From Simplicispira hankyongi (lineage in GTDB: Bacteria > Pseudomonadota > Gammaproteobacteria > Burkholderiales > Burkholderiaceae_C), in contig NZ_QXJC01000003.1 in the NCBI RefSeq assembly GCF_003570885.1, forward strand, positions 744,001-808,000: DNA of 64,000 bases. The letters are read 5' to 3'. Numbering within the stretch: the first letter of the stretch is position 1; each line of letters opens with the position of its first letter. Position numbers and translations under genes: made by a program. This document shows positions 1 through 64,000 of this stretch, in pieces. The notes below the pieces were generated by a model. It did no database searches and was not told the DNA's origin. It saw only the letters and a program-made list of their open reading frames with translations.

Positions 1-1212
1 GCCATCGCGCGCAAGGCCACCAAAGATCTCGCGATGCTCAGAGACGCGCGAATCTTCGTGACGGCACCGCCTGCGGTACGCGGCCTCGGCTCGGACGCCG
101 GCTTTAACTTCCAGATCAAGGATTTGAACGGCCTGGGCCACGACGCCTTGGTAGGTGCCCGCGACCAAGTGCTGGAGCAGGCCAAGGGCAGCGCGTTGAT
201 TCGCAGCCTGCGCAGCACCAATCTGGAGGACACCTCCGAGCTGGGCGTGGCGATCGACGACCGCAAGGCTGCCGCGCTGGGCCTCTCGACGGCCAACATC
301 AACAGCGTGCTCTCCAGTGCCATAGGCGGCACCTATGTGAACGATTTTCTGAACAACGGCCGGGTCAAGCGCGTGTACGTGCAAGGCGATGCGCCCTACC
401 GCATGCTGCCGCAGGACATCAGCCAATGGACCGTGCGCAACGACAAGGGCGAGATGGTGCCGTTCAGCGCGTTTTCTTCGACCGACTGGACCTATGGCAC
501 GCCACAACTGCAGCGCTACAACGGCAGCCCCAGCTACGAATTCATCGGTGACAGCGCACCCGGCGTGAGTTCTGGTGACGCCATGAACGCCATCGAGGCC
601 ATTCTGAAGAAGTTGCCCCCAGGTATCGGTTACGAGTGGACAGGCGCCTCCCTCCAGGAGCGCCTGTCCGGCGCGCAGGCGCCGCTGCTGTACGCCGTGT
701 CGGTGCTGTTTGTGTTCCTCTGCCTGGCCGCTTTGTACGAAAGCTGGACGGTGCCGCTCGCGGTGATTCTGGCGGTGCCACTGGGCGTCGTCGGTGCGCT
801 GGTCTTCACTGGGCTGCGCGGCCTCTCCAACGATGTGTACTTCCAGGTGGGGCTGCTCACCACCGTGGGGCTGGCCTCCAAAAACGCCATTCTGATCGTC
901 GAATTTGCCACCCAGTTGCAGGAGCGCGGTCGCAGCGTCTTTGACGCCACGCTGGCAGCGGTGCGGCTGCGGCTGCGGCCCATCCTGATGACGTCCATGG
1001 CCTTTGGGTTTGGCGTGCTGCCGCTCGCCATTGGCAGCGGGGCCGGCGCGGGCGGCCGCCACGCCATTGGCACGGCCGTGCTGGGCGGCGTGGTTTTCTC
1101 CACCTCTCTCGGAATCTTTTTCGTGCCCGTCTTCTTCCTTGTCGTGCGCAGCTGGTTCGCGAGCCAGTCGCGCAGAGAAAATGCCCCAGCGGCGGCGGAG
1201 GAAGCGGTATGA
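1..1212 (+). CDS. RND efflux pump inner-membrane permease, 3' part (HAE1/AcrB-MexB family)
   Basis: The frame is open from base 1, so the gene starts upstream; 403 C-terminal codons are present. The visible part starts in the periplasmic porter/docking domain (DARIFV...NFQIKDL) and ends with the C-terminal membrane half: LLYAVSVLFVFLCLAALYESW, the following helices, the GLASKNAILIVEFA segment typical of the permease family, and the last helix before the RRENAPAAAEEAV tail. In the family this protein is the proton-driven trimer that takes drugs or solvents from the inner membrane and periplasm. The stop overlaps the start of the outer-membrane factor gene by four bases (ATGA), so the two are translationally coupled. 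The substrate cannot be told from this fragment. Confidence 0.93.
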   Translation, partial: AIARKATKDLAMLRDARIFVTAPPAVRGLGSDAGFNFQIKDLNGLGHDALVGARDQVLEQAKGSALIRSLRSTNLEDTSELGVAIDDRKAAALGLSTANINSVLSSAIGGTYVNDFLNNGRVKRVYVQGDAPYRMLPQDISQWTVRNDKGEMVPFSAFSSTDWTYGTPQLQRYNGSPSYEFIGDSAPGVSSGDAMNAIEAILKKLPPGIGYEWTGASLQERLSGAQAPLLYAVSVLFVFLCLAALYESWTVPLAVILAVPLGVVGALVFTGLRGLSNDVYFQVGLLTTVGLASKNAILIVEFATQLQERGRSVFDATLAAVRLRLRPILMTSMAFGFGVLPLAIGSGAGAGGRHAIGTAVLGGVVFSTSLGIFFVPVFFLVVRSWFASQSRRENAPAAAEEAV

Positions 1213-2684
1213 CCCGCATGGCAATGCGCCCTCTGCCGGCCCACGCTTTGCGCGGTCGCAACCCTTTTCTCCTGGTGATCACGGTGAGCTTGTGCTTGTC
1301 GATGGCCGGCTGCATGAATCTGGCGCCCGCCACGGCAACGCCCGCCCTGCCGGTGCCGGCAACCCTGAACGTCGCCGGGCAAGACACGCGGGACCAGGCT
1401 GCAGCGCAACCCACTGCGCACAGCCTGGAGCAGGCCGAGGCCATCGGCTGGGTGCAGGCGCCTGCGCTGCGGCAGGTGCTGGCACTCGCGCTGGCCAACA
1501 ACCGCGACCTGCACCTGGCACTCACCAACATCGAAAAGGCCCGCGCGCAATACGGCGTGCAGCAGGCCGACCAGGTGCCGACACTGGCCGCCACCGTGCA
1601 GGGTACCCGCAGCCGCACGGCGCAGGACCTCACAACAGCCGGGCATGCTCAAACGACCAGCCAATTGAGCGCGCAGATCGGCTTTGCCAGCTACGAACTC
1701 GACTTCTGGGGGCGCGTGCGCAACCTGAACGAGGCGGCGCTGCAGCAGTTCCTGCAGACCACCGAGAACCAGCGCAACGTACAGATCACCCTGGTGGCCG
1801 ACGTGGCCAATGCCTGGCTGACGTTTTCAGCCGACCAGGCGCGCCTGCAATTGGCGCAGGACACGCTGCAATCACGGCGCAAGGCCTACGCGATCACGCA
1901 GCGCATTTACGAGTTGGGGGCCACCTCGGGCCTCGTTCTGGCGCAAAACCAGACCACGGTGGACACCGCGCGTGGCGATGTGGCCGCCTTCTCCAGCCAG
2001 GTCGAACGCGACCGCAACGCGCTGCAACTGCTGGTGGGCGGGCCGGTGCCCGAAGTGCTGCTGCCCGCACCGCTCACCAGCGATACGCCCAGCGCGGCCG
2101 CACTGGCCGATGTAGCGGCGCCCTTGCCGTCGAGCCGGCTGCTGGCGCGCCCTGACATCCAGGCTGCCGAATACGGCCTGCGCGCCGCCAGCGCCAACAT
2201 CGGCGTGGCGCGCGCGGCGCTGTTCCCGAGCATCAGCCTGACGGCCTCGGCCGGATCAGCCAGCACGGAACTGTCCAGCCTGTTCAGCGCAGGCAATGGC
2301 ACCTGGAGCTTCGTACCACTGGTGCGCCTGCCGATCTTCGACGGCGGCCGCAACCGCGCCAATGTGCAGGTGGCCGAGGCCAATGAGCAACTGGCGCTCA
2401 CGCAGTACGAAAAAACGGTCCAGACCGCGTTTCGTGAAACCGCCGATGCGCTCGCCGACCGCGCACGCTGGGCCGAGCGGCTTGAGGCCCAGGCGTCGCT
2501 CCTCGCAGCCACACAAAAGGCGTTTGATCTGTCCGAGGCGCGTTTCAAGGCCGGCGTGGACAACTACCTCTCGGTGCTGGACGCGCAGCGCAGCTTGTAC
2601 GCCGCGCAGCAAACCCAGATCACGCTGCAGCTGGCAGAGCAGGCCAACCGCATCACGCTGTACAAGGTCCTTGGCGGCAGTTGA
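1209..2684 (+). CDS. outer-membrane efflux lipoprotein, NodT/OprM family
   Basis: A 491-residue protein with a lipoprotein signal: hydrophobic stretch at residues 20-32 followed by the lipobox LSMAGC, which makes Cys35 the lipidated residue. The body shows the two OEP repeats of TolC-like proteins, including ASYELDFWGRVRNL and RPDIQAAEYGLRAASANIGVARA, the usual NodT-family signatures. It should form the trimeric outer-membrane channel of the tripartite pump whose permease lies directly upstream with a four-base overlap. The periplasmic adaptor gene is presumably further upstream, outside the window. Length is normal for the family. Confidence 0.93.
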   Translation: MTRMAMRPLPAHALRGRNPFLLVITVSLCLSMAGCMNLAPATATPALPVPATLNVAGQDTRDQAAAQPTAHSLEQAEAIGWVQAPALRQVLALALANNRDLHLALTNIEKARAQYGVQQADQVPTLAATVQGTRSRTAQDLTTAGHAQTTSQLSAQIGFASYELDFWGRVRNLNEAALQQFLQTTENQRNVQITLVADVANAWLTFSADQARLQLAQDTLQSRRKAYAITQRIYELGATSGLVLAQNQTTVDTARGDVAAFSSQVERDRNALQLLVGGPVPEVLLPAPLTSDTPSAAALADVAAPLPSSRLLARPDIQAAEYGLRAASANIGVARAALFPSISLTASAGSASTELSSLFSAGNGTWSFVPLVRLPIFDGGRNRANVQVAEANEQLALTQYEKTVQTAFRETADALADRARWAERLEAQASLLAATQKAFDLSEARFKAGVDNYLSVLDAQRSLYAAQQTQITLQLAEQANRITLYKVLGGS

Positions 2685-2692
2685 CCGCGTTC

Positions 2693-2762
2693 TGATATCA
2701 AAAAGATAGCTGATAGCGCTTACTGCATAAGCGCTAGAGGCCAATTTCTCTTAAATTTCCCC
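2693..2762 (+). repeat. dispersed palindromic repeat, family A, copy 1
   Basis: The core is TAGCGCTTACTGCATAAGCG, continuing CTAGAGGCC, flanked by GATAGCTGA on the left and an AAATTTCC end on the right. The same layout recurs at 10133, 28612, 33663, 41997 and 54898, always in this orientation. Here it lies between two convergent genes. Read on the minus strand it is an AGCGCTTA...TAAGCGCT hairpin followed by a T-rich stretch (CTTTTTG), so it could end transcripts of the minus-strand ABC gene. Confidence 0.8.
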
Positions 2763-2805
2763 TCTCACCCCAACTTGCCCCTGCGCATCGTGCGCAATCG
2801 AGCAT

Positions 2806-4635
2806 TCAGACGTTTGCGCCATCGCCGCTCTGCTGCAGCGCCCACATGTGCGCATAACGTCCGCCCGCCGCCAACAGCGCACTGTGGCTGCCGCGCTCAA
2901 CGATCTGGCCGGCGTCCATGACCAGGATTTCGTGCGCATCGACCACGGTGGAGAGGCGGTGCGCGATCACCAGCGTGGTCTTGCCGCGCGCCACGCCGCG
3001 CAGCTCGGCCTGAATGGCACGCTCGTTGGCCGAATCCAGGGCCGACGTCGCTTCGTCAAACACCAGAATAGGCGGGTTCTTGAGCAGGGTACGGGCAATC
3101 GCCACGCGCTGCTTCTCGCCACCCGAGAGCTTGAGGCCGCGCTCGCCCACCATGGTGTCGTAGCCCTTGGGCGTGCTGGCGATGAAGTCGTGGATGTGCG
3201 CGGCGCGCGCCGCCTGCTCGACCTCTTGCTGCGTGGCGCCGGGCCGGCCATAGGCGATGTTGTAGGCCACGGTGTCGTTGAACAGCACCGTGTCTTGCGG
3301 GACGATGCCGAGCGCTTCGCGCACGCTGGACTGCGTGACGCTGCGCATCTCCTGCCCCGCGATGGTGATGCGTCCCTGCTGGATGTCGTAGAAGCGAAAC
3401 AACAGCCGCGCCAGTGTCGATTTGCCGGCGCCAGACGGCCCGACCACCGCCACCGTCTTGCCTGCGGGAATCTCGAAGCTCACGCCGCGCAGGATGGGGC
3501 GGTCGCTCTCGTACGCAAAGTGCACGGCTTCAAAGCGCACCGCCGGGCTGCTTGCAGAAGATAAAAGGAGCGGCTCGGCACCTGGCGCATCGGCCACCTC
3601 GCGCTCGCGGTCCATGAGCGTGAACATTTTGTCCAGGTCGGTCAGGTTCTGCTTGATTTCTCGGTAAATCACACCAAAGAAGTTCAGCGGGATGTAGAGC
3701 TGGATCATGAAGGCGTTGACCATGACCAGGTCGCCCAGTGTCATGTTCCCGGCGGCGACGCCCTGCGTCGCGCGCCAGAGCATGGCGACCAGCGTGGTGG
3801 CGATGATGGCCTGCTGCCCGGCGTTGAGCATCGAGAGCGTGCTCTGGCTTTTGAGCCGCGCGCGGCGCAGTCCCTCCAGGCTCTCGTCGTAGCGGCGCGC
3901 TTCGAAGTCTTCGTTGTTGAAGTACTTCACCGTTTCGTAGTTGAGCAGCGAATCGACCGCCTTGGTGTGCGCGGCCGAGTCGAGCAGGTTGGCTTCGCGC
4001 CGGAACTTGGTGCGCCACTCCGTCACCACGACGGTGTAACTGATGTAGAGCACCAGCGCGGCAAGGGTGATCCAGACAAACCACATATCGAAGCGGTTGC
4101 CCAGCACCGAGAGCACCAGCGCCACCTCGACCAGGGTGGAGACGATGTTGAACAGCGCAAACGACACCAGCGACTCGATGCCGTGCACCCCGCGCTCGAT
4201 GTCGCGCGTCATGCCTCCGGTCTGGCGCTCCAGGTGAAAGCGCAGCGAGAGGCCGTGCAGATGGCGAAACGTCTCTAGCGCAATCGAGCGCGCCGCACCC
4301 TGCGTGGCCTTGGCAAACACCAGCTCGCGCAGTTCGGTAAACATCGAGGTCATCAGCCGCAGCGCGCCATAGCCCAGCAGCAGCGCTACGGGCACCACGA
4401 GCAGCGTGGCCGGATCGCCGGGCGGGAGCTGCATCGCATCAACCAGGCGCTTGAGCACCAGCGGCACGCCCACATTGGCAAGCTTGGCGCCCAGCATGAA
4501 GACCAGCGCAGCCAGCACGCGCCATTTGTAGCGCCACAGGTAGGGCACCAGGCGCCCAAGCGTCGCCCAGTCAGAGCGGGTGCGCGGCTGGCTACCGAGG
4601 GGGGCTGGGGGAGGGGAATCGCCGTGGTGGCGCAT
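2806..4635 (-). CDS. ABC transporter, ATM1/HMT1-type permease-ATPase fusion
   Basis: A 609-residue half-transporter: an N-terminal six-helix membrane domain (residues about 30-330, with the ATM1-like stretch LLNYETVKYFNNEDFE) joined to an ATPase domain. Walker A GPSGAGKST is near residue 397, the signature LSGGEKQRVAIAR near 500, Walker B ILVFDEATSALD follows, and the H-loop IAHRLST after that. The NYETVKYF motif is characteristic of the ATM1/HMT1 branch, whose members export glutathione-linked sulfur or metal compounds; the substrate here is inferred only at that level. It works as a homodimer in the inner membrane. It is divergent from the thioesterase gene, with 43 bp between starts. Confidence 0.92.
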   Translation of the reverse strand: MRHHGDSPPPAPLGSQPRTRSDWATLGRLVPYLWRYKWRVLAALVFMLGAKLANVGVPLVLKRLVDAMQLPPGDPATLLVVPVALLLGYGALRLMTSMFTELRELVFAKATQGAARSIALETFRHLHGLSLRFHLERQTGGMTRDIERGVHGIESLVSFALFNIVSTLVEVALVLSVLGNRFDMWFVWITLAALVLYISYTVVVTEWRTKFRREANLLDSAAHTKAVDSLLNYETVKYFNNEDFEARRYDESLEGLRRARLKSQSTLSMLNAGQQAIIATTLVAMLWRATQGVAAGNMTLGDLVMVNAFMIQLYIPLNFFGVIYREIKQNLTDLDKMFTLMDREREVADAPGAEPLLLSSASSPAVRFEAVHFAYESDRPILRGVSFEIPAGKTVAVVGPSGAGKSTLARLLFRFYDIQQGRITIAGQEMRSVTQSSVREALGIVPQDTVLFNDTVAYNIAYGRPGATQQEVEQAARAAHIHDFIASTPKGYDTMVGERGLKLSGGEKQRVAIARTLLKNPPILVFDEATSALDSANERAIQAELRGVARGKTTLVIAHRLSTVVDAHEILVMDAGQIVERGSHSALLAAGGRYAHMWALQQSGDGANV

Positions 4636-4678
4636 TGGGGGACAATTCGAAGCGTTGATTCAACCCTGATTGTTGCCC

Positions 4679-5116
4679 ATGAGCGAACTGCCTGCACCGC
4701 CCGCGCTACCCATCCTGCCCGCCCCCGCACCGCCCTGTGAACACGAACTGGTGCTCAAGGTCATTCCCATGCCGGCAGACAGCAACGCCAACGGCGATAT
4801 TTTTGGCGGCTGGGTCATGGCCCAGGTCGATCTGGCGGGCTCGGTGCTTCCCGCCCGCTACATCCGCGGCCGCATGGCCACCGTGGCAGTGAACGAGTTC
4901 ATCTTCAAGCAGCCAGTGCGGGTGGGCGACATCTGCTCCTTCTTCGCCCACGTCACGCGCATCGGACGCACCTCGGTCACGGTGGAGGTCGAGGTGTATT
5001 CGGAACGCTTTGCCGGCCAGGGGCAGTATCTGAAAGTGACCGAGGCGCGCCTGACCTACGTGGCAATCGATGCGGATGGGCGGCCTCGGGCGGTAGTCTT
5101 GCCAGGGGCGCAATAG
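4679..5116 (+). CDS. acyl-CoA thioesterase, YciA-type hotdog fold
   Basis: A 145-residue protein with the YciA/acyl-CoA hydrolase signature NANGDIFGGWVMAQVDLAGSV near residues 36-56, containing the catalytic Asp of the hotdog family, and the second strand motif FKQPVRVGDICSF. Family members cleave short- to medium-chain acyl-CoA to free acid and CoA in the cytoplasm as hexamers. ATG at 4679 is preferred; an in-frame TTG at 4670 adds only three residues and has no better ribosome site. Proline-rich N-terminus (residues 5-20) is unusual but probably just a flexible tail. Confidence 0.9.
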   Translation: MSELPAPPALPILPAPAPPCEHELVLKVIPMPADSNANGDIFGGWVMAQVDLAGSVLPARYIRGRMATVAVNEFIFKQPVRVGDICSFFAHVTRIGRTSVTVEVEVYSERFAGQGQYLKVTEARLTYVAIDADGRPRAVVLPGAQ

Positions 5117-5253
5117 GGCCTGTTCACGCTCATGTTGCCAGATGCGTTGGGTGACATTGCGGCTTTTCGAGACTGCAATCGGACAGCGCTCAGATCACGG
5201 CCCATCCGGCCAGCCGCGCCCAGCGCTGCGCCAGGGCCTCGGTTTCGCGCTGC

Positions 5254-6270
5254 TTAGCCGTTTCGAAAAAGAAAGCTGTAGGCGTTGAGCGCCGGCACCC
5301 CTCCCAGGTGCGCGTACAGAACCCGGGAGCCTTCGGGGAATTCGCCGTTGCGCACCTTGTCGATCATGCCGTGCATGGACTTGCCTTCGTACACCGGGTC
5401 GGTGAGCATGCCTTCCTGGCGCGCACACAGGCGAATGGCTTCGAGCGTGCCCTCGTTGGGCAGGCCGTACTCGGGGCCGCCGTAGCGCGTGTCCAGCACT
5501 ACGTCCTCGGCCGTGATCTCCTGGCCCAGCTCCACCAGTTGGGCCGTGTTCTGGGCGATGCGCAGAATTTGCGCATGGGTCTGCGCGGGCTTGGCCGATG
5601 CGTCAATGCCGATCACCTTGCGCGCGCGGCCATCGGCCGCAAAGCCCACCACCATGCCGGCCTGCGTGCTGCCCGTGACCGAGCACACGACGATGTAGTC
5701 GAACTGGAAACCCAGCGCTCTCTCCTGCTGGCGCACTTCCTCGGCAAAGCCCACAAAGCCCAGGCCGCCGTACGGGTGCTCGGAGCAGCCTGCGGGGATG
5801 GGGAAGGGCTTGCCGCCCGCCTTGCGCACGTCGTCCATGGCCTGCTCCCAACTGGGGCGGATGCCGATGTCAAAGCCCGCCGCGTCCAGGCGCACATCGG
5901 CGCCCATGATGCGGCTCATCTCGATGTTGCCCACGCGGTCGTACACCGCGTCGGAGTAGTTCACCCAGTTCTCCTGCACCAGCACGCACTTCATGCCCAG
6001 GTGGGCCGCCACGGCGGCCACCTGGCGCGTCTGGTTGGACTGGATGCCGCCAATCGACACCAGGGTGTCGTAGCCGCCCGCAATCGCTTCAGGGATCAGG
6101 TATTCGAGCTTGCGGGTTTTGTTGCCGCCGAAGGCGAGGCCCGAGTTGCAGTCCTCGCGCTTGGCGTACAGATGGACCTTGCCGCCCAGGTGGGCCGACA
6201 GCCGTGGGAGCGGTGTGATGGGCGAGGGGCCGAAGGTGAGCGGGTGACGGGGAAATTTCTGCAGGTTCAT
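5254..6270 (-). CDS. acdS: 1-aminocyclopropane-1-carboxylate deaminase
   Basis: A 338-residue PLP enzyme that splits ACC, the plant ethylene precursor, into 2-oxobutanoate and ammonia. Lys51 in [10 protein letters not shown] is the PLP-binding lysine. Tyr294-Glu295 (DPVYEGKS) and Leu322 (AHLGG) are exactly the residues that separate true ACC deaminases from the D-cysteine desulfhydrase relatives. The whole chain, from [17 protein letters not shown] to AYSFLFRNG, reads as a typical full-length family member. It is divergent from an Lrp-type gene, the standard acdS/acdR arrangement. Suggests the host can live with plants or on ACC as nitrogen source (inference). Confidence 0.97.
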
Positions 6271-6432
6271 GGCGGTTGTCCGGTCGATGGAAGGGGTGGG
6301 TGCAAGGGCTCGCTTGCAGTGCCTTCATCGTAAAAAGACACGCGCATTAAATGGTTGCGAATTTCATGGAATTTTCAGAGTTCTTGGTTTCTATATAAAA
6401 ATATTAGCGTCAAATATTTCTTGAAATCCATC
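6271..6432. promoter_or_regulatory. acdS-acdR divergent control region
   Basis: This 162-bp gap between two divergent starts contains the most A+T-rich stretch nearby (about 6331-6425), including AATT-TCATGG-AATT at about 6361-6374, TATATAAAAATATTAG and CAAATATTTCTTGAAAT. In studied ACC deaminase systems an Lrp-like protein binds such a region to switch acdS on. I cannot assign individual binding sites or promoters with confidence. Confidence 0.5.
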
Positions 6433-6948
6433 ATGTGCGCAACAAAAATTCGTTCCAGGAATGTGCCGCAGGCCGATGTGTCGGCCGAGCTGGACCGCAC
6501 CGACAAAGCCATCCTGCGCCAGTTGCAGCGCGACGCCTCGCTGTCCAATGTGGCGCTGGCCGAGAAGGTTCATCTGAGCGCACCCGCCTGCCTGCGCCGG
6601 GTGGAGCGGCTCAAGCGCCTGGGGCTGATTGACAAGGTGGTGGCGCTGCTCGACCCCAAGGCCGTGGGCGCCGGCATGCTGGTGATGATCGGCGTGGTGC
6701 TGGACCGCTCCACGCCCGAGTCGTTCGCCGAATTTGAAAAGGCGGCCGCCAAGGTGTCCGGCTGCATGGAGTGCCACGTGGTGACCGGCGAGTTCGACTA
6801 CTTCATGCTGGTGCGCACGCGCGACAGCGACAGCTTCAACCGCCTGCACGCCGAGCAGTTGCTTTACCTGCCGGGCGTGCGGCAGGTGCGCTCGTTCATG
6901 GTGCTGCGCAATGTGCTGTCCACCACAGAACTACCGCTGGCCTTGTGA
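6433..6948 (+). CDS. acdR: Lrp/AsnC-family regulator, probable AcdR
   Basis: A 171-residue protein: basic N-terminal tail, helix-turn-helix (LDRTDKAILRQLQRDASLSNVALAEKVHLSAPACLRRVERLKRLGLI, residues about 23-70), then the RAM ligand-binding domain (GAGMLVMIGVVLDR...GEFDYFMLVRTRDSDSFNRL). Divergent from acdS, which is how AcdR genes are normally found; AcdR senses ACC-related signals and controls acdS. The ATG at 6433 is chosen because upstream in-frame residues (from 6355) are encoded by the A+T-rich promoter region and do not resemble an Lrp N-terminus. Confidence 0.88.
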   Translation: MCATKIRSRNVPQADVSAELDRTDKAILRQLQRDASLSNVALAEKVHLSAPACLRRVERLKRLGLIDKVVALLDPKAVGAGMLVMIGVVLDRSTPESFAEFEKAAAKVSGCMECHVVTGEFDYFMLVRTRDSDSFNRLHAEQLLYLPGVRQVRSFMVLRNVLSTTELPLAL

Positions 6949-6976
6949 GGGCGCCCCTCAGAGTCTGTTCAAAGTC

Positions 6977-8152
6977 TCACAACCCCCACTGCCGCGCTGC
7001 CAGGTCCTTCATGATGTCTTCCGCCCCGCCGCCAATCATCATCACCTTCACCTCGCGGTAGATGCGCTCGCTGACCGTGCCGCGCATATAGCCCATGCCG
7101 CCGAGGATCTGCACCGCCTGGTCGGCGCAGAACTGCAGGGTCTGGGTGGCGTGGTTCTTGAGCACACAGACCTGGGCCACCCAGTCTGCCCCCACGTCGC
7201 CGGCATCCGCCCGTGCGGCCAGGGCTTCGACCCAGGCAGACGTGGACTGGATGCGCATCTGCATGTCCACCAGCTTGTGGCGCACCGCCTGGTGGCCAAC
7301 GAGCGTGCTGCCAAAAGTCTTGCGCTGGCGCGCCCAGGCGAGCGCCTCGTCGTAGCAGGCCTGGGCAAAGCCCAGCGACGCAGCGGCAATGCCGAAGCGT
7401 TCCGCGTTGAAGTTGGCCATGATGGCGCGAAAGCCGGCACCCTCTTCGCCGAGCAGGTAGCGGGCAGGCACGCGCATATGGTCAAAGCGCAGATGCGCCG
7501 TGTCCGAGCACCACCAGCCCATTTTTTCCAGGCGCGTGCGCGCGAGACCAGGGCTGTCGCCCGGCACCAGCAGCAGCGAAATGCCGCCCGAACCTTTAGC
7601 GCCAGCCTCGCCCGTGCGCACGGCGAGTGTGATCCAGTCGGCACGCATGCCCGAGGTGATGAAGACCTTTTCGCCATTGACCACGTAGTCGCCGCCATCG
7701 CGGCGTGCGGTGGTGGCGAGCTGTGCCACGTCCGAGCCGCCACCCGGTTCGGTGACGGCGAGCGCGGCAATCTGTTCGCCGGCCAACACGGGCGGAACGA
7801 CTTCTCGGCGTACCGCCTCGCTCGCCAGCGCCAGCACTGGCGGCAGGCCGATGTTGTGCGAGAGGAGGCTGGCAAGCACGCCGCCACTGGCACCGTAGCG
7901 GCACAGCGGCGACCACAAGGCCAGGCGCAGCGCTTGCGGCGCGGGTGTTCCGCCGTACTGCTCGGGGTAACCCAAACCGAGCAGGCCGAGCTCGCCGGCG
8001 CGGCGGTACAGGCTGCGCGGGAATTCACCGGCAGCGTCCCACGCGGTGACGTGGGGGGCGATTTCGGTGCGGGCAAAGCGCTCGACCGTGTCGTGCAAAG
8101 CGGCGCGGTCGGCCAGCAATTCGGTGGATGAGGCAGTGCTGGAGGCGCTCAT
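6977..8152 (-). CDS. acyl-CoA dehydrogenase
   Basis: A 391-residue FAD enzyme for the first step of beta-oxidation. Visible landmarks: AVTEPGGGSDVAQLATTARRD (FAD/substrate loop), NGEKVFITSG, the central domain, and the C-terminal QILGGMGYMRGTVSERIYREVK. The catalytic base would be expected in this last region (Glu/Gly position before the GGYGY-like motif); here the motif is GGMGYM. Start codon overlaps the stop of the upstream TetR gene by four bases, so the two form an operon. Chain-length preference cannot be read from sequence. Confidence 0.92.
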   Translation of the reverse strand: MSASSTASSTELLADRAALHDTVERFARTEIAPHVTAWDAAGEFPRSLYRRAGELGLLGLGYPEQYGGTPAPQALRLALWSPLCRYGASGGVLASLLSHNIGLPPVLALASEAVRREVVPPVLAGEQIAALAVTEPGGGSDVAQLATTARRDGGDYVVNGEKVFITSGMRADWITLAVRTGEAGAKGSGGISLLLVPGDSPGLARTRLEKMGWWCSDTAHLRFDHMRVPARYLLGEEGAGFRAIMANFNAERFGIAAASLGFAQACYDEALAWARQRKTFGSTLVGHQAVRHKLVDMQMRIQSTSAWVEALAARADAGDVGADWVAQVCVLKNHATQTLQFCADQAVQILGGMGYMRGTVSERIYREVKVMMIGGGAEDIMKDLAARQWGL

Positions 8153-8823
8153 GGAACATCCCCCAAAAACAGCGCCAGCGCCTGGTCGGTAAGCGCATCA
8201 AGCGAATGCGCGCCGCGCGCATTGAACCACTGCACCGACCAGTTGAGCGCGCCGAGGATGAACAAGCGCGCCGTGGCTGGGTCGGCCCTGAGTGCGCCCT
8301 GGCGGTGCAGTGCTTCGAGCACCGGCGTCCAGCAGGCCTCGTAGGCGTCCTTGGTGGCGGCAATGTCCTGGCGCTGGGTGCTGGTAAGCGAGCGCCATTC
8401 GTAGAGCATTACGGGGATGAAATCAGCATGCGGCCCGTGCAGCACCTCGAAATGCTGGCGCACCAGGCTGCGCAGTTGCGCGTGCGGGCTGGCGCCTTCC
8501 GGCAACCGGGCGAGCGCGTCCTTCTGGCTTTGGGCAGCGAATGCCATGCCTTCCTGCACCACCACGTAGAGCAAGGCATTTTTGCTATCGAAATGGTAGA
8601 ACGGCGAGCCGCTGCGCATGCCGGCGGCGGCCGCAATGTCGCGGGTGCTGGTGCCCTCGAAACCCTTGGCGCGAAACAAGCGCGCCGCAGCCTCGATCAA
8701 GGGGCGGCGGCGGTTGCCTTCGTCGGGGTCGGCTTGCGACTTGGGCGGGCGGCCCCGGCGGCGCGGGCTGGGCGCGGGCGGCGTGGCAGCCGTGCGGGGA
8801 GAACTGGCTTGCGGCTTGGTCAT
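8149..8823 (-). CDS. TetR/AcrR-family regulator of the acyl-CoA dehydrogenase operon
   Basis: A 224-residue protein with a long basic, Ala/Pro-rich N-terminal tail (residues 1-35), then the TetR helix-turn-helix (LIEAAARLFRAKGFEGTSTRDIAAAAGM...FYHFDSKNALLYVVV, residues about 40-90) and an all-alpha ligand domain. It heads a two-gene unit with the acyl-CoA dehydrogenase (ATGA overlap). A near-palindrome AAGCAGATGCTT lies 34 bp upstream of its start and recurs at livH, so it probably represses itself and the uptake cluster; the ligand is likely an acyl-CoA (inference from context). Confidence 0.9.
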   Translation of the reverse strand: MTKPQASSPRTAATPPAPSPRRRGRPPKSQADPDEGNRRRPLIEAAARLFRAKGFEGTSTRDIAAAAGMRSGSPFYHFDSKNALLYVVVQEGMAFAAQSQKDALARLPEGASPHAQLRSLVRQHFEVLHGPHADFIPVMLYEWRSLTSTQRQDIAATKDAYEACWTPVLEALHRQGALRADPATARLFILGALNWSVQWFNARGAHSLDALTDQALALFLGDVP

Positions 8824-8856
8824 GCCGGGAAGATAGCAAGAGCGGCATTTTTAAGC

Positions 8857-8868
8857 AAGCAGATGCTT
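8857..8868. promoter_or_regulatory. candidate TetR operator upstream of the TetR gene
   Basis: AAGC-AGAT-GCTT, a four-base-arm inverted repeat. On the minus strand the context is CAAAGCATCTGCTT, which matches CAAAGCGTCTGCTT at 11074-11087 in 13 of 14 positions. It lies 34 bp before the TetR start codon. Confidence 0.55.
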
Positions 8869-8947
8869 TGTGAAAATACCGTGAACTATTCTGCTGCCGC
8901 CCCAGCGCGGCATGGCGGCGGGCACGGCCGCCTCACCCTGCACCGGC

Positions 8948-9460
8948 TCAGGCCAGTGCTGGCCTGGCCTCGTTTTGGCGCAACCGCGGCGGAGAGGCGC
9001 GCTCGCCCGTGCCGACCTCGATTTCGCCCGAAAGCTGGCCGCCCTCTTCAATCACCAGCTTGCCATAGCGGATCTTGCCGCTGACCTTGCCGGTGCTGAA
9101 GATGACCAGCTTCTGGCGCACCGTCAGCGAACCATCGAAGTTGCCGCGAATCTCGGCAATATCGATCTCGGCAGAGCCACGAAACGCGCCTTCTTCTGAA
9201 ATCTGGATAACGCGCGAATCCATGGTGGCCTCAACCGTGCCTTCAACGACAAGCGTATCGCAATCGGTGATCTCCACGCCCTTGAGCTTGATGTTCGGCC
9301 CGACGGTGAGCTTGCTGCCAGCGCCGCCAGGGGCCGCAGCCGTGGTGGTCACGGGCGCCGCACTGTGCGCGGTTTGTGGAGCTGGCGCTACCGGAGCGCT
9401 GGTATGGCGCTGGAAGGATTCGGGTTCACGTTTGCCAAAGAACGGGGTTTGCACGGCCAT
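8948..9460 (-). CDS. bactofilin (polymer-forming cytoskeletal protein)
   Basis: A 170-residue protein with a Pro/Ala/Thr-rich unstructured N-terminus (residues 1-60), a bactofilin core from about 65 to 150 made of short beta-helix rungs (GVEITDCDTLVVEGTVEA, GSAEIDIAEIRGNFDGSLTVRQKLVI, GKVSGKIRYGKLVIEEGGQLSGEIE), and a charged tail. Bactofilins polymerise without nucleotide and scaffold cell-shape or polar structures. ATG at 9460 is chosen because GGAGGT stands seven bases upstream; the frame is open further but that part resembles nothing. Flanked by unrelated genes on the same strand, separate from the second solenoid protein at 20288. Confidence 0.88.
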   Translation of the reverse strand: MAVQTPFFGKREPESFQRHTSAPVAPAPQTAHSAAPVTTTAAAPGGAGSKLTVGPNIKLKGVEITDCDTLVVEGTVEATMDSRVIQISEEGAFRGSAEIDIAEIRGNFDGSLTVRQKLVIFSTGKVSGKIRYGKLVIEEGGQLSGEIEVGTGERASPPRLRQNEARPALA

Positions 9461-9602
9461 CGGACCTCCTTGTTGGTAAGCAAGGATCGTAGAAGGCCGC
9501 CCACACCAGGCACCGCATGGATTCGCAAGTTGCGTAAGCAAACGGTTCAACGCTTGCATGCGCTTGCAGCAGTTGCCACAGCACACACCACGTAAGGACG
9601 TG

Positions 9603-10088
9603 TCACGAAACGATGTACGCCCCCGCCCCGGTGGCCATGAGGCTGCCATCGGGGCCCAAAAATTCCATGCGCGTGCTGGCCACACGCGAGCCCAGGCGCA
9701 GCACCGTGGCGCGCAGGTCGAAATGGCTGCCGATGCCGGGGCGCAGGTAGTCGATGCGCAGGTCGATGGTGCCCAGGCGCGAAAAACGGTGCAGGCGCTG
9801 TTCGGGCGGCTCGTCCATGTGCTTGGCGCCCAGCGCCGCCATGACCGCCAGGCCGCCCATGGCGTCCAGCCCGGCGCTGATGGCGCCGCCGTGGATGCGG
9901 TTGTAGGCAAAGTGACCAATGAGTTCGGGGCGCATGGCAATGCGGCCGCTGGCGCCATCGGCGCGCAGCTCGGTCACCTTCAGGCCCAGCACCTGGTTGA
10001 AGACGATTTTTTCTTCAAATATCGCCTTGAGGGCGGTGACGAATTCCGGCTCGAAGGCGGGCACAGTGGGTTGGGTAGCGGGGCTCAT
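9603..10088 (-). CDS. PaaI-family thioesterase
   Basis: A 161-residue hotdog-fold protein. The signature GHFAYNRIHGGAISAGLDAMGG (residues about 58-79) carries the HGG motif of the PaaI/4HBT-II group. Family members cleave aryl- or acyl-CoA intermediates, often rescuing CoA in aromatic or fatty-acid catabolism. ATG 10088 is preceded by GGAG; an in-frame extension to 10148 would run into a dispersed repeat and is rejected. The next gene upstream on the strand is an enoyl-CoA hydratase. Confidence 0.87.
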   Translation of the reverse strand: MSPATQPTVPAFEPEFVTALKAIFEEKIVFNQVLGLKVTELRADGASGRIAMRPELIGHFAYNRIHGGAISAGLDAMGGLAVMAALGAKHMDEPPEQRLHRFSRLGTIDLRIDYLRPGIGSHFDLRATVLRLGSRVASTRMEFLGPDGSLMATGAGAYIVS

Positions 10089-10132
10089 CGGACTCCAAGT
10101 AAGCGGCACCGGCACGGATGGCCGGCACCATA

Positions 10133-10203
10133 AAAATATCAATTTCATAGCTGCTAGCGCTTACAGGATAAGCGCTAGAGCCCTATTTCATTCAAATTTC
10201 CCA
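10133..10203 (+). repeat. dispersed palindromic repeat, family A, copy 2
   Basis: Core CTAGCGCTTACAGGATAAGC, continuing GCTAGAGCC, with CATAGCTG on the left and TCAAATTTCCC on the right. It overlaps the last codons and stop of the enoyl-CoA hydratase gene: the residues GKFE and the stop come from the repeat's right end. On the minus strand it is a hairpin followed by GATATTTTTAT, suited to terminate that gene's transcript. Confidence 0.8.
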
Positions 10204-10988
10204 TGCCTGCCGGCGCCTTGCGCAAAGTGTGCCGCGCCGCGCAGGGCGTCGGCCAGGCAGGCACGGCCACCCCGCCACTCCTGGAACAGGGCCTCACGCT
10301 CACCCAAGCCCTCTTGCGCCAAGGCGCTGGCGCGGTCGGCGCGCAGCGTGGCCTGGGGAAACGCAGCCAGTTGCCGCGCCAGCGCCAAGGCCTCATCGCG
10401 CGCCGCACCTTTGGGAACGACGCGGTTGCACAGCCCGATGCGCAGAGCTTCTTCGGCATCGACCTTGCGGCCCGTCAAAATCAGATCCAGCGCCCGTGCC
10501 AGGCCAATCAGGCGCGGCAGGCGCACCGTGCCACCGTCAATCAGTGGCACGCCAAAGCGCCGACAGAAGATGCCGAAGTACGCGTCCTCTTCCACCACGC
10601 GCAGGTCGCACCACAAGGCAAGCTCCATGCCGCCTGCCACCGCGGCACCACTGATGGCAGCCACCACAGGCTTGGTGAGCGCGAGACGGCTCGGCCCCAT
10701 GGGGGCCAAGGGCTCGGTATCCGACGCAAAGAAGTCGAGCTGCCCGGCCAGCGCATCGGGGGTCACACCGCCTTCGAGCAGCGCCGCGCCGGCCTGCAAA
10801 TCCCAGCCGGCACAAAAATGCCCGTTCGCGCCGTGAAACACCGCCACATCAGCCGTGTCGTCGTGCTCGAAGGCGACAAACGCCGCATGCAAGGCGAGCG
10901 CCGTGGCGGCGTCGACCGCGTTGCGCACCTGGGGCCGGTCGAGTGTCACCAGCGTGACGCGCTCAAATTTTTCGGTATAGACGGTCAT
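10188..10988 (-). CDS. enoyl-CoA hydratase/isomerase family protein
   Basis: A 266-residue crotonase. Oxyanion-hole elements are visible: GANGHFCAGWDLQAG near residues 60-74 and GAAVAGGMELALWCDLRV near 110-127. In the family these proteins hydrate or isomerise enoyl-CoA esters in the cytoplasm. ATG 10988 (MTVYTEKFERVTLVTLDRP) gives a normal N-terminus. Divergent from the liv-type cluster across 121 bp that hold the shared TetR motif, so it probably belongs to the same regulon. The C-terminus is trimmed or replaced by a dispersed repeat. Confidence 0.9.
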   Translation of the reverse strand: MTVYTEKFERVTLVTLDRPQVRNAVDAATALALHAAFVAFEHDDTADVAVFHGANGHFCAGWDLQAGAALLEGGVTPDALAGQLDFFASDTEPLAPMGPSRLALTKPVVAAISGAAVAGGMELALWCDLRVVEEDAYFGIFCRRFGVPLIDGGTVRLPRLIGLARALDLILTGRKVDAEEALRIGLCNRVVPKGAARDEALALARQLAAFPQATLRADRASALAQEGLGEREALFQEWRGGRACLADALRGAAHFAQGAGRHGKFE

Positions 10989-11075
10989 CGTTTGATGCGT
11001 GACATTGCGCTTGCCTGCAGTTCGGGTTAGCCCCCGCTTGTGGCACACGCGGCAGGCAGGCACATTATTTAGTCA

Positions 11076-11087
11076 AAGCGTCTGCTT
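11076..11087. promoter_or_regulatory. candidate TetR operator in the hydratase/livH divergent region
   Basis: AAGC-GTCT-GCTT, 22 bp before the livH GTG start, inside CAAAGCGTCTGCTT; matches the site before the TetR gene (8857) at 13 of 14 bases. The position overlaps where a core promoter would sit, fitting repression. Confidence 0.55.
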
Positions 11088-11109
11088 CGCACAATTTACC
11101 GGAGACTTC

Positions 11110-11985
11110 GTGCAGTTCCTGCAATTGACGGTCAGCGGCATTTCACAGGGCTGCATTTACGGATTGATCGCATTGGGCTTCGTCTTGATCTACAAGGCGA
11201 CCGAGGCAGTGAGCTTTGCCCAGGGCGAGCTGATGATGCTCGGCGCCTTCTGCGGCCTGGCGCTGATGACGGTCCTGGGCTTCCCCTACTGGGTGGCAGT
11301 GCCGGCCACGATCGTGGCGATGGGGCTGTTCGGCGTGGTGCTTGAACGCCTGGTCATCCGCCCCATCCTTGGCCAGCCGGTGTTCTCGATCGTCATGCTC
11401 ACGATTGGCGTCGGCTACGTGCTGCGCGGCCTGGTCACCATGATTCCCGACATTGGCACCAACACCAACAGCCTGCCCGTGCCTTACAAGGACATGCTGC
11501 TGCGCATGAGGGAGCTGGTGCTGAGCGCCGAGCAACTGGTGGTGATCGGCGCCACCGCCGTGCTGTGTCTGCTGCTGTTTGCGCTGTTTCGCTACAGCAA
11601 GCTGGGCGTGGCCATGCAGGCTTCATCACAGAACCAGCTGGCGGCGTATTACATGGGCATTCCGGTGCAGCGGCTCAATGGCCTGGCCTGGGGGCTGGCA
11701 TCTGCCGTAGCGGCGGTGGCGGGGCTGCTGCTGGCGCCGATCACCTTCGTGCACGCCAACATGGGCTTCATCGGGCTCAAGGCGTTTCCGGCTGCCGTGG
11801 TGGGTGGTTTTGGCAGCTTGCCGGGCGCCATTGTCGGCGGCCTGGTGATTGGCCTGGTGGAATCGTTTTCGGGCTTTTATCTGCCTGAAGGCTTCAAGGA
11901 CACCGCGCCTTACATCGTCGTGCTGCTCATGTTGATGGTCCGGCCCAACGGCCTGTTTGGCGAACGCCTGCGCAAGAAGGTATGA
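11110..11985 (+). CDS. livH: branched-chain-type ABC transporter permease LivH
   Basis: A 291-residue membrane protein of the LivH family: FLQLTVSGISQGCIYGLIALGFVLIYKAT at the start, FAQGELMMLGAFCG, and the later GLLLAPITFVHANMGFIGLKAFPAAVVGGFGSLPGA loop, with about eight helices. The start is set at GTG 11110, because GGAG lies seven bases upstream and the protein then begins exactly at the first helix; the longer ATG reading from 10999 adds soluble residues with no family match. First gene of a livHMGF cluster that also holds an acyl-CoA ligase, so the cargo may be a carboxylic acid, not an amino acid (inference). Confidence 0.92.
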   Translation: MQFLQLTVSGISQGCIYGLIALGFVLIYKATEAVSFAQGELMMLGAFCGLALMTVLGFPYWVAVPATIVAMGLFGVVLERLVIRPILGQPVFSIVMLTIGVGYVLRGLVTMIPDIGTNTNSLPVPYKDMLLRMRELVLSAEQLVVIGATAVLCLLLFALFRYSKLGVAMQASSQNQLAAYYMGIPVQRLNGLAWGLASAVAAVAGLLLAPITFVHANMGFIGLKAFPAAVVGGFGSLPGAIVGGLVIGLVESFSGFYLPEGFKDTAPYIVVLLMLMVRPNGLFGERLRKKV

Positions 11986-11992
11986 CCATGGC

Positions 11993-12078
11993 ACTCCCCC
12001 GAAGCACCTGCGGCGCCTCCCCCTCAAGGGGGCGGTACCAGCGGCCCGGCAAAGCCGGTTCCGCGGTAGCCCCGGTAT
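11993..12078 (+). repeat. dispersed repeat, family B, copy 1 (livH-livM gap)
   Basis: Contains CTCCCCCTCAAGGGGGCGG, then ACCAGCGG-CCGGCAAAGCCGG-TTCCGCG. It aligns almost end to end with 30044-30125 in the same orientation. The CCCCCTCAAGGGGG part is itself a palindrome. It fills the gap between livH and livM. Confidence 0.75.
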
Positions 12079-12135
12079 TTGGTGGCGCGCGCTTCATACG
12101 GCATCGGTGCGGCGCAGAAAAGGGGCGCTGCTGAT

Positions 12136-13212
12136 ATGCGCTTTCTCTTCAAGACCTCGTACGCGCAGGACCTGCGGCTGGCCAAGCATGGCGGGCAGGT
12201 GTTCTGGTACGGCCTGCTGTGTCTGTTGCTGGTTGCGGCACCGCTGTTCACGCCCGAATACTGGCTGGCACAGCTCACCTTTGTGCTGATCTATGCCATC
12301 GTCGGCTTGGGGCTGATGCTGCTCGCCGGCTACACCGGCCTGTTCTCACTCGGGCACGCGGCGTTTCTCGGGGTGGGGGCGTACACGCAGGCGGTATTGA
12401 CCGGCATGGGCTGGCCATTTTTCCTGTCGCTGGGCTGCGCTGCGGGCATTTCGGCGGCCGTTGGCATCGTTGTCGGCCTGCCGGCGATGCGTGTCAAAGG
12501 CATTTACCTGGGTATGGCCACATTGGCCTTTGGCTTCATTGTCGAAGAAGGGTTTGCGCGCTGGGAGAGTGTGACGGGCGGCAATTCTGGTATGCCGGTG
12601 GGCACGCCCGAGGTGCTGGGCTACGCGCTGGACACCGCGACGTCGTTCTACTTGCTGTGCCTGGCGATCACGGCGGCGTGCACGCTGGTGATCCTGAACC
12701 TGCTGCGCTCGCCCACCGGGAGGGCCTTTGTCGCCATCCGGGATTCGGAGATTTCCGCGCAGAGCATGGGCATTCACCTCGCGTACTACAAGACGCTGTC
12801 GTTCGCGCTCTCGGCAGCATTCGCCGGCATTGGCGGCGCGCTGTACGCGCACAAGCTGCAGTTCATCTCGCCGGACCAGTTCAGCATCCTGCAATCAATT
12901 GACCTGCTGCTGATGATCGTCATCGGCGGGCTGGGCTCGGTGCACGGCGCCTTCCTGGGAGCGCTGTTCCTGATTTCCATGCCACAGCTCATCTCGCTCG
13001 GCAAAGACTGGCTGCCCGATTCGGTCGGCCAGTCGCCCGGCCTGCAAGGCCTGGTTTATGGCGTGGTGCTGATTGCCTTCGTGCTGTTCGAGCCCATGGG
13101 GCTGTACGGCCGCTGGCTCAAGGTGCGCACCTGGCTGCAGATGTTTCCGTTCTACCGCCAGGGTATGTTCAAGCGACAGAAAACATTCCAGAAATCGGAT
13201 AGGTTGAGATGA
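12136..13212 (+). CDS. livM: branched-chain-type ABC transporter permease LivM
   Basis: A 358-residue LivM-family permease with about ten helices; landmarks are [21 protein letters not shown], the conserved [12 protein letters not shown] cytoplasmic loop that contacts the ATPases, and [23 protein letters not shown] 12136 is the first in-frame start after the repeat in the livH-livM gap; the upstream extension is repeat-derived. The stop overlaps the livG start (ATGA). The C-terminal basic tail ([14 protein letters not shown]) is unremarkable. Confidence 0.93.
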
Positions 13213-14060
13213 GCAGGCCCGCCAACTCTGATGTCCTGCTCGCGGCCCGCAACCTCAGCGTGCGCTTTGGCGGTGTGCTTGCCGTCAACGACGTCAGTTT
13301 TGACGTGCGCCGGGGCGAGGTGTTCACGCTCATCGGACCCAACGGCGCTGGCAAGACGACGGTGTTCAATCTGATCAGCCGCATCTACACCCCCACCACC
13401 GGCACCATTGCATGGTCAGGGCCAGACAGGCACGTCGATCTGACGCAGCAGGCGCCGCACCAGGTGGCAGGCCTGGGCATTGCACGCACCTTCCAGAACA
13501 TCGAGTTGTTCGAACACGCCAGCGTGCTGCACAACCTGTTGATCGGCCGGCACATCCGGCGCGAAACCGGGCTCTGGGCCGACATGCTGTTCACCAGCCG
13601 CGTGCGCGCCGCCGAAGTGCGTGCGCGCACGAAGGCCGAGGAAATCATCGAGTTCCTGGACCTGCAACACTACCGCGACACGCTGGTGGCCGGCCTGCCC
13701 TACGGCGTGCGCAAGGTGGTGGAGCTGGCCCGCGCGCTGTGCACCGAGCCGCGGCTTTTGCTGCTGGATGAGCCCTCGTCGGGCCTGAACGTCGAGGAGA
13801 CCGAAGACATGGCATTCTGGATCCAGGACATCCAGCAGGACCTGGGTATTTCCGTGCTGATGGTCGAACACGACATGTCGCTCGTGTCCAAGGTATCCGA
13901 CCGCGTGCTGGCCATGAACCAGGGCGAGGTCGTCGCGCTGGGCACGCCGCAGGAAGTGCAGGCCCACCCCGGCGTGATCGAGGCCTACCTGGGCAGCATC
14001 GACGAAGTCGCCAGCCTGCGCCGCCCAGCCGGCAGCGCTCCCGCCAGGAGCGCCACATGA
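13209..14060 (+). CDS. livG: ABC transporter ATP-binding protein LivG
   Basis: A 283-residue ATPase: Walker [10 protein letters not shown] near residue 43, Q-loop region [10 protein letters not shown], LivG-type insertion (residues about 115-145), the region [15 protein letters not shown] in place of a canonical LSGG(Q) signature, as is normal for LivG proteins, and Walker [13 protein letters not shown]. Coupled to livM and livF by four-base overlaps at each end. Supplies energy to the LivH-LivM channel on the cytoplasmic face. Confidence 0.93.
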
Positions 14061-14878
14061 TGAGCGGCGCCGCCGAAACCACCATGGCTCCCGCCCACGG
14101 CAAGGTGGCACAACCCCTGTTGCGCCTGCAAAACGTCGAGAGCGCCTACGGCCCGATCAAAGCGATTCGGGGCGTGAGCCTGAAGGTGCAGCCAGGCGAG
14201 ATTGCCGCTGTGCTGGGCAGCAACGGCGCGGGCAAGACCACCATTCTCAAAACCATCTCCGGCATCCTGGACCCGCGCCGGGGCAGCGTGGAATTCGAGG
14301 GCGCGGACATCACCGCACACGACCCGGCCGCCATCGTGCGGCGCGGCATGGTGCACGTACCCGAAGGGCGGGAAGTGTTTGCCCTGCTCTCCGTGCGCGA
14401 CAACCTGATGATGGGTGCCTACACCCGCAGCGACGGCGACGCCGTGGCGCGCGACCTGGAGGTGGTCTATGGCTACTTCCCCATCCTGCGCGAGCGCGCT
14501 GCGCAGGAGGCAGGCCTGCTCTCTGGCGGCCAGCAGCAGATGCTGGCGATCTCGCGTGCGCTGATGGCCGCGCCCAAGCTGATCCTGCTCGACGAACCCA
14601 GTCTGGGGCTCTCGCCGCGTTTAACGAAGGAAATCTTCGAGATCGTGGTGCGCATCAACCGCGAACGCGGCACCACCATTTTGCTGGTCGAACAGAACGC
14701 CAACATGGCCCTCAACGCCGCCGACTTCGGCTACGTGCTGGAGAACGGCCGCATCGTCATGGAAGGCGGTTGCGACGTGCTGCGCGAGAAAGACGATATC
14801 AAAGAGTTCTACCTCGGCATGAAGGACCAAGGCGTGCGCGGCGAGCGGCGCTGGAAGAAAAAGAAGACATGGAGGTGA
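14057..14878 (+). CDS. livF: ABC transporter ATP-binding protein LivF
   Basis: A 273-residue ATPase with Walker A GSNGAGKTT near residue 54, HVPEGREVFALLSVRDNL, signature LLSGGQQQMLAISRAL and Walker B LILLDEPSLGLSPRL, the standard LivF layout. The C-terminus ends in a basic WKKKKTWR tail that is longer than usual. It overlaps livG by four bases and is followed by a 245-bp palindromic intergenic region before the ligase gene. Confidence 0.93.
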   Translation: MMSGAAETTMAPAHGKVAQPLLRLQNVESAYGPIKAIRGVSLKVQPGEIAAVLGSNGAGKTTILKTISGILDPRRGSVEFEGADITAHDPAAIVRRGMVHVPEGREVFALLSVRDNLMMGAYTRSDGDAVARDLEVVYGYFPILRERAAQEAGLLSGGQQQMLAISRALMAAPKLILLDEPSLGLSPRLTKEIFEIVVRINRERGTTILLVEQNANMALNAADFGYVLENGRIVMEGGCDVLREKDDIKEFYLGMKDQGVRGERRWKKKKTWR

Positions 14879-15123
14879 AATGAAGCCCCCCCTGAGGCGC
14901 TTCGCGCCTCCGTGCGTCCGCCGGAGACGGCCGCTCTTCGGGCGCGTCCAAGCCTGCGCAGGCAGGCTTGGAGCCGCGGCCCTCAGCCCCTCTCTTGACT
15001 CGCTGCGCGAGGTGGGAGAGCGACGCCCCCAGCGCGGCGGTGCGGCCCTTGCGCGGGGGCGCTGGCCTAGAGCGTGCCAGTTTCAAAAGCGGTCGACGGC
15101 ACACGACGCCATGGATCACTGAT
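14879..15123 (+). repeat. palindromic intergenic region between livF and the ligase
   Basis: This 245-bp gap is full of short inverted repeats: GAGGCGCTTCGCGCCTC at about 14893-14909, AAGCCTGCGCAGGCAGGCTT at about 14950-14969, and a GCGCGGGGGC block near 15053. The opening GAAGCCCCCCCTGAGG resembles family B at 30044, so it may be a relative of that element. No gene is visible; the GAT ATG at 15122 starts the ligase. Confidence 0.55.
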
Positions 15124-16980
15124 ATGTCGAATCTCTGGGACCTCTCTCACATCCAGCCTGCTGGCGCCGACGTGCTGGCGGGCGACACCATCCCCGCGAT
15201 GTTCTGGAACGCGGTGGCGGCGCGCGGGCCAAAGGTGTGGCTGCGCCAGAAGGAGCTCGGCATCTGGAAAAGCTGGGCCTGGAACCAGACCGCCGACGCA
15301 GTGCGCGAGATCGCTGGCGGGCTGATGGCGCTTGGCCTGGCGCCGGGCGAGTGCACCTCCATCCTGTCGAACACCACCATCGAATGGGTGCTGGCAGACC
15401 TGGCCGTGCTGTGCTGCGGCGGCGTCTCCAACGGCATCTACCCGACCGATGCCGCCGTGCAGGTGCAGTACCTGTGCGAAGACTCGTCCACCCGCGTGCT
15501 GTTTGTCGAGGACGACGAGCAGCTCGACAAGGCGCTGGAAGTGCGCGCCCGGCTACCCTTGCTACGCAAGATCGTGGTCTTCGACATGGAAGGCCTGCGC
15601 GCCCTGGACGACGAAGGCGTGATGGGCCTGCCCGCGCTGCGCGCCCTGGGGCGCGAGTACCTGGCGCAGCACGCAGGCGAGCTCGAACGCCGCTCCCAGG
15701 CCTGCCAACCGCAGGACCTCGCCATCCTCGTCTACACCTCGGGCACCACCGGCAAGCCCAAGGGCGCCATGCACACGCACGGCGCCATCACCTACACCTT
15801 GCGCGGCTACAACACCTTGATTGCGCGCAGCGAAGCCGACGAAGCCATGTGCTTCCTGCCGCTGTGCCACATCGCCGAGCGCATGGGCGGTGAATACTTT
15901 TCGCTCTACACCGGATCGAAACTCAACTTCGTCGAGAACCCCGACACCGTGCCCGAGAACGTGCGCGAAATTTCTCCCACGGTGTTCACCGCCGTGCCGC
16001 GTGTGTGGGAGAAGTTCTATTCGGGCGTGATGATTTCGCTGAAAGAATCGACCCGGCTGCAGCAACTCGCCTACGCCTGGGCGATTGGCGTGGGCACGCG
16101 CATTGCCGATCGGGTTTTGGCGGGTGAAGCCGTCGGCACCAGTCTGAAATTGCGCTTCTATCTGGCGCGCTGGCTGGTGCTGGACAACGTGCGCAAGCTC
16201 ATCGGCATCCACAAGGCGCGCTTTCTCGTCACGGGCGCGGCGCCGATTTCGCCAGAGCTGGTGAAGTGGTACCTGGCGCTGGGCGTGCCCATGCTGGAAG
16301 TCTGGGGCATGACGGAAACCTGCGGTGCTGCCACCGGTGTACCGGCAAGCCGCATGAAGCCCGGCTCCATCGGCCCGGCGGCGCAGTTCAACGAAGTGCG
16401 TATTGCCGAGGGCACGGGCGAAATCCTGGTGCGCGGCCCCAACGTGTTCAAGGGCTACCTGAACCAACCAGAAAAAACCGCCGAAACCATCGACGCCGAA
16501 GGCTGGCTGCACACCGGCGACGTGGGCAGCATGGATGCCGATGGCTACCTGCGCATTACCGACCGCATGAAGGACATCATCATCACCGCCGGCGGCAAGA
16601 ACGTGACGCCAAGCGAGTTGGAGAACGAGCTCAAGTTCAGCCCCTACATCACCGACGCAGTGGTAATCGGCGACAAGCGGCCCTACCTCACGGTCATCGT
16701 CATGATCGACCAGGAAAACGTCGAGAAGTACGCGCAGGACCATGACGTGCCCTTCTCCAACTACGCCAGCCTGACGCGCACGGCCGAGGTGCAGGCGCTG
16801 ATTCAAGGCGAGCTCGACCGCGTGAACGCCAAGTTCGCGCGGGTCGAGCAGCTCAAGAAGTTCTTCTTGCTCGACACCCAACTAACCGCCGAGGACGAAG
16901 AGCTCACGCCCACCATGAAGCTCAAGCGCAAGCTGGTGGAACAGAAGTACGCACCCCACATTGAGGCGATGTATCGGTAG
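15124..16980 (+). CDS. AMP-dependent acyl-CoA synthetase/ligase (FadD-like, long form)
   Basis: A 618-residue adenylate-forming enzyme. The P-loop YTSGTTGKPKGAMHTHG is near residue 203; further motifs are VWGMTETCGAA, GWLHTGDVG and ITDRMKDIIITAGGKNVTPSELE, which includes the hinge. It activates a carboxylic acid with ATP and CoA. Residue pattern is of the long-chain fatty-acid or bulky-acid group (class with DNVRKLIGIHKARFLVTGAAPI). Placed between livF and the binding protein of the same ABC system, so import and activation seem coupled. ATG 15124 is chosen because upstream codons are repeat sequence. Confidence 0.92.
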   Translation: MSNLWDLSHIQPAGADVLAGDTIPAMFWNAVAARGPKVWLRQKELGIWKSWAWNQTADAVREIAGGLMALGLAPGECTSILSNTTIEWVLADLAVLCCGGVSNGIYPTDAAVQVQYLCEDSSTRVLFVEDDEQLDKALEVRARLPLLRKIVVFDMEGLRALDDEGVMGLPALRALGREYLAQHAGELERRSQACQPQDLAILVYTSGTTGKPKGAMHTHGAITYTLRGYNTLIARSEADEAMCFLPLCHIAERMGGEYFSLYTGSKLNFVENPDTVPENVREISPTVFTAVPRVWEKFYSGVMISLKESTRLQQLAYAWAIGVGTRIADRVLAGEAVGTSLKLRFYLARWLVLDNVRKLIGIHKARFLVTGAAPISPELVKWYLALGVPMLEVWGMTETCGAATGVPASRMKPGSIGPAAQFNEVRIAEGTGEILVRGPNVFKGYLNQPEKTAETIDAEGWLHTGDVGSMDADGYLRITDRMKDIIITAGGKNVTPSELENELKFSPYITDAVVIGDKRPYLTVIVMIDQENVEKYAQDHDVPFSNYASLTRTAEVQALIQGELDRVNAKFARVEQLKKFFLLDTQLTAEDEELTPTMKLKRKLVEQKYAPHIEAMYR

Positions 16981-17048
16981 CCTAGGGAAATTGCCCGTGT
17001 CCTGAGCGCTGCCCCGCCCTATAACTGATCACTCAAGGAGACAAAGCC

Positions 17049-18215
17049 ATGAAACTTCACCACCTCGCAGCCCTGGCGTTCGCGCTGGGCACCACGGGCG
17101 CCGCCTTGGCGCAGGCGCAGCAGGGTGTCACCAAGGACACCATCACGCTGGGCACGATTCAGGATTTGTCCGGCCCGCTGGCCGGTTTTGGCAAGCAGGT
17201 GCGCCTGGGCATGATGCTGCGCGTGGACGAGGCCAACGAGCAGGGCGGTGTCGATGGCCGCAAGCTCGAACTGAAGGTGGAAGATTCGGGCTACGACCCC
17301 AAGCGCGCCGTGCTGGCTGCACAAAAGCTCGTGAACCAGGACAAAATTTTCATGATGGTCGGCCACATCGGCACGGCGCAGAACATGGCCGCCATGCCGG
17401 TGCAGTTCACCAAGAACGTCATCAACTTCTTCCCGGTGACCGCCGCGCGTGAAATGTACGAGCCCTTCAATAGGCTCAAGTACTCGTTTGCCGCGACCTA
17501 TTACGACCAGATCCGCCTGGCCCTGCCCAAGCTGGTGAAGGAAAAGAACGCCAAGAAGGTCTGCACCATTTACCAGGACGACGAGTTCGGCCTGGAAGTC
17601 GAGCGCGGTGGTGAAGCTGCTCTCAAGGCCATGGGCACGGACTACACCGAGAAAACGTCATTCAAGCGCGGTGCCACCGATTTTTCCTCGCAGGTGGCCA
17701 AGATGAAGGCTGCGGGTTGCGACTTCGTCGTGCTTGGCACCATCATCCGCGAGACCATCGGCACCATTGGCGAAGCGCGCAAGACGGGCTTCAACCCGAC
17801 CTTCCTCGGTTCCAGCGCGGCCTATACCGACCTGATCCACAAGCTGGGCGGCAAAGCCATGGACGGGCTCTACGCCACCATGACGGTGCAGAACCCCTAC
17901 CTGGATGAGGCCTCGCAGCCGATCCGCTTCTGGGCCAACAAGTACAAGACCAAGTTCAACGAGGACCCGACCGTGTTCTCGGTCTATGGCTACGACATCA
18001 TCGACTCGTTCATCCGCGCAGCGCAGAAGGCGGGCAAGAACCTGACCACCGACAGCTTCATCAAGGCCATGGACACGATGGTGATCCCGCCGGACATTTT
18101 CGGCAGCGCCGAGGCCACCTTCGGCCCCAAGAAGCGCCTGGGCAGCAACCTCTCGCGCCTGTCGCAAATCCAGGATGGCAAGTGGAAGGTCGTGTCCGAC
18201 TACGTGCAGCCCTGA
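17049..18215 (+). CDS. periplasmic substrate-binding protein of the Liv-type ABC transporter
   Basis: A 388-residue protein with a Sec signal peptide (residues 1-22, cleavage near ALAQA-QQG) followed by a type I periplasmic-binding fold: DTITLGTIQDLSGPLAGFGKQ, VDGRKLELKVEDSGYDPKRAVLAAQKLV, GHIGTAQNMAAMPVQF, DDEFGLEVERGGE. It closely follows the LivK-like group found beside acyl-CoA ligases. AAGGAG precedes ATG 17049. The ligand is unknown; genomic placement suggests an aromatic or aliphatic acid (inference). A strong terminator follows, closing the cluster. Confidence 0.92.
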   Translation: MKLHHLAALAFALGTTGAALAQAQQGVTKDTITLGTIQDLSGPLAGFGKQVRLGMMLRVDEANEQGGVDGRKLELKVEDSGYDPKRAVLAAQKLVNQDKIFMMVGHIGTAQNMAAMPVQFTKNVINFFPVTAAREMYEPFNRLKYSFAATYYDQIRLALPKLVKEKNAKKVCTIYQDDEFGLEVERGGEAALKAMGTDYTEKTSFKRGATDFSSQVAKMKAAGCDFVVLGTIIRETIGTIGEARKTGFNPTFLGSSAAYTDLIHKLGGKAMDGLYATMTVQNPYLDEASQPIRFWANKYKTKFNEDPTVFSVYGYDIIDSFIRAAQKAGKNLTTDSFIKAMDTMVIPPDIFGSAEATFGPKKRLGSNLSRLSQIQDGKWKVVSDYVQP

Positions 18216-18234
18216 GCCTGCGCGCCGGTCGCCT

Positions 18235-18262
18235 GAGCCGCCCAGTAGGCGGCTCTTTTTTT
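18235..18262 (+). terminator. intrinsic terminator of the liv-ligase cluster
   Basis: Perfect 8-bp stem GAGCCGCC / GGCGGCTC with a CAGTA loop, running into TTTTTTT. It stands 20 bp after the binding-protein stop. Confidence 0.88.
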
Positions 18263-18333
18263 GCCGCCATGCGCGGGGGCGCGAGCCGCCTCGCGCTTGT
18301 GAAGCGCTCGCGGCGAACCGCGCCCCGGTAGTC

Positions 18334-18783
18334 TCAGCGTGCGGGCCGGCACAGTTCGCGCAGACGGCTTTCGAGGGCACTTGCGTCCAGGCTGGTGAAA
18401 TCCGCATCGTGCACCCACTGCAGCCGGGCGGCCACGGCATGGCTCAGAACGGCCTTGAGGGCTCCCAGGAAGGGGCTGGATGCCGTGAGCCACAAGGCCT
18501 CGTATTCCCCCTGTGCCAGGCCCTCCTCGAGCCGTGCCGCCAGTTCACAGGCGAACTGGTGCATCACCTTCTGGCGCGTGCTGGTGTGCGGCTCGAAGTG
18601 CGCGGCAGCTGTGCTGTTGTCGCTGCTCTCATGGCCCTGGCGGTCCCGTTCAAGTTCACCATCCTTGAGACGACCTTGGGGAAAGTCGATGGTCTCCAGC
18701 GCCACCAGCGGATCGCCCGCGCCGGCACGGCTGAAGAATCGGGCCAGGGCCCCGTTGGCAACCAGAATCCACTGCTTACTCAT
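18334..18783 (-). CDS. host-attachment-type protein
   Basis: A 149-residue protein starting MSKQWILVANGALARFFSRA, with the family's central HQFACELAARLEEGLAQGEYEALWLTASSPFLGALKAVL. It matches the small family annotated as protein required for attachment to host cells (PF10116 type); its biochemical role is not known. Such genes often sit among stress genes, as here. ATG 18783 is preceded by GGAA. Its promoter region has a TTGA-N6-TCA(G) box with TAGATT exactly 22 bases downstream, so low-oxygen control is likely. Confidence 0.8.
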   Translation of the reverse strand: MSKQWILVANGALARFFSRAGAGDPLVALETIDFPQGRLKDGELERDRQGHESSDNSTAAAHFEPHTSTRQKVMHQFACELAARLEEGLAQGEYEALWLTASSPFLGALKAVLSHAVAARLQWVHDADFTSLDASALESRLRELCRPAR

Positions 18784-18840
18784 AGCCGTTCCTTTCCGAA
18801 TCGAGGGCTCCCAATCTAGGACCAGCGAGGGCACACGCCA

Positions 18841-18854
18841 CTGAGTGCGATCAA
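18841..18854 (-). promoter_or_regulatory. FNR/DNR-type box upstream of the host-attachment-type gene
   Basis: On the minus strand TTGATCGCACTCAG (one mismatch to TTGA-N6-TCAA). A -10-like TAGATT (18813-18818) begins exactly 22 bases downstream, the class II activator geometry (box centred at -41.5). The predicted start site is about 25 bp before the ATG. Confidence 0.55.
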
Positions 18855-19074
18855 CACGGATGCAGGCGGGGAGCGCAACAGGCGGGCGCCTTCGCCACAG
18901 AACCCCGTGCACGATGGGGCGCGGATTCCCATTCGTGCCGACGCCGAAGGCGGACCACCAGCGTCCTGCAGAGAGGCGGGCTGGCGCACGAGGGCGACGT
19001 GGCCGACGCGGGTGGGCTATCGGCCCAGGCCGGGGCGGTACAGCAGAGAGCGGGGCATCGCACCTGCGCGGCCA

Positions 19075-19088
19075 TTGAGTACGCTCAA
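19075..19088 (+). promoter_or_regulatory. FNR/DNR-type box upstream of the universal stress protein gene
   Basis: TTGAGTACGCTCAA, a perfect TTGA-N6-TCAA match and nearly a perfect palindrome. CAGACT at 19111-19116 begins exactly 22 bases downstream as a weak -10. It predicts a start near 19123 and a leader of about 160 bases. Confidence 0.6.
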
Positions 19089-19285
19089 GGCCACCGCCTG
19101 CGGCACCGCACAGACTGAAGGCCTCTGCTGCACACAGCATCTGGCGGGAAAGTGGTTTCGCAATCCGGCCCTGGAGACCGCACTGCGGCGGTCATCTGTA
19201 CAAGCGTGGCGCAGACGTGAAGCGCCACCTACCGCCAGCCTGACGGCAGTTGGCACATCCCATCCTGGGGACAAGGAGGATCACC

Positions 19286-19711
19286 ATGTTCAAGGTCCTG
19301 ATTGCAGTCGACGGCTCCGAGCACGCCAACCACGCTATCGAGGCCGTGGCGTGGCTGCCGCGCGGACCGGGTGGCCTGGAGGTGGCGCTCGTGAACGTGA
19401 GCAACCCGGTGTACTACGGCGAACTCCCGGCCCTGGCGCAGGAGGAGGTCGAGAGGGCCCGGCGTGAACGGCAGGAGCGGATTCTGGAAGAGGCGGCGCA
19501 GCGGGCACGAGGCCTGGGCCTGATAGTGGGTGGCAAGCACGGCACGAGTGGATCGGTGGCCGAGGAGATCGTGGGGCTGGCGCGTGAGACCAGTGCCGAT
19601 CAGATCGCCATGGGCACGCGCGGCCTGGGAGCGGCGGGCAGCCTCTTCCTCGGCTCGGTGGCCCTGGGCGTGGTGCACCGTTCGCATGTGCCCGTGTTGT
19701 TGGTGAAGTGA
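19286..19711 (+). CDS. universal stress protein, single UspA domain
   Basis: A 141-residue UspA-domain protein: MFKVLIAVDGSEHANHAIEAV at the N-terminus and the ATP-binding loop MGTRGLGAAGSLFLGSVALGVVHRSHVPVLLV at the end, fitting G-2x-G-9x-G-S/T. ATG 19286 follows AAGGAGGATCACC, an ideal ribosome site, so the longer reading from 19250 is rejected. First gene of a plus-strand unit with the flavodoxin-like and solenoid membrane proteins. The FNR-type box upstream points to induction at low oxygen, as for anaerobic Usp proteins of Pseudomonas (known for the family; inferred here). Confidence 0.92.
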   Translation: MFKVLIAVDGSEHANHAIEAVAWLPRGPGGLEVALVNVSNPVYYGELPALAQEEVERARRERQERILEEAAQRARGLGLIVGGKHGTSGSVAEEIVGLARETSADQIAMGTRGLGAAGSLFLGSVALGVVHRSHVPVLLVK

Positions 19712-19720
19712 GGTGGCGAC

Positions 19721-20281
19721 ATGTCCGCGAAAGATGTCTGTGAAAGGAACCCCGCCGTGAACCGCATCCTGGTTGTCCACTACTCCCGAACGGGCCACAC
19801 CGACCACGTGGCCAGGCATATTGCGGCCTCCTGCCACGCCGACATCGAGCGCATCGAGGACCGACAGAGCCGGGGGGGCATGTCTGGCTACCTGCGCAGC
19901 GCAGTCGAAGCACTTCTCGGTTGGCGCCCGCCGATCGAACCCGGACACCACCGCCCGAGCGACTACGACCTCGTGATCCTGGGTATGCCCGTATGGTTCT
20001 GGGGCGTGGCCAGTCCGATGCGCACCTGGGTGGAGCGCCACCACAGCGAACTGGACAATGTGGCGGTGTTTTGCACTTGCGGCGGTTCCGGATACGACAA
20101 GGCACTGGACGACCTGGAGCGTTTGTGTGGCCGCCCTGCATTGGCGCGGCTGGCCCTGGCCGAACGCGCGGTGGCGAAATGCCAGCACAACCCGGCATTC
20201 CACCAATTCCTGCTCGAACTCAAGCGGGCGCGCTCAATCCCCAGTTTCACTGCCTCCACGTATGGTCAGGCGCACGCCTGA
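19721..20281 (+). CDS. flavodoxin-like fold protein
   Basis: A 186-residue protein with a flavodoxin phosphate loop HYSRTGHTDHVARHIA near residues 20-35, then DYDLVILGMPVWFWGVASPMRTWV and VAVFCTCGGSGYDKALDDLE, the three flavin-contacting loops of the long-chain flavodoxin/WrbA group. Probably binds FMN and acts in electron transfer or quinone reduction. Ten bases after the Usp stop and seven before the next gene, so cotranscribed. Start could also be GTG 19757 (VNRILVVHYS), which matches family length better; ATG 19721 is preceded by GAGG. Confidence 0.8.
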   Translation: MSAKDVCERNPAVNRILVVHYSRTGHTDHVARHIAASCHADIERIEDRQSRGGMSGYLRSAVEALLGWRPPIEPGHHRPSDYDLVILGMPVWFWGVASPMRTWVERHHSELDNVAVFCTCGGSGYDKALDDLERLCGRPALARLALAERAVAKCQHNPAFHQFLLELKRARSIPSFTASTYGQAHA

Positions 20282-20287
20282 AGCACC

Positions 20288-21427
20288 ATGAAAGCCGCTG
20301 TACTGGTTTTTCTCGGCCTGTCGGCATCCGCCGCGTTCTGCCAGCCAGCGGCGGTCAAGCAGAACGTGCAGATGATGGGTCCATCGGTGCGCTCTGAAGC
20401 GGTGGTCGAGGGCGACTTCGCCGCGATGGGCGGGCATGTACTGGTGAGCCTCCCCGTGGCTGGCGACGCCCTGCTCCTGGGTGGCACGGTCGATGTGCAC
20501 GCTCCAGTGGGCGACGACCTGCGCGCCGCCGGAGGCGATGTGGTCGTCGAAAGCTCCATCGGTGGCGACGTGCTGGCCGCAGCCGGCAACCTCAGGCTGA
20601 CCAAGGCCGCGCGAGTGGCGGGTGGCGCCGAGCTCGCGGGTGGCGATGTGCGGGTGGACGGCCGGGTGGAGGGTTCGCTGAACGTGCGCGCCCGGCGGCT
20701 GGTGCTCAACGGACCGGTAGGCGGCAACGTGCAGGCCGCCGTCGAGGAACTCGAACTCGGGCCAGAGGCCCACGTCGGGGGCAGCTTGCGCCATACCGCA
20801 TCCGCCCCCACGCAAGATCCGGCCGCGGTGGTTTCAGGCCCTGTGGAACGTGTCGACTGGCTGTTTGGCGAACGCCAGCGATGGAACGGCAGGCACCCCA
20901 TGCACGAAGGGCGGTGGCCCGCCATGGGTGGGTGGTGGTTGCTGGTGCCGCTGTCCATGGGCCTGCTCGGTGTGCTGACCTTGGCCGGTCTCGTGCTGTT
21001 CGTCTTTTCCCACTTTGCCGATCAGGCGGCGCACCAGATCGAGACCCGACCCTGGCTCGCCTTGGGCGTTGGCGCGGGGTTGCTGGTCGCCCTGCCGATG
21101 CTGGCCCTGCTGCTCCTCTTCACGCTGCTGGGCATCCCGCTGGGCCTGGTGGTCATGGCCTTGTACCCGCCGCTGTTGCTGCTCGGCTGGTTGATTGGTG
21201 CGTTGTTTGCGGCGCGTTGGCTGGCAGCGCGCACCCGGCGAGGCCAAGTCACCGGGCCGGCTGTGTCCTACGGCTGGATGGCCGTGGCCGTGATCGCCTT
21301 GCTCATGGCCGGGATGATTCCCATCGTTGGACCCCTGCTGGCGACCGCCACCATGGCCGTCGGCCTGGGCGCCTGCGTGCTGGAGTGGCGCCGCCGACTG
21401 GCCAGCCGCCCCAGGGACACGCCTTGA
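20288..21427 (+). CDS. membrane-anchored bactofilin-like beta-solenoid protein
   Basis: A 379-residue protein. A Sec-type signal (MKAAVLVFLGLSASAAFC) is followed by short glycine-rich rungs (residues about 35-170, repeating GG-V-V-pattern: VAGDALLLGGTVDVHAPVGD, LRAAGGDVVVES, GGDVLAAAGNLRL, RVDGRVEGSLNV), like a bactofilin solenoid, here presumably periplasmic. The C-terminal half has about five membrane helices (WWLLVPLSMGLLGVLTLAGLVLF and following). The signal plus solenoid plus membrane domain layout is seen in the polymer-forming family but its function is unknown. Third gene in the Usp unit. Confidence 0.75.
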   Translation: MKAAVLVFLGLSASAAFCQPAAVKQNVQMMGPSVRSEAVVEGDFAAMGGHVLVSLPVAGDALLLGGTVDVHAPVGDDLRAAGGDVVVESSIGGDVLAAAGNLRLTKAARVAGGAELAGGDVRVDGRVEGSLNVRARRLVLNGPVGGNVQAAVEELELGPEAHVGGSLRHTASAPTQDPAAVVSGPVERVDWLFGERQRWNGRHPMHEGRWPAMGGWWLLVPLSMGLLGVLTLAGLVLFVFSHFADQAAHQIETRPWLALGVGAGLLVALPMLALLLLFTLLGIPLGLVVMALYPPLLLLGWLIGALFAARWLAARTRRGQVTGPAVSYGWMAVAVIALLMAGMIPIVGPLLATATMAVGLGACVLEWRRRLASRPRDTP

Positions 21428-21522
21428 GCCGCAGTTCCCATCTGCACCGCGCAGGGGTGTTCCTGGGCACCGGCAAAATGGAGTTCCTTGTGCGACCGGG
21501 GCACCCAGTTTCCCAAGCACGC

Positions 21523-22344
21523 TCAATGCGACAGCAACACCGGCAGCGTCATCGAGGCCAACACGGTATGCGAGGCGCCCCCCAGCACCCATTCGCGCGC
21601 TCGGCGGTGCCCGTAGCAGCCCATCACAAGCAAATCCGCCCCCACATCCGCAGCCATCGACAGCAGGTGGCTGCCCACATCGTTGCCCTCAGGACCTCCC
21701 GCATGCACCGTGATGTCCACGCCATGCACGCGCAGATAGCCCTGGAGCGAGCGCAGCGGCGCATCCGTGGCTCTACCGAAACACACCCCGTGCACATGCC
21801 GTGCGCGCTGCAGCCAGGGCAGGGCGGCCGACAGCGCCCGGGCGGCCTCCCGGGTCTCCTTCCAGGCCACCAGCACGTTGCGCCCGACGGGACCGATCGC
21901 GCCGGCGTAGGGCAGAACAAGGGCGGGACGGCCGCTCTCGAGCAGCACGCTGGAGACAAAGTCCGCCGGCAATTGCACGGCCGCGGGGTCGTCCGCATCG
22001 CGCTGGCCCAGGATCATCAGATCGGTATAAAGCGCCCGGCGCGCAAAGCCCCACGGCCCATCGGCCAGCGGCTCGGCCCAGCGCAGCCGCTCACTCTCGC
22101 CCACGAGTTGCCGGAAGGTGCTGCGCATTTTCTCGATGGCTTCCTGGTCCAGATCCTCCATCAGGGCGATGGTTGCTGCCGCACCCTCGATGGCGAATGG
22201 GTAGCTCACCAGGGCCGTCAACAGGCAGGGCTGACCGATGACCTCGGCCTCGAAATCGTCCGCTAACTGGCGCGCCAGCTTGATGCGCTCTGGCGTGCGG
22301 GCGGAACTGTCGAGGTGCAGCAGGATGGTTCTGGGTGTTTGCAT
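21523..22344 (-). CDS. universal stress protein, tandem UspA domains
   Basis: A 273-residue protein of two UspA domains. The first (residues 1-145) opens with RTILLHLDSSARTPERIKLA but has a degenerate nucleotide loop. The second (about 150-273) ends with the intact GADLLVMGCYGHRRAREWVLGGASHTVLASMTLPVLL, matching G-2x-G-9x-G-S. Tandem Usp proteins with one active domain are common. It is the last gene of the minus-strand chaperone unit (68 bp after the Hsp20 stop). Convergent with the solenoid protein gene; the 95-bp gap between them holds no feature. Confidence 0.88.
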   Translation of the reverse strand: MQTPRTILLHLDSSARTPERIKLARQLADDFEAEVIGQPCLLTALVSYPFAIEGAAATIALMEDLDQEAIEKMRSTFRQLVGESERLRWAEPLADGPWGFARRALYTDLMILGQRDADDPAAVQLPADFVSSVLLESGRPALVLPYAGAIGPVGRNVLVAWKETREAARALSAALPWLQRARHVHGVCFGRATDAPLRSLQGYLRVHGVDITVHAGGPEGNDVGSHLLSMAADVGADLLVMGCYGHRRAREWVLGGASHTVLASMTLPVLLSH

Positions 22345-22412
22345 ACGCGTTCACTCCCTCTAAAGTGGCGGTACCCACATTGGTACCTGCGCTTGCACCG
22401 ATTGAAACGCGC

Positions 22413-22892
22413 CTATGCCGCATGGACGGGAATGCGCCGACCGCGCTCGCGGTCTGCGCGCGGCATGTCGATGCGCAACACGCCGCTGCGGTAGTGTGCC
22501 TGGGTGCGCTCTGCATCGACCGCATGCGGCAGGACCAGGTTGCGCCGGAAGCTGCCGTAGGCGCACTGAACCAGGCGGTAGCTGCCATCGCCGCTCTCTT
22601 GCTCAAGGTGCTTTTCACCCGACACGCTGAGTCGGTCGCCGTCGATGTCGATCTGCAGATCTTCCCGGTTCATGCCGGGCAGCTCCATGCGCACGATGAT
22701 GCGGTCATCCTCCACGCGCAGGTCGGCGGCCACCAGCCCCCAACTTGCACGGGCATCGCGGCCGGACAGGTCGCTGCGCCGAAAGCGCGTGAGCGCCCCG
22801 CCGGCACGCCTGCGCAGGTCTCTCCAGCCGTGCGCCAGCGAAGCCCAGGCCTGTTGCGCGCCCTGCTGCCAAGGTTTGGTCAGCGTGCTCAT
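22413..22892 (-). CDS. Hsp20 small heat-shock protein (second in pair)
   Basis: A 159-residue alpha-crystallin-domain protein: basic N-terminal arm, then RIIVRMELPGMNREDLQIDIDGDRLSVSGEK and YGSFRRNLVLPHAVDAERTQAHYRSGVLRIDMP, and a C-terminal RRIPV, a variant of the I-x-I/V anchor. Holds unfolding proteins without ATP. Starts 4 bp after the stop of the neighbouring hsp20, so the two are co-made, probably as co-assembling class A/B partners (inference). Confidence 0.92.
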   Translation of the reverse strand: MSTLTKPWQQGAQQAWASLAHGWRDLRRRAGGALTRFRRSDLSGRDARASWGLVAADLRVEDDRIIVRMELPGMNREDLQIDIDGDRLSVSGEKHLEQESGDGSYRLVQCAYGSFRRNLVLPHAVDAERTQAHYRSGVLRIDMPRADRERGRRIPVHAA

Positions 22893-22896
22893 GGCA

Positions 22897-23325
22897 TCAC
22901 GCGATCGCGATTCGCTTGCTGGAGCTATCCGCCTTCTTCGGCAAGGTCAGGGTCAGGATGCCATCCTTGTAGCTGGCCTCGACCTTGCTTTCGTCCACCG
23001 GACAAGCCAAGCTGAAGCTGCGGCTGGCGTAGCCCTCCTGGCGTTCGCGGCGCAGCATGCGGCCACCGTTGCCTTTTTCCTCTTTCTCGGACTTGATTTC
23101 GGCGCTGATGGTGACCATGCTGCCGTCGATGCGTACGTCGATATCGTCTTTCTTCACGCCGGGAATCTCGGCCTTGACGGCGTAGCTGCCGTCCTGCTCG
23201 GAGAGGTCCAGTTTGATGCGCGGCGCTGCTTCCGGCATCTCGACGCGCCATGGGCGCATGAAGGAGCGCAATGCATCGTCGAAGGGGTCAATGGCAAAAG
23301 GATCCAGAGGGAGAAGCTCGTTCAT
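22897..23325 (-). CDS. Hsp20 small heat-shock protein (first in pair)
   Basis: A 142-residue alpha-crystallin-domain protein (PRIKLDLSEQDGSYAVKAEIPGVKKDDIDVRIDGSMVTISAE, then SFSLACPVDESKVEASYKDGILTLTLPKK) with C-terminal RIAIA carrying the I-x-I motif. ATG 23325 is chosen because AGGAG lies upstream; the longer reading to 23487 crosses the candidate FNR-type promoter. It begins the hsp20-hsp20-usp unit. Confidence 0.92.
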   Translation of the reverse strand: MNELLPLDPFAIDPFDDALRSFMRPWRVEMPEAAPRIKLDLSEQDGSYAVKAEIPGVKKDDIDVRIDGSMVTISAEIKSEKEEKGNGGRMLRRERQEGYASRSFSLACPVDESKVEASYKDGILTLTLPKKADSSSKRIAIA

Positions 23326-23433
23326 GGTAATGCTCCTGTTGAACGGTGGAGATGGATTGCCTGACAGGTCCACGACATCACGAGGAATGTGCCAATGCAG
23401 GAAAGATGTTGAAACGGCAAGGTCCTGGCGCCA

Positions 23434-23447
23434 TTGAGTGAACGCAA
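23434..23447 (-). promoter_or_regulatory. FNR/DNR-type box upstream of the hsp20 pair
   Basis: On the minus strand TTGCGTTCACTCAA (one mismatch). CAACAT (23406-23411) begins exactly 22 bases downstream as a possible -10, predicting a leader of about 75 bases. Confidence 0.45.
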
Positions 23448-23473
23448 TGCGGAAGCACTCTCTGGCGATGCCA

Positions 23474-23935
23474 TCAAGTGCGCTCACGCTGCTCGCGCAG
23501 GGATTCCGTCTCGATCACCGCGGCCATCTCGCGCATCTGCTCGGACATCAGGGAGAGCACGTCGTCCATCGTCACCAGCCCGACCAGAACCCCTTGCGGC
23601 TTGACCACCGGCAACCGGCGGATGCCCTTGCGCCGCATGGTCGCGAGCAGGTCCTTGATCGAGTCGTCTTCCAGTGCGCTGATCAATTCATGGCCCATCA
23701 CATCACCCACCGTGAGCTGGGCCGGGTTGAGTTCGTTGGCCACTACCGCCACCACGATGTCGCGATCTGTGAGCAGGCCCACCACCAGCGGCCCTGCTCC
23801 GGTTTCGTCAACAACGACCAGAGAGCCGACATGCCGCTTGCGCATGAGTTGCGCCGCCTTCACCAACGACAGACCGCGTTCGGCGACCACCACGATACGG
23901 TTGCAGATATCTCTTGCCAGCATCTTTTCATGCAT
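23474..23935 (-). CDS. tandem CBS-domain protein
   Basis: A 153-residue protein of two CBS motifs: one from residue 1 (ICNRIVVVAERGLSLVKAAQLMRKRHVGSLVVVDE) and one from about 75 (VGDVMGHELISALEDDSIKDLLATMRRKGIRRLPVVKPQGVLVGLVTMDDVLSLM). CBS pairs bind adenine nucleotides and sense energy charge. No catalytic domain is attached. The start lies 47 bp after the BON gene stop, so both are likely one transcript. Confidence 0.9.
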   Translation of the reverse strand: MHEKMLARDICNRIVVVAERGLSLVKAAQLMRKRHVGSLVVVDETGAGPLVVGLLTDRDIVVAVVANELNPAQLTVGDVMGHELISALEDDSIKDLLATMRRKGIRRLPVVKPQGVLVGLVTMDDVLSLMSEQMREMAAVIETESLREQRERT

Positions 23936-23982
23936 GTCGCTCTCCAGCCAAGTTGCTTGATCAAGGCCGCGCGGATCGGACC

Positions 23983-24636
23983 TCAGGAGTTGACGCGCAA
24001 CTCGTTGTCCACCCGGGTGACGCCGGGCGCCGACCAGGCCGCGCCCTGGGCAGCCTCGCGCTCGGCCCAGGTGTGCACCGAGCCGCGCAGTACGGCCGTC
24101 GAACCGTTGATGCTTACCTCAATGCCCTTGGCCTCGCGCTCGGCCCGGCGGGTCAGCGCGTCCCGGATGCGTTTTTCAATGTTGCCCGGTGTGGTTCGGG
24201 GTTTGAGCACAATGGCGTTGCTGACGCCCACGACCCCGAGCAAGGGTCGCACCAGATTGGCTGCGGTGGCCCGCTGGTATTCCCAGTCGACCTCCCCGCT
24301 GAGTGTGACCCAGCCCTTCTCGACCTTGGCCTTGATGCGTTCGGCCGGTACGGAACTGTGCCAGGCGAGTGCGGTCTCCACCGCATGGGCGATCTCCGTG
24401 TCGCTGCGCTTGCTGCCGCCGTTCAGCTTCACATCGATCTCGATCGCCACGGCGCGCACGCCAGCCACCCTCTGCACCACCTTCTCCACCTCGTACTTCT
24501 CGATGAAGCTATCCAATTGGCCGGACAACGTGACCACTCCGTCCTTGACCGCCACACCCACCTCGGCGGCATTGATCGAAGGGTCCCAGTCGAGTTCGTC
24601 CTCCACGTCCTTCTTGATCTGTATATCGGATTTCAT
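23983..24636 (-). CDS. triple BON-domain protein
   Basis: A 217-residue protein containing three BON domains (residues about 1-68, 76-143 and 148-217), each with the V-x-V-x-x-G-x-V-x-L-x-G core (VAVKDGVVTLSGQLDS, AKVEKGWVTLSGEVDW, VSINGSTAVLRGSVHT). There is no signal peptide, so it is cytoplasmic, unlike OsmY. BON domains bind membranes or ligands; the role is unknown. ATG 24636 is preferred over TTG 24642. Only 26 bp separate this start from an intrinsic terminator upstream, so the gene must be reached by readthrough or antitermination. Confidence 0.88.
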   Translation of the reverse strand: MKSDIQIKKDVEDELDWDPSINAAEVGVAVKDGVVTLSGQLDSFIEKYEVEKVVQRVAGVRAVAIEIDVKLNGGSKRSDTEIAHAVETALAWHSSVPAERIKAKVEKGWVTLSGEVDWEYQRATAANLVRPLLGVVGVSNAIVLKPRTTPGNIEKRIRDALTRRAEREAKGIEVSINGSTAVLRGSVHTWAEREAAQGAAWSAPGVTRVDNELRVNS

Positions 24637-24662
24637 GTTCAACCTTTCTGTTGAGAGGTGTG

Positions 24663-24699
24663 AAAAAAGATGGCCTGCCGTCCTTTCGGAGGGCAGGCC
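24663..24699 (-). terminator. intrinsic terminator just upstream of the BON gene
   Basis: Read on the minus strand: stem GGCCTGCC / GGCAGGCC (24699-24672) with a further inner CC/GG pairing, then ATC and TTTTTT (24668-24663). It sits inside the leader of the BON-CBS unit, 27 bp before the start codon. Confidence 0.7.
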
Positions 24700-24851
24700 A
24701 AGGTGAAGGTCCCCGGCAAGACCCTCTCGGGCTCAACCGGTCTGAGGTTGCCTTCATCCCTTCATGGGGTGATTGACACTCCACGAACATTCCCCTGAGG
24801 GAAATCCTCACTTGGCCTTTGCATTTCGGTTTGACCCGTAGAGGCATCGGC
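24663..24851 (-). ncRNA. predicted low-oxygen-induced leader or small RNA, about 190 nt
   Basis: A perfect box TTGAGCATGCTCAA (24886-24899) is followed on the minus strand by exactly 22 bases and then GATACT (24863-24858), a 4/6 match to TATAAT, predicting a start near 24851. The transcript would end at the intrinsic terminator at 24663. It could be a free small RNA (compare FnrS-type RNAs of enterobacteria) or an attenuating leader for BON-CBS. A 20-codon frame without a ribosome site (ATG at about 24822) is the only internal ORF I see. I recognise no known riboswitch class. Confidence 0.45.
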
Positions 24852-24885
24852 AATTGCAGTATCGGCGGCGCCGGTGGCTGGCCCG

Positions 24886-24899
24886 TTGAGCATGCTCAA
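24886..24899 (-). promoter_or_regulatory. FNR/DNR-type box for the BON leader/small RNA
   Basis: TTGAGCATGCTCAA is a perfect TTGA-N6-TCAA match and a perfect palindrome. GATACT stands at the exact class II distance on the minus strand. Confidence 0.65.
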
Positions 24900-25011
24900 C
24901 GCGGCCTCAGATCATGCAAACGATGGAGAAACACTGCGGATTTCCGTACTGCGGGAAATCCTCGCACGGCGAGCAAGGGGCCACCCCGGAAGGGCTTCGC
25001 GGCGGGCCCCG

Positions 25012-25025
25012 TTGAGCGGAATCAA
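25012..25025. promoter_or_regulatory. second FNR/DNR-type box in the BON upstream region
   Basis: TTGAGCGGAATCAA, a perfect TTGA-N6-TCAA match. No -10-like hexamer stands 22 bases away in either direction, so it may be an upstream auxiliary site or chance. The stretch 24637-25159 (523 bp) around it contains no gene. Confidence 0.4.
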
Positions 25026-25159
25026 TCGATCCCGCTGTCCGCGATGCCAGGAAGCGGGACCGATGTTCGGCGATGCGGTGTTCGCCCTCCGGGCCGAGCC
25101 CTGCAAGCCCTGCTCAAGACGCCTGCCCGCATGGCGGTCCTGTGCCCACTGCTGCTTCG

Positions 25160-27166
25160 TCACACCCCAAAAGGATAGGTGTCGGCCAAGCCCTCGCCCA
25201 CTTTCATCGGCAACGGCGTCACTGCATGGGTTTCGTCGAACCAGATGTACTCGTCGAACTGGCTCGGGAGCACCGCATCGAAATAATGGCTCTGGCGCTC
25301 CGTCTCGGGACGATAGAGGACGCCGATCGCGCGTTCCAGCCGAGGCGCTGCCAAGCCACCGAGCAGGGCTTTGGACAGGGAGGGTTCACGCAACGGCAGC
25401 AAGAAGCACGCGATACCGCTTGCGTGAAACAGGGACTCGTAACTTCCCGGCAGGGCGGGTCGAACGGCCTTCACTTCCATAGGGCCATCCCAGTCGGTGG
25501 CGGCGGCCACGGTGCCTGCGTAGGTTCCGAAGCCCACCAGGCAGGCCGATTTCCCGAATTCCTGGCGACAGAGATGCCCGAGATTGAATTCCTCGCGCAG
25601 CGACATTTCGGTGGCGGCCGAATCGCCAACATGCGAGTTGTGTGCCCACACCACGGCCTTGCTCTGCGCGCCATGGAACGACAGCAGGTGCCGCAAGGTC
25701 GTGAACATGTGGGTATCGCGCAGATTCCAGGCCACGCGCGAACCGTAGTACATGGTGCAGTAGTAGCGCTCCGCCTGACTGACGACCCGCGCGTTTTGCA
25801 GCGCGTCCAGCAGGCGCTCGCCATCCTGGCCGATGTAGAGCGGGCTCTTTTGCTGCAGGTCGACGAGCATTTTCACGACGTCCGGCTCGCAGCTCCTGTA
25901 GCGCCTGGTCAATGCCGCCAGGCCATAGCTGGCGGGATCGGACTCCCAGGGGGTAAGACACCCGTAGCGCTGCCGCGCCACCTGCGCCGTCGGGGGATCG
26001 ACCCGGTCCAGATAGGCCAGCACCGCGTCGATGGAGCTGTACAGGCTGTAGAGGTCCAGCCCGTGGAACGCAGCGGGTTGCTTCGCCTGCGCATTGTGTT
26101 CGCGCAGCCAATCGACAAAGCCCCGCACTTCCTCGTTGCGCCACATCCAGGCGGGAAATCGGGCAACCCCGGACCAGGCCTGGCCGGGCGCCGCACCCGC
26201 GCGCACGGACCGATCGATCCGCGCCGCATCGGGCCAGTCGCCTTCAATGGCGACAAAGGAAAAACCCTTGCGGGCGATCAGCTCGCGCGTGATGCGCTCG
26301 CGCATGCGATAGAACTCGGAGGTGCCATGGGTGGCTTCACCCAGCAGCACGACACGCGCCTCGCCAACGCGCTGCAGCAGCGGCTCCAGATCGGCGGACT
26401 CGACCGAGTCGAACGCTTGGGCCGCTTCGGCCACAAGGCGCGCCAGCGCGGCGTCCGCAACAGCCGCCTCCTTGCCACCTGCCGGCCTGCGCCACATGGC
26501 ACCCGCATGCGGGTGCACGTGCGGCGCTTCCCCCAGCACCGGAGCCGGCCCGATGTCGGCCATGTCCTCGACACGAAACTGGTTGTCCGGCAAGCGCGTC
26601 ACACGCACCAGCTCCGCGACCTCGGGATCGTCCCCCAACGCCATGACAAGTCTCCCGCCCGGCACCAGCTGCTCTCTCAGCACGCGCGGAACGTGGCGGG
26701 CACTGGCGTGCACCACGATGGCATCGAACGGCGCCTCCTCCGGCCATCCCTGGGCCCCGCTGTCGTGGCGTATCTCGACGTTGTGGCAGTCCAGGCGCGC
26801 GAGCGTGGCCGTGGCCGCCAAGGCGGCCGGCCCCTGGGGCTCGACGCTGTAGACGCTCGCGCACAAACGCGACAACAGCGCCGTCACATACCCCACGCCA
26901 GTGCCGATCTCCAGCACCCTGTCCCGCGCCTGGAGGTCCAGTGCGGCCAGCATCACGCCCACCTCGCTCGGACGCGGCAGCAACCGACCATCCGGGATGG
27001 GCAGCGCGACATCGTCAAACCCGAATTCCAGCAATGCCTTGGGCACGAACTCCTCGCGCGGCACCTCGCGCATGGCGTCGAGCACGCGCTCAGCACGCAC
27101 ATTGCGGCCCACCACATACCGCTCCACCATGACAGCCCGGCGCCGAGAAAATTCCGAATGATTCAT
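25160..27166 (-). CDS. fusion of isoaspartyl methyltransferase (PCMT) and erythromycin-esterase-like domain
   Basis: A 668-residue two-domain protein. Residues about 1-215 form a PCMT domain with the SAM loop VLEIGTGVGYVTALLS near 80-95; PCMT repairs isoaspartate in aged proteins. Residues about 255-668 form an erythromycin-esterase-like domain with Glu277 and His280 (GEATHGTSEF) and His509/His512 (WAHNSHVGD), the positions used for catalysis by EreA/EreB-type enzymes. The natural substrate of such stress-associated domains is unknown and macrolide resistance should not be assumed. AGGAGG precedes ATG 27166. The context is a stress island; low-oxygen control is suggested by a box upstream. 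Confidence 0.88.
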   Translation of the reverse strand: MNHSEFSRRRAVMVERYVVGRNVRAERVLDAMREVPREEFVPKALLEFGFDDVALPIPDGRLLPRPSEVGVMLAALDLQARDRVLEIGTGVGYVTALLSRLCASVYSVEPQGPAALAATATLARLDCHNVEIRHDSGAQGWPEEAPFDAIVVHASARHVPRVLREQLVPGGRLVMALGDDPEVAELVRVTRLPDNQFRVEDMADIGPAPVLGEAPHVHPHAGAMWRRPAGGKEAAVADAALARLVAEAAQAFDSVESADLEPLLQRVGEARVVLLGEATHGTSEFYRMRERITRELIARKGFSFVAIEGDWPDAARIDRSVRAGAAPGQAWSGVARFPAWMWRNEEVRGFVDWLREHNAQAKQPAAFHGLDLYSLYSSIDAVLAYLDRVDPPTAQVARQRYGCLTPWESDPASYGLAALTRRYRSCEPDVVKMLVDLQQKSPLYIGQDGERLLDALQNARVVSQAERYYCTMYYGSRVAWNLRDTHMFTTLRHLLSFHGAQSKAVVWAHNSHVGDSAATEMSLREEFNLGHLCRQEFGKSACLVGFGTYAGTVAAATDWDGPMEVKAVRPALPGSYESLFHASGIACFLLPLREPSLSKALLGGLAAPRLERAIGVLYRPETERQSHYFDAVLPSQFDEYIWFDETHAVTPLPMKVGEGLADTYPFGV

Positions 27167-27248
27167 AGGGCTGCCTCCTGGAACGCAACGGCCATCCCAG
27201 CGATGGCAACGCAATGGCCTATGGTCTGCGAGACGCATTCACCAGGCA

Positions 27249-27262
27249 TTGAGTCGGCGCAA
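27249..27262 (-). promoter_or_regulatory. degenerate FNR/DNR-type box upstream of the PCMT-esterase gene
   Basis: On the minus strand TTGCGCCGACTCAA (one mismatch). GACCAT begins 22 bases downstream, a weak -10. Rest of the 273-bp gap 27167-27439 shows nothing else clear. Confidence 0.35.
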
Positions 27263-27439
27263 CCGGGACTCCCAAAAAGCACGCTGCGGCATTGCGGGAG
27301 CTGGAGGGCTGCTGCCTTGGCTACGTATGCAACTGCCTGGAACGGGGCGGCCGCAGCAGAGAGGCCAAGGCCGAGACGCTGCGGCACGCGCGGATGGCGC
27401 CGCTCAGGGTATTCTCAAATCCGATTTCAGGAGTCCCCC

Positions 27440-28606
27440 ATGATCGAACGCAGTCTTTTCAGCACAGACCATCGGAGCTTCGGCGAGAGCTTCGAGCGCT
27501 TCATCACCAAGGAAATCGCGCCGCACCATGCCGATTGGGAAGACCAGGGCTACGTGGACCGCGCGGTCTGGACCAAGGCCGGCGAGAACGGCTTTCTGTG
27601 CATGACGCTGCCCGAGGAATACGGCGGCGCGGGCGCGGACAAGCTCTATTCGGTGCTGCAGATGGAGGCCATTGCCCGCGCGGGCGCGAGCGGCGTCGGC
27701 TTTGGCCTGCACAGCGAAATCGTCGCCCCGTACATCCTGCACTACGGCACCGAGGAGCAGAAACAGAAGTACCTGCCCCAGCTTGCCAGTGGCGCCATGG
27801 TGGGGGCGATTGCCATGAGCGAGCCGGCCGCCGGCAGCGACCTGCAAGGCATCCGCAGCACCGCCATCAAGAGCGCGGACGGGGCGCACTATGCGCTGAA
27901 CGGCAGCAAAACCTTCATCACCAACGGCTGGCACGCGGACCTCATCATCGTCGTTGCCAAGACCGATCCAGCGGCGGGCGCCAAGGGGACCAGCCTGCTG
28001 CTGATCGAAGCCGGAATACCGGGCTTCGAGAAGGGCCAGCGCCTGAAGAAACTGGGCATGAAGGCGCAGGACACCTCGGAGCTTTTCTTCAACGACGTGC
28101 GGGTGCCGGCGGAAAACCTGCTGGGCGGCGCCGCCATGGAAGGCCGGGGCTTCATCTGCCTGATGGAGCAGCTCCCCTGGGAGCGTTTGCAGATTGCCAT
28201 CGGCGCCGTCGCATCCGCAGAAGCCGCCATCGGCTGGACGGTGGATTACGTGAACCAGCGCAAGGCCTTCGGCCAGAGCGTGGCAGCCTTCCAGAACACA
28301 CGCTTCAAGCTCGCCGAACTGCAAACCGAAGTGCAGGTAGCGCGCGTATTTGTCGACAAATGCTGCGAGCTGATACTGGCCAACCAGCTCGACACCCAGA
28401 CCGCCAGCATGGCCAAGTACTGGACCAGCGACCTGCAGTGCAAGGTGATGGACGAATGCGTGCAACTGCATGGCGGCTACGGCTACATGTGGGAATACCC
28501 CATCACTCGCGCCTACGCCGACGCACGCGTCCAGCGCATCTACGGCGGCACCAACGAAATCATGAAAGAAGTGATTGCACGCGGGATGGGACTGGGGGGC
28601 CAGTGA
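27440..28606 (+). CDS. acyl-CoA dehydrogenase
   Basis: A 388-residue FAD enzyme with the full family layout: MSEPAAGSDLQGIRSTA near residues 130-147, GSKTFITNGWHADLIIVVAKTD, EDTS-type loop (AQDTSELFFNDVRVPAENLLG) and the C-terminal QLHGGYGYMWEYPITRAYADARVQRIYGGTNEIMKEVIAR. The latter resembles short- and long-chain enzymes of the ACADL/ACDH_1 type. ATG 27440 follows CAGGAG. First of a plus-strand set with thiolase and FadJ-like genes, though a repeat and a separate promoter follow it. Confidence 0.93.
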   Translation: MIERSLFSTDHRSFGESFERFITKEIAPHHADWEDQGYVDRAVWTKAGENGFLCMTLPEEYGGAGADKLYSVLQMEAIARAGASGVGFGLHSEIVAPYILHYGTEEQKQKYLPQLASGAMVGAIAMSEPAAGSDLQGIRSTAIKSADGAHYALNGSKTFITNGWHADLIIVVAKTDPAAGAKGTSLLLIEAGIPGFEKGQRLKKLGMKAQDTSELFFNDVRVPAENLLGGAAMEGRGFICLMEQLPWERLQIAIGAVASAEAAIGWTVDYVNQRKAFGQSVAAFQNTRFKLAELQTEVQVARVFVDKCCELILANQLDTQTASMAKYWTSDLQCKVMDECVQLHGGYGYMWEYPITRAYADARVQRIYGGTNEIMKEVIARGMGLGGQ

Positions 28607-28611
28607 TGTTG

Positions 28612-28672
28612 CTTCACTATTAATAGCTGCCAGCGCTTACTGCATAAGCGCTAGAGGCCATTTTCACCAAAT
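28612..28672 (+). repeat. dispersed palindromic repeat, family A, copy 3
   Basis: Core CAGCGCTTACTGCATAAGCG, continuing CTAGAGGCC, with AATAGCTGC on the left. It follows directly after the acyl-CoA dehydrogenase stop, in the same orientation as the other copies. Confidence 0.8.
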
Positions 28673-28675
28673 AAT

Positions 28676-28730
28676 TGGTAATTGGGGTCAGATTCCAATT
28701 AATTGGCTGTTTGCTGCCCCTGAAGGCACC
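28676..28730. other. remnant-like sequence with GGGGTCAGATTCCAATTAA
   Basis: The stretch ATTGGTAATTGGGGTCAGATTCCAATTAATTGG has a short inverted repeat (CCAATTA/TAATTGG) and resembles the ends seen beside REP-associated transposases. No transposase is present. Assignment is tentative. Confidence 0.3.
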
Positions 28731-28773
28731 ACAAACCTCCCATACCTCTGGCACCGTGCTTTCTTGAATTAAA

Positions 28774-28786
28774 CAAAGCGTGCGCT
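28774..28786. promoter_or_regulatory. weak relative of the TetR motif in the thiolase promoter region
   Basis: CAAAGCGTGCGCT matches CAAAGCGTCTGCT (11074-11086) at 11 of 13 positions and contains the palindrome AGCG-TG-CGCT. The TAAATAATTTATACTG just downstream could hold the -10. Confidence 0.3.
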
Positions 28787-28838
28787 CAGTTAAATAATTT
28801 ATACTGATTTTCTGAATGCAACCCGGAGACCCCGCCCC

Positions 28839-30044
28839 ATGACCGAAGCCTATGTATTCGAAGCCCTGCGCACCCCGCGCGGCAAAGGCAAAAAAGACGG
28901 CAGCCTGCACGAAGTCAAGCCCATCACTTTGCTCACCGGCCTGCTCACCGAGCTGCAGGCGCGCCAGGGTTTTGACACGGCGGCGGTGGATGACATCGTC
29001 ATGGGCATCGTCTCGCCCATTGGTGAGCAGGGCTCGGTGCTGCCCAAGGTCGCGGCCATCAAGGCGGGTTGGGCGTTTACCACGGCGGGCGTGCAGATCA
29101 ACCGCTTCTGCGCCTCGGGCCTGGAGGCCGTGAACCTGGCGGCGCAGAAGGTGCGTTCCGGCTGGGAAGACCTGGTGGTGGCTGGCGGCGTCGAGAGCAT
29201 GAGCCGCGTGCCGATTGGCGCCGACGGCGGCGCCTGGGCTCAGGACCCCGAGACCAACTCGGCCACGCTGTTTGTGCCACAAGGCATTGGCGCCGACCTG
29301 ATTGCCACGCTCGACGGCTTCACACGCGAAGACGTGGACGCGTTCGCGCTCGAATCCCAACGCCGCGCCACCGCTGCACGCGCGGCCGGCTACTTCAAGC
29401 CATCGGTGGTGCCGGTGCGCGATGCCCTGGGCCTGGTGATTCTGGAAGAAGACGAATTCATCAAACCCCAGACCACGATGGAGGCGCTCGCCGGCCTCAA
29501 GCCCTCGTTTGCGCAACTCGGCGCCATGGGGTTTGACGCCGTGGCGCTGCAACGCTACCCGCAGGTGGAACGCATCCACCACGTGCACCACGCGGGCAAC
29601 GCATCGGGCATCGTCGATGGCGCGGCGGCCGTGCTCATCGGCAACGAAGCAGCAGCCAAGTCGCAGAACCTCACGCCGCGCGCGCGCATCGTCGCCACCG
29701 CCCTCTCGGGCGCCGACCCGACCATCATGCTCACCGGCCCCGTGCCGGCAACGAAAAAGGCGCTGGCACGCGCCGGCATGACGGTTGACCAGATCGACTT
29801 GTTCGAAGTGAACGAAGCCTTTGCCGCCGTGCCCATGCGCTTCATGCGCGAGCTGGACGTGCCGCACGAGAAGGTCAACGTCAACGGCGGCGCCATTGCC
29901 ATGGGCCACCCGCTGGGCGCCACCGGCGCCATGCTGCTGGGCACGCTGGTCGATGAACTGCACCGGCGCCAGTTGCGCTACGGGCTTATCACGCTGTGCG
30001 TCGGCGGGGGCATGGGGATTGCCACCATCGTAGAAAGGATCTAG
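28839..30044 (+). CDS. acetyl-CoA C-acetyl/acyltransferase (thiolase)
   Basis: A 401-residue thiolase: the nucleophile Cys is in [15 protein letters not shown] (near residue 90), the His in [12 protein letters not shown] region and [16 protein letters not shown], and the second Cys in LCVGGGMG. It makes or cleaves 3-ketoacyl-CoA. GGAG-like purines (CCGGAGACCCC) precede ATG 28839. It pairs with the FadJ-like gene 140 bp downstream, so the two give hydratase, dehydrogenase and thiolase activities. Confidence 0.95.
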
Positions 30045-30125
30045 CTCCCCCTGTGCCGCTTTGCGGCTTCCCCCTGAGGGGGACGGCTCCAGCGGACTGG
30101 CGAAGCCAGATCCGCGTTGCCACTG
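30044..30125 (+). repeat. dispersed repeat, family B, copy 2 (thiolase-fadJ gap)
   Basis: CTTCCCCCTGAGGGGGACGG, then CTCCAGCGGACTGGCGAAGCC and AGATCCGCG, aligning with 11993-12078. It begins at the thiolase stop codon. Confidence 0.75.
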
Positions 30126-30183
30126 GCTTAGGGCAACGGTTCGCTTCTCCAAGCGCAGTCATTCATCAGATAGAGACACCACC

Positions 30184-32337
30184 ATGCAAACCATTCGCTA
30201 CGAACTTCTGGACACCGCTTCCGGCAAAGTTGCCCTGGTCACGTTTGACGAAGCGGGCTCGCCCGTCAACACCATGTGCCGCCAGTGGCAGGACGACCTC
30301 ATCGAACTGGTGGCGCAGGTGCAGCAGGACCGCACGCAGCTCTCGGGCATCGTGCTGGCGTCGGCCAAGACCAGCTTCTTCGCCGGCGCCGACCTGAAGG
30401 CCACCATGCGCGCCACGGCGGACGACGCCCAGGCCGGGTTTGCCGCCATCGAGCGCATGAAGCAGCAGTTCCGCACGCTCGAAACCCTGGGCATCCCGGT
30501 AGTGGCGTGCCTCAACGGCGCGGCGCTCGGCGGCGGCTGGGAAGTGGCGCTGATTGCCCACCACCGGATTGCGCTCGACAACCCAAAAATCCAGTTTGGC
30601 CTGCCCGAAGTGACCCTGGGCCTGATCCCCGGCGCGACCGGCATCACCAAAATGACGCGCCTGCTCGGCCTGATGGGGGCGCAGCCGTATTTGCTGGAGG
30701 GCAAGCTTTTCAACCCGCAAGAAGCCGTGAAACTGGGCCTGGTGCACGCCACCGTGGCGACACCGCAAGAGCTGCTGCCGGCGGCCCTGGCCTGGATTGC
30801 CGCCAACCCCAAGGCGCAGCAGCCCTGGGACGACAAAAACTACAAGATCCCTGGCGGCACGCCTGCCAATCCCCAAATCGCCAACGCCTTGGTCGTGGCG
30901 CCCGCCATGCTCAAGAAAACCACGCGCGGACGCTACCCCGCGCCCGAGGCGGCGCTGGCCTGCATGGTGGAAGGCGCGATGGTGGACTACGACACCGCCC
31001 TGCGCATCGAGAGCCGGGCGCTGGCCAAAATCATGAGCGGCCAGGTGGCGCGCAACATGGTCAGCACCTTCTTCTTCGACATGAACGCCGTGAAAAGCGG
31101 GCGCTCCCGCCCCGGCAACGCGCCGCGCACCAAGCTCGCCAAAGTGGGCGTGCTCGGCGCCGGCATGATGGGCGCAGGCATCGCCTGGGCGCAGGCCAGC
31201 AAGGGCATCGCCACGGTGCTCAAGGACGTGAGCCAGGAGAAGGCCGACGCCGGCAAAGCGTACAGCGCCAGCCTGGCGGAAAAACGCGTCGCCAAGGGCC
31301 GCATGGATGCCGCCAAGGCGCAGGCGCTGCTGGCGCGCATCACCCCCACGGCCGACGCAGCAGACCTCGCTGGCTGCGAACTCATCATCGAAGCCGTGTT
31401 CGAGAACCGCGAACTCAAGGCCCAGGTGACGCGCGAGGCCGAGCCGCAGCTCGCGCCCGGCGGCTTCTTTGCCAGCAACACCTCCACCCTGCCCATCTCG
31501 GGCCTGGCGCAGGCCAGCAGCAACCCGGCCAAATTCATCGGCATCCACTTCTTCAGCCCCGTGGACAAGATGAAGCTGGTCGAAATCATCCGTGGCAAGC
31601 ACACGGACGATGAGACCGTGGCCCGCGCCTTCGACTACGTGCAGCAGTTGGGCAAGCTGCCCATCGTGGTCAACGACTCGCGCGGCTTCTACACCAGCCG
31701 CACCTTCGGCACCTACGTCATGGAAGGCGCTGCCATGTTGGGCGAAGGCCTTCCTGCCGCCCTCATTGAAAACGCCGCCATGCAGGCCGGTATGCCCGTG
31801 GGCCCACTGGCGGTGCTGGACGAAACCGCGCTGACGCTGAGCGTGCATGTACTGGACCAGACGCGCGCTGATTTCGCGGCGGAAGGTAAGACTTACGAAG
31901 CGACGCCCGGCGAGTTGCTGGTCGAGCGCATGGTGAAGGAACTCAAGCGCCCCGGCCGCGCCGGCGGGGGCGGCTTCTACGACTACCCTGCGGGGGAGAA
32001 AAAGCACCTGTGGCCAGAACTGCGCGGCCTGTTCGAAAAACCAAGCGTCGCCTGGAACGTGCAGGAGATCCAGGACCGCCTGCTCTACCGCCAGGCCATC
32101 GAAACGGCGCGCTGCCTGGCCGAAGGCGTGCTGACCAGCGCGCATGACGCCAACATCGGGTCGATTTTTGGCATCGGCTTCCCGGCATGGACGGGGGGAG
32201 CGATGCAGTTCATTTACGGGACTGGCGTCGAGGCATTCTTGCGCCGGGCCGACGAACTCGCGGCGAAGTACGGGGCGGGATTCGCCTTGGATGCGCGGGC
32301 ACGCGAGGCCCTCAAGAAGTTTCAGCCGACGTATTGA
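30184..32337 (+). CDS. 3-hydroxyacyl-CoA dehydrogenase / enoyl-CoA hydratase, FadJ-like
   Basis: A 717-residue bifunctional enzyme. The N-terminal crotonase domain (residues about 1-300) has FFAGADLKATM and LNGAALGGGWEVALIAHHRI. The dehydrogenase domain starts near 315 with the NAD loop VGVLGAGMMGAGIAWAQ, then SNTSTLPISGLA and GIHFFSPVDKMKLVEII with the catalytic His. It carries steps 2 and 3 of beta-oxidation. ATG 30184 follows the repeat region; the 30061 reading is repeat sequence. Plausibly in the same unit as the thiolase. Confidence 0.95.
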   Translation: MQTIRYELLDTASGKVALVTFDEAGSPVNTMCRQWQDDLIELVAQVQQDRTQLSGIVLASAKTSFFAGADLKATMRATADDAQAGFAAIERMKQQFRTLETLGIPVVACLNGAALGGGWEVALIAHHRIALDNPKIQFGLPEVTLGLIPGATGITKMTRLLGLMGAQPYLLEGKLFNPQEAVKLGLVHATVATPQELLPAALAWIAANPKAQQPWDDKNYKIPGGTPANPQIANALVVAPAMLKKTTRGRYPAPEAALACMVEGAMVDYDTALRIESRALAKIMSGQVARNMVSTFFFDMNAVKSGRSRPGNAPRTKLAKVGVLGAGMMGAGIAWAQASKGIATVLKDVSQEKADAGKAYSASLAEKRVAKGRMDAAKAQALLARITPTADAADLAGCELIIEAVFENRELKAQVTREAEPQLAPGGFFASNTSTLPISGLAQASSNPAKFIGIHFFSPVDKMKLVEIIRGKHTDDETVARAFDYVQQLGKLPIVVNDSRGFYTSRTFGTYVMEGAAMLGEGLPAALIENAAMQAGMPVGPLAVLDETALTLSVHVLDQTRADFAAEGKTYEATPGELLVERMVKELKRPGRAGGGGFYDYPAGEKKHLWPELRGLFEKPSVAWNVQEIQDRLLYRQAIETARCLAEGVLTSAHDANIGSIFGIGFPAWTGGAMQFIYGTGVEAFLRRADELAAKYGAGFALDARAREALKKFQPTY

Positions 32338-32400
32338 AGCGGCTGTCCGGCAACAGCGGCGGGCGCATGAGGTAAAACTCCCAACGAAGTCCTCTTTTTT

Positions 32401-32437
32401 CCTTGCATTTTGACTGTCAGGCAATCAAAATGCAAGG
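32401..32437. promoter_or_regulatory. perfect 13-bp inverted repeat abutting the AAA/DUF4143 start codon
   Basis: CCTTGCATTTTGA (32401-32413), 11-base spacer, then TCAAAATGCAAGG (32425-32437) directly followed by ATG. In mRNA this would hide the start; as DNA it is a typical dimer operator. Confidence 0.75.
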
Positions 32438-33607
32438 ATGTTTACCCGCCAATTGCATGCCCTGTTGACCGAACGCCTCGCGTTCTACCCCGGCATCGTC
32501 CTGCTGGGCCCGCGCCAGGTGGGCAAGACGACCCTGGCCAGGGCGATCGCCGCGCAGCACCCCGGCGCGCTGTTCCTCGACCTGGAACGGCCCGCTGACC
32601 GGGCGCAGTTGGCGGAGCCCGAACTCTTCCTGGCGCAGCACCGGGATCGCCTGGTGGTGATGGACGAAGTGCAGATGCTGCCCGACCTGTTCACCCACCT
32701 GCGGCCCGAGATTGACGCCGACCGGCGGCCGGGGCGCTTTCTGCTGCTAGGGTCCGCCAGCGGCGCGCTGCTGCGCCAGCGCTCCGAGTCGCTGGCGGGG
32801 CGCGTGGGCTATATGGAGCTGACGCCCCTGCTGGCCAGCGAGGTGGCGGCCACCAACGACTTGAGCGACCTGCAAAAACTGTGGCACCGAGGCGGTTTTC
32901 CGCTGGCGCACCTGGCACCCAGCGACAGGCTGGCCTACGCTTGGCGGCAGGATTTCATTCAGACCTTTTTGCAGCGCGACCTGCCGCAGATGGGCGTGAC
33001 CGTGGCGGCGGATGCGCTGCACCGCTTCTGGCGCATGCTGGCGCATCTGCAAGGGCAACTATTCAATGCCTCGCAGTTGGGGCAGTCGTTGGGCGGCGCG
33101 TCGCACACCACCGCCGCCCGCTACCTGGACCTGCTGGTGGACACCATGCTGGTGCGCCGGCTGGAGCCGCATTTGCCCAACGTGGGCAAGCGCCTGGTGA
33201 AATCGCCCAAGACCTACATCCGCGACAGCGGCCTGCTGCACGCGCTGCTGAACATCGCCAGCCTGTCGGACCTGCAGGGCCACCCCATCGTTGGTGCTTC
33301 GTGGGAAGGGTTTGTGCTGGAGCAGGTCGCGGCGCATCTGCCCGAGGGCGCGCAACTGGGCTTCTACCGCACGGCGGCCGGCGCCGAGATGGACATCGTC
33401 GTGCAGGCCGGGCAGCGCCGCCTGGCTATTGAGGTGAAATTCTCGTCTGCACCGACGGTGACCAAGGGCTTCTGGCATGCGCGCGAAGACCTTCAGCCCA
33501 CGCGCACGGTGGTGGTGGCGCCGGTGGAGCGGCGTTATCCACTCAAGGAGGGGGTCGAGGTAGTGCCGGTGAGTGCCATTGCACCATTGCTGGCTGGACT
33601 GGGTTGA
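32438..33607 (+). CDS. AAA ATPase with C-terminal DUF4143 (AAA_14 family)
   Basis: A 389-residue protein. The N-terminal ATPase has Walker A GPRQVGKTT near residues 26-34 and Walker B RLVVMDEVQMLPDL near 75. Arginine-rich region RFLLLGSASGALLRQRSESLAGRVGYMEL follows, then a helical winged part (residues about 190-260) and the DUF4143 domain (AIEVKFSSAPTVTKGFWHA), which looks nuclease-like (E-V-K). This large family has no settled function. It stands alone, flanked by a perfect palindrome and a family A repeat. No Shine-Dalgarno site is spaced normally from ATG 32438, where AAGG abuts the codon. Confidence 0.9.
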   Translation: MFTRQLHALLTERLAFYPGIVLLGPRQVGKTTLARAIAAQHPGALFLDLERPADRAQLAEPELFLAQHRDRLVVMDEVQMLPDLFTHLRPEIDADRRPGRFLLLGSASGALLRQRSESLAGRVGYMELTPLLASEVAATNDLSDLQKLWHRGGFPLAHLAPSDRLAYAWRQDFIQTFLQRDLPQMGVTVAADALHRFWRMLAHLQGQLFNASQLGQSLGGASHTTAARYLDLLVDTMLVRRLEPHLPNVGKRLVKSPKTYIRDSGLLHALLNIASLSDLQGHPIVGASWEGFVLEQVAAHLPEGAQLGFYRTAAGAEMDIVVQAGQRRLAIEVKFSSAPTVTKGFWHAREDLQPTRTVVVAPVERRYPLKEGVEVVPVSAIAPLLAGLG

Positions 33608-33662
33608 GCCTGGGGGCAGGTCTCCTGCGCGACGCTCGCCGAAGGCAGCATAGTCTGGAGAA

Positions 33663-33737
33663 TCAAAATGCTATTAACTATGTAGCTAATGGCGCTTACC
33701 CATCAAGCGCTAGAGCCTAAAACAGTCAAAATTTCCT
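33663..33737 (+). repeat. dispersed palindromic repeat, family A, copy 4
   Basis: Core TGGCGCTTACCCATCAAGCG, continuing CTAGAGCC, with TGTAGCTAA on the left and CAAAATTTCC on the right. It lies between convergent genes and directly behind the kdpE stop. Confidence 0.75.
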
Positions 33738-33751
33738 ATCCCGTGACCGGC

Positions 33752-34456
33752 TCACGGCACAAACCGATACCCGATCCCCGCCTCAGTACGCAGGTGCCGG
33801 GGCATCGACGGGTTGTCCTCCACTTTTTTGCGCAGGTTGGCCATGTGTACGCGCACGTAGTGCGTGTCGTCGGCATGGCCGGGGCCCCATACTGTTTTCA
33901 GCAGTTGCTGGTGGGTGATGACGCGGTCGGGCTGCGACGCCAGGTGGGTGAGCAGTTTGTATTCGATGGGCGTGAGGTGCAGCGGCTGACCAGCGCGCTC
34001 GGCGGTGCGCCGGGCGAGGTCGATGCGGACATCGCCAAAGGCAATCAGCGGCTCGCCACCGGGCGTCTGCTGGTAGTGGCGCCGCAGTTGCGCACGCACA
34101 CGGGCCATCAGCTCGCCGGCGCCGAAGGGCTTGACCAGGTAGTCGTCGGCGCCAGCGTCCAGCGCGGCAATCTTGTCAGCCTCCTGGCTGCGCGCCGAGA
34201 GCACGATCACCGGCACGGTGGACCAGCGGCGCAGGCCGTGGATCACCTCGATGCCATCGCCGTCGGGCAGCCCCAGGTCAAGCACGACCAGGTCGGGGCG
34301 CCGTGTGCCGGCCTCGATCAGGCCGCGGGCCACGCTGTCGGCCTCGTGCACGGTGTGCCCCTCGGCGCCCAGCGCCAGGCGCACAAAGCGGCGAATGGCG
34401 GCTTCGTCCTCGACGACCAGAATGCTGTGGCCTGCGGGATGCTCAGGTGTGCTCAT
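33752..34456 (-). CDS. kdpE: response regulator KdpE
   Basis: A 234-residue OmpR-family regulator: receiver domain (ILVVEDEAAIRRFVRLAL, phosphoacceptor Asp in LVVLDLGLPDGDGIEV, Lys in DDYLVKPFGAGEL) and a winged-helix DNA-binding domain (HLTPIEYKLLTHLASQPDRVITHQQLLKTVWG). KdpE turns on kdpFABC when K+ is scarce. Last gene of the operon; its start overlaps the kdpD stop by four bases. Confidence 0.96.
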   Translation of the reverse strand: MSTPEHPAGHSILVVEDEAAIRRFVRLALGAEGHTVHEADSVARGLIEAGTRRPDLVVLDLGLPDGDGIEVIHGLRRWSTVPVIVLSARSQEADKIAALDAGADDYLVKPFGAGELMARVRAQLRRHYQQTPGGEPLIAFGDVRIDLARRTAERAGQPLHLTPIEYKLLTHLASQPDRVITHQQLLKTVWGPGHADDTHYVRVHMANLRKKVEDNPSMPRHLRTEAGIGYRFVP

Positions 34457-37167
34457 GGTGTTGCGCCCTGCCCGGTGCCGTCGTCCTGCGGAGGCTCGCC
34501 GCGCGGCAGGGCAATGGTGAAGCGGGCGCCCGCAATGGTGCCATGCGCGCGCCGGTTGCTGCCCTGGATCTGGCCGCCGTGCGCCTGCACGATGGCGCGG
34601 CAGATCGCCAGGCCCAGGCCCACGCCCGGCAGCGAGCTCTCGCGGTTGCCGCGCTCGAACTTCTCGAAGATGCGTTCTTGTGCGCCTTCAGGCAGGCCGG
34701 GGCCTTCATCGTCCACCCATAGCAACACCTCACGCGCTGTGGCCTTGGCGCCCAGGGTGATGGCGCTGCCGCTGGGCGTGTACTTGGCAGCATTCTCCAA
34801 GAGGTTGACGAGCACGCGCTCGAACAGCACGGCGTCGAGGTACAGCAGCGGCAGGTCATCCGGCAGGTTCACGTGCAGCGCTCGGCCGGCCAGCGCCTCG
34901 CTACTCGCCGCCAGCGCGCTGCCCACCACTTCTTCGAGGGGCTGCCAGTCGCGGTGCAGGGGCGCGGCGCCCGCCTCCAGCCGGGCCATGTCGAGCAGGT
35001 TGTTGACCTGGGCACTCATGCGCAGCGCCGAATCGCGGATGGCATCGGCCACCTCGCGCTGGGCGGCGCTCAAGGGCGGCCCGGTCAGGCCGAGGGCATC
35101 GGAGAGCCCCACCAGCGAGGCCAGCGGCGTGCGCAGGTCGTGCGAGATGGCCGACAGCAGCGAGTTGCGCAGGCGCTCGGATTCGATCTGCACGGTACTC
35201 ATACGCGCCACTTCGATGTAGTGGATGCGTTCGAGCGAAATCGCCAGCAGCGAGGCGCAGGTACCGAGCAGGCGCATCGGCTCGGGCCCAAGCTGCGCGC
35301 TGCCGGGCAGCTCCAGCACCAACACGCCGCGCACCCGCATCGGCGCCTTGAGCGGCACGACGAGGCAGGGGCTGGCCGGCAACGTGCCGGTGCCACGGCC
35401 AGCGGGCTCGGCACGGTCGAACGACCACTGGGCGACGCCCAGGTCCACCGGCGCCTCGCCCCCTGCAAGCGCTTCCAGGTGGTTGGCGTCGTCGGCCAGC
35501 AGCAGGCTGGAGCGGGCGCGGAACTCGGCGCGCAGGAAGCGTGCGGCAATCTCGCCCACCTGCTCGGGCAGCAGCGCGGCCGACAGGTCGCGCGACATGT
35601 CGTACAGGCTGCGCACGCGCCGCTCGCGCTGCATGGCCGCCGCCGCCTGCACCTTGAGCCCTGCAGTGAGCTGGCCCACCACCAGCGCCACCACCAGCAT
35701 GACGGCAAAGGTCACCAGGTACTGCACGTCGCTGACCGCCAGCGAAAAGCGGGGCGAGACGAAAAACCAGTCGAACAGCACCACGCCCAGAAACGCGGCC
35801 AGCACCGCGGGACCACGGCCGAAGCGCAGCCCGACGCCCACCACCAGCAGCAGAAACAGCATGACGATGTTGCTCAGTTCGAGCACGCCTGCCAGAGGGG
35901 CCGCCACCAAGACCAGCGCGGCACAGGCCGCGGCGGCGGCGGCGTAGCCGCGCCATGACCTGGCCTCGTCCGCGTCCGGGTCTGCGCCCTGCAGCACGGG
36001 TGGACGTTCAGGCGCCCCCGTGCCAGGCATGGCGGGCAGCGCCACCTGCAGCACGTCGAGGTCATCAGCACAGCGCACCAGTTGGTCTGCCAGGGCGCGC
36101 CGCCAGAGCCGGCGCGGGTGCGCACGCCGCCCCAGCACCAGCCGCACCAGGTTGTGTTCACGCGCGTAGCGCACCAGCGCTTGTGCCGGCTCGGGCGCCG
36201 ACAGTGTGGCCGTATTGGCACCCAGCTCTCCCGCCAGTTTGAGCACGCCCAGCGCCTGAGCGTCGCCCATGGCGTTGGTTTCCACATGCACCGCGTGCCA
36301 GGGCACATCGAGCTGCGCGGCCATGCGTGCACAGGTACGCACCACTTTCTCGCCCGTGCTGCCGGGGCCTATGCAGGCGAGCAGCGCCTCGCGGTTGGCC
36401 CACACCGGCTGCACCGAGACCGAGCGGCGGTAGGCACGCACTTCGCCGTCGACCCGGTCGGCTGTGCGGCGCAGCGCCAGCTCGCGCAAGGCCAGCAAGT
36501 TGCCTTTGCGAAAGAAATTGGCGGCGGCGCGCTCGGCTTGCTGCGGCACATAGACCTTGCCGGCCTTGAGGCGCCCCAGCAGCTCGTCGGGCGGCAAGTC
36601 GACCACCACCACCTCGTCGGCTTCGTCGAAAACGCGGTCGGGCACGGTTTCCCAGACGCGGATGCCGGTGATACCGCTCACCACGTCGTTGAGGCTCTCA
36701 AGGTGCTGGACGTTCATGGTGGTCCAGACATCGATACCGGCGGCCAGCAATTCCTCTGCGTCCTGCCAGCGCTTGGGATGGCGCGCGCCGGCGGCGTTGC
36801 TGTGGGCCAGCTCGTCAAGCAGCACCAGCGCGCGCTCGTCACCACCATGCGCGGCGCCGAAAGCCAGCGCAGCGGCCAGGTCAAATTCCAGCAGGGTGCG
36901 ACCCCGGTACGGCAGGGCGATTGGGGGCAGGCGCGGCAGGCCGGCTGCCATGGCTTCGGTCTCACCTCGGCCATGCGTTTCAACCACGCCGACAATCAGG
37001 GGCGTGCCCCGCACCTGCGCATCGCGGGCGGCGGCCAACATGGCGTAGGTCTTGCCCACGCCTGCGTTGGCTCCAAAGAAGATCTTGAGCCGGCCGCGCC
37101 GTGCCCGCACCTCATCGCGCTGCATCTGCGCGAGCAGTGTGTCGGGATCAGGGCGGGGTACGCTCAT
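34453..37167 (-). CDS. kdpD: sensor histidine kinase KdpD
   Basis: A full-length 904-residue KdpD: N-terminal KdpD domain with the nucleotide loop GANAGVGKTYAML near residue 29, a Usp-like domain (about 250-375), four membrane helices (about 400-500), a GAF-like domain, and the kinase core with His676 (SAISHDLRTPLASLVG), N box ERVLVNLLENAAKYTP and G box GLGLAICRAIVQAHGG. It senses K+ limitation. Overlaps kdpE by four bases. In many Proteobacteria kdpDE sits after kdpC as here. Confidence 0.97.
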   Translation of the reverse strand: MSVPRPDPDTLLAQMQRDEVRARRGRLKIFFGANAGVGKTYAMLAAARDAQVRGTPLIVGVVETHGRGETEAMAAGLPRLPPIALPYRGRTLLEFDLAAALAFGAAHGGDERALVLLDELAHSNAAGARHPKRWQDAEELLAAGIDVWTTMNVQHLESLNDVVSGITGIRVWETVPDRVFDEADEVVVVDLPPDELLGRLKAGKVYVPQQAERAAANFFRKGNLLALRELALRRTADRVDGEVRAYRRSVSVQPVWANREALLACIGPGSTGEKVVRTCARMAAQLDVPWHAVHVETNAMGDAQALGVLKLAGELGANTATLSAPEPAQALVRYAREHNLVRLVLGRRAHPRRLWRRALADQLVRCADDLDVLQVALPAMPGTGAPERPPVLQGADPDADEARSWRGYAAAAAACAALVLVAAPLAGVLELSNIVMLFLLLVVGVGLRFGRGPAVLAAFLGVVLFDWFFVSPRFSLAVSDVQYLVTFAVMLVVALVVGQLTAGLKVQAAAAMQRERRVRSLYDMSRDLSAALLPEQVGEIAARFLRAEFRARSSLLLADDANHLEALAGGEAPVDLGVAQWSFDRAEPAGRGTGTLPASPCLVVPLKAPMRVRGVLVLELPGSAQLGPEPMRLLGTCASLLAISLERIHYIEVARMSTVQIESERLRNSLLSAISHDLRTPLASLVGLSDALGLTGPPLSAAQREVADAIRDSALRMSAQVNNLLDMARLEAGAAPLHRDWQPLEEVVGSALAASSEALAGRALHVNLPDDLPLLYLDAVLFERVLVNLLENAAKYTPSGSAITLGAKATAREVLLWVDDEGPGLPEGAQERIFEKFERGNRESSLPGVGLGLAICRAIVQAHGGQIQGSNRRAHGTIAGARFTIALPRGEPPQDDGTGQGATP

Positions 37168-37214
37168 GGGCGGTTACTGTAGAGCAGGCACAGAGGCAAG
37201 GCAGCCCCGGCTCG

Positions 37215-37793
37215 TCAGGAATGGGGCAGCGCGTCGAGCGCCAGGTTGAGCTGCAGCACGTTCACGCGCGGCTCGCCCAGGAACCCCAGCAACGTGCCTT
37301 GGGTGTGCTGCGCCACCAGCGCCCGCACCTGCGCGGCCGGCAGGCCTCGCGCTCGGGCGACGCGGGACACCTGGTAGTCCGCAGCGGCGGCGCTGATGTG
37401 CGGATCAAGCCCGCTGGCCGACGCGGTCACCAGATCCACCGGCACCGGGGCATTGTTGCCTGGGTCGGCCGCGCGCAGCGCAGCAATGCGCGCTGCCACG
37501 GCCTCGGTCAGCGCCGGGTTGCTGGGCCCGAGGTTGGAGCCGGACGACGCTGCGGCGTTGTACGCATCGGGTGCCGTGGCCGAAGGGCGGCTCCAAAAAT
37601 GGCCGGGCTGCGAGAACGGCTGGCCAATCAGCGCGGAGCCGACCACCACGCCATTCACCTTCACCAGGCTGCCATTGGCCTGCGATGGAAACAGCAGTTG
37701 CGCCAGCCCCGTGACGGCCAGCGGATAGGCCAGGCCGGTGATGAGGGTCAGCAGAATGAACAGCGACAGCGCGGGGCGAAACAGGGTTTTCAT
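37215..37793 (-). CDS. kdpC: K+-transporting ATPase subunit KdpC
   Basis: A 192-residue protein: one N-terminal membrane helix ([29 protein letters not shown]) and the KdpC signatures [44 protein letters not shown] and [26 protein letters not shown]. It helps couple KdpB to KdpA. Start set at ATG 37793 (MKTLFRPAL), preceded by GGAGAGACCCT; the longer 37820 reading is discounted. Starts 23 bp after kdpB. Confidence 0.96.
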
Positions 37794-37816
37794 AGGGTCT
37801 CTCCTGGACAAAGCGC

Positions 37817-39882
<2,066 letters not shown>

Positions 39883-39886
<4 letters not shown>

Positions 39887-41595
39887 TTCAGGGGCTCCAG
39901 CAGCATGAGGTGCTCGACCACCGGGCCAAGGGCCAGGGCGGGCACATAGTTCAAAAGACCCACCAGCAGCACCGTACCGACCAGCAGCGCGACGAACAGC
40001 GGCCCGTGCGTGGGCAGCGTTCCCACGGTAGCGGCTGCGCGTTTCTTGCCGGCGAGCGATCCGGCCATCGCCAGCACCGGCACGATCACGCCAAAGCGCC
40101 CGAACCACATCGCCGCCGCCAGCAGCAGGTTGTAGAAGGGTGTGTTGACCGACAGGCCGGCAAACGCACTGCCGTTGTTGTTGGCCGCCGAGCTCAGCGC
40201 ATAGAGGATTTCACTGAAACCGTGCGGCCCGGGGTTCAAAATGCCCGCCCGCCCCGCCTCGGTACTGACCGCCAGGGCCGTGCCGAGCAGCACCAGCAAG
40301 GGCGTGACCAGGATGGCGAGCGACACCATCTTCATCTCGCCCGCTTCGATCTTCTTGCCCAGGTATTCGGGCGTGCGGCCAATCATCAGCCCGGCGATGA
40401 ACACCGCCAGCATGGCGAACACCAGCATGCCGTAGAGGCCCGCGCCAACGCCGCCAAACACCACATCGCCGAGCTGGATCATCACCAGCGGCACGGCCCC
40501 GCCCAACGGGGTGAAGCTGTCGTGCATGGCGTTCACGGCGCCGCAACTGGCCGCCGTGGTGACGACGGCAAACAGCGTCGAGGCGTTGATGCCAAAGCGC
40601 GCCTCCTTACCCTCCATGTTGCCGCCGGGCTGCGTGGCGCTGGCGGTCTGGTCCACCCCCAGCGCGGCCAGCGCCGGGTTCCCCTGCTGCTCGGCGGCAT
40701 TGGCCGCCACCGCGAACACCACGAACAGCACCACCATCGCGGCCAGCACCGCAAAGCCCTGGCGCCGGTCGCCCACCATGCGCCCGAACACCAGGCACAG
40801 CGCGGCGGGGATGGCGAAGATCGCCAGCATCTGCAGCCCATTGGTGATCGCGCTGGGGTTCTCGAACGGATGCGCGGAATTGGCGTTGAAAAAGCCGCCG
40901 CCATTGGTGCCCAGCATCTTGATGGCCAGTTGCGAGGCCACGGGACCCAGCGCCAGGTGCGTGCTGGCACCCTCGACACCGGTGGTGCCCACATACGCGG
41001 ACAGGGTCTGGACCACGCCCAGCCCGGCAAACGCCAGCGCCAGCAGAAACGACAGTGGCAGCAGCACCCACAGCGTGGCGCGGGAGAGGTCGACCCAGAC
41101 GTTGCCGATGGTCGCCGCGCTGTGGCGCGCAAAGCCGCGCACCAGTGCCACCACCACCACGATGCCGGTGGCGGCCGAGAGGAAGTTCTGCACCGCCAGG
41201 CCCAGCATTTGCGTCAGGTAGCTCATGGTGGTCTCGCCGCCATAGCCCTGCCAATTGGTGTTGGTGACGAAGCTCACTGCGGTGTTGAAGGCCGAATCGG
41301 CAGACACTGCAGCAAAGCCCTGCGGGTTCAGCGGCAACGGCTGCTGCAAGCGCTGCAGGGCATACAGGAACAGCACCCCCAAACCGTTGAACAGCAGCAG
41401 GCCCAGGGCATAGCGCACCCAGCCGGTTTCCTGCGCAGCATCGACGCCCACCAGGCGCCACAGGGGCGATTCGAGCTTGCGGCCGAGTGCGAAACGCCCG
41501 GCCATGACGGCGTCGATGGCACGCGCGAGCGGCCAGGCGAGCGCCAGCAGCAGTGCCAGGAACACCGCCAGTTGCAACAGGGCGCCGGGGGTCAT
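39883..41595 (-). CDS. kdpA: K+-transporting ATPase subunit KdpA
   Basis: A 570-residue membrane protein of ten helices. Its four potassium-channel-like filter regions are visible: [59 protein letters not shown] and [20 protein letters not shown]. It binds and moves K+ in the KdpFABC complex. ATG 41595 is within the kdpF stop overlap (TCATGA), confirming the start and coupling. Confidence 0.97.
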
Positions 41596-41684
41596 GAAAA
41601 GTCCTCCGGCCGCAGCAGCACGGCCACCAGGTACACGAAGAGCCCACCCGCCAGCGCACCCGCCAGCCACAGCCAGGCACTCAT
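41592..41684 (-). CDS. kdpF: KdpF, small stabilising subunit
   Basis: A 30-residue single-helix protein, [20 protein letters not shown] followed by [10 protein letters not shown]. KdpF is a lipid-like stabiliser of the Kdp complex. Its stop overlaps the kdpA start, and its ATG overlaps the stop of the small ORF upstream (ATGA), so all are translationally linked. GGAGG lies a few bases before ATG. Too short for routine ORF calling. Confidence 0.93.
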
Positions 41685-41782
41685 CGCCGTGCCTCCGCGC
41701 GCTGCAGCCGCTCGCAGCCCTTGACCAGGCCCACGGCCAGCAGCCAGAAAAGGCCCGCCAGGGCCAGGTAGATGACGTCCAT
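41681..41782 (-). CDS. small single-helix membrane protein upstream of kdpF
   Basis: A 33-residue [23 protein letters not shown] followed by [13 protein letters not shown]. One membrane helix and a basic tail predict an N-out, C-in orientation. GGAG sits seven bases before ATG 41782, and the stop overlaps the kdpF ATG by four bases, strong signs of real translation. It is first gene of the kdp operon and may be a second small subunit, regulator or leader peptide. I know of no assigned function. Confidence 0.8.
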
Positions 41783-41866
41783 GAACCGCTCTCCTCGATG
41801 CGCTATTGGCAATGCACCGATGCTAGGAACGAACGTGTCAAGGCAGTGGCAAGAAGTACCCGCTGG

Positions 41867-41888
41867 GCATCAAGGAAGCATCAAGAAG
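41867..41888 (-). promoter_or_regulatory. candidate KdpE binding site: 11-bp-spaced direct repeat
   Basis: GCATCAAGGAA (41867-41877) and GCATCAAGAAG (41878-41888) are direct repeats exactly one helical turn apart, the way OmpR-family regulators bind. They lie 85-106 bp before the first kdp start. The remaining 41783-41996 shows nothing else. Confidence 0.4.
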
Positions 41889-41996
41889 CGCGGGGCCTGA
41901 ACCGGTATCGCTGGGCCATGCTGGGGCCCAGGCCGCATTCCGTTCGCCCGCTGGACGAACTCCGGCGAATGCGCAATAGACCGGAAGTGGGGGTTA

Positions 41997-42070
41997 TTTG
42001 CTATCTATTGAGGAGCTGCTTACGCAATATCCATATGCGCTAAGTGCCAAAAACACCAAAACTTTTGTTA
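41997..42070 (+). repeat. dispersed palindromic repeat, family A, copy 5 (diverged)
   Basis: GAGCTGCTTACGCAATATCC, then ATATGCGCTAAGTGCC and AAAACTTTTG, aligning to the other copies with several changes; the CTTACGCA/TGCGCTAAG arms still pair imperfectly. It reaches the stop codon of the metallo-hydrolase gene. Confidence 0.55.
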
Positions 42071-43207
42071 ATCCAAAGGCCACGCCAGCGGATGGGCATC
42101 GCCCACCTCCTGCAGCCCAGGCTCCTTGCGCTCCAGCGGTACAGATTCCACTGGCTGGACAGCCCCCACCGCCCGCCACCACGGTGCATCCAGCGGGCCA
42201 TGCGCCGGCTCCACTGGGTCGCCCAGACGCGGCATCAACAAGTGCGCACCCTGCTGCGGCCCAAGCGTAAGCAGGGTTTCCGCGGGCTCGTCCCAGTCGT
42301 GCATCGCCAGGTTGAACGTGCCCCAGTGCACCGGCAGGAAGGCGCCGCCACCCAGGAGGTCGAGCGCCTTGAGGGCGTTTTCCGGGCCGAGGTGGATGTC
42401 GCCCCAGGTGGGGTGGAAGGCGCCGACTTCGAGCATGACGAGGTCGAAGGGGCCGAAGCGCTCGCGGATGCGGGCGTATTCGGTGGTCAGGCCCGTGTCG
42501 CCGCTGAAGAACACGCGGTGGCGGGGCGACTCGATGACCAGCGAGGACCACAGCGTGGCGTTGCGGTCCTTCAGGCTGCGGCCCGAAAAGTGCTGCGAAG
42601 GCGCGGCGTGGATGGTGAGCTCGGTGCCGGGCACCGTGTGCGACTGCCACCAGTCGAGCTCGGTAATGCGCTCGGGTGCAATCCCCCAGGCCTGCAGGTG
42701 CGCGCCGACGCCGAGCGAGGTGACGAAGGGGATGTTCGTCTTGGCCATCTGGCGGATGGTGGGGTAATCGAGGTGGTCGTAGTGGTCATGCGAAATCACG
42801 ACAACGTCGATGGGCGGCAGTTGCGACAGGCGCACCGGCGCTTTCTGAAAACGCTTGGGGCCAATGAGGCGGGACGGCGAGGCACGCGGGCCCCAGACCG
42901 GATCGGTGAGCACGCGCAGGCCGTCAATTTCGATGAGCACGCTGGAATGCCCGAGCCAAGTCGCGCGCAGGCCGGACCCAGGCTTGCGGGCCCAGCGCTC
43001 GCGCGGGTCCACAGTGGGCAGCAGCCCCTGCGGCACGCGCCGGCCTTCCGAGAACATGAACTCGCGCAGGGTGGGGCGCGCGGCCGTGGTGTCGCGCAGG
43101 CCTGGCGGTATCGGGTACTGGTTGCGAAAGCCGCCCTCGGTCCACAGCGGGGAGGCCTGCATGCGCTCCAGGCGCAGGCCGGCGGCACGTTTGCCCAATG
43201 ACATCAT
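42068..43207 (-). CDS. metallo-beta-lactamase-fold hydrolase, NAPE-PLD/UlaG-like
   Basis: A 379-residue protein. The metal site is visible: HDHYDHLD near residue 140, HAAPSQHFSGR with another His, GDTG, and a final His in VHWGTFNLAMHDWDEP. The N-terminal segment NQYPIPPGLRD and WLGHSSVLIEIDGLRVLTDPVWG is typical of the outer-membrane-associated NAPE-PLD-like bacterial group. Two metals (usually Zn) probably hydrolyse a phosphodiester or lactone; the substrate is unknown. It is the last gene before the kdp control region, with its stop in a family A repeat. Confidence 0.87.
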   Translation of the reverse strand: MMSLGKRAAGLRLERMQASPLWTEGGFRNQYPIPPGLRDTTAARPTLREFMFSEGRRVPQGLLPTVDPRERWARKPGSGLRATWLGHSSVLIEIDGLRVLTDPVWGPRASPSRLIGPKRFQKAPVRLSQLPPIDVVVISHDHYDHLDYPTIRQMAKTNIPFVTSLGVGAHLQAWGIAPERITELDWWQSHTVPGTELTIHAAPSQHFSGRSLKDRNATLWSSLVIESPRHRVFFSGDTGLTTEYARIRERFGPFDLVMLEVGAFHPTWGDIHLGPENALKALDLLGGGAFLPVHWGTFNLAMHDWDEPAETLLTLGPQQGAHLLMPRLGDPVEPAHGPLDAPWWRAVGAVQPVESVPLERKEPGLQEVGDAHPLAWPLD

Positions 43208-43292
43208 GGTGTGGTTTTCGAAAATTCAAAAAACCACTGTACGCCCTTGGCGCTGGCGCTGCTGGCGGGCAGCAGCGGTCTCAGAAATGGCT

Positions 43293-44051
43293 TTAGCGCT
43301 TGCCCATGAAGGCAGCAAAGGCTTCGCGCGCCGCAGGCTCGCGCAGCATGCGGCCAAAGCTGGCGCCCTCTTCGGCCATGCGCTCGATGACCTGGCTTTC
43401 CTGGCCCAGCTTCATCAGCCGCTTGGTTTCCACCAGGGACGCCAGCGGCTTGGCGGCCAGCTTCTTCGCCTGCGCCTGGGCGATGGCGTTGCATTCGGTG
43501 GGGGGCACCACGCGGTTGACCAGTCCCACCTCCAGCGCCGCCTCGGCCATGAAAGGCTCGCCCAGCAACAGCGCTTCGGCTGCGCGCTGGTGGCCCATGA
43601 GGCGCGGCAGCAGCAGGCTGGAGCCCGCCTCGGGGCACAGGCCCAGGTTCACGAACGGCAACGAGAACATGGCGTTGTCGCCGGCATAGACCAGGTCGCA
43701 GTGCAGCAGCATGGTGGTGCCAATGCCCACGGCCGGGCCGCAGACGGCGGCAATCAGCGGCTTGGGGAAACGCGCGATGGCGTGCAGGAAGCGGTAGACG
43801 GGGGAATCCTGCGTGGCAGCCGGCTGCTGCAGAAAGTCGCTGATGTCGTTGCCGGCGCTGAAGACCGTCACATCGCCCTGGAGGACCACGGCGCGCACGC
43901 CGCCGTCCTGCGCGGCGGCCTGCAAGGCGTCGGCCAGCGCCGCGTACATGGCGGTGGTGATCGAGTTCTTCTTGGCTACCCGGTTGAAGGTGAGGGTGCA
44001 GACACCGGCTTCGGTGTGCTGGAGGATGTCTTGTGTCGTGGTCTGCGTCAT
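43293..44051 (-). CDS. enoyl-CoA hydratase/isomerase family protein
   Basis: A 252-residue crotonase with FSAGNDISDFL near residue 65 and CGPAVGIGTTMLLHCDLVYAGDNAMFSLPFVNLGLCPEAGSS near 105-145. The FVNLGLCPEAGSS box and length fit the enoyl-CoA delta isomerase or 2,3-dehydroadipyl hydratase groups. ATG 44051 is used because the reading to 44468 overlaps the thioesterase gene. Gap to the thioesterase is 29 bp. Confidence 0.9.
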   Translation of the reverse strand: MTQTTTQDILQHTEAGVCTLTFNRVAKKNSITTAMYAALADALQAAAQDGGVRAVVLQGDVTVFSAGNDISDFLQQPAATQDSPVYRFLHAIARFPKPLIAAVCGPAVGIGTTMLLHCDLVYAGDNAMFSLPFVNLGLCPEAGSSLLLPRLMGHQRAAEALLLGEPFMAEAALEVGLVNRVVPPTECNAIAQAQAKKLAAKPLASLVETKRLMKLGQESQVIERMAEEGASFGRMLREPAAREAFAAFMGKR

Positions 44052-44080
44052 GGTCTCTGTTGACGCGGCGGGGCGCCGCG

Positions 44081-44911
44081 TCACTCCTTGTAGTAAACGA
44101 TCTGGTGGCTGGTGGCAAGCAGCGTTCCGGCCTCGTTCCACAACTGCGCGGAATGGTCGAAAAAGCCGTTGCGAAACTCCTGCCCGCGCGCCTGGCCGAG
44201 CAGATAGCCGTCGCCGGTGGCGGCAAGATCCGCCTGGCTGGCATGAAAGTACACCGTGATCGACACCGTGCCCGCCGGCACCTGGCGGGCGCGGCGCAGC
44301 CATACGCGCGGAAAGAAGATGTCGGCCATGGCGGCCAGACTGCAAAAGTCGATCGCGCGCAGCGGCGCATCGCGCATCCACAGCTGCGACAGACTGTGGT
44401 CGCCGCTGCCGTCCCACACCGGGGGAATCGTTCCCGTGACGGGGCGCATTTCGTAGCGGCTGAGCCACTCCACACCAAACGCTGGCGGGATGGCCGCCAA
44501 ATCCCCAGGCCGAGGCACCTCGGGCGCAGGCGTGTCCGCTGCGCTCCAGGTGTCGCGCCGCACGGCGGTGACGGCCGTGCCGGTGGTGGTGACCACGGGC
44601 GCGCCGTCTGGGCCGGGCTGAAGGATGGACAAGGTCCAGTGCTGGGTCGAGCGGTTGGTGCGCACCGGCACCGCCTGGATTTGAAACTCGCCCGCGACGA
44701 GCCCGCCCCCGTAATTCACCGTCAGCGAGAGCGGGTCGCCCAGCAGTTCGGGGTGTTGAAGTACCGCGCGAAGCAATGTGGCTGCGGTGACCCCGCCAAA
44801 CGGCCCGACCATGTTCCAGTACGGCGCGGGCGCCACGCCTGTGTATTGCCCGGGCGCCTTCGCGTGCAATTGCAGGGCCTTGTCAAAGGGATGGGAAGAA
44901 TCGGTCGTCAT
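44081..44911 (-). CDS. acyl-CoA thioesterase, TesB-like double hotdog
   Basis: A 276-residue protein of two hotdog domains: N-terminal (NMVGPFGGVTAATLLRAVLQHPELLGDPLSLTVNYGG) and C-terminal (SLSQLWMRDAPLRAIDFCSLAAMADIFFPRVW...GTVSITVYFHA), the layout of the TesB/4HBT_3 group. It would release acids from acyl-CoA. ATG 44911 gives the family N-terminus; a 45040 reading is discounted. It lies in a unit with hydratase and alpha/beta hydrolase. Confidence 0.85.
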   Translation of the reverse strand: MTTDSSHPFDKALQLHAKAPGQYTGVAPAPYWNMVGPFGGVTAATLLRAVLQHPELLGDPLSLTVNYGGGLVAGEFQIQAVPVRTNRSTQHWTLSILQPGPDGAPVVTTTGTAVTAVRRDTWSAADTPAPEVPRPGDLAAIPPAFGVEWLSRYEMRPVTGTIPPVWDGSGDHSLSQLWMRDAPLRAIDFCSLAAMADIFFPRVWLRRARQVPAGTVSITVYFHASQADLAATGDGYLLGQARGQEFRNGFFDHSAQLWNEAGTLLATSHQIVYYKE

Positions 44912-44939
44912 GCCCCCAAGTGTGCCCACAAAAGTACCC

Positions 44940-45815
44940 TCAGTGCGTCGTACTGGTGACTGGCTCGCTGCGAAATGTTGCCAGCGCGGCCACGGCACGT
45001 GGCCACAGCGTGGCGGAGAACTGCGGGCGAAAGAAACCAAAATGCCCGATGCGCCCTGCCCCTACCGCGTGCGGGTCAAGAATTTCCACGCGTGTGGGTG
45101 CCTGGCTGTAAAAGCCCGCCAGATGCTCGATGCCGCGCAGCGTCATCAGCTCGTCGTCCGCCAGTGCCAAGGAAAGAATCGGAAAGCCCACGGCCGCGTA
45201 GCGCCGCTCGGCCGCCGCGCCCTCGGCGCCCATGCCGTAGCGCGGATGCAGGCACCAGCGGCGCCACTGGCGTATGACGCCGGCGGGCAGGTCGCCGATC
45301 ATGCCCAGGCGTTTACCCGGAAAGTAGCCGCACAAGCGTGTTGCCACCGGTACGATCAGCCCCCACAAAAGCGGCGCCATGCGCCGCACGCGCGGCGCCG
45401 TGTCGCGCCAGTACCCACTGCCCGCCGCCACGCCCAGCATGCCGTCGATGGCCGAGGTGTCCGCCATCAGCCCCGGCAACTGCGCGCCCAGGCTGTGGCC
45501 GATGAGGTACATCGGCACCCCAGGCCGAGCGGCCTTCGCCGCTGCAACCACCGCTTCGTAGTCGTGCACCCAATCGGATATCGTCGCGCGCACGGCGCGC
45601 ATGGGCCCTTGCAGCGAATAGCCATGCCCCCGGTAGTCAAAGGTGGTGATGCGAAATCCCTGCCTCGCCAGCCACGCAGCAAACGCCGCATAAAAGTCCT
45701 GCCGAACCCCCATCGCCGCGCCAATCACGATGCTGGCGTGCACTTCCCCGTCTGGCTCGTAGACCCGCAGGGCCAGCGTGGTGTTTGCATCCACTCGCAG
45801 GGTTTCAGTTTTCAC
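44940..45815 (-). CDS. alpha/beta hydrolase
   Basis: A 291-residue hydrolase. The nucleophile elbow GHSLGAQ holds the Ser (near residue 107), preceded by TTFDYRGHGYSLQGP (near 57); the acid and His are expected in LALADDELMT and GRIGHFGFFRP. It belongs to the cluster of YheT-like or monoglyceride-lipase-like proteins with dual GH-x-x-H/HG motifs. Esters or thioesters are probable substrates; no specific one can be named. Confidence 0.85.
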   Translation of the reverse strand: MKTETLRVDANTTLALRVYEPDGEVHASIVIGAAMGVRQDFYAAFAAWLARQGFRITTFDYRGHGYSLQGPMRAVRATISDWVHDYEAVVAAAKAARPGVPMYLIGHSLGAQLPGLMADTSAIDGMLGVAAGSGYWRDTAPRVRRMAPLLWGLIVPVATRLCGYFPGKRLGMIGDLPAGVIRQWRRWCLHPRYGMGAEGAAAERRYAAVGFPILSLALADDELMTLRGIEHLAGFYSQAPTRVEILDPHAVGAGRIGHFGFFRPQFSATLWPRAVAALATFRSEPVTSTTH

Positions 45816-45863
45816 GCCATCTCCCCGAATGCCAGTCGAATGACCCCTTGTCTTCCCACCCCG

Positions 45864-45988
45864 CCCTCAAGGGTGTAGCGAGCGGGATGCGCTGCTAGGC
45901 GGACGGAGCACAGGAACCGGAACGTACTGAAGGTACGTGAGGATTCCGCGCACCGCCCAACGACGCAGATGGCCCGCTCGGTAGCCAA
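45864..45988. repeat. tandem foldable repeat, copy 1
   Basis: 125 bp, from CCCTCAAGGGTGTAGCGAGCG to CTCGGTAGCC. The ends pair (GAGCGGG with CCCGCTC), then TGCG/CGCA and GGCGG/CCGCC, and the centre is GGAACGTAC...GGTACGT with AGGAA/TTCC outside. It lies in the 3' region of the thiolase and before the alpha/beta hydrolase. Confidence 0.8.
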
Positions 45989-45996
45989 CCCTCCCA

Positions 45997-46120
45997 CCCT
46001 CAAGGGCGTAGCGAGCGGCTGTCAGGCTAGGCGGACGGAGCGCAGCAACCGGAACGTACTTCCTGTACGTGAGGATGGCGAGCACCGCCCAACGACGCAT
46101 GGCAGTCGCTCGGTAGCCAG
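45997..46120. repeat. tandem foldable repeat, copy 2
   Basis: 124 bp, about 80% identical to copy 1. The outer stem differs in sequence but still pairs (GAGCG/CGCTC, CTG/CAG), and the hairpin ACGTAC-TTCCT-GTACGT is intact. It ends at the thiolase stop codon. Confidence 0.8.
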
Positions 46121-47314
46121 CTAAACCGATTCGAAGATGCCGGCGGCGCCTTGGCCGGTGCCCACACACATGGTCACCATCCCGTACTTCAGCTTGTGCC
46201 GCTTGAGCGCATGCACCACCGTCGCCGCACGGATCGCCCCGGTCGCCCCCAGCGGATGCCCCAGCGCAATCGCGCCGCCCATCGGGTTGACCGTGGCCGG
46301 GTCCAGGCCCAGGGTGCGCACCACGGCCAACGACTGCGCGGCAAAGGCTTCGTTCAGCTCGTACCAGCCAATGTCTTCGTGCTTGAGGCCGGCGTAGCGC
46401 AGCGCGGCGGGAATCGCCTCGATCGGGCCGATGCCCATGAGCTCGGGCGGCACGCCGCGTGCGGCAAAGCTGACAAAGCGCGCCAGCGGGCTCAAGCCAA
46501 ACTGCTTGACCGCCTTCTCGCTGGCCAGAATCAAGGCGCCCGCACCGTCGCTCGTCTGCGAGCTGTTGCCGGCCGTGACGCTGCCCCGGGCGGCAAACAC
46601 GGGCCGCAGTTTGCCCAAGGCTTCGAGCGTGGTGTCGGGGCGCGGGCCTTCGTCCAGGCTCACGGTGCGCTTCTTGGTGATCACTTCGCCAGTGGCCAGG
46701 TCCGGCGTGCGCTCGGTGATCTCAAAAGGCGTGATTTCGTCGGTGAATTCGCCGGCCTGCTGGGCCTTGACCGCGCGCAGGTGCGATTCCAGCGCAAAAG
46801 CGTCCTGGTCTTCGCGCGACACCTTCCATTGCTGGGCCACCTTTTCGGCCGTCAGGCCCATGCCATAGGCGATGCCGACGTTCTCGTCGCGGGCAAACAC
46901 TTCGGGGTTGAACGAGGGCTTGTTGCCGCCCATGGGCACCATGCTCATCGATTCGGCGCCACCTGCGATCAGCACGTCGGCCTGGCCCACGCGGATGCGG
47001 TCGGCGGCCATCTGGATGGCGCTCACGCCCGAGGCGCAAAAGCGGTTGACCGTGATGCCGCCCACGGGGTGGTCAAAGACCAGGCCCATGGCGATACGGG
47101 CCATGTTCATGCCCTGCTCGCCCTCGGGGAACGAGCAGCCAATGATGGAATCCTCGATGGCCTTGGGGTCCAGCGTCGGCACCTGCAGCATGGCGCTGCG
47201 AATGGCGGCCACCAGCAGGTCGTCGGGACGGGTGTTCTTGAAGTAGCCACGGCCCGAGCGGCCAATGGGCATGCGCGTGGCGGCAACGATGTAGGCGTCT
47301 TGAACTTGTTTCAT
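46121..47314 (-). CDS. acetyl-CoA acyltransferase (FadA-like thiolase)
   Basis: A 397-residue thiolase with catalytic Cys in NRFCASGVSAIQMAADRI (near residue 93), [36 protein letters not shown] and the second Cys in MCVGTGQGAAGIFE. It performs the last step of beta-oxidation. Last gene of the operon after FadB-like and hydratase genes (64 bp gap). It ends against the tandem repeat. Confidence 0.95.
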   Translation of the reverse strand: MKQVQDAYIVAATRMPIGRSGRGYFKNTRPDDLLVAAIRSAMLQVPTLDPKAIEDSIIGCSFPEGEQGMNMARIAMGLVFDHPVGGITVNRFCASGVSAIQMAADRIRVGQADVLIAGGAESMSMVPMGGNKPSFNPEVFARDENVGIAYGMGLTAEKVAQQWKVSREDQDAFALESHLRAVKAQQAGEFTDEITPFEITERTPDLATGEVITKKRTVSLDEGPRPDTTLEALGKLRPVFAARGSVTAGNSSQTSDGAGALILASEKAVKQFGLSPLARFVSFAARGVPPELMGIGPIEAIPAALRYAGLKHEDIGWYELNEAFAAQSLAVVRTLGLDPATVNPMGGAIALGHPLGATGAIRAATVVHALKRHKLKYGMVTMCVGTGQGAAGIFESV

Positions 47315-47378
47315 GGGGAGAACCTCAGGGTAAGGGCTGCGACTTCGGGGCGGCAGCGCCTGTCAATGTGGATAGGAA

Positions 47379-48089
47379 TCAGGCTTTGGCGGCACCAAGG
47401 CGCATCCAGTCGGCCTTATCTTTTTCGATGGCGGCCGGCAACGCGCCCAGCACGCCAGCGCGCAGTCGCTGCTTGGTCGCGGTGAACGAAGCCGGGTGGG
47501 CTTTCTTCAGGCGGTCCACCTGCGCCTGCACGGCCGCAGCCAGTGCCTCGGGTGCGACGGCTTCGTCGAGCAAACCGGCCTGCACGGCAGCCGCTCCGCC
47601 ATAGGCCAGAGCGGTGCCCACCAGGTGCAGATGCGGTGTCGCCACGCGCTCGCGCAGAGCTTCGAGCGCGAAGTACGGCAGCGTCATGCCGATCAGCACC
47701 TCATTGGCCTGGAACGTCGCCCCTGCGTTCAAGCCGATGCGCACATCGGCGCACTGGAGCAGGAACAGTCCCATGGCCATCGCATGGCCCGAGCAAGCGG
47801 CAACCACCGGGTGCGGATACGACAGCAGCCGCTGGGCCAGTTGTGCGCCACCGGTGAGCATCTGGAACGTTGCCTGGGGGTCGCCGGCCTTGAACACCGA
47901 CAGGTCAAACCCGCCAGAAAAAACACCCGGTCGGCCGGTGAGCACCACGATGGCCTTGTCGGCCTCGGCCCGATCCAGCGCAGCATGGAGCGCGGCCTGC
48001 ATGGCCGGCCCCATGACGTTGGCCTTGCCGTCGTCCATGGTCAGCGTGGCCACACCGTCGGCAAAAGCGTAGGAAACCAAATCAGTCAT
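47379..48089 (-). CDS. enoyl-CoA hydratase family protein
   Basis: A 236-residue crotonase with GRPGVFSGGFDLSVFKAG near residue 60 and CSGHAMAMGLFLLQCADVRIGLNAGATFQANEVLIGMTLPYF near 100. It lacks the usual GAD motif and has GGFDL instead, as in the short crotonase-like proteins paired with FadB in Burkholderiales. ATG 48089 is the start supported by GGAGAGACAC; longer 48119 rejected. Gap of 26 bp to the FadB-like gene. Confidence 0.9.
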   Translation of the reverse strand: MTDLVSYAFADGVATLTMDDGKANVMGPAMQAALHAALDRAEADKAIVVLTGRPGVFSGGFDLSVFKAGDPQATFQMLTGGAQLAQRLLSYPHPVVAACSGHAMAMGLFLLQCADVRIGLNAGATFQANEVLIGMTLPYFALEALRERVATPHLHLVGTALAYGGAAAVQAGLLDEAVAPEALAAAVQAQVDRLKKAHPASFTATKQRLRAGVLGALPAAIEKDKADWMRLGAAKA

Positions 48090-48115
48090 GTGTCTCTCCA
48101 GGGGCGCGGCGGCGC

Positions 48116-50515
48116 TCAATTCCTTACGGGCTTGCCCGTGCTCAGCATGCCCAGAATCCGTTCCTGCGTTTTCGGGTGCTCGATCAGCGAGCAGAAGGCC
48201 TTGCGCTCCATGGCCATGAGGTATTCCTCGCTGACCAGCGCACCGGCATCTACGTCGCCGCCGCAGACCACACCCGCGATCAGGCTGGCAATGTGGAAGT
48301 CGTGCGCGCTGATGAAGCCGCCATCGCGCATATTGACCAACTGCGCCTTGATGGTGGCGATGCCGCTGCGGCCGGCCACGGGAAACAGGCGTTTGTGCGG
48401 CGCACGCCAGCCGCCCCGGGCCATGGCCTTGGCTTCGTTCAGCGCGACAAACAGCAGTTCGTCCTTGTGCGGCACGATGAGGTCACTGTCGAGCAGGTAG
48501 CCCAGCTTGCGCGATTCGAGCGCGCTGGTGCCCACCTTGGCCATGGCGGCGGCGGAGAAACCTTCGGTCAGGAAGGGCAGCACGTCCTTGGAGGTGGACT
48601 GCGCCATGTTTTCCGCGGCACGGCGGGCGATGTAGGTCAGGCCGCCGGCACCAGGCACCAGGCCCACGCCCACTTCCACCAGACCAATGTAGCTCTCCAT
48701 GTGCGCCACGCGGCGGGCCGAATGCACGGCCAGCTCGCAGCCGCCGCCTAGCGCCAGGCCCCGGATGGCCGAGACCACGGGCACGTTGGCGTAGCGGATG
48801 CGCAGCATGGTGTTCTGCAGCTCCTGCTCAGCACCTTCGATGGCACTGACACCCGCAACCATGAACGCGGGCAGCATGGCCTGCAGGTCGGCGCCGGCGC
48901 TGAAGGGCTCGTCGCCCGACCAGACCACCACGGCCTGGTAGTCTTTCTCGGCGATGTCCACCGCCAACGCCAGGCCCTCGGCCACATCGGGGCTGATGGC
49001 GTGCATCTTGGTCTTGATGCTGGCAATGACGACTTCGTCGTCCAGCGTCCACAGGCGGATGGCGTCGTCTTCGTGCAGCGTCTTGCCGGCCGTCTTGTAA
49101 TCGGGCAGGGCCTCGCCCAGAAGTTTTTCAGGAAAATACTGCTTTTCGTAGACAGGCAAAGCGCGGCGCGCTACAAATTTATTAGCAGATGCGCTCCATG
49201 AGCCTTGCGCGGTGTGCACGCCACCGGCCTCGGCCACGGGGCCCTTGAAGACCCACTCGGGCAGCGGCGCCTTGGAGAGTGCCTTGCCGGCGTCGATGTC
49301 TTCCTGGATCATCTTCGCCACTTCGAGCCAGCCCGCCTCTTGCCACAGCTCGAAGGGGCCCTGTTTCATGCCGAAGCCCCAGCGCATGGCCTGGTCGATG
49401 TCGCGCGCGTTGTCGGCAATCGTGGCCAAGTGCACGGCGGCGTAGTGGAAGCTGTTGCGCAGAATGGCCCACAGGAACTGGCCCTGCGCGCCTTCGGCAT
49501 GGCGCAGGAGTTTCAGGCGTTCGGCGGCGGGCTTCTTGAGCATGCGCCCGTACACCTCGTCGGCCTTCTGGCCGCCGGGCACGTACTCTTCGCCTGCCAG
49601 GTCGAAGCGCAGCACATCGCGGCCGACCTTTTTGTAGAAGCCGGCCTTGGTCTTCTGGCCCAGGTTGCCCAGGTCGAGCAACTTTTGCAGGACGGCAGGG
49701 GTGCCGAAGCTTTCATAAAACGGATCGGTTTCAAGGCTCAGGTTGTCCTGCAGCGTCTTGATGACGTGCGTCATCGTGTCCAGCCCCACCACGTCGGCGG
49801 TGCGGAAGGTGCCACTGCTGGCACGGCCGAGCTTCTTGCCGGTGAGGTCGTCCACCACATCGAAGGTCAGGCCAAAGTTCTCGACTTCCTTCATGGTCGC
49901 CAACATGCCGGCAATGCCGACGCGGTTGGCCACGAAGTTGGGCGTGTCGTGCGCGCGCACCACGCCCTTGCCCAGGCCGCTGGTCACAAAGGCTTCGAGC
50001 TGGTCGAGCACTTCGGGGGCGGTGGTGGGGGTGTTGATCAGCTCCACCAGCGTCATGTAGCGCGGCGGGTTGAAGAAGTGGATGCCGCAAAAGCGCGGCT
50101 GGATAGCGGAGGGCAGCGCCTCGGAGAGCTTGGTGATCGACAGGCCCGAGGTGTTGGATGCGACGATGGCGTTGGGATTGACGAAGGGTGCGATCTTTTT
50201 GTACAGATCGAGCTTCCAGTCCATGCGCTCGGCGATCGCCTCGATGATGAGGTCGCAGTCACGCAGTTGCTCCAGGTGCTCTTCGTAGTTGGCCTGGCCG
50301 ATCAGCGCGGCGTCGTCCGCCACGCCCAGCGGCGAGGGTTTGAGTTTCTTCAGGCCTTCAACGGCCCTCATCACGATACCGTTCTTCGGGCCTTCTTTTG
50401 CCGGCAGATCGAACAGCACCACCGGCACCTTGACGTTGACCAGGTGCGCGGCAATCTGCGCGCCCATCACACCTGCGCCGAGCACTGCGACTTTCTTCAC
50501 TTGAAATCTAGACAT
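48116..50515 (-). CDS. 3-hydroxyacyl-CoA dehydrogenase / enoyl-CoA hydratase, FadB-like (dehydrogenase first)
   Basis: A 799-residue enzyme with reversed order: NAD domain first (VAVLGAGVMGAQIAAHL near residues 7-23; SNTSGLSI; GIHFFNPPRYMTLVELI with catalytic His), then a crotonase domain about 500-720 (PFSAGADLQAML, GLALGGGCELAVHS). This order is the FadB-type of Burkholderiales. ATG 50515 (MSRFQVKKVAVLG) follows GGAGAACAATC; 50542 is an upstream alternative. A stretch near 49140-49190 is A+T-richer than the rest. Confidence 0.95.
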   Translation of the reverse strand: MSRFQVKKVAVLGAGVMGAQIAAHLVNVKVPVVLFDLPAKEGPKNGIVMRAVEGLKKLKPSPLGVADDAALIGQANYEEHLEQLRDCDLIIEAIAERMDWKLDLYKKIAPFVNPNAIVASNTSGLSITKLSEALPSAIQPRFCGIHFFNPPRYMTLVELINTPTTAPEVLDQLEAFVTSGLGKGVVRAHDTPNFVANRVGIAGMLATMKEVENFGLTFDVVDDLTGKKLGRASSGTFRTADVVGLDTMTHVIKTLQDNLSLETDPFYESFGTPAVLQKLLDLGNLGQKTKAGFYKKVGRDVLRFDLAGEEYVPGGQKADEVYGRMLKKPAAERLKLLRHAEGAQGQFLWAILRNSFHYAAVHLATIADNARDIDQAMRWGFGMKQGPFELWQEAGWLEVAKMIQEDIDAGKALSKAPLPEWVFKGPVAEAGGVHTAQGSWSASANKFVARRALPVYEKQYFPEKLLGEALPDYKTAGKTLHEDDAIRLWTLDDEVVIASIKTKMHAISPDVAEGLALAVDIAEKDYQAVVVWSGDEPFSAGADLQAMLPAFMVAGVSAIEGAEQELQNTMLRIRYANVPVVSAIRGLALGGGCELAVHSARRVAHMESYIGLVEVGVGLVPGAGGLTYIARRAAENMAQSTSKDVLPFLTEGFSAAAMAKVGTSALESRKLGYLLDSDLIVPHKDELLFVALNEAKAMARGGWRAPHKRLFPVAGRSGIATIKAQLVNMRDGGFISAHDFHIASLIAGVVCGGDVDAGALVSEEYLMAMERKAFCSLIEHPKTQERILGMLSTGKPVRN

Positions 50516-50595
50516 TGATTGTTCTCCGTGGAGCCCGTTCAAGCCGGGCCTCCGTTGTCAGACACCCCGCGACTGGCGCCGGGCAGACAGGGGGG

Positions 50596-51033
50596 TTACT
50601 GGATGCGAATCCAGGTTTGCGTGCGGCCAAAGGGACCGATGGAGCCGCGCACCTGAAGCTTCTTGCCGCCTTCGATGGGCGTCATGCGCAGGGTGTAGTT
50701 GCGGCCGTTCTCGGGGTCGAGAATCTTGCCGTCCTCCCAGACCTCCTTGCCCTCGGCCTTTTTGGCGTTGCGGATGATCTCCAGCCCCAGCAGCGGCTTG
50801 TCCTTGCGGTCGTCGCTGCACTCGGTGCACAGGTCGCCTGGCTTGGCATCCTTGAGCAGGCGCTTTTCCAGCACACCGTTCAGCGTGCCGTTGCCGGTGT
50901 CCTTGATGCGGATTTCCGCCTTGGCCTCGCCGGTCTTGTCGTCGATGTTGCGCCACAGGCCCTCAGGGGTCATCTGGGCCAGAGCCGGGGCGGCAAGCAC
51001 TACCAAACCGATAGCTGTCAACGCTTTGTTCAT
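50596..51033 (-). CDS. DUF2147 secreted protein
   Basis: A 145-residue protein with a Sec signal (MNKALTAIGLVVLAAPALAQ) and the DUF2147 pattern EGLWRNIDDKTGEAKAEIRI, LEIIRNAKKAEGKEVWEDGKILDPENGRNYTLRMTP. Two Cys (LCTECSD) lie near residue 63-66. Periplasmic lipid-binding-like fold in homologues; role unknown. Between fadE and fadB (44 and 80 bp), so likely in the operon. Confidence 0.88.
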   Translation of the reverse strand: MNKALTAIGLVVLAAPALAQMTPEGLWRNIDDKTGEAKAEIRIKDTGNGTLNGVLEKRLLKDAKPGDLCTECSDDRKDKPLLGLEIIRNAKKAEGKEVWEDGKILDPENGRNYTLRMTPIEGGKKLQVRGSIGPFGRTQTWIRIQ

Positions 51034-51077
51034 GGGCGCTCCTGGGTCAAAAGGGGTTGAAAATCCGCACCGCGCAC

Positions 51078-52874
51078 TCAGGCCAGCGCCAGATCGGTCT
51101 CCATCAGCGGCTTGGCACCCGCGCGCGCGGTGCGCATCAGGGTAGCGGTCTCGGGGAACAGCTTGGCGAAGTAAAAGCGCGCGGTCTGCAGCTTGGCACC
51201 GTAGAAGGGGTCGGTGTTGCCGGCGGCGATCTGGCGCAGCGCCACCTGGGCCATGCGGGCGAAGAAGTAGCCAAACACCAGGTGGCCGGCGACGCGCAGG
51301 TAGTCCACGGCGGCGGCGCCGACTTCGTCGGGGTTCTGCATGCCACGGAAGCCCAGCTCGGTGGTGAACTTGGTCATCTGGTCGGCGAGGTAGGCCACCG
51401 GGTTGATGAACTCGGCCATCTTCTCGTTCACGCCCTCTTCCTGCACCAGCGCACCGACCAATTTGCCGAACTTCTTCAGCGTGGCGCCGTTGTTGCCGAG
51501 AATCTTGCGGCCCAGCAGGTCCAGCGACTGGATGGTGTTGGTGCCTTCGTAGATCATGTTGATGCGCGCGTCGCGCACGAACTGCTCCATGCCCCATTCC
51601 TTGATGTAGCCGTGGCCGCCGAAGACCTGCTGGCACATCACCGTGGCGTCAAAACCGTTGTCGGTGATGAAGGCCTTCACGATGGGCGTCAGCAGCGCGA
51701 GCATTTCGCCCGAGTCCTTGCGCACCTTCTCGTCGGCGTGGTGCAGCTCCTTGTCGAGCAGCATGGCGCAGAAGATCGAGAGCGCACGGCCGCCTTCGGC
51801 GTAGGCCTTGGCCGTGAGCAGCATCTTGCGCACGTCGGGGTGCACGATGATGGGGTCGGCGGGTTTGTCCTTGGCTTTGGTGCCCGAAAGACTGCGCATC
51901 TGGATGCGGTCCTTGGCGTAGGCGAGCGCATTTTGGTAGGCCACTTCGGTCAGGCCGAGGGACTGGTTGCCCACGCCCAGGCGGGCGGCGTTCATCATGA
52001 CGAACATGGCTGCCAGGCCCTTGTTGGGCTGGCCCACCAGGCTGCCAATGGCGCCGTCGATGTTGATCTGCGCCGTGGCATTGCCGTGAATGCCCATCTT
52101 GTGCTCCAGCGCGCCGCAGAAAATCGGGTTGCGCTCGCCCAAGCTGCCATCGGCATTCACCTTGAACTTCGGGACAGCAAACAGGCTGATGCCCTTGCTG
52201 CCCACCGGCGCATCGGGCAGACGCGCAAGCACCAGGTGGACGATGTTTTCCGTCATGCCGTGCTCACCGGCGCTGATGAAAATCTTGTTGCCGGTGATCT
52301 TGTAGGAACCGTCGGCCTGCGGCTCGGCCTTGGTGCGCAGCAGGCCCAGGTCGGTGCCGCAGTGCGGCTCGGTCAGGCACATGGTGCCGGTCCACTCGCC
52401 GCTGGTGAGCTTGGGCAGGTAGATTTTCTTCTGCTCGTCGGTGCCGTGCGCGTGCAGGCACTCATAAGCGCCATGCGAGAGGCCGGGGTACATGGTCCAG
52501 GCCTGGTTGGCCGAGTTCATCATCTCGTACATGCACTGGTTGAGCACGAACGGCAGGCCCTGGCCGCCGTATTCGGTGTCGCAGGAGAGTGCCGGCCAGC
52601 CCCCTTCGACGTACTTGGTGTAGGCGTCCTTGAAGCCCGTGGGGGTCTTGACTTCGTGCGTGGCCTTGTCGAGCGTGCAGCCCTCGGTGTCGCCGCTGAT
52701 GTTGAGGGGGAAGATCACGTCGGTGGCGAACTTGCCCCCTTCCTCGATCACCGCGTTGATGGTGTCGGCATCCACTTCCGCGTGCGGCGGCAGGTTCTTG
52801 AATTCGTCGACAACGTTGAACACCTCGTGCATGACGAATTGCATGTCGCGCAGGGGCGGCGTGTAGGTAGGCAT
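51078..52874 (-). CDS. acyl-CoA dehydrogenase, FadE-like long form
   Basis: A 598-residue acyl-CoA dehydrogenase with an extra C-terminal domain of the AidB/DmdC type. Landmarks: CLTEPHCGTDLGLLRTKAEP, GNKIFISAGEHGMTENIVHLVLARLP, QVFGGHGYIKEWGMEQFVRDARINMIYEGTNTIQSLDLLGRKIL (containing the catalytic base region). The initial YTPPLRDMQFVMHEVFNV is characteristic of the group. It follows the TetR gene at 15 bp. Confidence 0.95.
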   Translation of the reverse strand: MPTYTPPLRDMQFVMHEVFNVVDEFKNLPPHAEVDADTINAVIEEGGKFATDVIFPLNISGDTEGCTLDKATHEVKTPTGFKDAYTKYVEGGWPALSCDTEYGGQGLPFVLNQCMYEMMNSANQAWTMYPGLSHGAYECLHAHGTDEQKKIYLPKLTSGEWTGTMCLTEPHCGTDLGLLRTKAEPQADGSYKITGNKIFISAGEHGMTENIVHLVLARLPDAPVGSKGISLFAVPKFKVNADGSLGERNPIFCGALEHKMGIHGNATAQINIDGAIGSLVGQPNKGLAAMFVMMNAARLGVGNQSLGLTEVAYQNALAYAKDRIQMRSLSGTKAKDKPADPIIVHPDVRKMLLTAKAYAEGGRALSIFCAMLLDKELHHADEKVRKDSGEMLALLTPIVKAFITDNGFDATVMCQQVFGGHGYIKEWGMEQFVRDARINMIYEGTNTIQSLDLLGRKILGNNGATLKKFGKLVGALVQEEGVNEKMAEFINPVAYLADQMTKFTTELGFRGMQNPDEVGAAAVDYLRVAGHLVFGYFFARMAQVALRQIAAGNTDPFYGAKLQTARFYFAKLFPETATLMRTARAGAKPLMETDLALA

Positions 52875-52889
52875 GTTGGCTCCTTGGGT

Positions 52890-53588
52890 TTACTTGTGGG
52901 TGGCAGAGGCGCCCGGCGTCGGCGCGGGGGCCGAGAAGCGGGCAAGAATGTTGTCAAAACCGGTGAGCGCCCGGCCAAGCGAGCCGGGGTTCTTCAGAAA
53001 ACGTGCTTCGTAGTGCAGCGCCAGGATCAGGCCGTGGATTTCGAAAAGCATCTGGTCTTCGTTCACGTCGGCAAGCAGTTCGCCGCATTCCTTGGCCTGG
53101 ACGATGGCGCGGCGCATGGCGCTGTGCCAGGTCATGACCGACTCGACCAGCGCATCGCGCACGGGGCCCGGGCGGTCGTCGAACTCAATGGCGCCGCTGA
53201 TGTAGATGCAGCCAGAATCGATTTCCACCGAGGTGCGCTGCATCCAATTGGCAAACAGCGCACGCAACCGTGCGACACCGCGCGGCGCCGACAGCGCAGG
53301 GTAGAAAACTTCCTGCTCAAAGCAGTGGTGGTATTCGCGTACCACGGAAATCTGCAGTTCTTCGCGCGAGCCGAAGTGGGCGAACACGCCCGACTTGCTC
53401 ATGCCCATGAGCTCGGCGAGCGCGCCAATCGACAGGCCTTCCAGCCCGATGTGGGTCGCCAGGCCCAAGGCCGCCTCGACGATGGCGGCCTTGGTCTGCT
53501 GCCCTTTTTGCAAAACGCGCGAGCCTGTGGCGCGCGGGCGTGGCGTGCGGGCAATGGGAGTGGTGGACGAAGCAGAAGGCATGGCCAT
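52890..53588 (-). CDS. TetR-family regulator of the beta-oxidation operon
   Basis: A 232-residue TetR protein: helix-turn-helix AAIVEAALGLATHIGLEGLSIGALAELMGMSKSGVFAHFGSREELQ near residues 34-80 and an alpha-helical ligand domain. An acyl-CoA ligand is likely by context. ATG 53588 begins right after the palindrome TAGAACGATCGTTCG, so the gene is autoregulated. First gene of the operon with fadE (15 bp gap). Alternative start MPSAS at 53582 is possible. Confidence 0.9.
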   Translation of the reverse strand: MAMPSASSTTPIARTPRPRATGSRVLQKGQQTKAAIVEAALGLATHIGLEGLSIGALAELMGMSKSGVFAHFGSREELQISVVREYHHCFEQEVFYPALSAPRGVARLRALFANWMQRTSVEIDSGCIYISGAIEFDDRPGPVRDALVESVMTWHSAMRRAIVQAKECGELLADVNEDQMLFEIHGLILALHYEARFLKNPGSLGRALTGFDNILARFSAPAPTPGASATHK

Positions 53589-53596
53589 AGAAAAAC

Positions 53597-53608
53597 GAAC
53601 GATCGTTC
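53597..53608. promoter_or_regulatory. TetR operator of the beta-oxidation operon
   Basis: GAACGATCGTTC, a perfect 12-bp palindrome in context CGAACGATCGTTCTA, eight bases before the ATG of the TetR gene. Confidence 0.7.
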
Positions 53609-53680
53609 TATTCTGCAGCAAATTCTGACTGTGGTCACCTCCCCTTTAAAAAATAGAGGCGCGCACCCAAAAAAAGTAGG

Positions 53681-54310
53681 TCAGAGCATGTGGGCCAGGC
53701 AGGCATCGAGCTGCTCTGTCGGCAAGCGCCGAAACTGCGAGCGTGCAAAACGCTGCAAGCGGCCCTGGCAAAAGGCGATAAGGGTGCTGGCCGCGACCTG
53801 GGCATCGGCCGTAGGCGCGGCCGAGCCGCCCTGCTGCGCCGCTTCGCGCAGGCATTGGCGCAGTTGCGACTCCAGGCGCTCAAAGCATTGGCCGGCACGC
53901 GCTTGCAGGCGCTCGTGCTCCAGCAGCAGCGCATCGCCCGCCAGAACCTTCGCCAGGCCTGGGTTGCGCTCGCAAAATTGCAGCAGCAAGGTGACGATGC
54001 GCATAGCCTTGGACGCGGGCGGCTCGCCCTCTGCGGCAGCGATCTGGGCACTGCGGGTAAACAGCGCCTCTTCGATGAAATCGAGCAGCGCATCGAACAT
54101 CTGCGCCTTGCTGGCGAAATGCCGGTACAGCGCCGCCTCGCTGACCGACAGGCGCGCCGCCAAGGCTGCCGTGGTGATGCGTTCGGCACCCGGCGCCTCC
54201 AGCATAGCGGCAAGCGCTTGAAGAATCTGCGCGCGCCGCTCACCGGGTTGGGGGCGGCGCTTGGGTGCAGCGGCGGCGGACTCGGGGGTATCGATCGGCA
54301 TGGGGCTCAT
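53681..54310 (-). CDS. slmA: nucleoid occlusion factor SlmA
   Basis: A 209-residue TetR-fold protein that matches SlmA: RRAQILQALAAMLEAPGAERITTAALAARLSVSEAALYRHFASKAQMFDALLDFIEEALFTR, then LLLQFCERNPGLAKVLAGDALLLEHERLQAR and ending AHML. It blocks FtsZ ring assembly over the nucleoid. Start overlaps the histidine kinase stop by four bases (ATGA). ATG 54301 is an alternative. Confidence 0.9.
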   Translation of the reverse strand: MSPMPIDTPESAAAAPKRRPQPGERRAQILQALAAMLEAPGAERITTAALAARLSVSEAALYRHFASKAQMFDALLDFIEEALFTRSAQIAAAEGEPPASKAMRIVTLLLQFCERNPGLAKVLAGDALLLEHERLQARAGQCFERLESQLRQCLREAAQQGGSAAPTADAQVAASTLIAFCQGRLQRFARSQFRRLPTEQLDACLAHML

Positions 54311-55797
54311 TCTCCTGGCGGTCGTGCGCCCGAAAGCGTGTCCGTGGTGAACACCAGCCGCACCCGCAAACCGCGCTGGCCGGCGCCGCTGCCAAGCTCC
54401 AGCGCAGCGCCATGGGCACGGGCGATTTCATCGGCAATCGGAAGCCCCAGGCCCGTGCCTTCCCCAGCGGTGCCGGGGACACGGTAGAAGCGTTGCAGTA
54501 CCTTGTTGTATTCCGTGTGCGGCACGCCGGGGCCATCGTCTTCGACTTCCAGGTAGGGCTCCAGGGTGCCCCGGCGCATGCAGCGGCCGCAGCGAATCGT
54601 CACGCTGCCACCTGCCGGCGTGTATTTGATGGCGTTGTCCACCAGATTGGACAGCAGTTCGCGCAATAGCCAGCCGTGTCCGGTGGCATGGACGGATTCG
54701 GCCTCCAGCCCCAGGTCAATCCCCTTGGCCTCGGCTGCATCGAGGTGCAGTTCCAGGGCGGTCTCGCACAGCTGCCGGAGATCCGCGCGCTCCATGGCGG
54801 AGGCATCGACATTGCGCGCATCGGCGCGCGAGAGCGTGAGCAACTGGTGCGCGAGCTGCGAGGTGCGCCGCGTGGCAGCGCGCAGTTTCTCAATCTCTTC
54901 AACTCCTAATGTGATAGCTAGAGAGTCTTGATGAATAAGCGGTAGAGCCGAATTCTTATCAAAATTCCTGGCTCTCCCACCGGAGCGCGCAAGCAAGGCC
55001 CAGGCCTCCACCTGCGCCTGCAGCCCGGCCAGCGGCGTGCGCAGTTGGTGGGCCGCATCGGCGACGAAGCGGCGCTGGCCGTCCACCTGCGCACGGACCA
55101 TGTCGAACAAATGGTTGAGTGCGTGCACCAGCGGGCGCACCTCCGCAGGCGACGTGGCCTCGTCGATCGGGTTGAGGTCGCGCGGCGAGCGGTGCTCTAC
55201 CGCCGTGGCCAGGTCCACCAGCGGTTTGAAAGCATGGCCCACCGACCAGTAAATCGCCAGCCCAGCCGCTGCGATCAGCAGCAGGTTGGGCAGCAAGAGA
55301 CGCATCATCAACTGCTGTAGCCACTGTTGGCGCGGATCGGACCCGTCGGCCAGTGCCACCACCAGCTCTCCGGCGTTGGTCTCCCCCCGCTGCACCGCCA
55401 CCCGGTAGGTCACGCCGCCGTACTCGACGCTGTGAAACTCCGCGGCTGTCGTTGCCGGCAACGGCCCTTGCACCCAGTCGTCGCCGAGCAGCAGTTCACC
55501 ATTCACCCGGCGCACGCTGAACGCCGTGTACTCGCCGCTGCGGCGCAGGAACTCCTCGACCGCCGGCGCCAGCATCAGCAGCGGCTCGGTTCCCGGCGTG
55601 GTGGCTGCCACCACCGAATCGGCCAGCCCCGGCAGCAGGCGCAGCAGGCGCTGGTCGTGCTGCACCGCGGCATCATCGGCGGAGCGAAAATCGACCCAGG
55701 CCGAGGCCAGCACCAGGGCAAAGAGGGGCAGCACCAGCAAGAGCAGCAGGCGGTTGCGCAGGTCGGACGTCAGCGCCCGCAGGCTCGGGCGTGCCAT
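54307..55797 (-). CDS. sensor histidine kinase (TctE/QseC-type) with a repeat-encoded insertion
   Basis: A 496-residue kinase: two membrane helices (residues 15-33, 168-188) round a periplasmic sensor, HAMP (about 190-235), phosphoacceptor His250 (ADAAHQLRTPLAG), ATPase N box LLSNLVDNAIKYTPAGGSV and G box GTGLGLPIADEIARAHGA. Between the two dimerisation helices, residues about 277-301 (ARNFDKNSALPLIHQDSLAI plus TLGV) are encoded by a family A repeat in frame. The next residues EEIEKLRAATRRTSQLAHQLL resume normal sequence. The kinase is thus interrupted but open. Pairs with the regulator upstream (1 base gap). Confidence 0.92.
   Translation of the reverse strand: MARPSLRALTSDLRNRLLLLLVLPLFALVLASAWVDFRSADDAAVQHDQRLLRLLPGLADSVVAATTPGTEPLLMLAPAVEEFLRRSGEYTAFSVRRVNGELLLGDDWVQGPLPATTAAEFHSVEYGGVTYRVAVQRGETNAGELVVALADGSDPRQQWLQQLMMRLLLPNLLLIAAAGLAIYWSVGHAFKPLVDLATAVEHRSPRDLNPIDEATSPAEVRPLVHALNHLFDMVRAQVDGQRRFVADAAHQLRTPLAGLQAQVEAWALLARSGGRARNFDKNSALPLIHQDSLAITLGVEEIEKLRAATRRTSQLAHQLLTLSRADARNVDASAMERADLRQLCETALELHLDAAEAKGIDLGLEAESVHATGHGWLLRELLSNLVDNAIKYTPAGGSVTIRCGRCMRRGTLEPYLEVEDDGPGVPHTEYNKVLQRFYRVPGTAGEGTGLGLPIADEIARAHGAALELGSGAGQRGLRVRLVFTTDTLSGARPPGE
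54898..54967 (+). repeat. dispersed palindromic repeat, family A, copy 6, inside the kinase gene
   Basis: AATGTGATAGCTAGAGAGTC, then TTGATGAATAAGCGGTAGAGCC and TCAAAATTCC, same orientation as the other copies. It uses codons (TTA, ATA-like) unlike the flanks and adds about 25 codons without a stop. Confidence 0.7.
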
Positions 55798-56505
55798 TTA
55801 GCGGGCGGTGGCTTCGACGAGTTCGAGCCGGTAGCCAAAGCCCCGAATCGAGCGCAGCGCGATGCCATGCGGTTCGAGCTTGCTGCGCAGGCGCGAGACA
55901 TAGACCTCGACGGCGTTGGGCGTGATTTCCTTGTCCCAGCCGGTGAGCGCCTGCAGCAGCTTGTCCTTGCTGACGGGTTTGGGGGCATGGATCAGCAGGT
56001 ATTCCAGCACTGTCCATTCGCGCGGCCCAAGCTCAATGGCCGTAGCGGCAGCGCCTTCGGTGCCGACGATGCTGGCGCGGCGGTTCGCGCTGTCGAGTTC
56101 CAGCGGGCCAAAGGAGAGCACGGCCGTAGTCGCGGCCTGCGAACGGCGCAGCAGCGCCCGCAGGCGCGCCAGCAGCTCGGGCAGCTCAAAGGGCTTGACC
56201 ATGTAGTCGTCGGCGCCCAGGTCCAGCCCCTGCACCCGGTCCTGCAACGCATCGCGTGCGGTGAGGATCAGTACCGGCATGGCGGGGTTGGCCATTTCGG
56301 GCCGGCGCAGCAAACGCGTGAGTTCCAGGCCATCAATGCCCGGCAGGCCGATGTCGATCACGCCGATATCAAAGGATTCCCGCGCCAGCACCTCCTGGGC
56401 GCGCTCGCCGCTGCCCACCCAGTCCACGGCGTAGCCGGCGTCGGCGAGCCCCAGCTTGATGCCGCTGGCGACCATGACGTCATCTTCAACAAGCAGCAAG
56501 CGCAT
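55798..56505 (-). CDS. OmpR-family response regulator (TctD/QseB-type)
   Basis: A 235-residue regulator: receiver MRLLLVEDDVMVASGIKLGLADAGY, phosphoacceptor Asp in IGVIDIGLPGIDGLEL, Lys in DDYMVKPFELPELL, and a winged helix (LGPREWTVLEYLLIHAPKPVSKDKLLQALTGWD...VYVSRLRSKLEP). ATG 56505 begins the normal N-terminus. The gene is 17 bp after argB and 1 bp before the kinase. Confidence 0.93.
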   Translation of the reverse strand: MRLLLVEDDVMVASGIKLGLADAGYAVDWVGSGERAQEVLARESFDIGVIDIGLPGIDGLELTRLLRRPEMANPAMPVLILTARDALQDRVQGLDLGADDYMVKPFELPELLARLRALLRRSQAATTAVLSFGPLELDSANRRASIVGTEGAAATAIELGPREWTVLEYLLIHAPKPVSKDKLLQALTGWDKEITPNAVEVYVSRLRSKLEPHGIALRSIRGFGYRLELVEATAR

Positions 56506-56522
56506 GCAGAGCCCTTTCAGCC

Positions 56523-57416
56523 TCAGCTGTTGCTGATCATGGTGCCGAACGCCTGGTCCGACAAAATCTCCAACAGCATGGCGTGCGGCACACGGCCGTC
56601 CACGATGTGCACCGCCTTCACGCCGGCCTTGGCAGCGTCCAGCGCGCCGGCAATCTTGGGCAACATGCCGCCCGAGATGGTGCCGTCGGCAATCAAGGCG
56701 TCGATCTCGCGCGACGTGAGGTCGGTCAGCAAGTCGCCGGCCTTGTTGAGCACGCCGGGAATGTTCGTCAGCATGATCAGCTTTTCGGCCTGGAGCACGG
56801 TGGCCAGCTTGCTGGCCACCAGGTCGGCATTGATGTTGTAGCTCTCGTTGTGTTCGCCAAAGCCGAGTGGGCTGATGACGGGGATGAAGGCGTCGTCCTG
56901 CAGCGCCTTGACCACGCTTGGGTCGATGCTGACGATCTCGCCCACCTGCCCCACATCGTGCTCCAGCGCCGGATCGGTGTGGTCCGTCATGCGCAGCTTG
57001 CGCGCCCGGATCAGGCCGCCGTCGCGTCCCGTCAGGCCCACGGCCTTGCCGCCGGCCTGGTTGATGAGGCCGACGATGTCCTGTTGCACCTCGCCCGCCA
57101 GCACCCACTCGACGACCTCCATGGTCTCGGCGTCGGTCACGCGCATGCCTTGAATGAAATGGCCCTTCTTGCCCAGGCGCGAGAGCGCCGCCTCGATCTG
57201 CGGGCCGCCGCCGTGCACCACCACCGGGTTCATGCCGACGAGCTTGAGCAGCACCACGTCTTCGGCGAAATCAGCCTGCAACTCTGGGTCGGTCATGGCA
57301 TTGCCGCCGTACTTGATGACGATGGTCTTGCCGTGAAACTTTCGGATATAGGGCAGCGCCTGGGCCAGGATCTCGGCCTTGTCGCGTGGGCCAAGGTTTT
57401 GCAGCGTGTCTGTCAT
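56523..57416 (-). CDS. argB: acetylglutamate kinase
   Basis: A 297-residue amino-acid kinase with [46 protein letters not shown] and [30 protein letters not shown]. It phosphorylates N-acetylglutamate in arginine synthesis. ATG 57416 is the normal start ([17 protein letters not shown]). It heads an apparent operon argB-RR-HK-slmA. The intervals and shared direction support this. Confidence 0.97.
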
Positions 57417-57456
57417 GGAAAAGCGCCCCGGGGCGGGTAGAGGGGAAGCGCAAATT

Positions 57457-57474
57457 GTGCCGCATGTGCGGCAC
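57457..57474 (-). terminator. possible terminator between norF and argB
   Basis: Stem GTGCCGCA-TG-TGCGGCAC, followed on the minus strand by AATTTG. The T-tract is short. Confidence 0.4.
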
Positions 57475-57489
57475 GGCCATGGCCCAGGC

Positions 57490-57756
57490 TCAGGACGCGA
57501 TCCAGTACGCCAGCACGACCAGCGCCAGCACCAGGGTGAGCCAGCCCAGCAGCAGCCAGCGCCACAGCCCCGGAGCCTTGCGCATCTCCAGGTATTCCAG
57601 AATGACCAGCGCGCCCTTGATGCCGGAAAACACCAGCACCAGCAGCACCGGCAGCATGGCGCCATGGCCAAAAAAACCGCCCTCGCCGAGCCCGAAGGTG
57701 AGCCCGGTCAGCAGCACCAGCAGGACCCAGGTCTTGCCAATCGTCAAGCGGAACAT
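57490..57756 (-). CDS. norF: NorF-like / cytochrome oxidase subunit IV-type small membrane protein
   Basis: An 88-residue protein of three helices ([66 protein letters not shown]), the COX4-pro layout of NorF. It lies 10 bp after norE. Accessory to NO reductase in denitrifiers. Confidence 0.85.
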
Positions 57757-57766
57757 GGTAGGCCTT

Positions 57767-58399
57767 TCATCGCATCACATAGACCAGCGGGAACAGCACG
57801 ATCCACAGCAGATCGACCATGTGCCAGAACGCCGCCCCGGTCTCCAGTGCGTGCAGGTCGCCACGGCCATAGTCCCCGCGCCGCACGCGCCACCACAGCC
57901 AGGCGAGCGCCAGCAAGCCGACCAGCACATGCAGGAAGTGAAAGCCCGTGAGCAGCAGGTAGAACATGTAGAAGGTGTTGGTCGATAGATCGACCCCCTC
58001 GGCCAGCTTGCCGGCGTACTCCCACAGCTTGACACCCACGAAACCACTGCCGCACGCCAGCGCGCCGAGCAGCCAGCGGGCGCAGGCCACGCGCGCATCA
58101 CGCCCCATGGCTTGCACGGCGGACGCCACGCAGGCGCTGCCGGAGATCAGCAGCACGGTGTTGAGCGCGCCGGTGTGCAGGTTGAGCGTGGCCTGCGAAG
58201 CGTTGAACAGCGCCAGCTCCTGCGTGCGCGCAAAAGCGTAGCTGACGAACAGGATGGCAAAGGTCAGCAGCTCCATCAGGATCACCAGCCACACCCCCAG
58301 GTCGCCGCGCAAGCGCGGCGCTGCTCTCACGCGGGCAGTCGGTTGCGATGGGCTGGCGAGGCCAGGGAGCGGTGCAAAAACGGGGGTGGGAGACGGCAT
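57767..58399 (-). CDS. norE: NorE, cytochrome c oxidase subunit III-like protein
   Basis: A 210-residue protein with five helices of the COX3 family: GDLGVWLVILMELLTFAILFVSYAFARTQE, TFYMFYLLLTGFHFLHVLVGLLALAWLWWRV, LETGAAFWHMVDLLWIVLFPLVYVMR. NorE supports NO reductase activity. ATG 58399 is chosen (MPSPTPVFAP); the reading to 58453 is a weak alternative. Divergent from norC with a shared box. Confidence 0.9.
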   Translation of the reverse strand: MPSPTPVFAPLPGLASPSQPTARVRAAPRLRGDLGVWLVILMELLTFAILFVSYAFARTQELALFNASQATLNLHTGALNTVLLISGSACVASAVQAMGRDARVACARWLLGALACGSGFVGVKLWEYAGKLAEGVDLSTNTFYMFYLLLTGFHFLHVLVGLLALAWLWWRVRRGDYGRGDLHALETGAAFWHMVDLLWIVLFPLVYVMR

Positions 58400-58517
58400 G
58401 GGTCGTAGAGGGGATAGGCACCCTCTAACAGGGAGAGCGCCTTGGAGGGCCATTCTGCAAGCGACGGAAGCAAAAACAACACGCCGAAGACAAAAGATTC
58501 ACTTGAAATGAATCTTA

Positions 58518-58531
58518 TTGATTATGATCAA
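58518..58531. promoter_or_regulatory. NNR/DNR/FNR-type box between norE and norC
   Basis: TTGATTATGATCAA, a perfect match and near-perfect palindrome, centred 70 bp before norC ATG and 125 bp before norE ATG. Possible -10 sequences: TAAGGT/GATAAG on the plus side. Confidence 0.8.
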
Positions 58532-58594
58532 CAAAATCAAGGGTTAACCCGATAAGGTTTGACCCTGTAATTTCGCAACCAGAGAAGGACCACC

Positions 58595-60498
<1,904 letters not shown>

Positions 60499-60500
60499 GC

Positions 60501-61364
60501 ATGGCCTACGCCGAGCACACAGGCCCATCGGCGGGCGCCCCTGCGGGGGCGCCGGGCACGGTAGCCATCCCCTCTGGCCCCTGCGTCCCCTACTACGCCG
60601 CCCAGGCAGGCGAATGCGCGCTCTTCGAGCACTGCTTCACCCAGCAACTGCCACTGCTCATCAAGGGCCCGACGGGCTGCGGCAAGACGCGCTTCGTCGA
60701 GCACATGGCGGCGCGCCTGGCGCGCCCTTTGATTACCGTCTCGTGCCACGACGACCTGAGCGCCGCCGACCTGGTCGGCCGCCACCTGATCGGCCACGGC
60801 AACACCGTCTGGGCCGACGGGCCGCTAACCCGCGCGGTGCGGGAAGGCGCCATCCTGTACCTCGACGAAGTGGTCGAAGCGCGCAAGGACACCACCGTGG
60901 TGCTGCACCCGCTGGCCGACGACCGGCGCGTGCTGCCGATCGAGCGCACCGGCGAGCTGATTGCCGCGCCGCGCGAGTTCATGCTCGTCATCTCGTACAA
61001 CCCCGGCTACCAGAACCTGCTCAAGGGGCTCAAACCCAGCACCCGCCAGCGCTTCACAGCGCTCACGCTGGACTACCCCGAACCGGCGGTCGAGCGCGCC
61101 ATCCTGGAGCGCGAAGGCCGCGCCACGCCCGAGATTGCCGCGCGCCTGGTGCAGCTCGCGCAGGCATTGCGGCGCCTGACCGACCACGACCTGGAAGAAA
61201 CCGCCAGCACCCGCTTGCTGGTGATGGCGGCGCGCCTGGTCGCCTCGGGCCTGCCCCTGCGCGAGGCCTGCCGCGCCGCCGTGGTCGATGCCCTGAGCGA
61301 CGACCACGACACGCTGCGCGCCCTCGACGAAGTGGTGCGCGCCGTGGTGGGCGACGGCGATTGA
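60501..61364 (+). CDS. norQ: NorQ (CbbQ/NirQ/NorQ AAA+ ATPase)
   Basis: A 287-residue MoxR-like AAA+ protein with Walker A GPTGCGKTRFVEHMAARL near residue 56, Walker B ILYLDEVVEARKD and sensor VISYNPGYQNLLKGLKPSTRQRF. With NorD it inserts iron or activates the NO reductase. ATG 60501 lies two bases after norB. Confidence 0.95.
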   Translation: MAYAEHTGPSAGAPAGAPGTVAIPSGPCVPYYAAQAGECALFEHCFTQQLPLLIKGPTGCGKTRFVEHMAARLARPLITVSCHDDLSAADLVGRHLIGHGNTVWADGPLTRAVREGAILYLDEVVEARKDTTVVLHPLADDRRVLPIERTGELIAAPREFMLVISYNPGYQNLLKGLKPSTRQRFTALTLDYPEPAVERAILEREGRATPEIAARLVQLAQALRRLTDHDLEETASTRLLVMAARLVASGLPLREACRAAVVDALSDDHDTLRALDEVVRAVVGDGD

Positions 61365-61374
61365 CGGGCCATTC

Positions 61375-62460
61375 ATGGGCGATTGTTCGAGCTGCGCCAG
61401 CGCTACCCACCATGGGGCTGGCACGGGCAATAGTGCAGCGCAGCCCCTGGCACGCACGCAGCAGTTGCAGCGCCGGCGCCGGTGGCTGCAGCTGTCGTTC
61501 TTTGCTGTCTTCCTGCTGGCGCCAGCGCTCAATTTGCTGCGCTTTGATCTAACCGAAACCCAACTGTGGGTGCTCGGGTTTCGCTGGTCGCTGGGCATAG
61601 ACGCCTTTTTGCACGGCCAGGCCACGGCGGCGCAGACCGCCTGGTCCATCATCTGGCGCGGCATCCTGCCCGTGCTGGCCCTCATCGTGGGCTTCCTGTC
61701 GGTGGCCTACCACTACGGGCGCGTGTACTGCGGCTGGCTGTGCCCGCATTTTTCGCTGGTCGAAACCCTCAACGACCTGCTCCACCGCGCCACCGGCAAG
61801 CTGAGCGTATGGGACAAATCCCCCACGCCGCGCCCCGGCCGCCGCGCCGACAAGCGCTGGTGGCCCGTGTTCCTGGCCGCTTGCCTGGTGTTTGGCTTCT
61901 TCTGGGCGATCACCCTGCTGACTTACCTGCTGCCGCCCGCCCTGGTCTGGGGCAACCTGGTGCACGGCACGCTCTCTGCCAACCAGTTCCACTTTCTGGC
62001 CGTGGGCACGCTCGTCTTCACACTCGAATTCACGCTGGCGCGGCATCTGTTCTGCCGCTACGGCTGCGCCGTCGGCCTGTTCCAGAGCCTGGCCTGGATG
62101 GCCAACCCCAAGGCCATGGTGGTGTCGTTCACCCGCACGCGCGCCCGCGAATGCAAAACCTGTGAGGTGATGCCGGCAAGCCGCGTGCCGCTCGCACCCG
62201 CCACACCAGCGCTGGCCCGCACCGGTCCCATTGGGCGGCCCGCAATGCCCAGCGGCAGCGCTTGCGACCACGCCTGCCCCATGCGCCTGAACCCGCGCAA
62301 CATCAAACGCATGATGTTTGCCTGCGTGCAGTGCGGCCAATGCCTCAGCGCCTGCGACGCCACGCAAACCCACCAGGGCCGCACCCCAACGCTGCAATGG
62401 AAGATCGGTGACGAGGCGGTGCGGGAAACCATGCGCCACAAGCGCGAGGGAGTTCACTGA
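61375..62460 (+). CDS. membrane polyferredoxin of the NosR/NapH/CcoG type in the nor cluster
   Basis: A 361-residue protein with about five helices and NosR-like cysteine pairs CGWLCPHF and CRYGCAVGLFQS at helix ends, then two Fe-S motifs: a split one, C260-x2-C263 (CKTC) and C297-x3-C301-P (CDHACP) separated by 33 residues, and a complete CVQCGQCLSAC at about 315. It may feed electrons to the reductase or its assembly. The split site is odd or a genuine NorH-like feature. Ten bp after norQ; the stop overlaps norD by one base (TGATG). Confidence 0.88.
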   Translation: MGDCSSCASATHHGAGTGNSAAQPLARTQQLQRRRRWLQLSFFAVFLLAPALNLLRFDLTETQLWVLGFRWSLGIDAFLHGQATAAQTAWSIIWRGILPVLALIVGFLSVAYHYGRVYCGWLCPHFSLVETLNDLLHRATGKLSVWDKSPTPRPGRRADKRWWPVFLAACLVFGFFWAITLLTYLLPPALVWGNLVHGTLSANQFHFLAVGTLVFTLEFTLARHLFCRYGCAVGLFQSLAWMANPKAMVVSFTRTRARECKTCEVMPASRVPLAPATPALARTGPIGRPAMPSGSACDHACPMRLNPRNIKRMMFACVQCGQCLSACDATQTHQGRTPTLQWKIGDEAVRETMRHKREGVH

Positions 62461-64000
62461 TGGAAGAATGGATTGGCCAATGGTGGCACCGCGCCATCAC
62501 CCGCATGGCGGCGACGCCGCCCAACCCCGAGCGTGTGCTGCTCAGCGACGTGCAGCGCAGCATCGCGCTGCTCTACCGCGCCGGCGGGGGCGACGCTGCG
62601 GTGCGCGTGGCGCCCGCCGCTGCGTCGCGCCACCACGGCCCGCGCCGCTTTCTTGAGCGCGTGGCCGGCAGCAACCAGCGCTGCGCGCAAAGCCGCCTGG
62701 ACCCCGAGGTGCTGGCCTTGCCGCCCGAAATCGGCGTGTTTGACCAGCGCGCCCTCAACCACGACCTGTACCTGTGGCTGGCGGCGCTGGCCGCCGTGTT
62801 TGAACCCACCGGCGACTGGATTGCCGACAACCGCGCCGCCACCAGCCGCGCCCTGCAGCGCTTTGCCGGGCTGCGCAGCCGACACGCCGCGCTGGTGCAG
62901 GCGCACCTGGCGCAGCGCCCGCCGCTGGCCAGCCTGCGCGCGGCCAGCATGCCCTTCGAGGCCGCTGTGCAGGCGGCGCTGCGCGGGCAAGACCACGGCC
63001 CGCTGTTCGTGCAGCCCGGCCACGTGGCGCCCGTATGGCTCTGGCTGGCCGCCGATGTGCCAGCGCAGGACAGTGCGGCGCCCGCGCCGGCAAGCGCTGC
63101 AGGCGCCGGCCCAGACCCCGACGCCGAGCACGACCCCAGCGCCCCCGACGAAGCCAGCGAGCGCCGCCGCCGCGCCAAGCGCGCGGACAGCGAAAGCGAA
63201 CGCCCGCCCATGCTCGTCGGACCGAAGATGGAATCCGTCACCACCTGGAGCGAATTCGTGCGCCTGGCGCGCGGCAACGACGACGAGCCCGATCCCAACG
63301 CCAACGCCGCCGCCGACGACATGGACACGCTGACCCTGGCGCGCGGCAAGCAGACCACGGCGTCGCGCGTCAAGTTCGACCTCGACCTGCCCAGCGCCAG
63401 CGAGGACGACCAGCCCCTCGGCCCCGGCCGCAAGACCCCCGAATGGGACTGGCGCCGCCGCGCGCTGCTGCCCGACCACTGCGCCGTGCAGTGCCTGGTC
63501 ACCCTGCCGCCAGCGCCTTTCGTGCCGGCACCGGCCTTGCGCGCCACCGCCCACCGGGTGCGCCGGCGCCTCGAAGTGCTGCGCGCCGCGCCGCGCTGCA
63601 TCAAGGCCCAGCAAAGCGGCGACGAACTCGACCTCGACGCCTGGGTGCGCTTCCAGACCGAAGCGCGCGGCGGCGTGCAGCACAGCGATGCGCCCCCCAT
63701 CTACAGCCGGCGCGAGCACGGCGAGCGCAGCCTCGCCACGCTGCTGCTGGCCGACCTGTCGCTCTCCACCGACGCCTACGCCACCTCGGACGCCCGCGTG
63801 ATCGACGTGATCCGCGACGCGCTGTACGTGTTTGGCGAGGCGCTGTCCGGCACTGGCGACGCCTTCGAGATGCTGGGCTTCAGCTCGGTGCGCCGCCAGC
63901 ATGTGCGCATCCAGCACATCAAGGGCTTTGGCGAGCGCTGGGGCGAGGCGGTGCGCGCCCGCGTCGGTGCCTTGAAACCCGGCTTCTACACCCGCATGGG
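62460..64000 (+). CDS. norD: NorD, von Willebrand A-domain protein (runs off the window)
   Basis: At least 513 codons; the window ends before the stop. It begins MEEWIGQWWHRAITRMA, contains a long acidic/Pro-Ala linker near residues 210-240, and the start of a VWA domain with the MIDAS pattern LLLADLSLSTDAY near residue 427. NorD and NorQ activate NO reductase. ATG overlaps the upstream stop (TGATG), which fixes the start. Confidence 0.93.
   Translation, partial: MEEWIGQWWHRAITRMAATPPNPERVLLSDVQRSIALLYRAGGGDAAVRVAPAAASRHHGPRRFLERVAGSNQRCAQSRLDPEVLALPPEIGVFDQRALNHDLYLWLAALAAVFEPTGDWIADNRAATSRALQRFAGLRSRHAALVQAHLAQRPPLASLRAASMPFEAAVQAALRGQDHGPLFVQPGHVAPVWLWLAADVPAQDSAAPAPASAAGAGPDPDAEHDPSAPDEASERRRRAKRADSESERPPMLVGPKMESVTTWSEFVRLARGNDDEPDPNANAAADDMDTLTLARGKQTTASRVKFDLDLPSASEDDQPLGPGRKTPEWDWRRRALLPDHCAVQCLVTLPPAPFVPAPALRATAHRVRRRLEVLRAAPRCIKAQQSGDELDLDAWVRFQTEARGGVQHSDAPPIYSRREHGERSLATLLLADLSLSTDAYATSDARVIDVIRDALYVFGEALSGTGDAFEMLGFSSVRRQHVRIQHIKGFGERWGEAVRARVGALKPGFYTRM

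Follow-up and report, generated by a model that had tools for sequence, protein, structure and literature searches.

The segment between a predicted promoter and a predicted terminator at 24663..24851 (minus strand) of the window, a 64,000-nucleotide stretch of Simplicispira hankyongi DNA, belongs, judging from sequence comparison, to a conserved family of structured RNAs that is absent from Rfam 15. The comparison identifies a free-standing RNA gene, and not a leader of the following BON gene, as the conserved unit, since the neighbouring genes differ or are convergent between loci and the terminator stem lies off helix P4. This RNA gene is probably switched on at low oxygen. We consider it likely that it is a pseudoknot RNA gene of a low-oxygen regulon, that its product acts in trans, and that the BON-CBS genes are fed by readthrough.

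Within the window, the predicted RNA would start at 24851 and finish with the U run at 24663, giving a length of about 187-189 nt. Upstream of the start, inspection of the sequence revealed CGTTGAGCATGCTCAACG, a perfect 18-bp palindrome (24884-24901, minus strand), whose core TTGAGCATGCTCAA (24886..24899, minus strand) is a predicted FNR/CRP-family operator centred at -41.5 of the predicted start. The -10-like hexamer GATACT (24858..24863, minus strand) follows exactly 22 nt past the operator. About 190 nt after the hexamer, the arms GGCCTGCC (24699-24692) and GGCAGGCC (24679-24672) of the predicted intrinsic terminator hairpin (24672..24699, minus strand) form an 8-bp G+C stem, with six T behind it (U run 24668-24663). 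The ATG of the BON-domain protein (23983..24636, minus strand) stands at 24636, 26 bp past the U run, and the next gene encodes a CBS-domain protein according to the domain search (23474..23935, minus strand). A sequence-only reading of this DNA had described the palindromic box, the 22-base spacer with GATACT, the stem with six T and the distance to the BON start; all of them were confirmed to the base when the sequence was re-read. Folding of the 209-nt leader in the window beat all 200 shuffles (z -4.2, 0/200). A generic scan of 23500-26500 found no sigma-70 promoter, a result to be expected if the promoter depends on an activator and lacks a -35 element, and the terminator at 24672-24699 was not listed by a generic terminator scan, which is probably explained by a C-C mismatch in its stem. 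When up to two mismatches were allowed, TTGAGCATGCTCAA-type boxes were found at three places in the 64-kb window. A weaker FNR-like box, TTGATTCCGCTCAA (25012..25025, minus strand), lies 126 bp farther upstream of the RNA promoter box; L076 and L077 likewise carry an extra TTGACACC-type box upstream, at a different distance than the box at 25012-25025.

The family comprises 30 loci, 25 of which were assembled from several searches and five more of which were reached with a core-only covariance model. The BON protein is present in 38 of 299 genomes of the window's family (E 1e-40). Among 32 BON loci examined, the core model matched strongly at four, as BON leader in the window and at two loci of G139, a genome of another genus of the same family, and behind BON in L006. 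Common to the three leaders are the box, the core GGGATGAAGGCAACCTCAGACCGG...GGGGACCTTCACC and the terminator; a 68-nt covariance model built from their cores found nine places in 8 of the 299 genomes. A degenerate pattern scan of an 84,980-species collection gave 19 matches, 18 of them clear members, including Hydrogenophaga aromaticivorans, an Acidovorax delafieldii metagenome-assembled genome (MAG), Variovorax beijingensis with two copies, MAGs named Rubrivivax, Rhodoferax and Leptothrix, and one Oxalobacteraceae bacterium; the remaining match, L085 from Chromobacterium, was dropped as a chance match with no box, no P1 and no terminator. One further member lies on a Variovorax boronicumulans megaplasmid. 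As three of the nine model places are on the same contigs as named records, the distinct loci number 25.

A model of these 25 cores (R3) matched 15 places in 13 of 399 family genomes, with L103, L105, L106, L107 and L109 as new loci, the matches at L107 and L109 being weak (E 6e-4 and 8e-4). The box was not used in this search, and all five new loci have TTG-N8-CAA near the expected spot together with a GGCGGG-type hairpin arm. Half of the family (15/30 loci) comes from genomes of the window's own family, and the titles of the remaining records name Burkholderiales or Betaproteobacteria. The covariance search of relatives that had been suggested for this leader thus found both the box and the hairpin conserved. 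At the BON loci L019 and L008, R3 gave weak matches (≤21 bits). In a 399-genome sample of the order, in which 13 candidates per genome were scored, R3 matched only the window's genome and G139 at E 0.001; the R2 model, an insensitive search with seven candidates scored per genome, gave weak matches. A DNA search of 26 genomes of the genus returned no match besides the window, and the RNA models match just once in the window's genome. The strict family pattern was absent from viral contigs; one plasmid carries a member. Candidates L064 and L066 from the R2 search of the order, and L067-L070 from the search of the genus, were rejected as unrelated terminators or coding sequence.

An FNR-like box precedes all 30 loci and is an exact TTG-N8-CAA before 29 of them. 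Within the assembled set the exact box stands 140-155 nt ahead of the core in 24 of 25 loci, the sole exception being GTG-N8-CAA in L057, and a -10-like hexamer (TANANT- or CACACT-like) was seen by eye 21-23 nt past the box in 25/25. A box centred at -41.5 combined with a -10 element matches the layout of class II FNR promoters, and the RNA gene has, in sequence terms, the operator position and -10 that would be found in an FNR-controlled sRNA gene. The window's genome has 11 HTH_Crp_2 matches, 10 of them above the cut-off, and one of the seven HTH_Crp_2 proteins that were read (L110) contains an N-terminal Cys cluster and an ETVSR helix, which we take to be an FNR-type motif. From the box and the FNR-type protein encoded in the same genome we infer oxygen control of the RNA. 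The half-sites TTGAG/TTGCG deviate from the TTGAT consensus, so the activator could be another CRP/FNR-family protein. At 10 of the 29 BON loci beyond the three leaders, an FNR-like TTGA-N6-TCAA was present within 500 nt upstream, and BON therefore looks like an FNR-regulon gene elsewhere too.

At the other end of the RNA, a terminator-type hairpin was found in all 30 loci. Predicted lengths run from 182 to 199 nt in 29 of the 30 loci, and L093 comes to 186 nt. L083, L084, L090 and L109 have a weak U tail, with 3-4 T in 9. The mean probability of the terminator stem was 0.83-1.0 in 27/30 loci, calculated with a fold program blind to pseudoknots and ligands and with L056, L076 and L082 omitted for script terminators that were out of register. 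The stem is located beyond P4, clear of the conserved core.

Covariation supports three hairpin domains and a pseudoknot in the predicted RNA. In hairpin P2 (24790..24804, minus strand) four of six pairs were changed on both sides, with 86.4% of cells paired, and in hairpin P3 (24762..24786, minus strand) nine of ten. Helix P4 (GG-a-UGAAGG / CCUUCACC), which encloses hairpin P5, constitutes the conserved core (24702..24759, minus strand). The 5' strand of P1, UGAGG (24806..24810, minus strand), pairs with CCUCA (24743..24747, minus strand) in the internal loop of the P4-P5 hairpin; P1 thus crosses P4, which makes the fold a pseudoknot. The fold of the 25 sequences (37 pairs in six helices) had 92.8% of cells paired against 84.6% in shuffled alignments, 23/37 pairs changed on both sides against 13.1, and covariation of 0.342 against 0.191; it lay far above slid versions, and 0/500 shuffles were as good on all five measures, where shuffle counts are not probabilities and are inflated by the relatedness of the sequences. 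With 30 sequences and 24 pairs, 92.2% of cells were paired, 17/24 pairs were double-changed, and again 0/500 shuffles were as good on five measures.

For P1 taken by itself, the 25 sequences gave a weaker signal (covariation reached in 1/500 shuffles, double-changed pairs in 47/500, further pair types in 319/500). In the 30 sequences three of its five pairs were changed on both sides, in seven cells, and covariation was 0.187 against 0.109 in shuffles (0/500, and 0/500 also for double-changed pairs), while further pair types did not rise above shuffles (382/500). UGAGG/CCUCA is replaced by UGGGG/CCCCA in L083, L084, L092 and L109, by CGGGG/CCCCG in L105 and by UGAGA/UCUCA in L057; one P1 pair is broken in each of L087 and L106, and L079 and L080, whose P1 columns were off by one in the aligner, were scored mostly unpaired. 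P4 changes to UGAGAA/UUCUCA in L105 and to CGGAG/CUCCG in L106. Across P1, P2, P4 and P5, G-U cells outnumbered A-C cells by 62 to 16, an excess that fits the minus strand as the RNA. Conservation is strongest in P1, P4 and the junction nucleotides CA, GA and GG, and P5 is GNRA-capped in about 10 of 25 members, as judged by eye. Over the 30 loci the 5' domain is just 51% identical, and a search for a conserved antisense seed found unpaired runs of at most 2 nt at 80% identity, apart from GGUG, which belongs to P3 and had been left unmarked as paired by the script.

The genes around the RNA were surveyed at the 25 loci using tblastn and GC3-filtered open reading frames. At 15/25 loci the nearest recognised gene shares the strand of the RNA and belongs to one of eight families: BON (five loci), phosphoribosyltransferase (L075, L079, L080, L091), CBS (L056), Hsp20 (L082), DNA polymerase X/PHP (L055), P-type ATPase (L083), nitroreductase (L087) and DUF2784 (L090). 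L084, L089 and L094 have a convergent nearest gene, and L078 and L086 probably do as well, with Pfam scores below the cut-off. The assignment covers 20 of the 25 loci, all but L057, L081, L088, L092 and L093; by eye L092 and L093 are convergent to USP ends, which the tools did not confirm, and they were not included in the convergent count. In the annotated plasmid member the RNA occupies an unannotated gap ahead of a convergent gene. The RNA gene accordingly has its own terminator (with a weak U tail in 4/30 loci) and a placement that is independent of any one gene, as would be the case for an FNR-controlled sRNA.

A same-strand gene starts 16-37 nt past the U run in at least 7 of the 25 loci (the window, G139 twice, L076, L077, L079 and L080), where the RNA may have a cis role in some lineages. 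BON follows the U run at 26-37 nt in one lineage, represented by the window, G139 twice, Hydrogenophaga and Acidovorax, and since this leaves no space for a second promoter, readthrough is probably the source of BON mRNA in the window's lineage. In the Rubrivivax and Leptothrix MAGs (L079, L080, L091) a phosphoribosyltransferase gene comes after the RNA, beginning 16-20 nt past the tail in L080 and L079; this would be a second lineage in which readthrough is needed. The alternative posed by the sequence-only reading, readthrough into BON-CBS or a free small RNA, is better answered by the free RNA, because the neighbouring gene differs or is convergent at other loci; readthrough into BON is still a sensible expectation for the window's own lineage.

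Many loci lie among stress genes (USP, Hsp20, BON, CBS, host attachment protein, alpha/beta hydrolase), and none of 17 query proteins was matched in L057, L083, L087, L090 and L091. BON occurred in 7 of 12 RNA-bearing genomes and in 31 of 287 other family genomes (p 1.6e-4; 6/11 and p 7e-4 without the window's genome), a statistic that took the window's own protein as query, ignores phylogeny and is inflated by relatedness. The protein at 25160-27238 (minus strand) is a PCMT-type methyltransferase joined to an erythromycin-esterase-like domain, and its homologues are found upstream of the RNA also in L055, L076 and L077.

The comparison of loci establishes, at the level of sequence, the promoter module, the fold, the terminator hairpin and the independence from neighbouring genes; activation by FNR, transcription, release, binding of a partner and readthrough are what we infer beyond it. 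At low oxygen an FNR-type protein would bind the box at -41.5 and activate transcription in class II manner. The polymerase would transcribe about 187 nt and halt at the terminator, and the RNA would fold into a compact pseudoknot. Once released, it would act in trans through the conserved pseudoknot core, with a protein or a small ligand as the most likely partner rather than a target of a conserved antisense seed. The low-oxygen mRNA of BON-CBS in the window's lineage would probably come from polymerases reading past the terminator. A more specific version, that of a new class of oxygen-induced structured RNA whose pseudoknot core serves as a receptor in trans for a stress-island protein or for a metabolite and which, wherever its terminator is leaky, also sets expression of the adjacent stress operon, is put forward tentatively, as a possibility with somewhat worse than even prospects.

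The main rivals are an antisense RNA and a cis-acting leader. An antisense sRNA like FnrS or SicX, pairing by a seed to the start regions of mRNAs, would fit the FNR-type promoter, the free-standing placement and the U-tailed terminator present at most loci. The conserved unpaired runs of 2 nt at most (P3 GGUG apart) and the 51% identical 5' domain speak against a single shared seed and in favour of a core that is recognised by its shape; lineage-specific seeds would still be compatible with these data, and we regard antisense action as unlikely. Hence we favour a partner-binding core, and the sequence-only reading's comparison with FnrS found no support as regards mechanism. A leader (attenuator or riboswitch) in which the pseudoknot senses a signal and gates passage through the terminator into BON-CBS or its equivalents appears less probable still. 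The conserved nucleotides do lie in a junction reminiscent of riboswitches, 15/25 loci have their nearest recognised gene on the same strand, and start codons 16-37 nt past the U run imply that readthrough is needed at those loci. But the 15 same-strand genes come from eight different families, and whereas a cis-acting element would always precede a same-strand gene, L084, L089 and L094, and probably L078 and L086, have a convergent neighbour. Moreover, the terminator and the core are separate, and terminator formation is predicted at the 27 of 30 loci scored, so that an expression platform competing with an aptamer was not apparent and the suggested antitermination into BON is unsupported.

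Two further readings have very little left to recommend them. A short encoded peptide would accord with the ATG (GGATGAAGG) of most members and with an open frame crossing the region in the window, but this ATG is GTG in 3/30 loci and neither in 4/30, open frames vary in place and length with no conserved coding frame, and many hairpin indels are not multiples of three; frame loss largely refutes the idea, which is highly improbable. That an FNR promoter for BON and an unrelated hairpin merely coincide in the DNA would agree with the blank generic scans for promoter and terminator at the site, but it is refuted by a conserved family of 30 loci with covariation, and recurrence of the whole module at other loci rules out a chance origin, leaving this the least credible reading of all.

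Among known systems, FnrS of Escherichia coli, an FNR-activated small RNA with an intrinsic terminator, resembles the window RNA in the FNR-type box and the terminator, both predicted here, but is shorter and antisense. AniS of Neisseria meningitidis, an FNR-controlled sRNA in a betaproteobacterium, is similar in control and host, compared by description. To our knowledge, the familiar FNR-controlled sRNAs all act via antisense pairing, whereas the window RNA has a covarying pseudoknot core, as in receptors or protein-binding RNAs. The nearest functional parallel, in the excerpts of its description, is SicX, an Anr-controlled sRNA of Pseudomonas aeruginosa that activates ubiUVT translation by seed base pairing (PMC10247376); it too is a low-oxygen sRNA gene under an FNR-family activator (predicted in our case), but it uses a seed, while the window RNA is, compared by description, a pseudoknot without a conserved one. 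In Rfam 15 no family reached the gathering cut-off for the window RNA or for eight further loci. A weak Bp2_287 match in L056 was rejected, as it begins at the terminator and extends downstream; other weaker matches looked like chance or sat at the terminator, and a tRNA in L060 is unrelated. No description of the family was found in the titles and abstract openings of the literature, and the RNA gene looks undescribed so far; Burkholderiales-1, a candidate RNA motif of the same order listed without Rfam accession in the part of the source seen (PMC2864571), is set beside it by name alone. The low-oxygen-activated locus of Burkholderia cenocepacia, in which, according to abstracts, USP and other stress genes are induced at low oxygen, is a stress-gene cluster like that around the window RNA, and no RNA of this kind was found reported for it in abstract openings or in the term matches in PMC5688073, which led only to a reference. 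If the proposal holds, a transcript of about 187 nt should appear in a Hydrogenophaga or Variovorax isolate kept at low oxygen; the RNA gene would also be a starting point for understanding the joint control of USP, Hsp20, BON and CBS genes in stress islands under oxygen depletion.

Other parts of the window carry related elements. A near-identical FNR-like box, TTGAGTACGCTCAA (19075-19088, plus strand), with CAGACT 22 nt later, lies about 200 bp ahead of a universal stress protein gene (19286-19711, plus strand); this promoter has the same design as that of the RNA and leaves a 5' UTR of about 160 nt. At 20288-21427 (plus strand), a stress-cluster protein contains a Bactofilin-like domain. 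A perfect FNR consensus, TTGATTATGATCAA (58518-58531), is situated between a COX3-family gene and a cytochrome c / COX1-family pair, likely an oxidase or NO reductase cluster controlled by an FNR-family protein.
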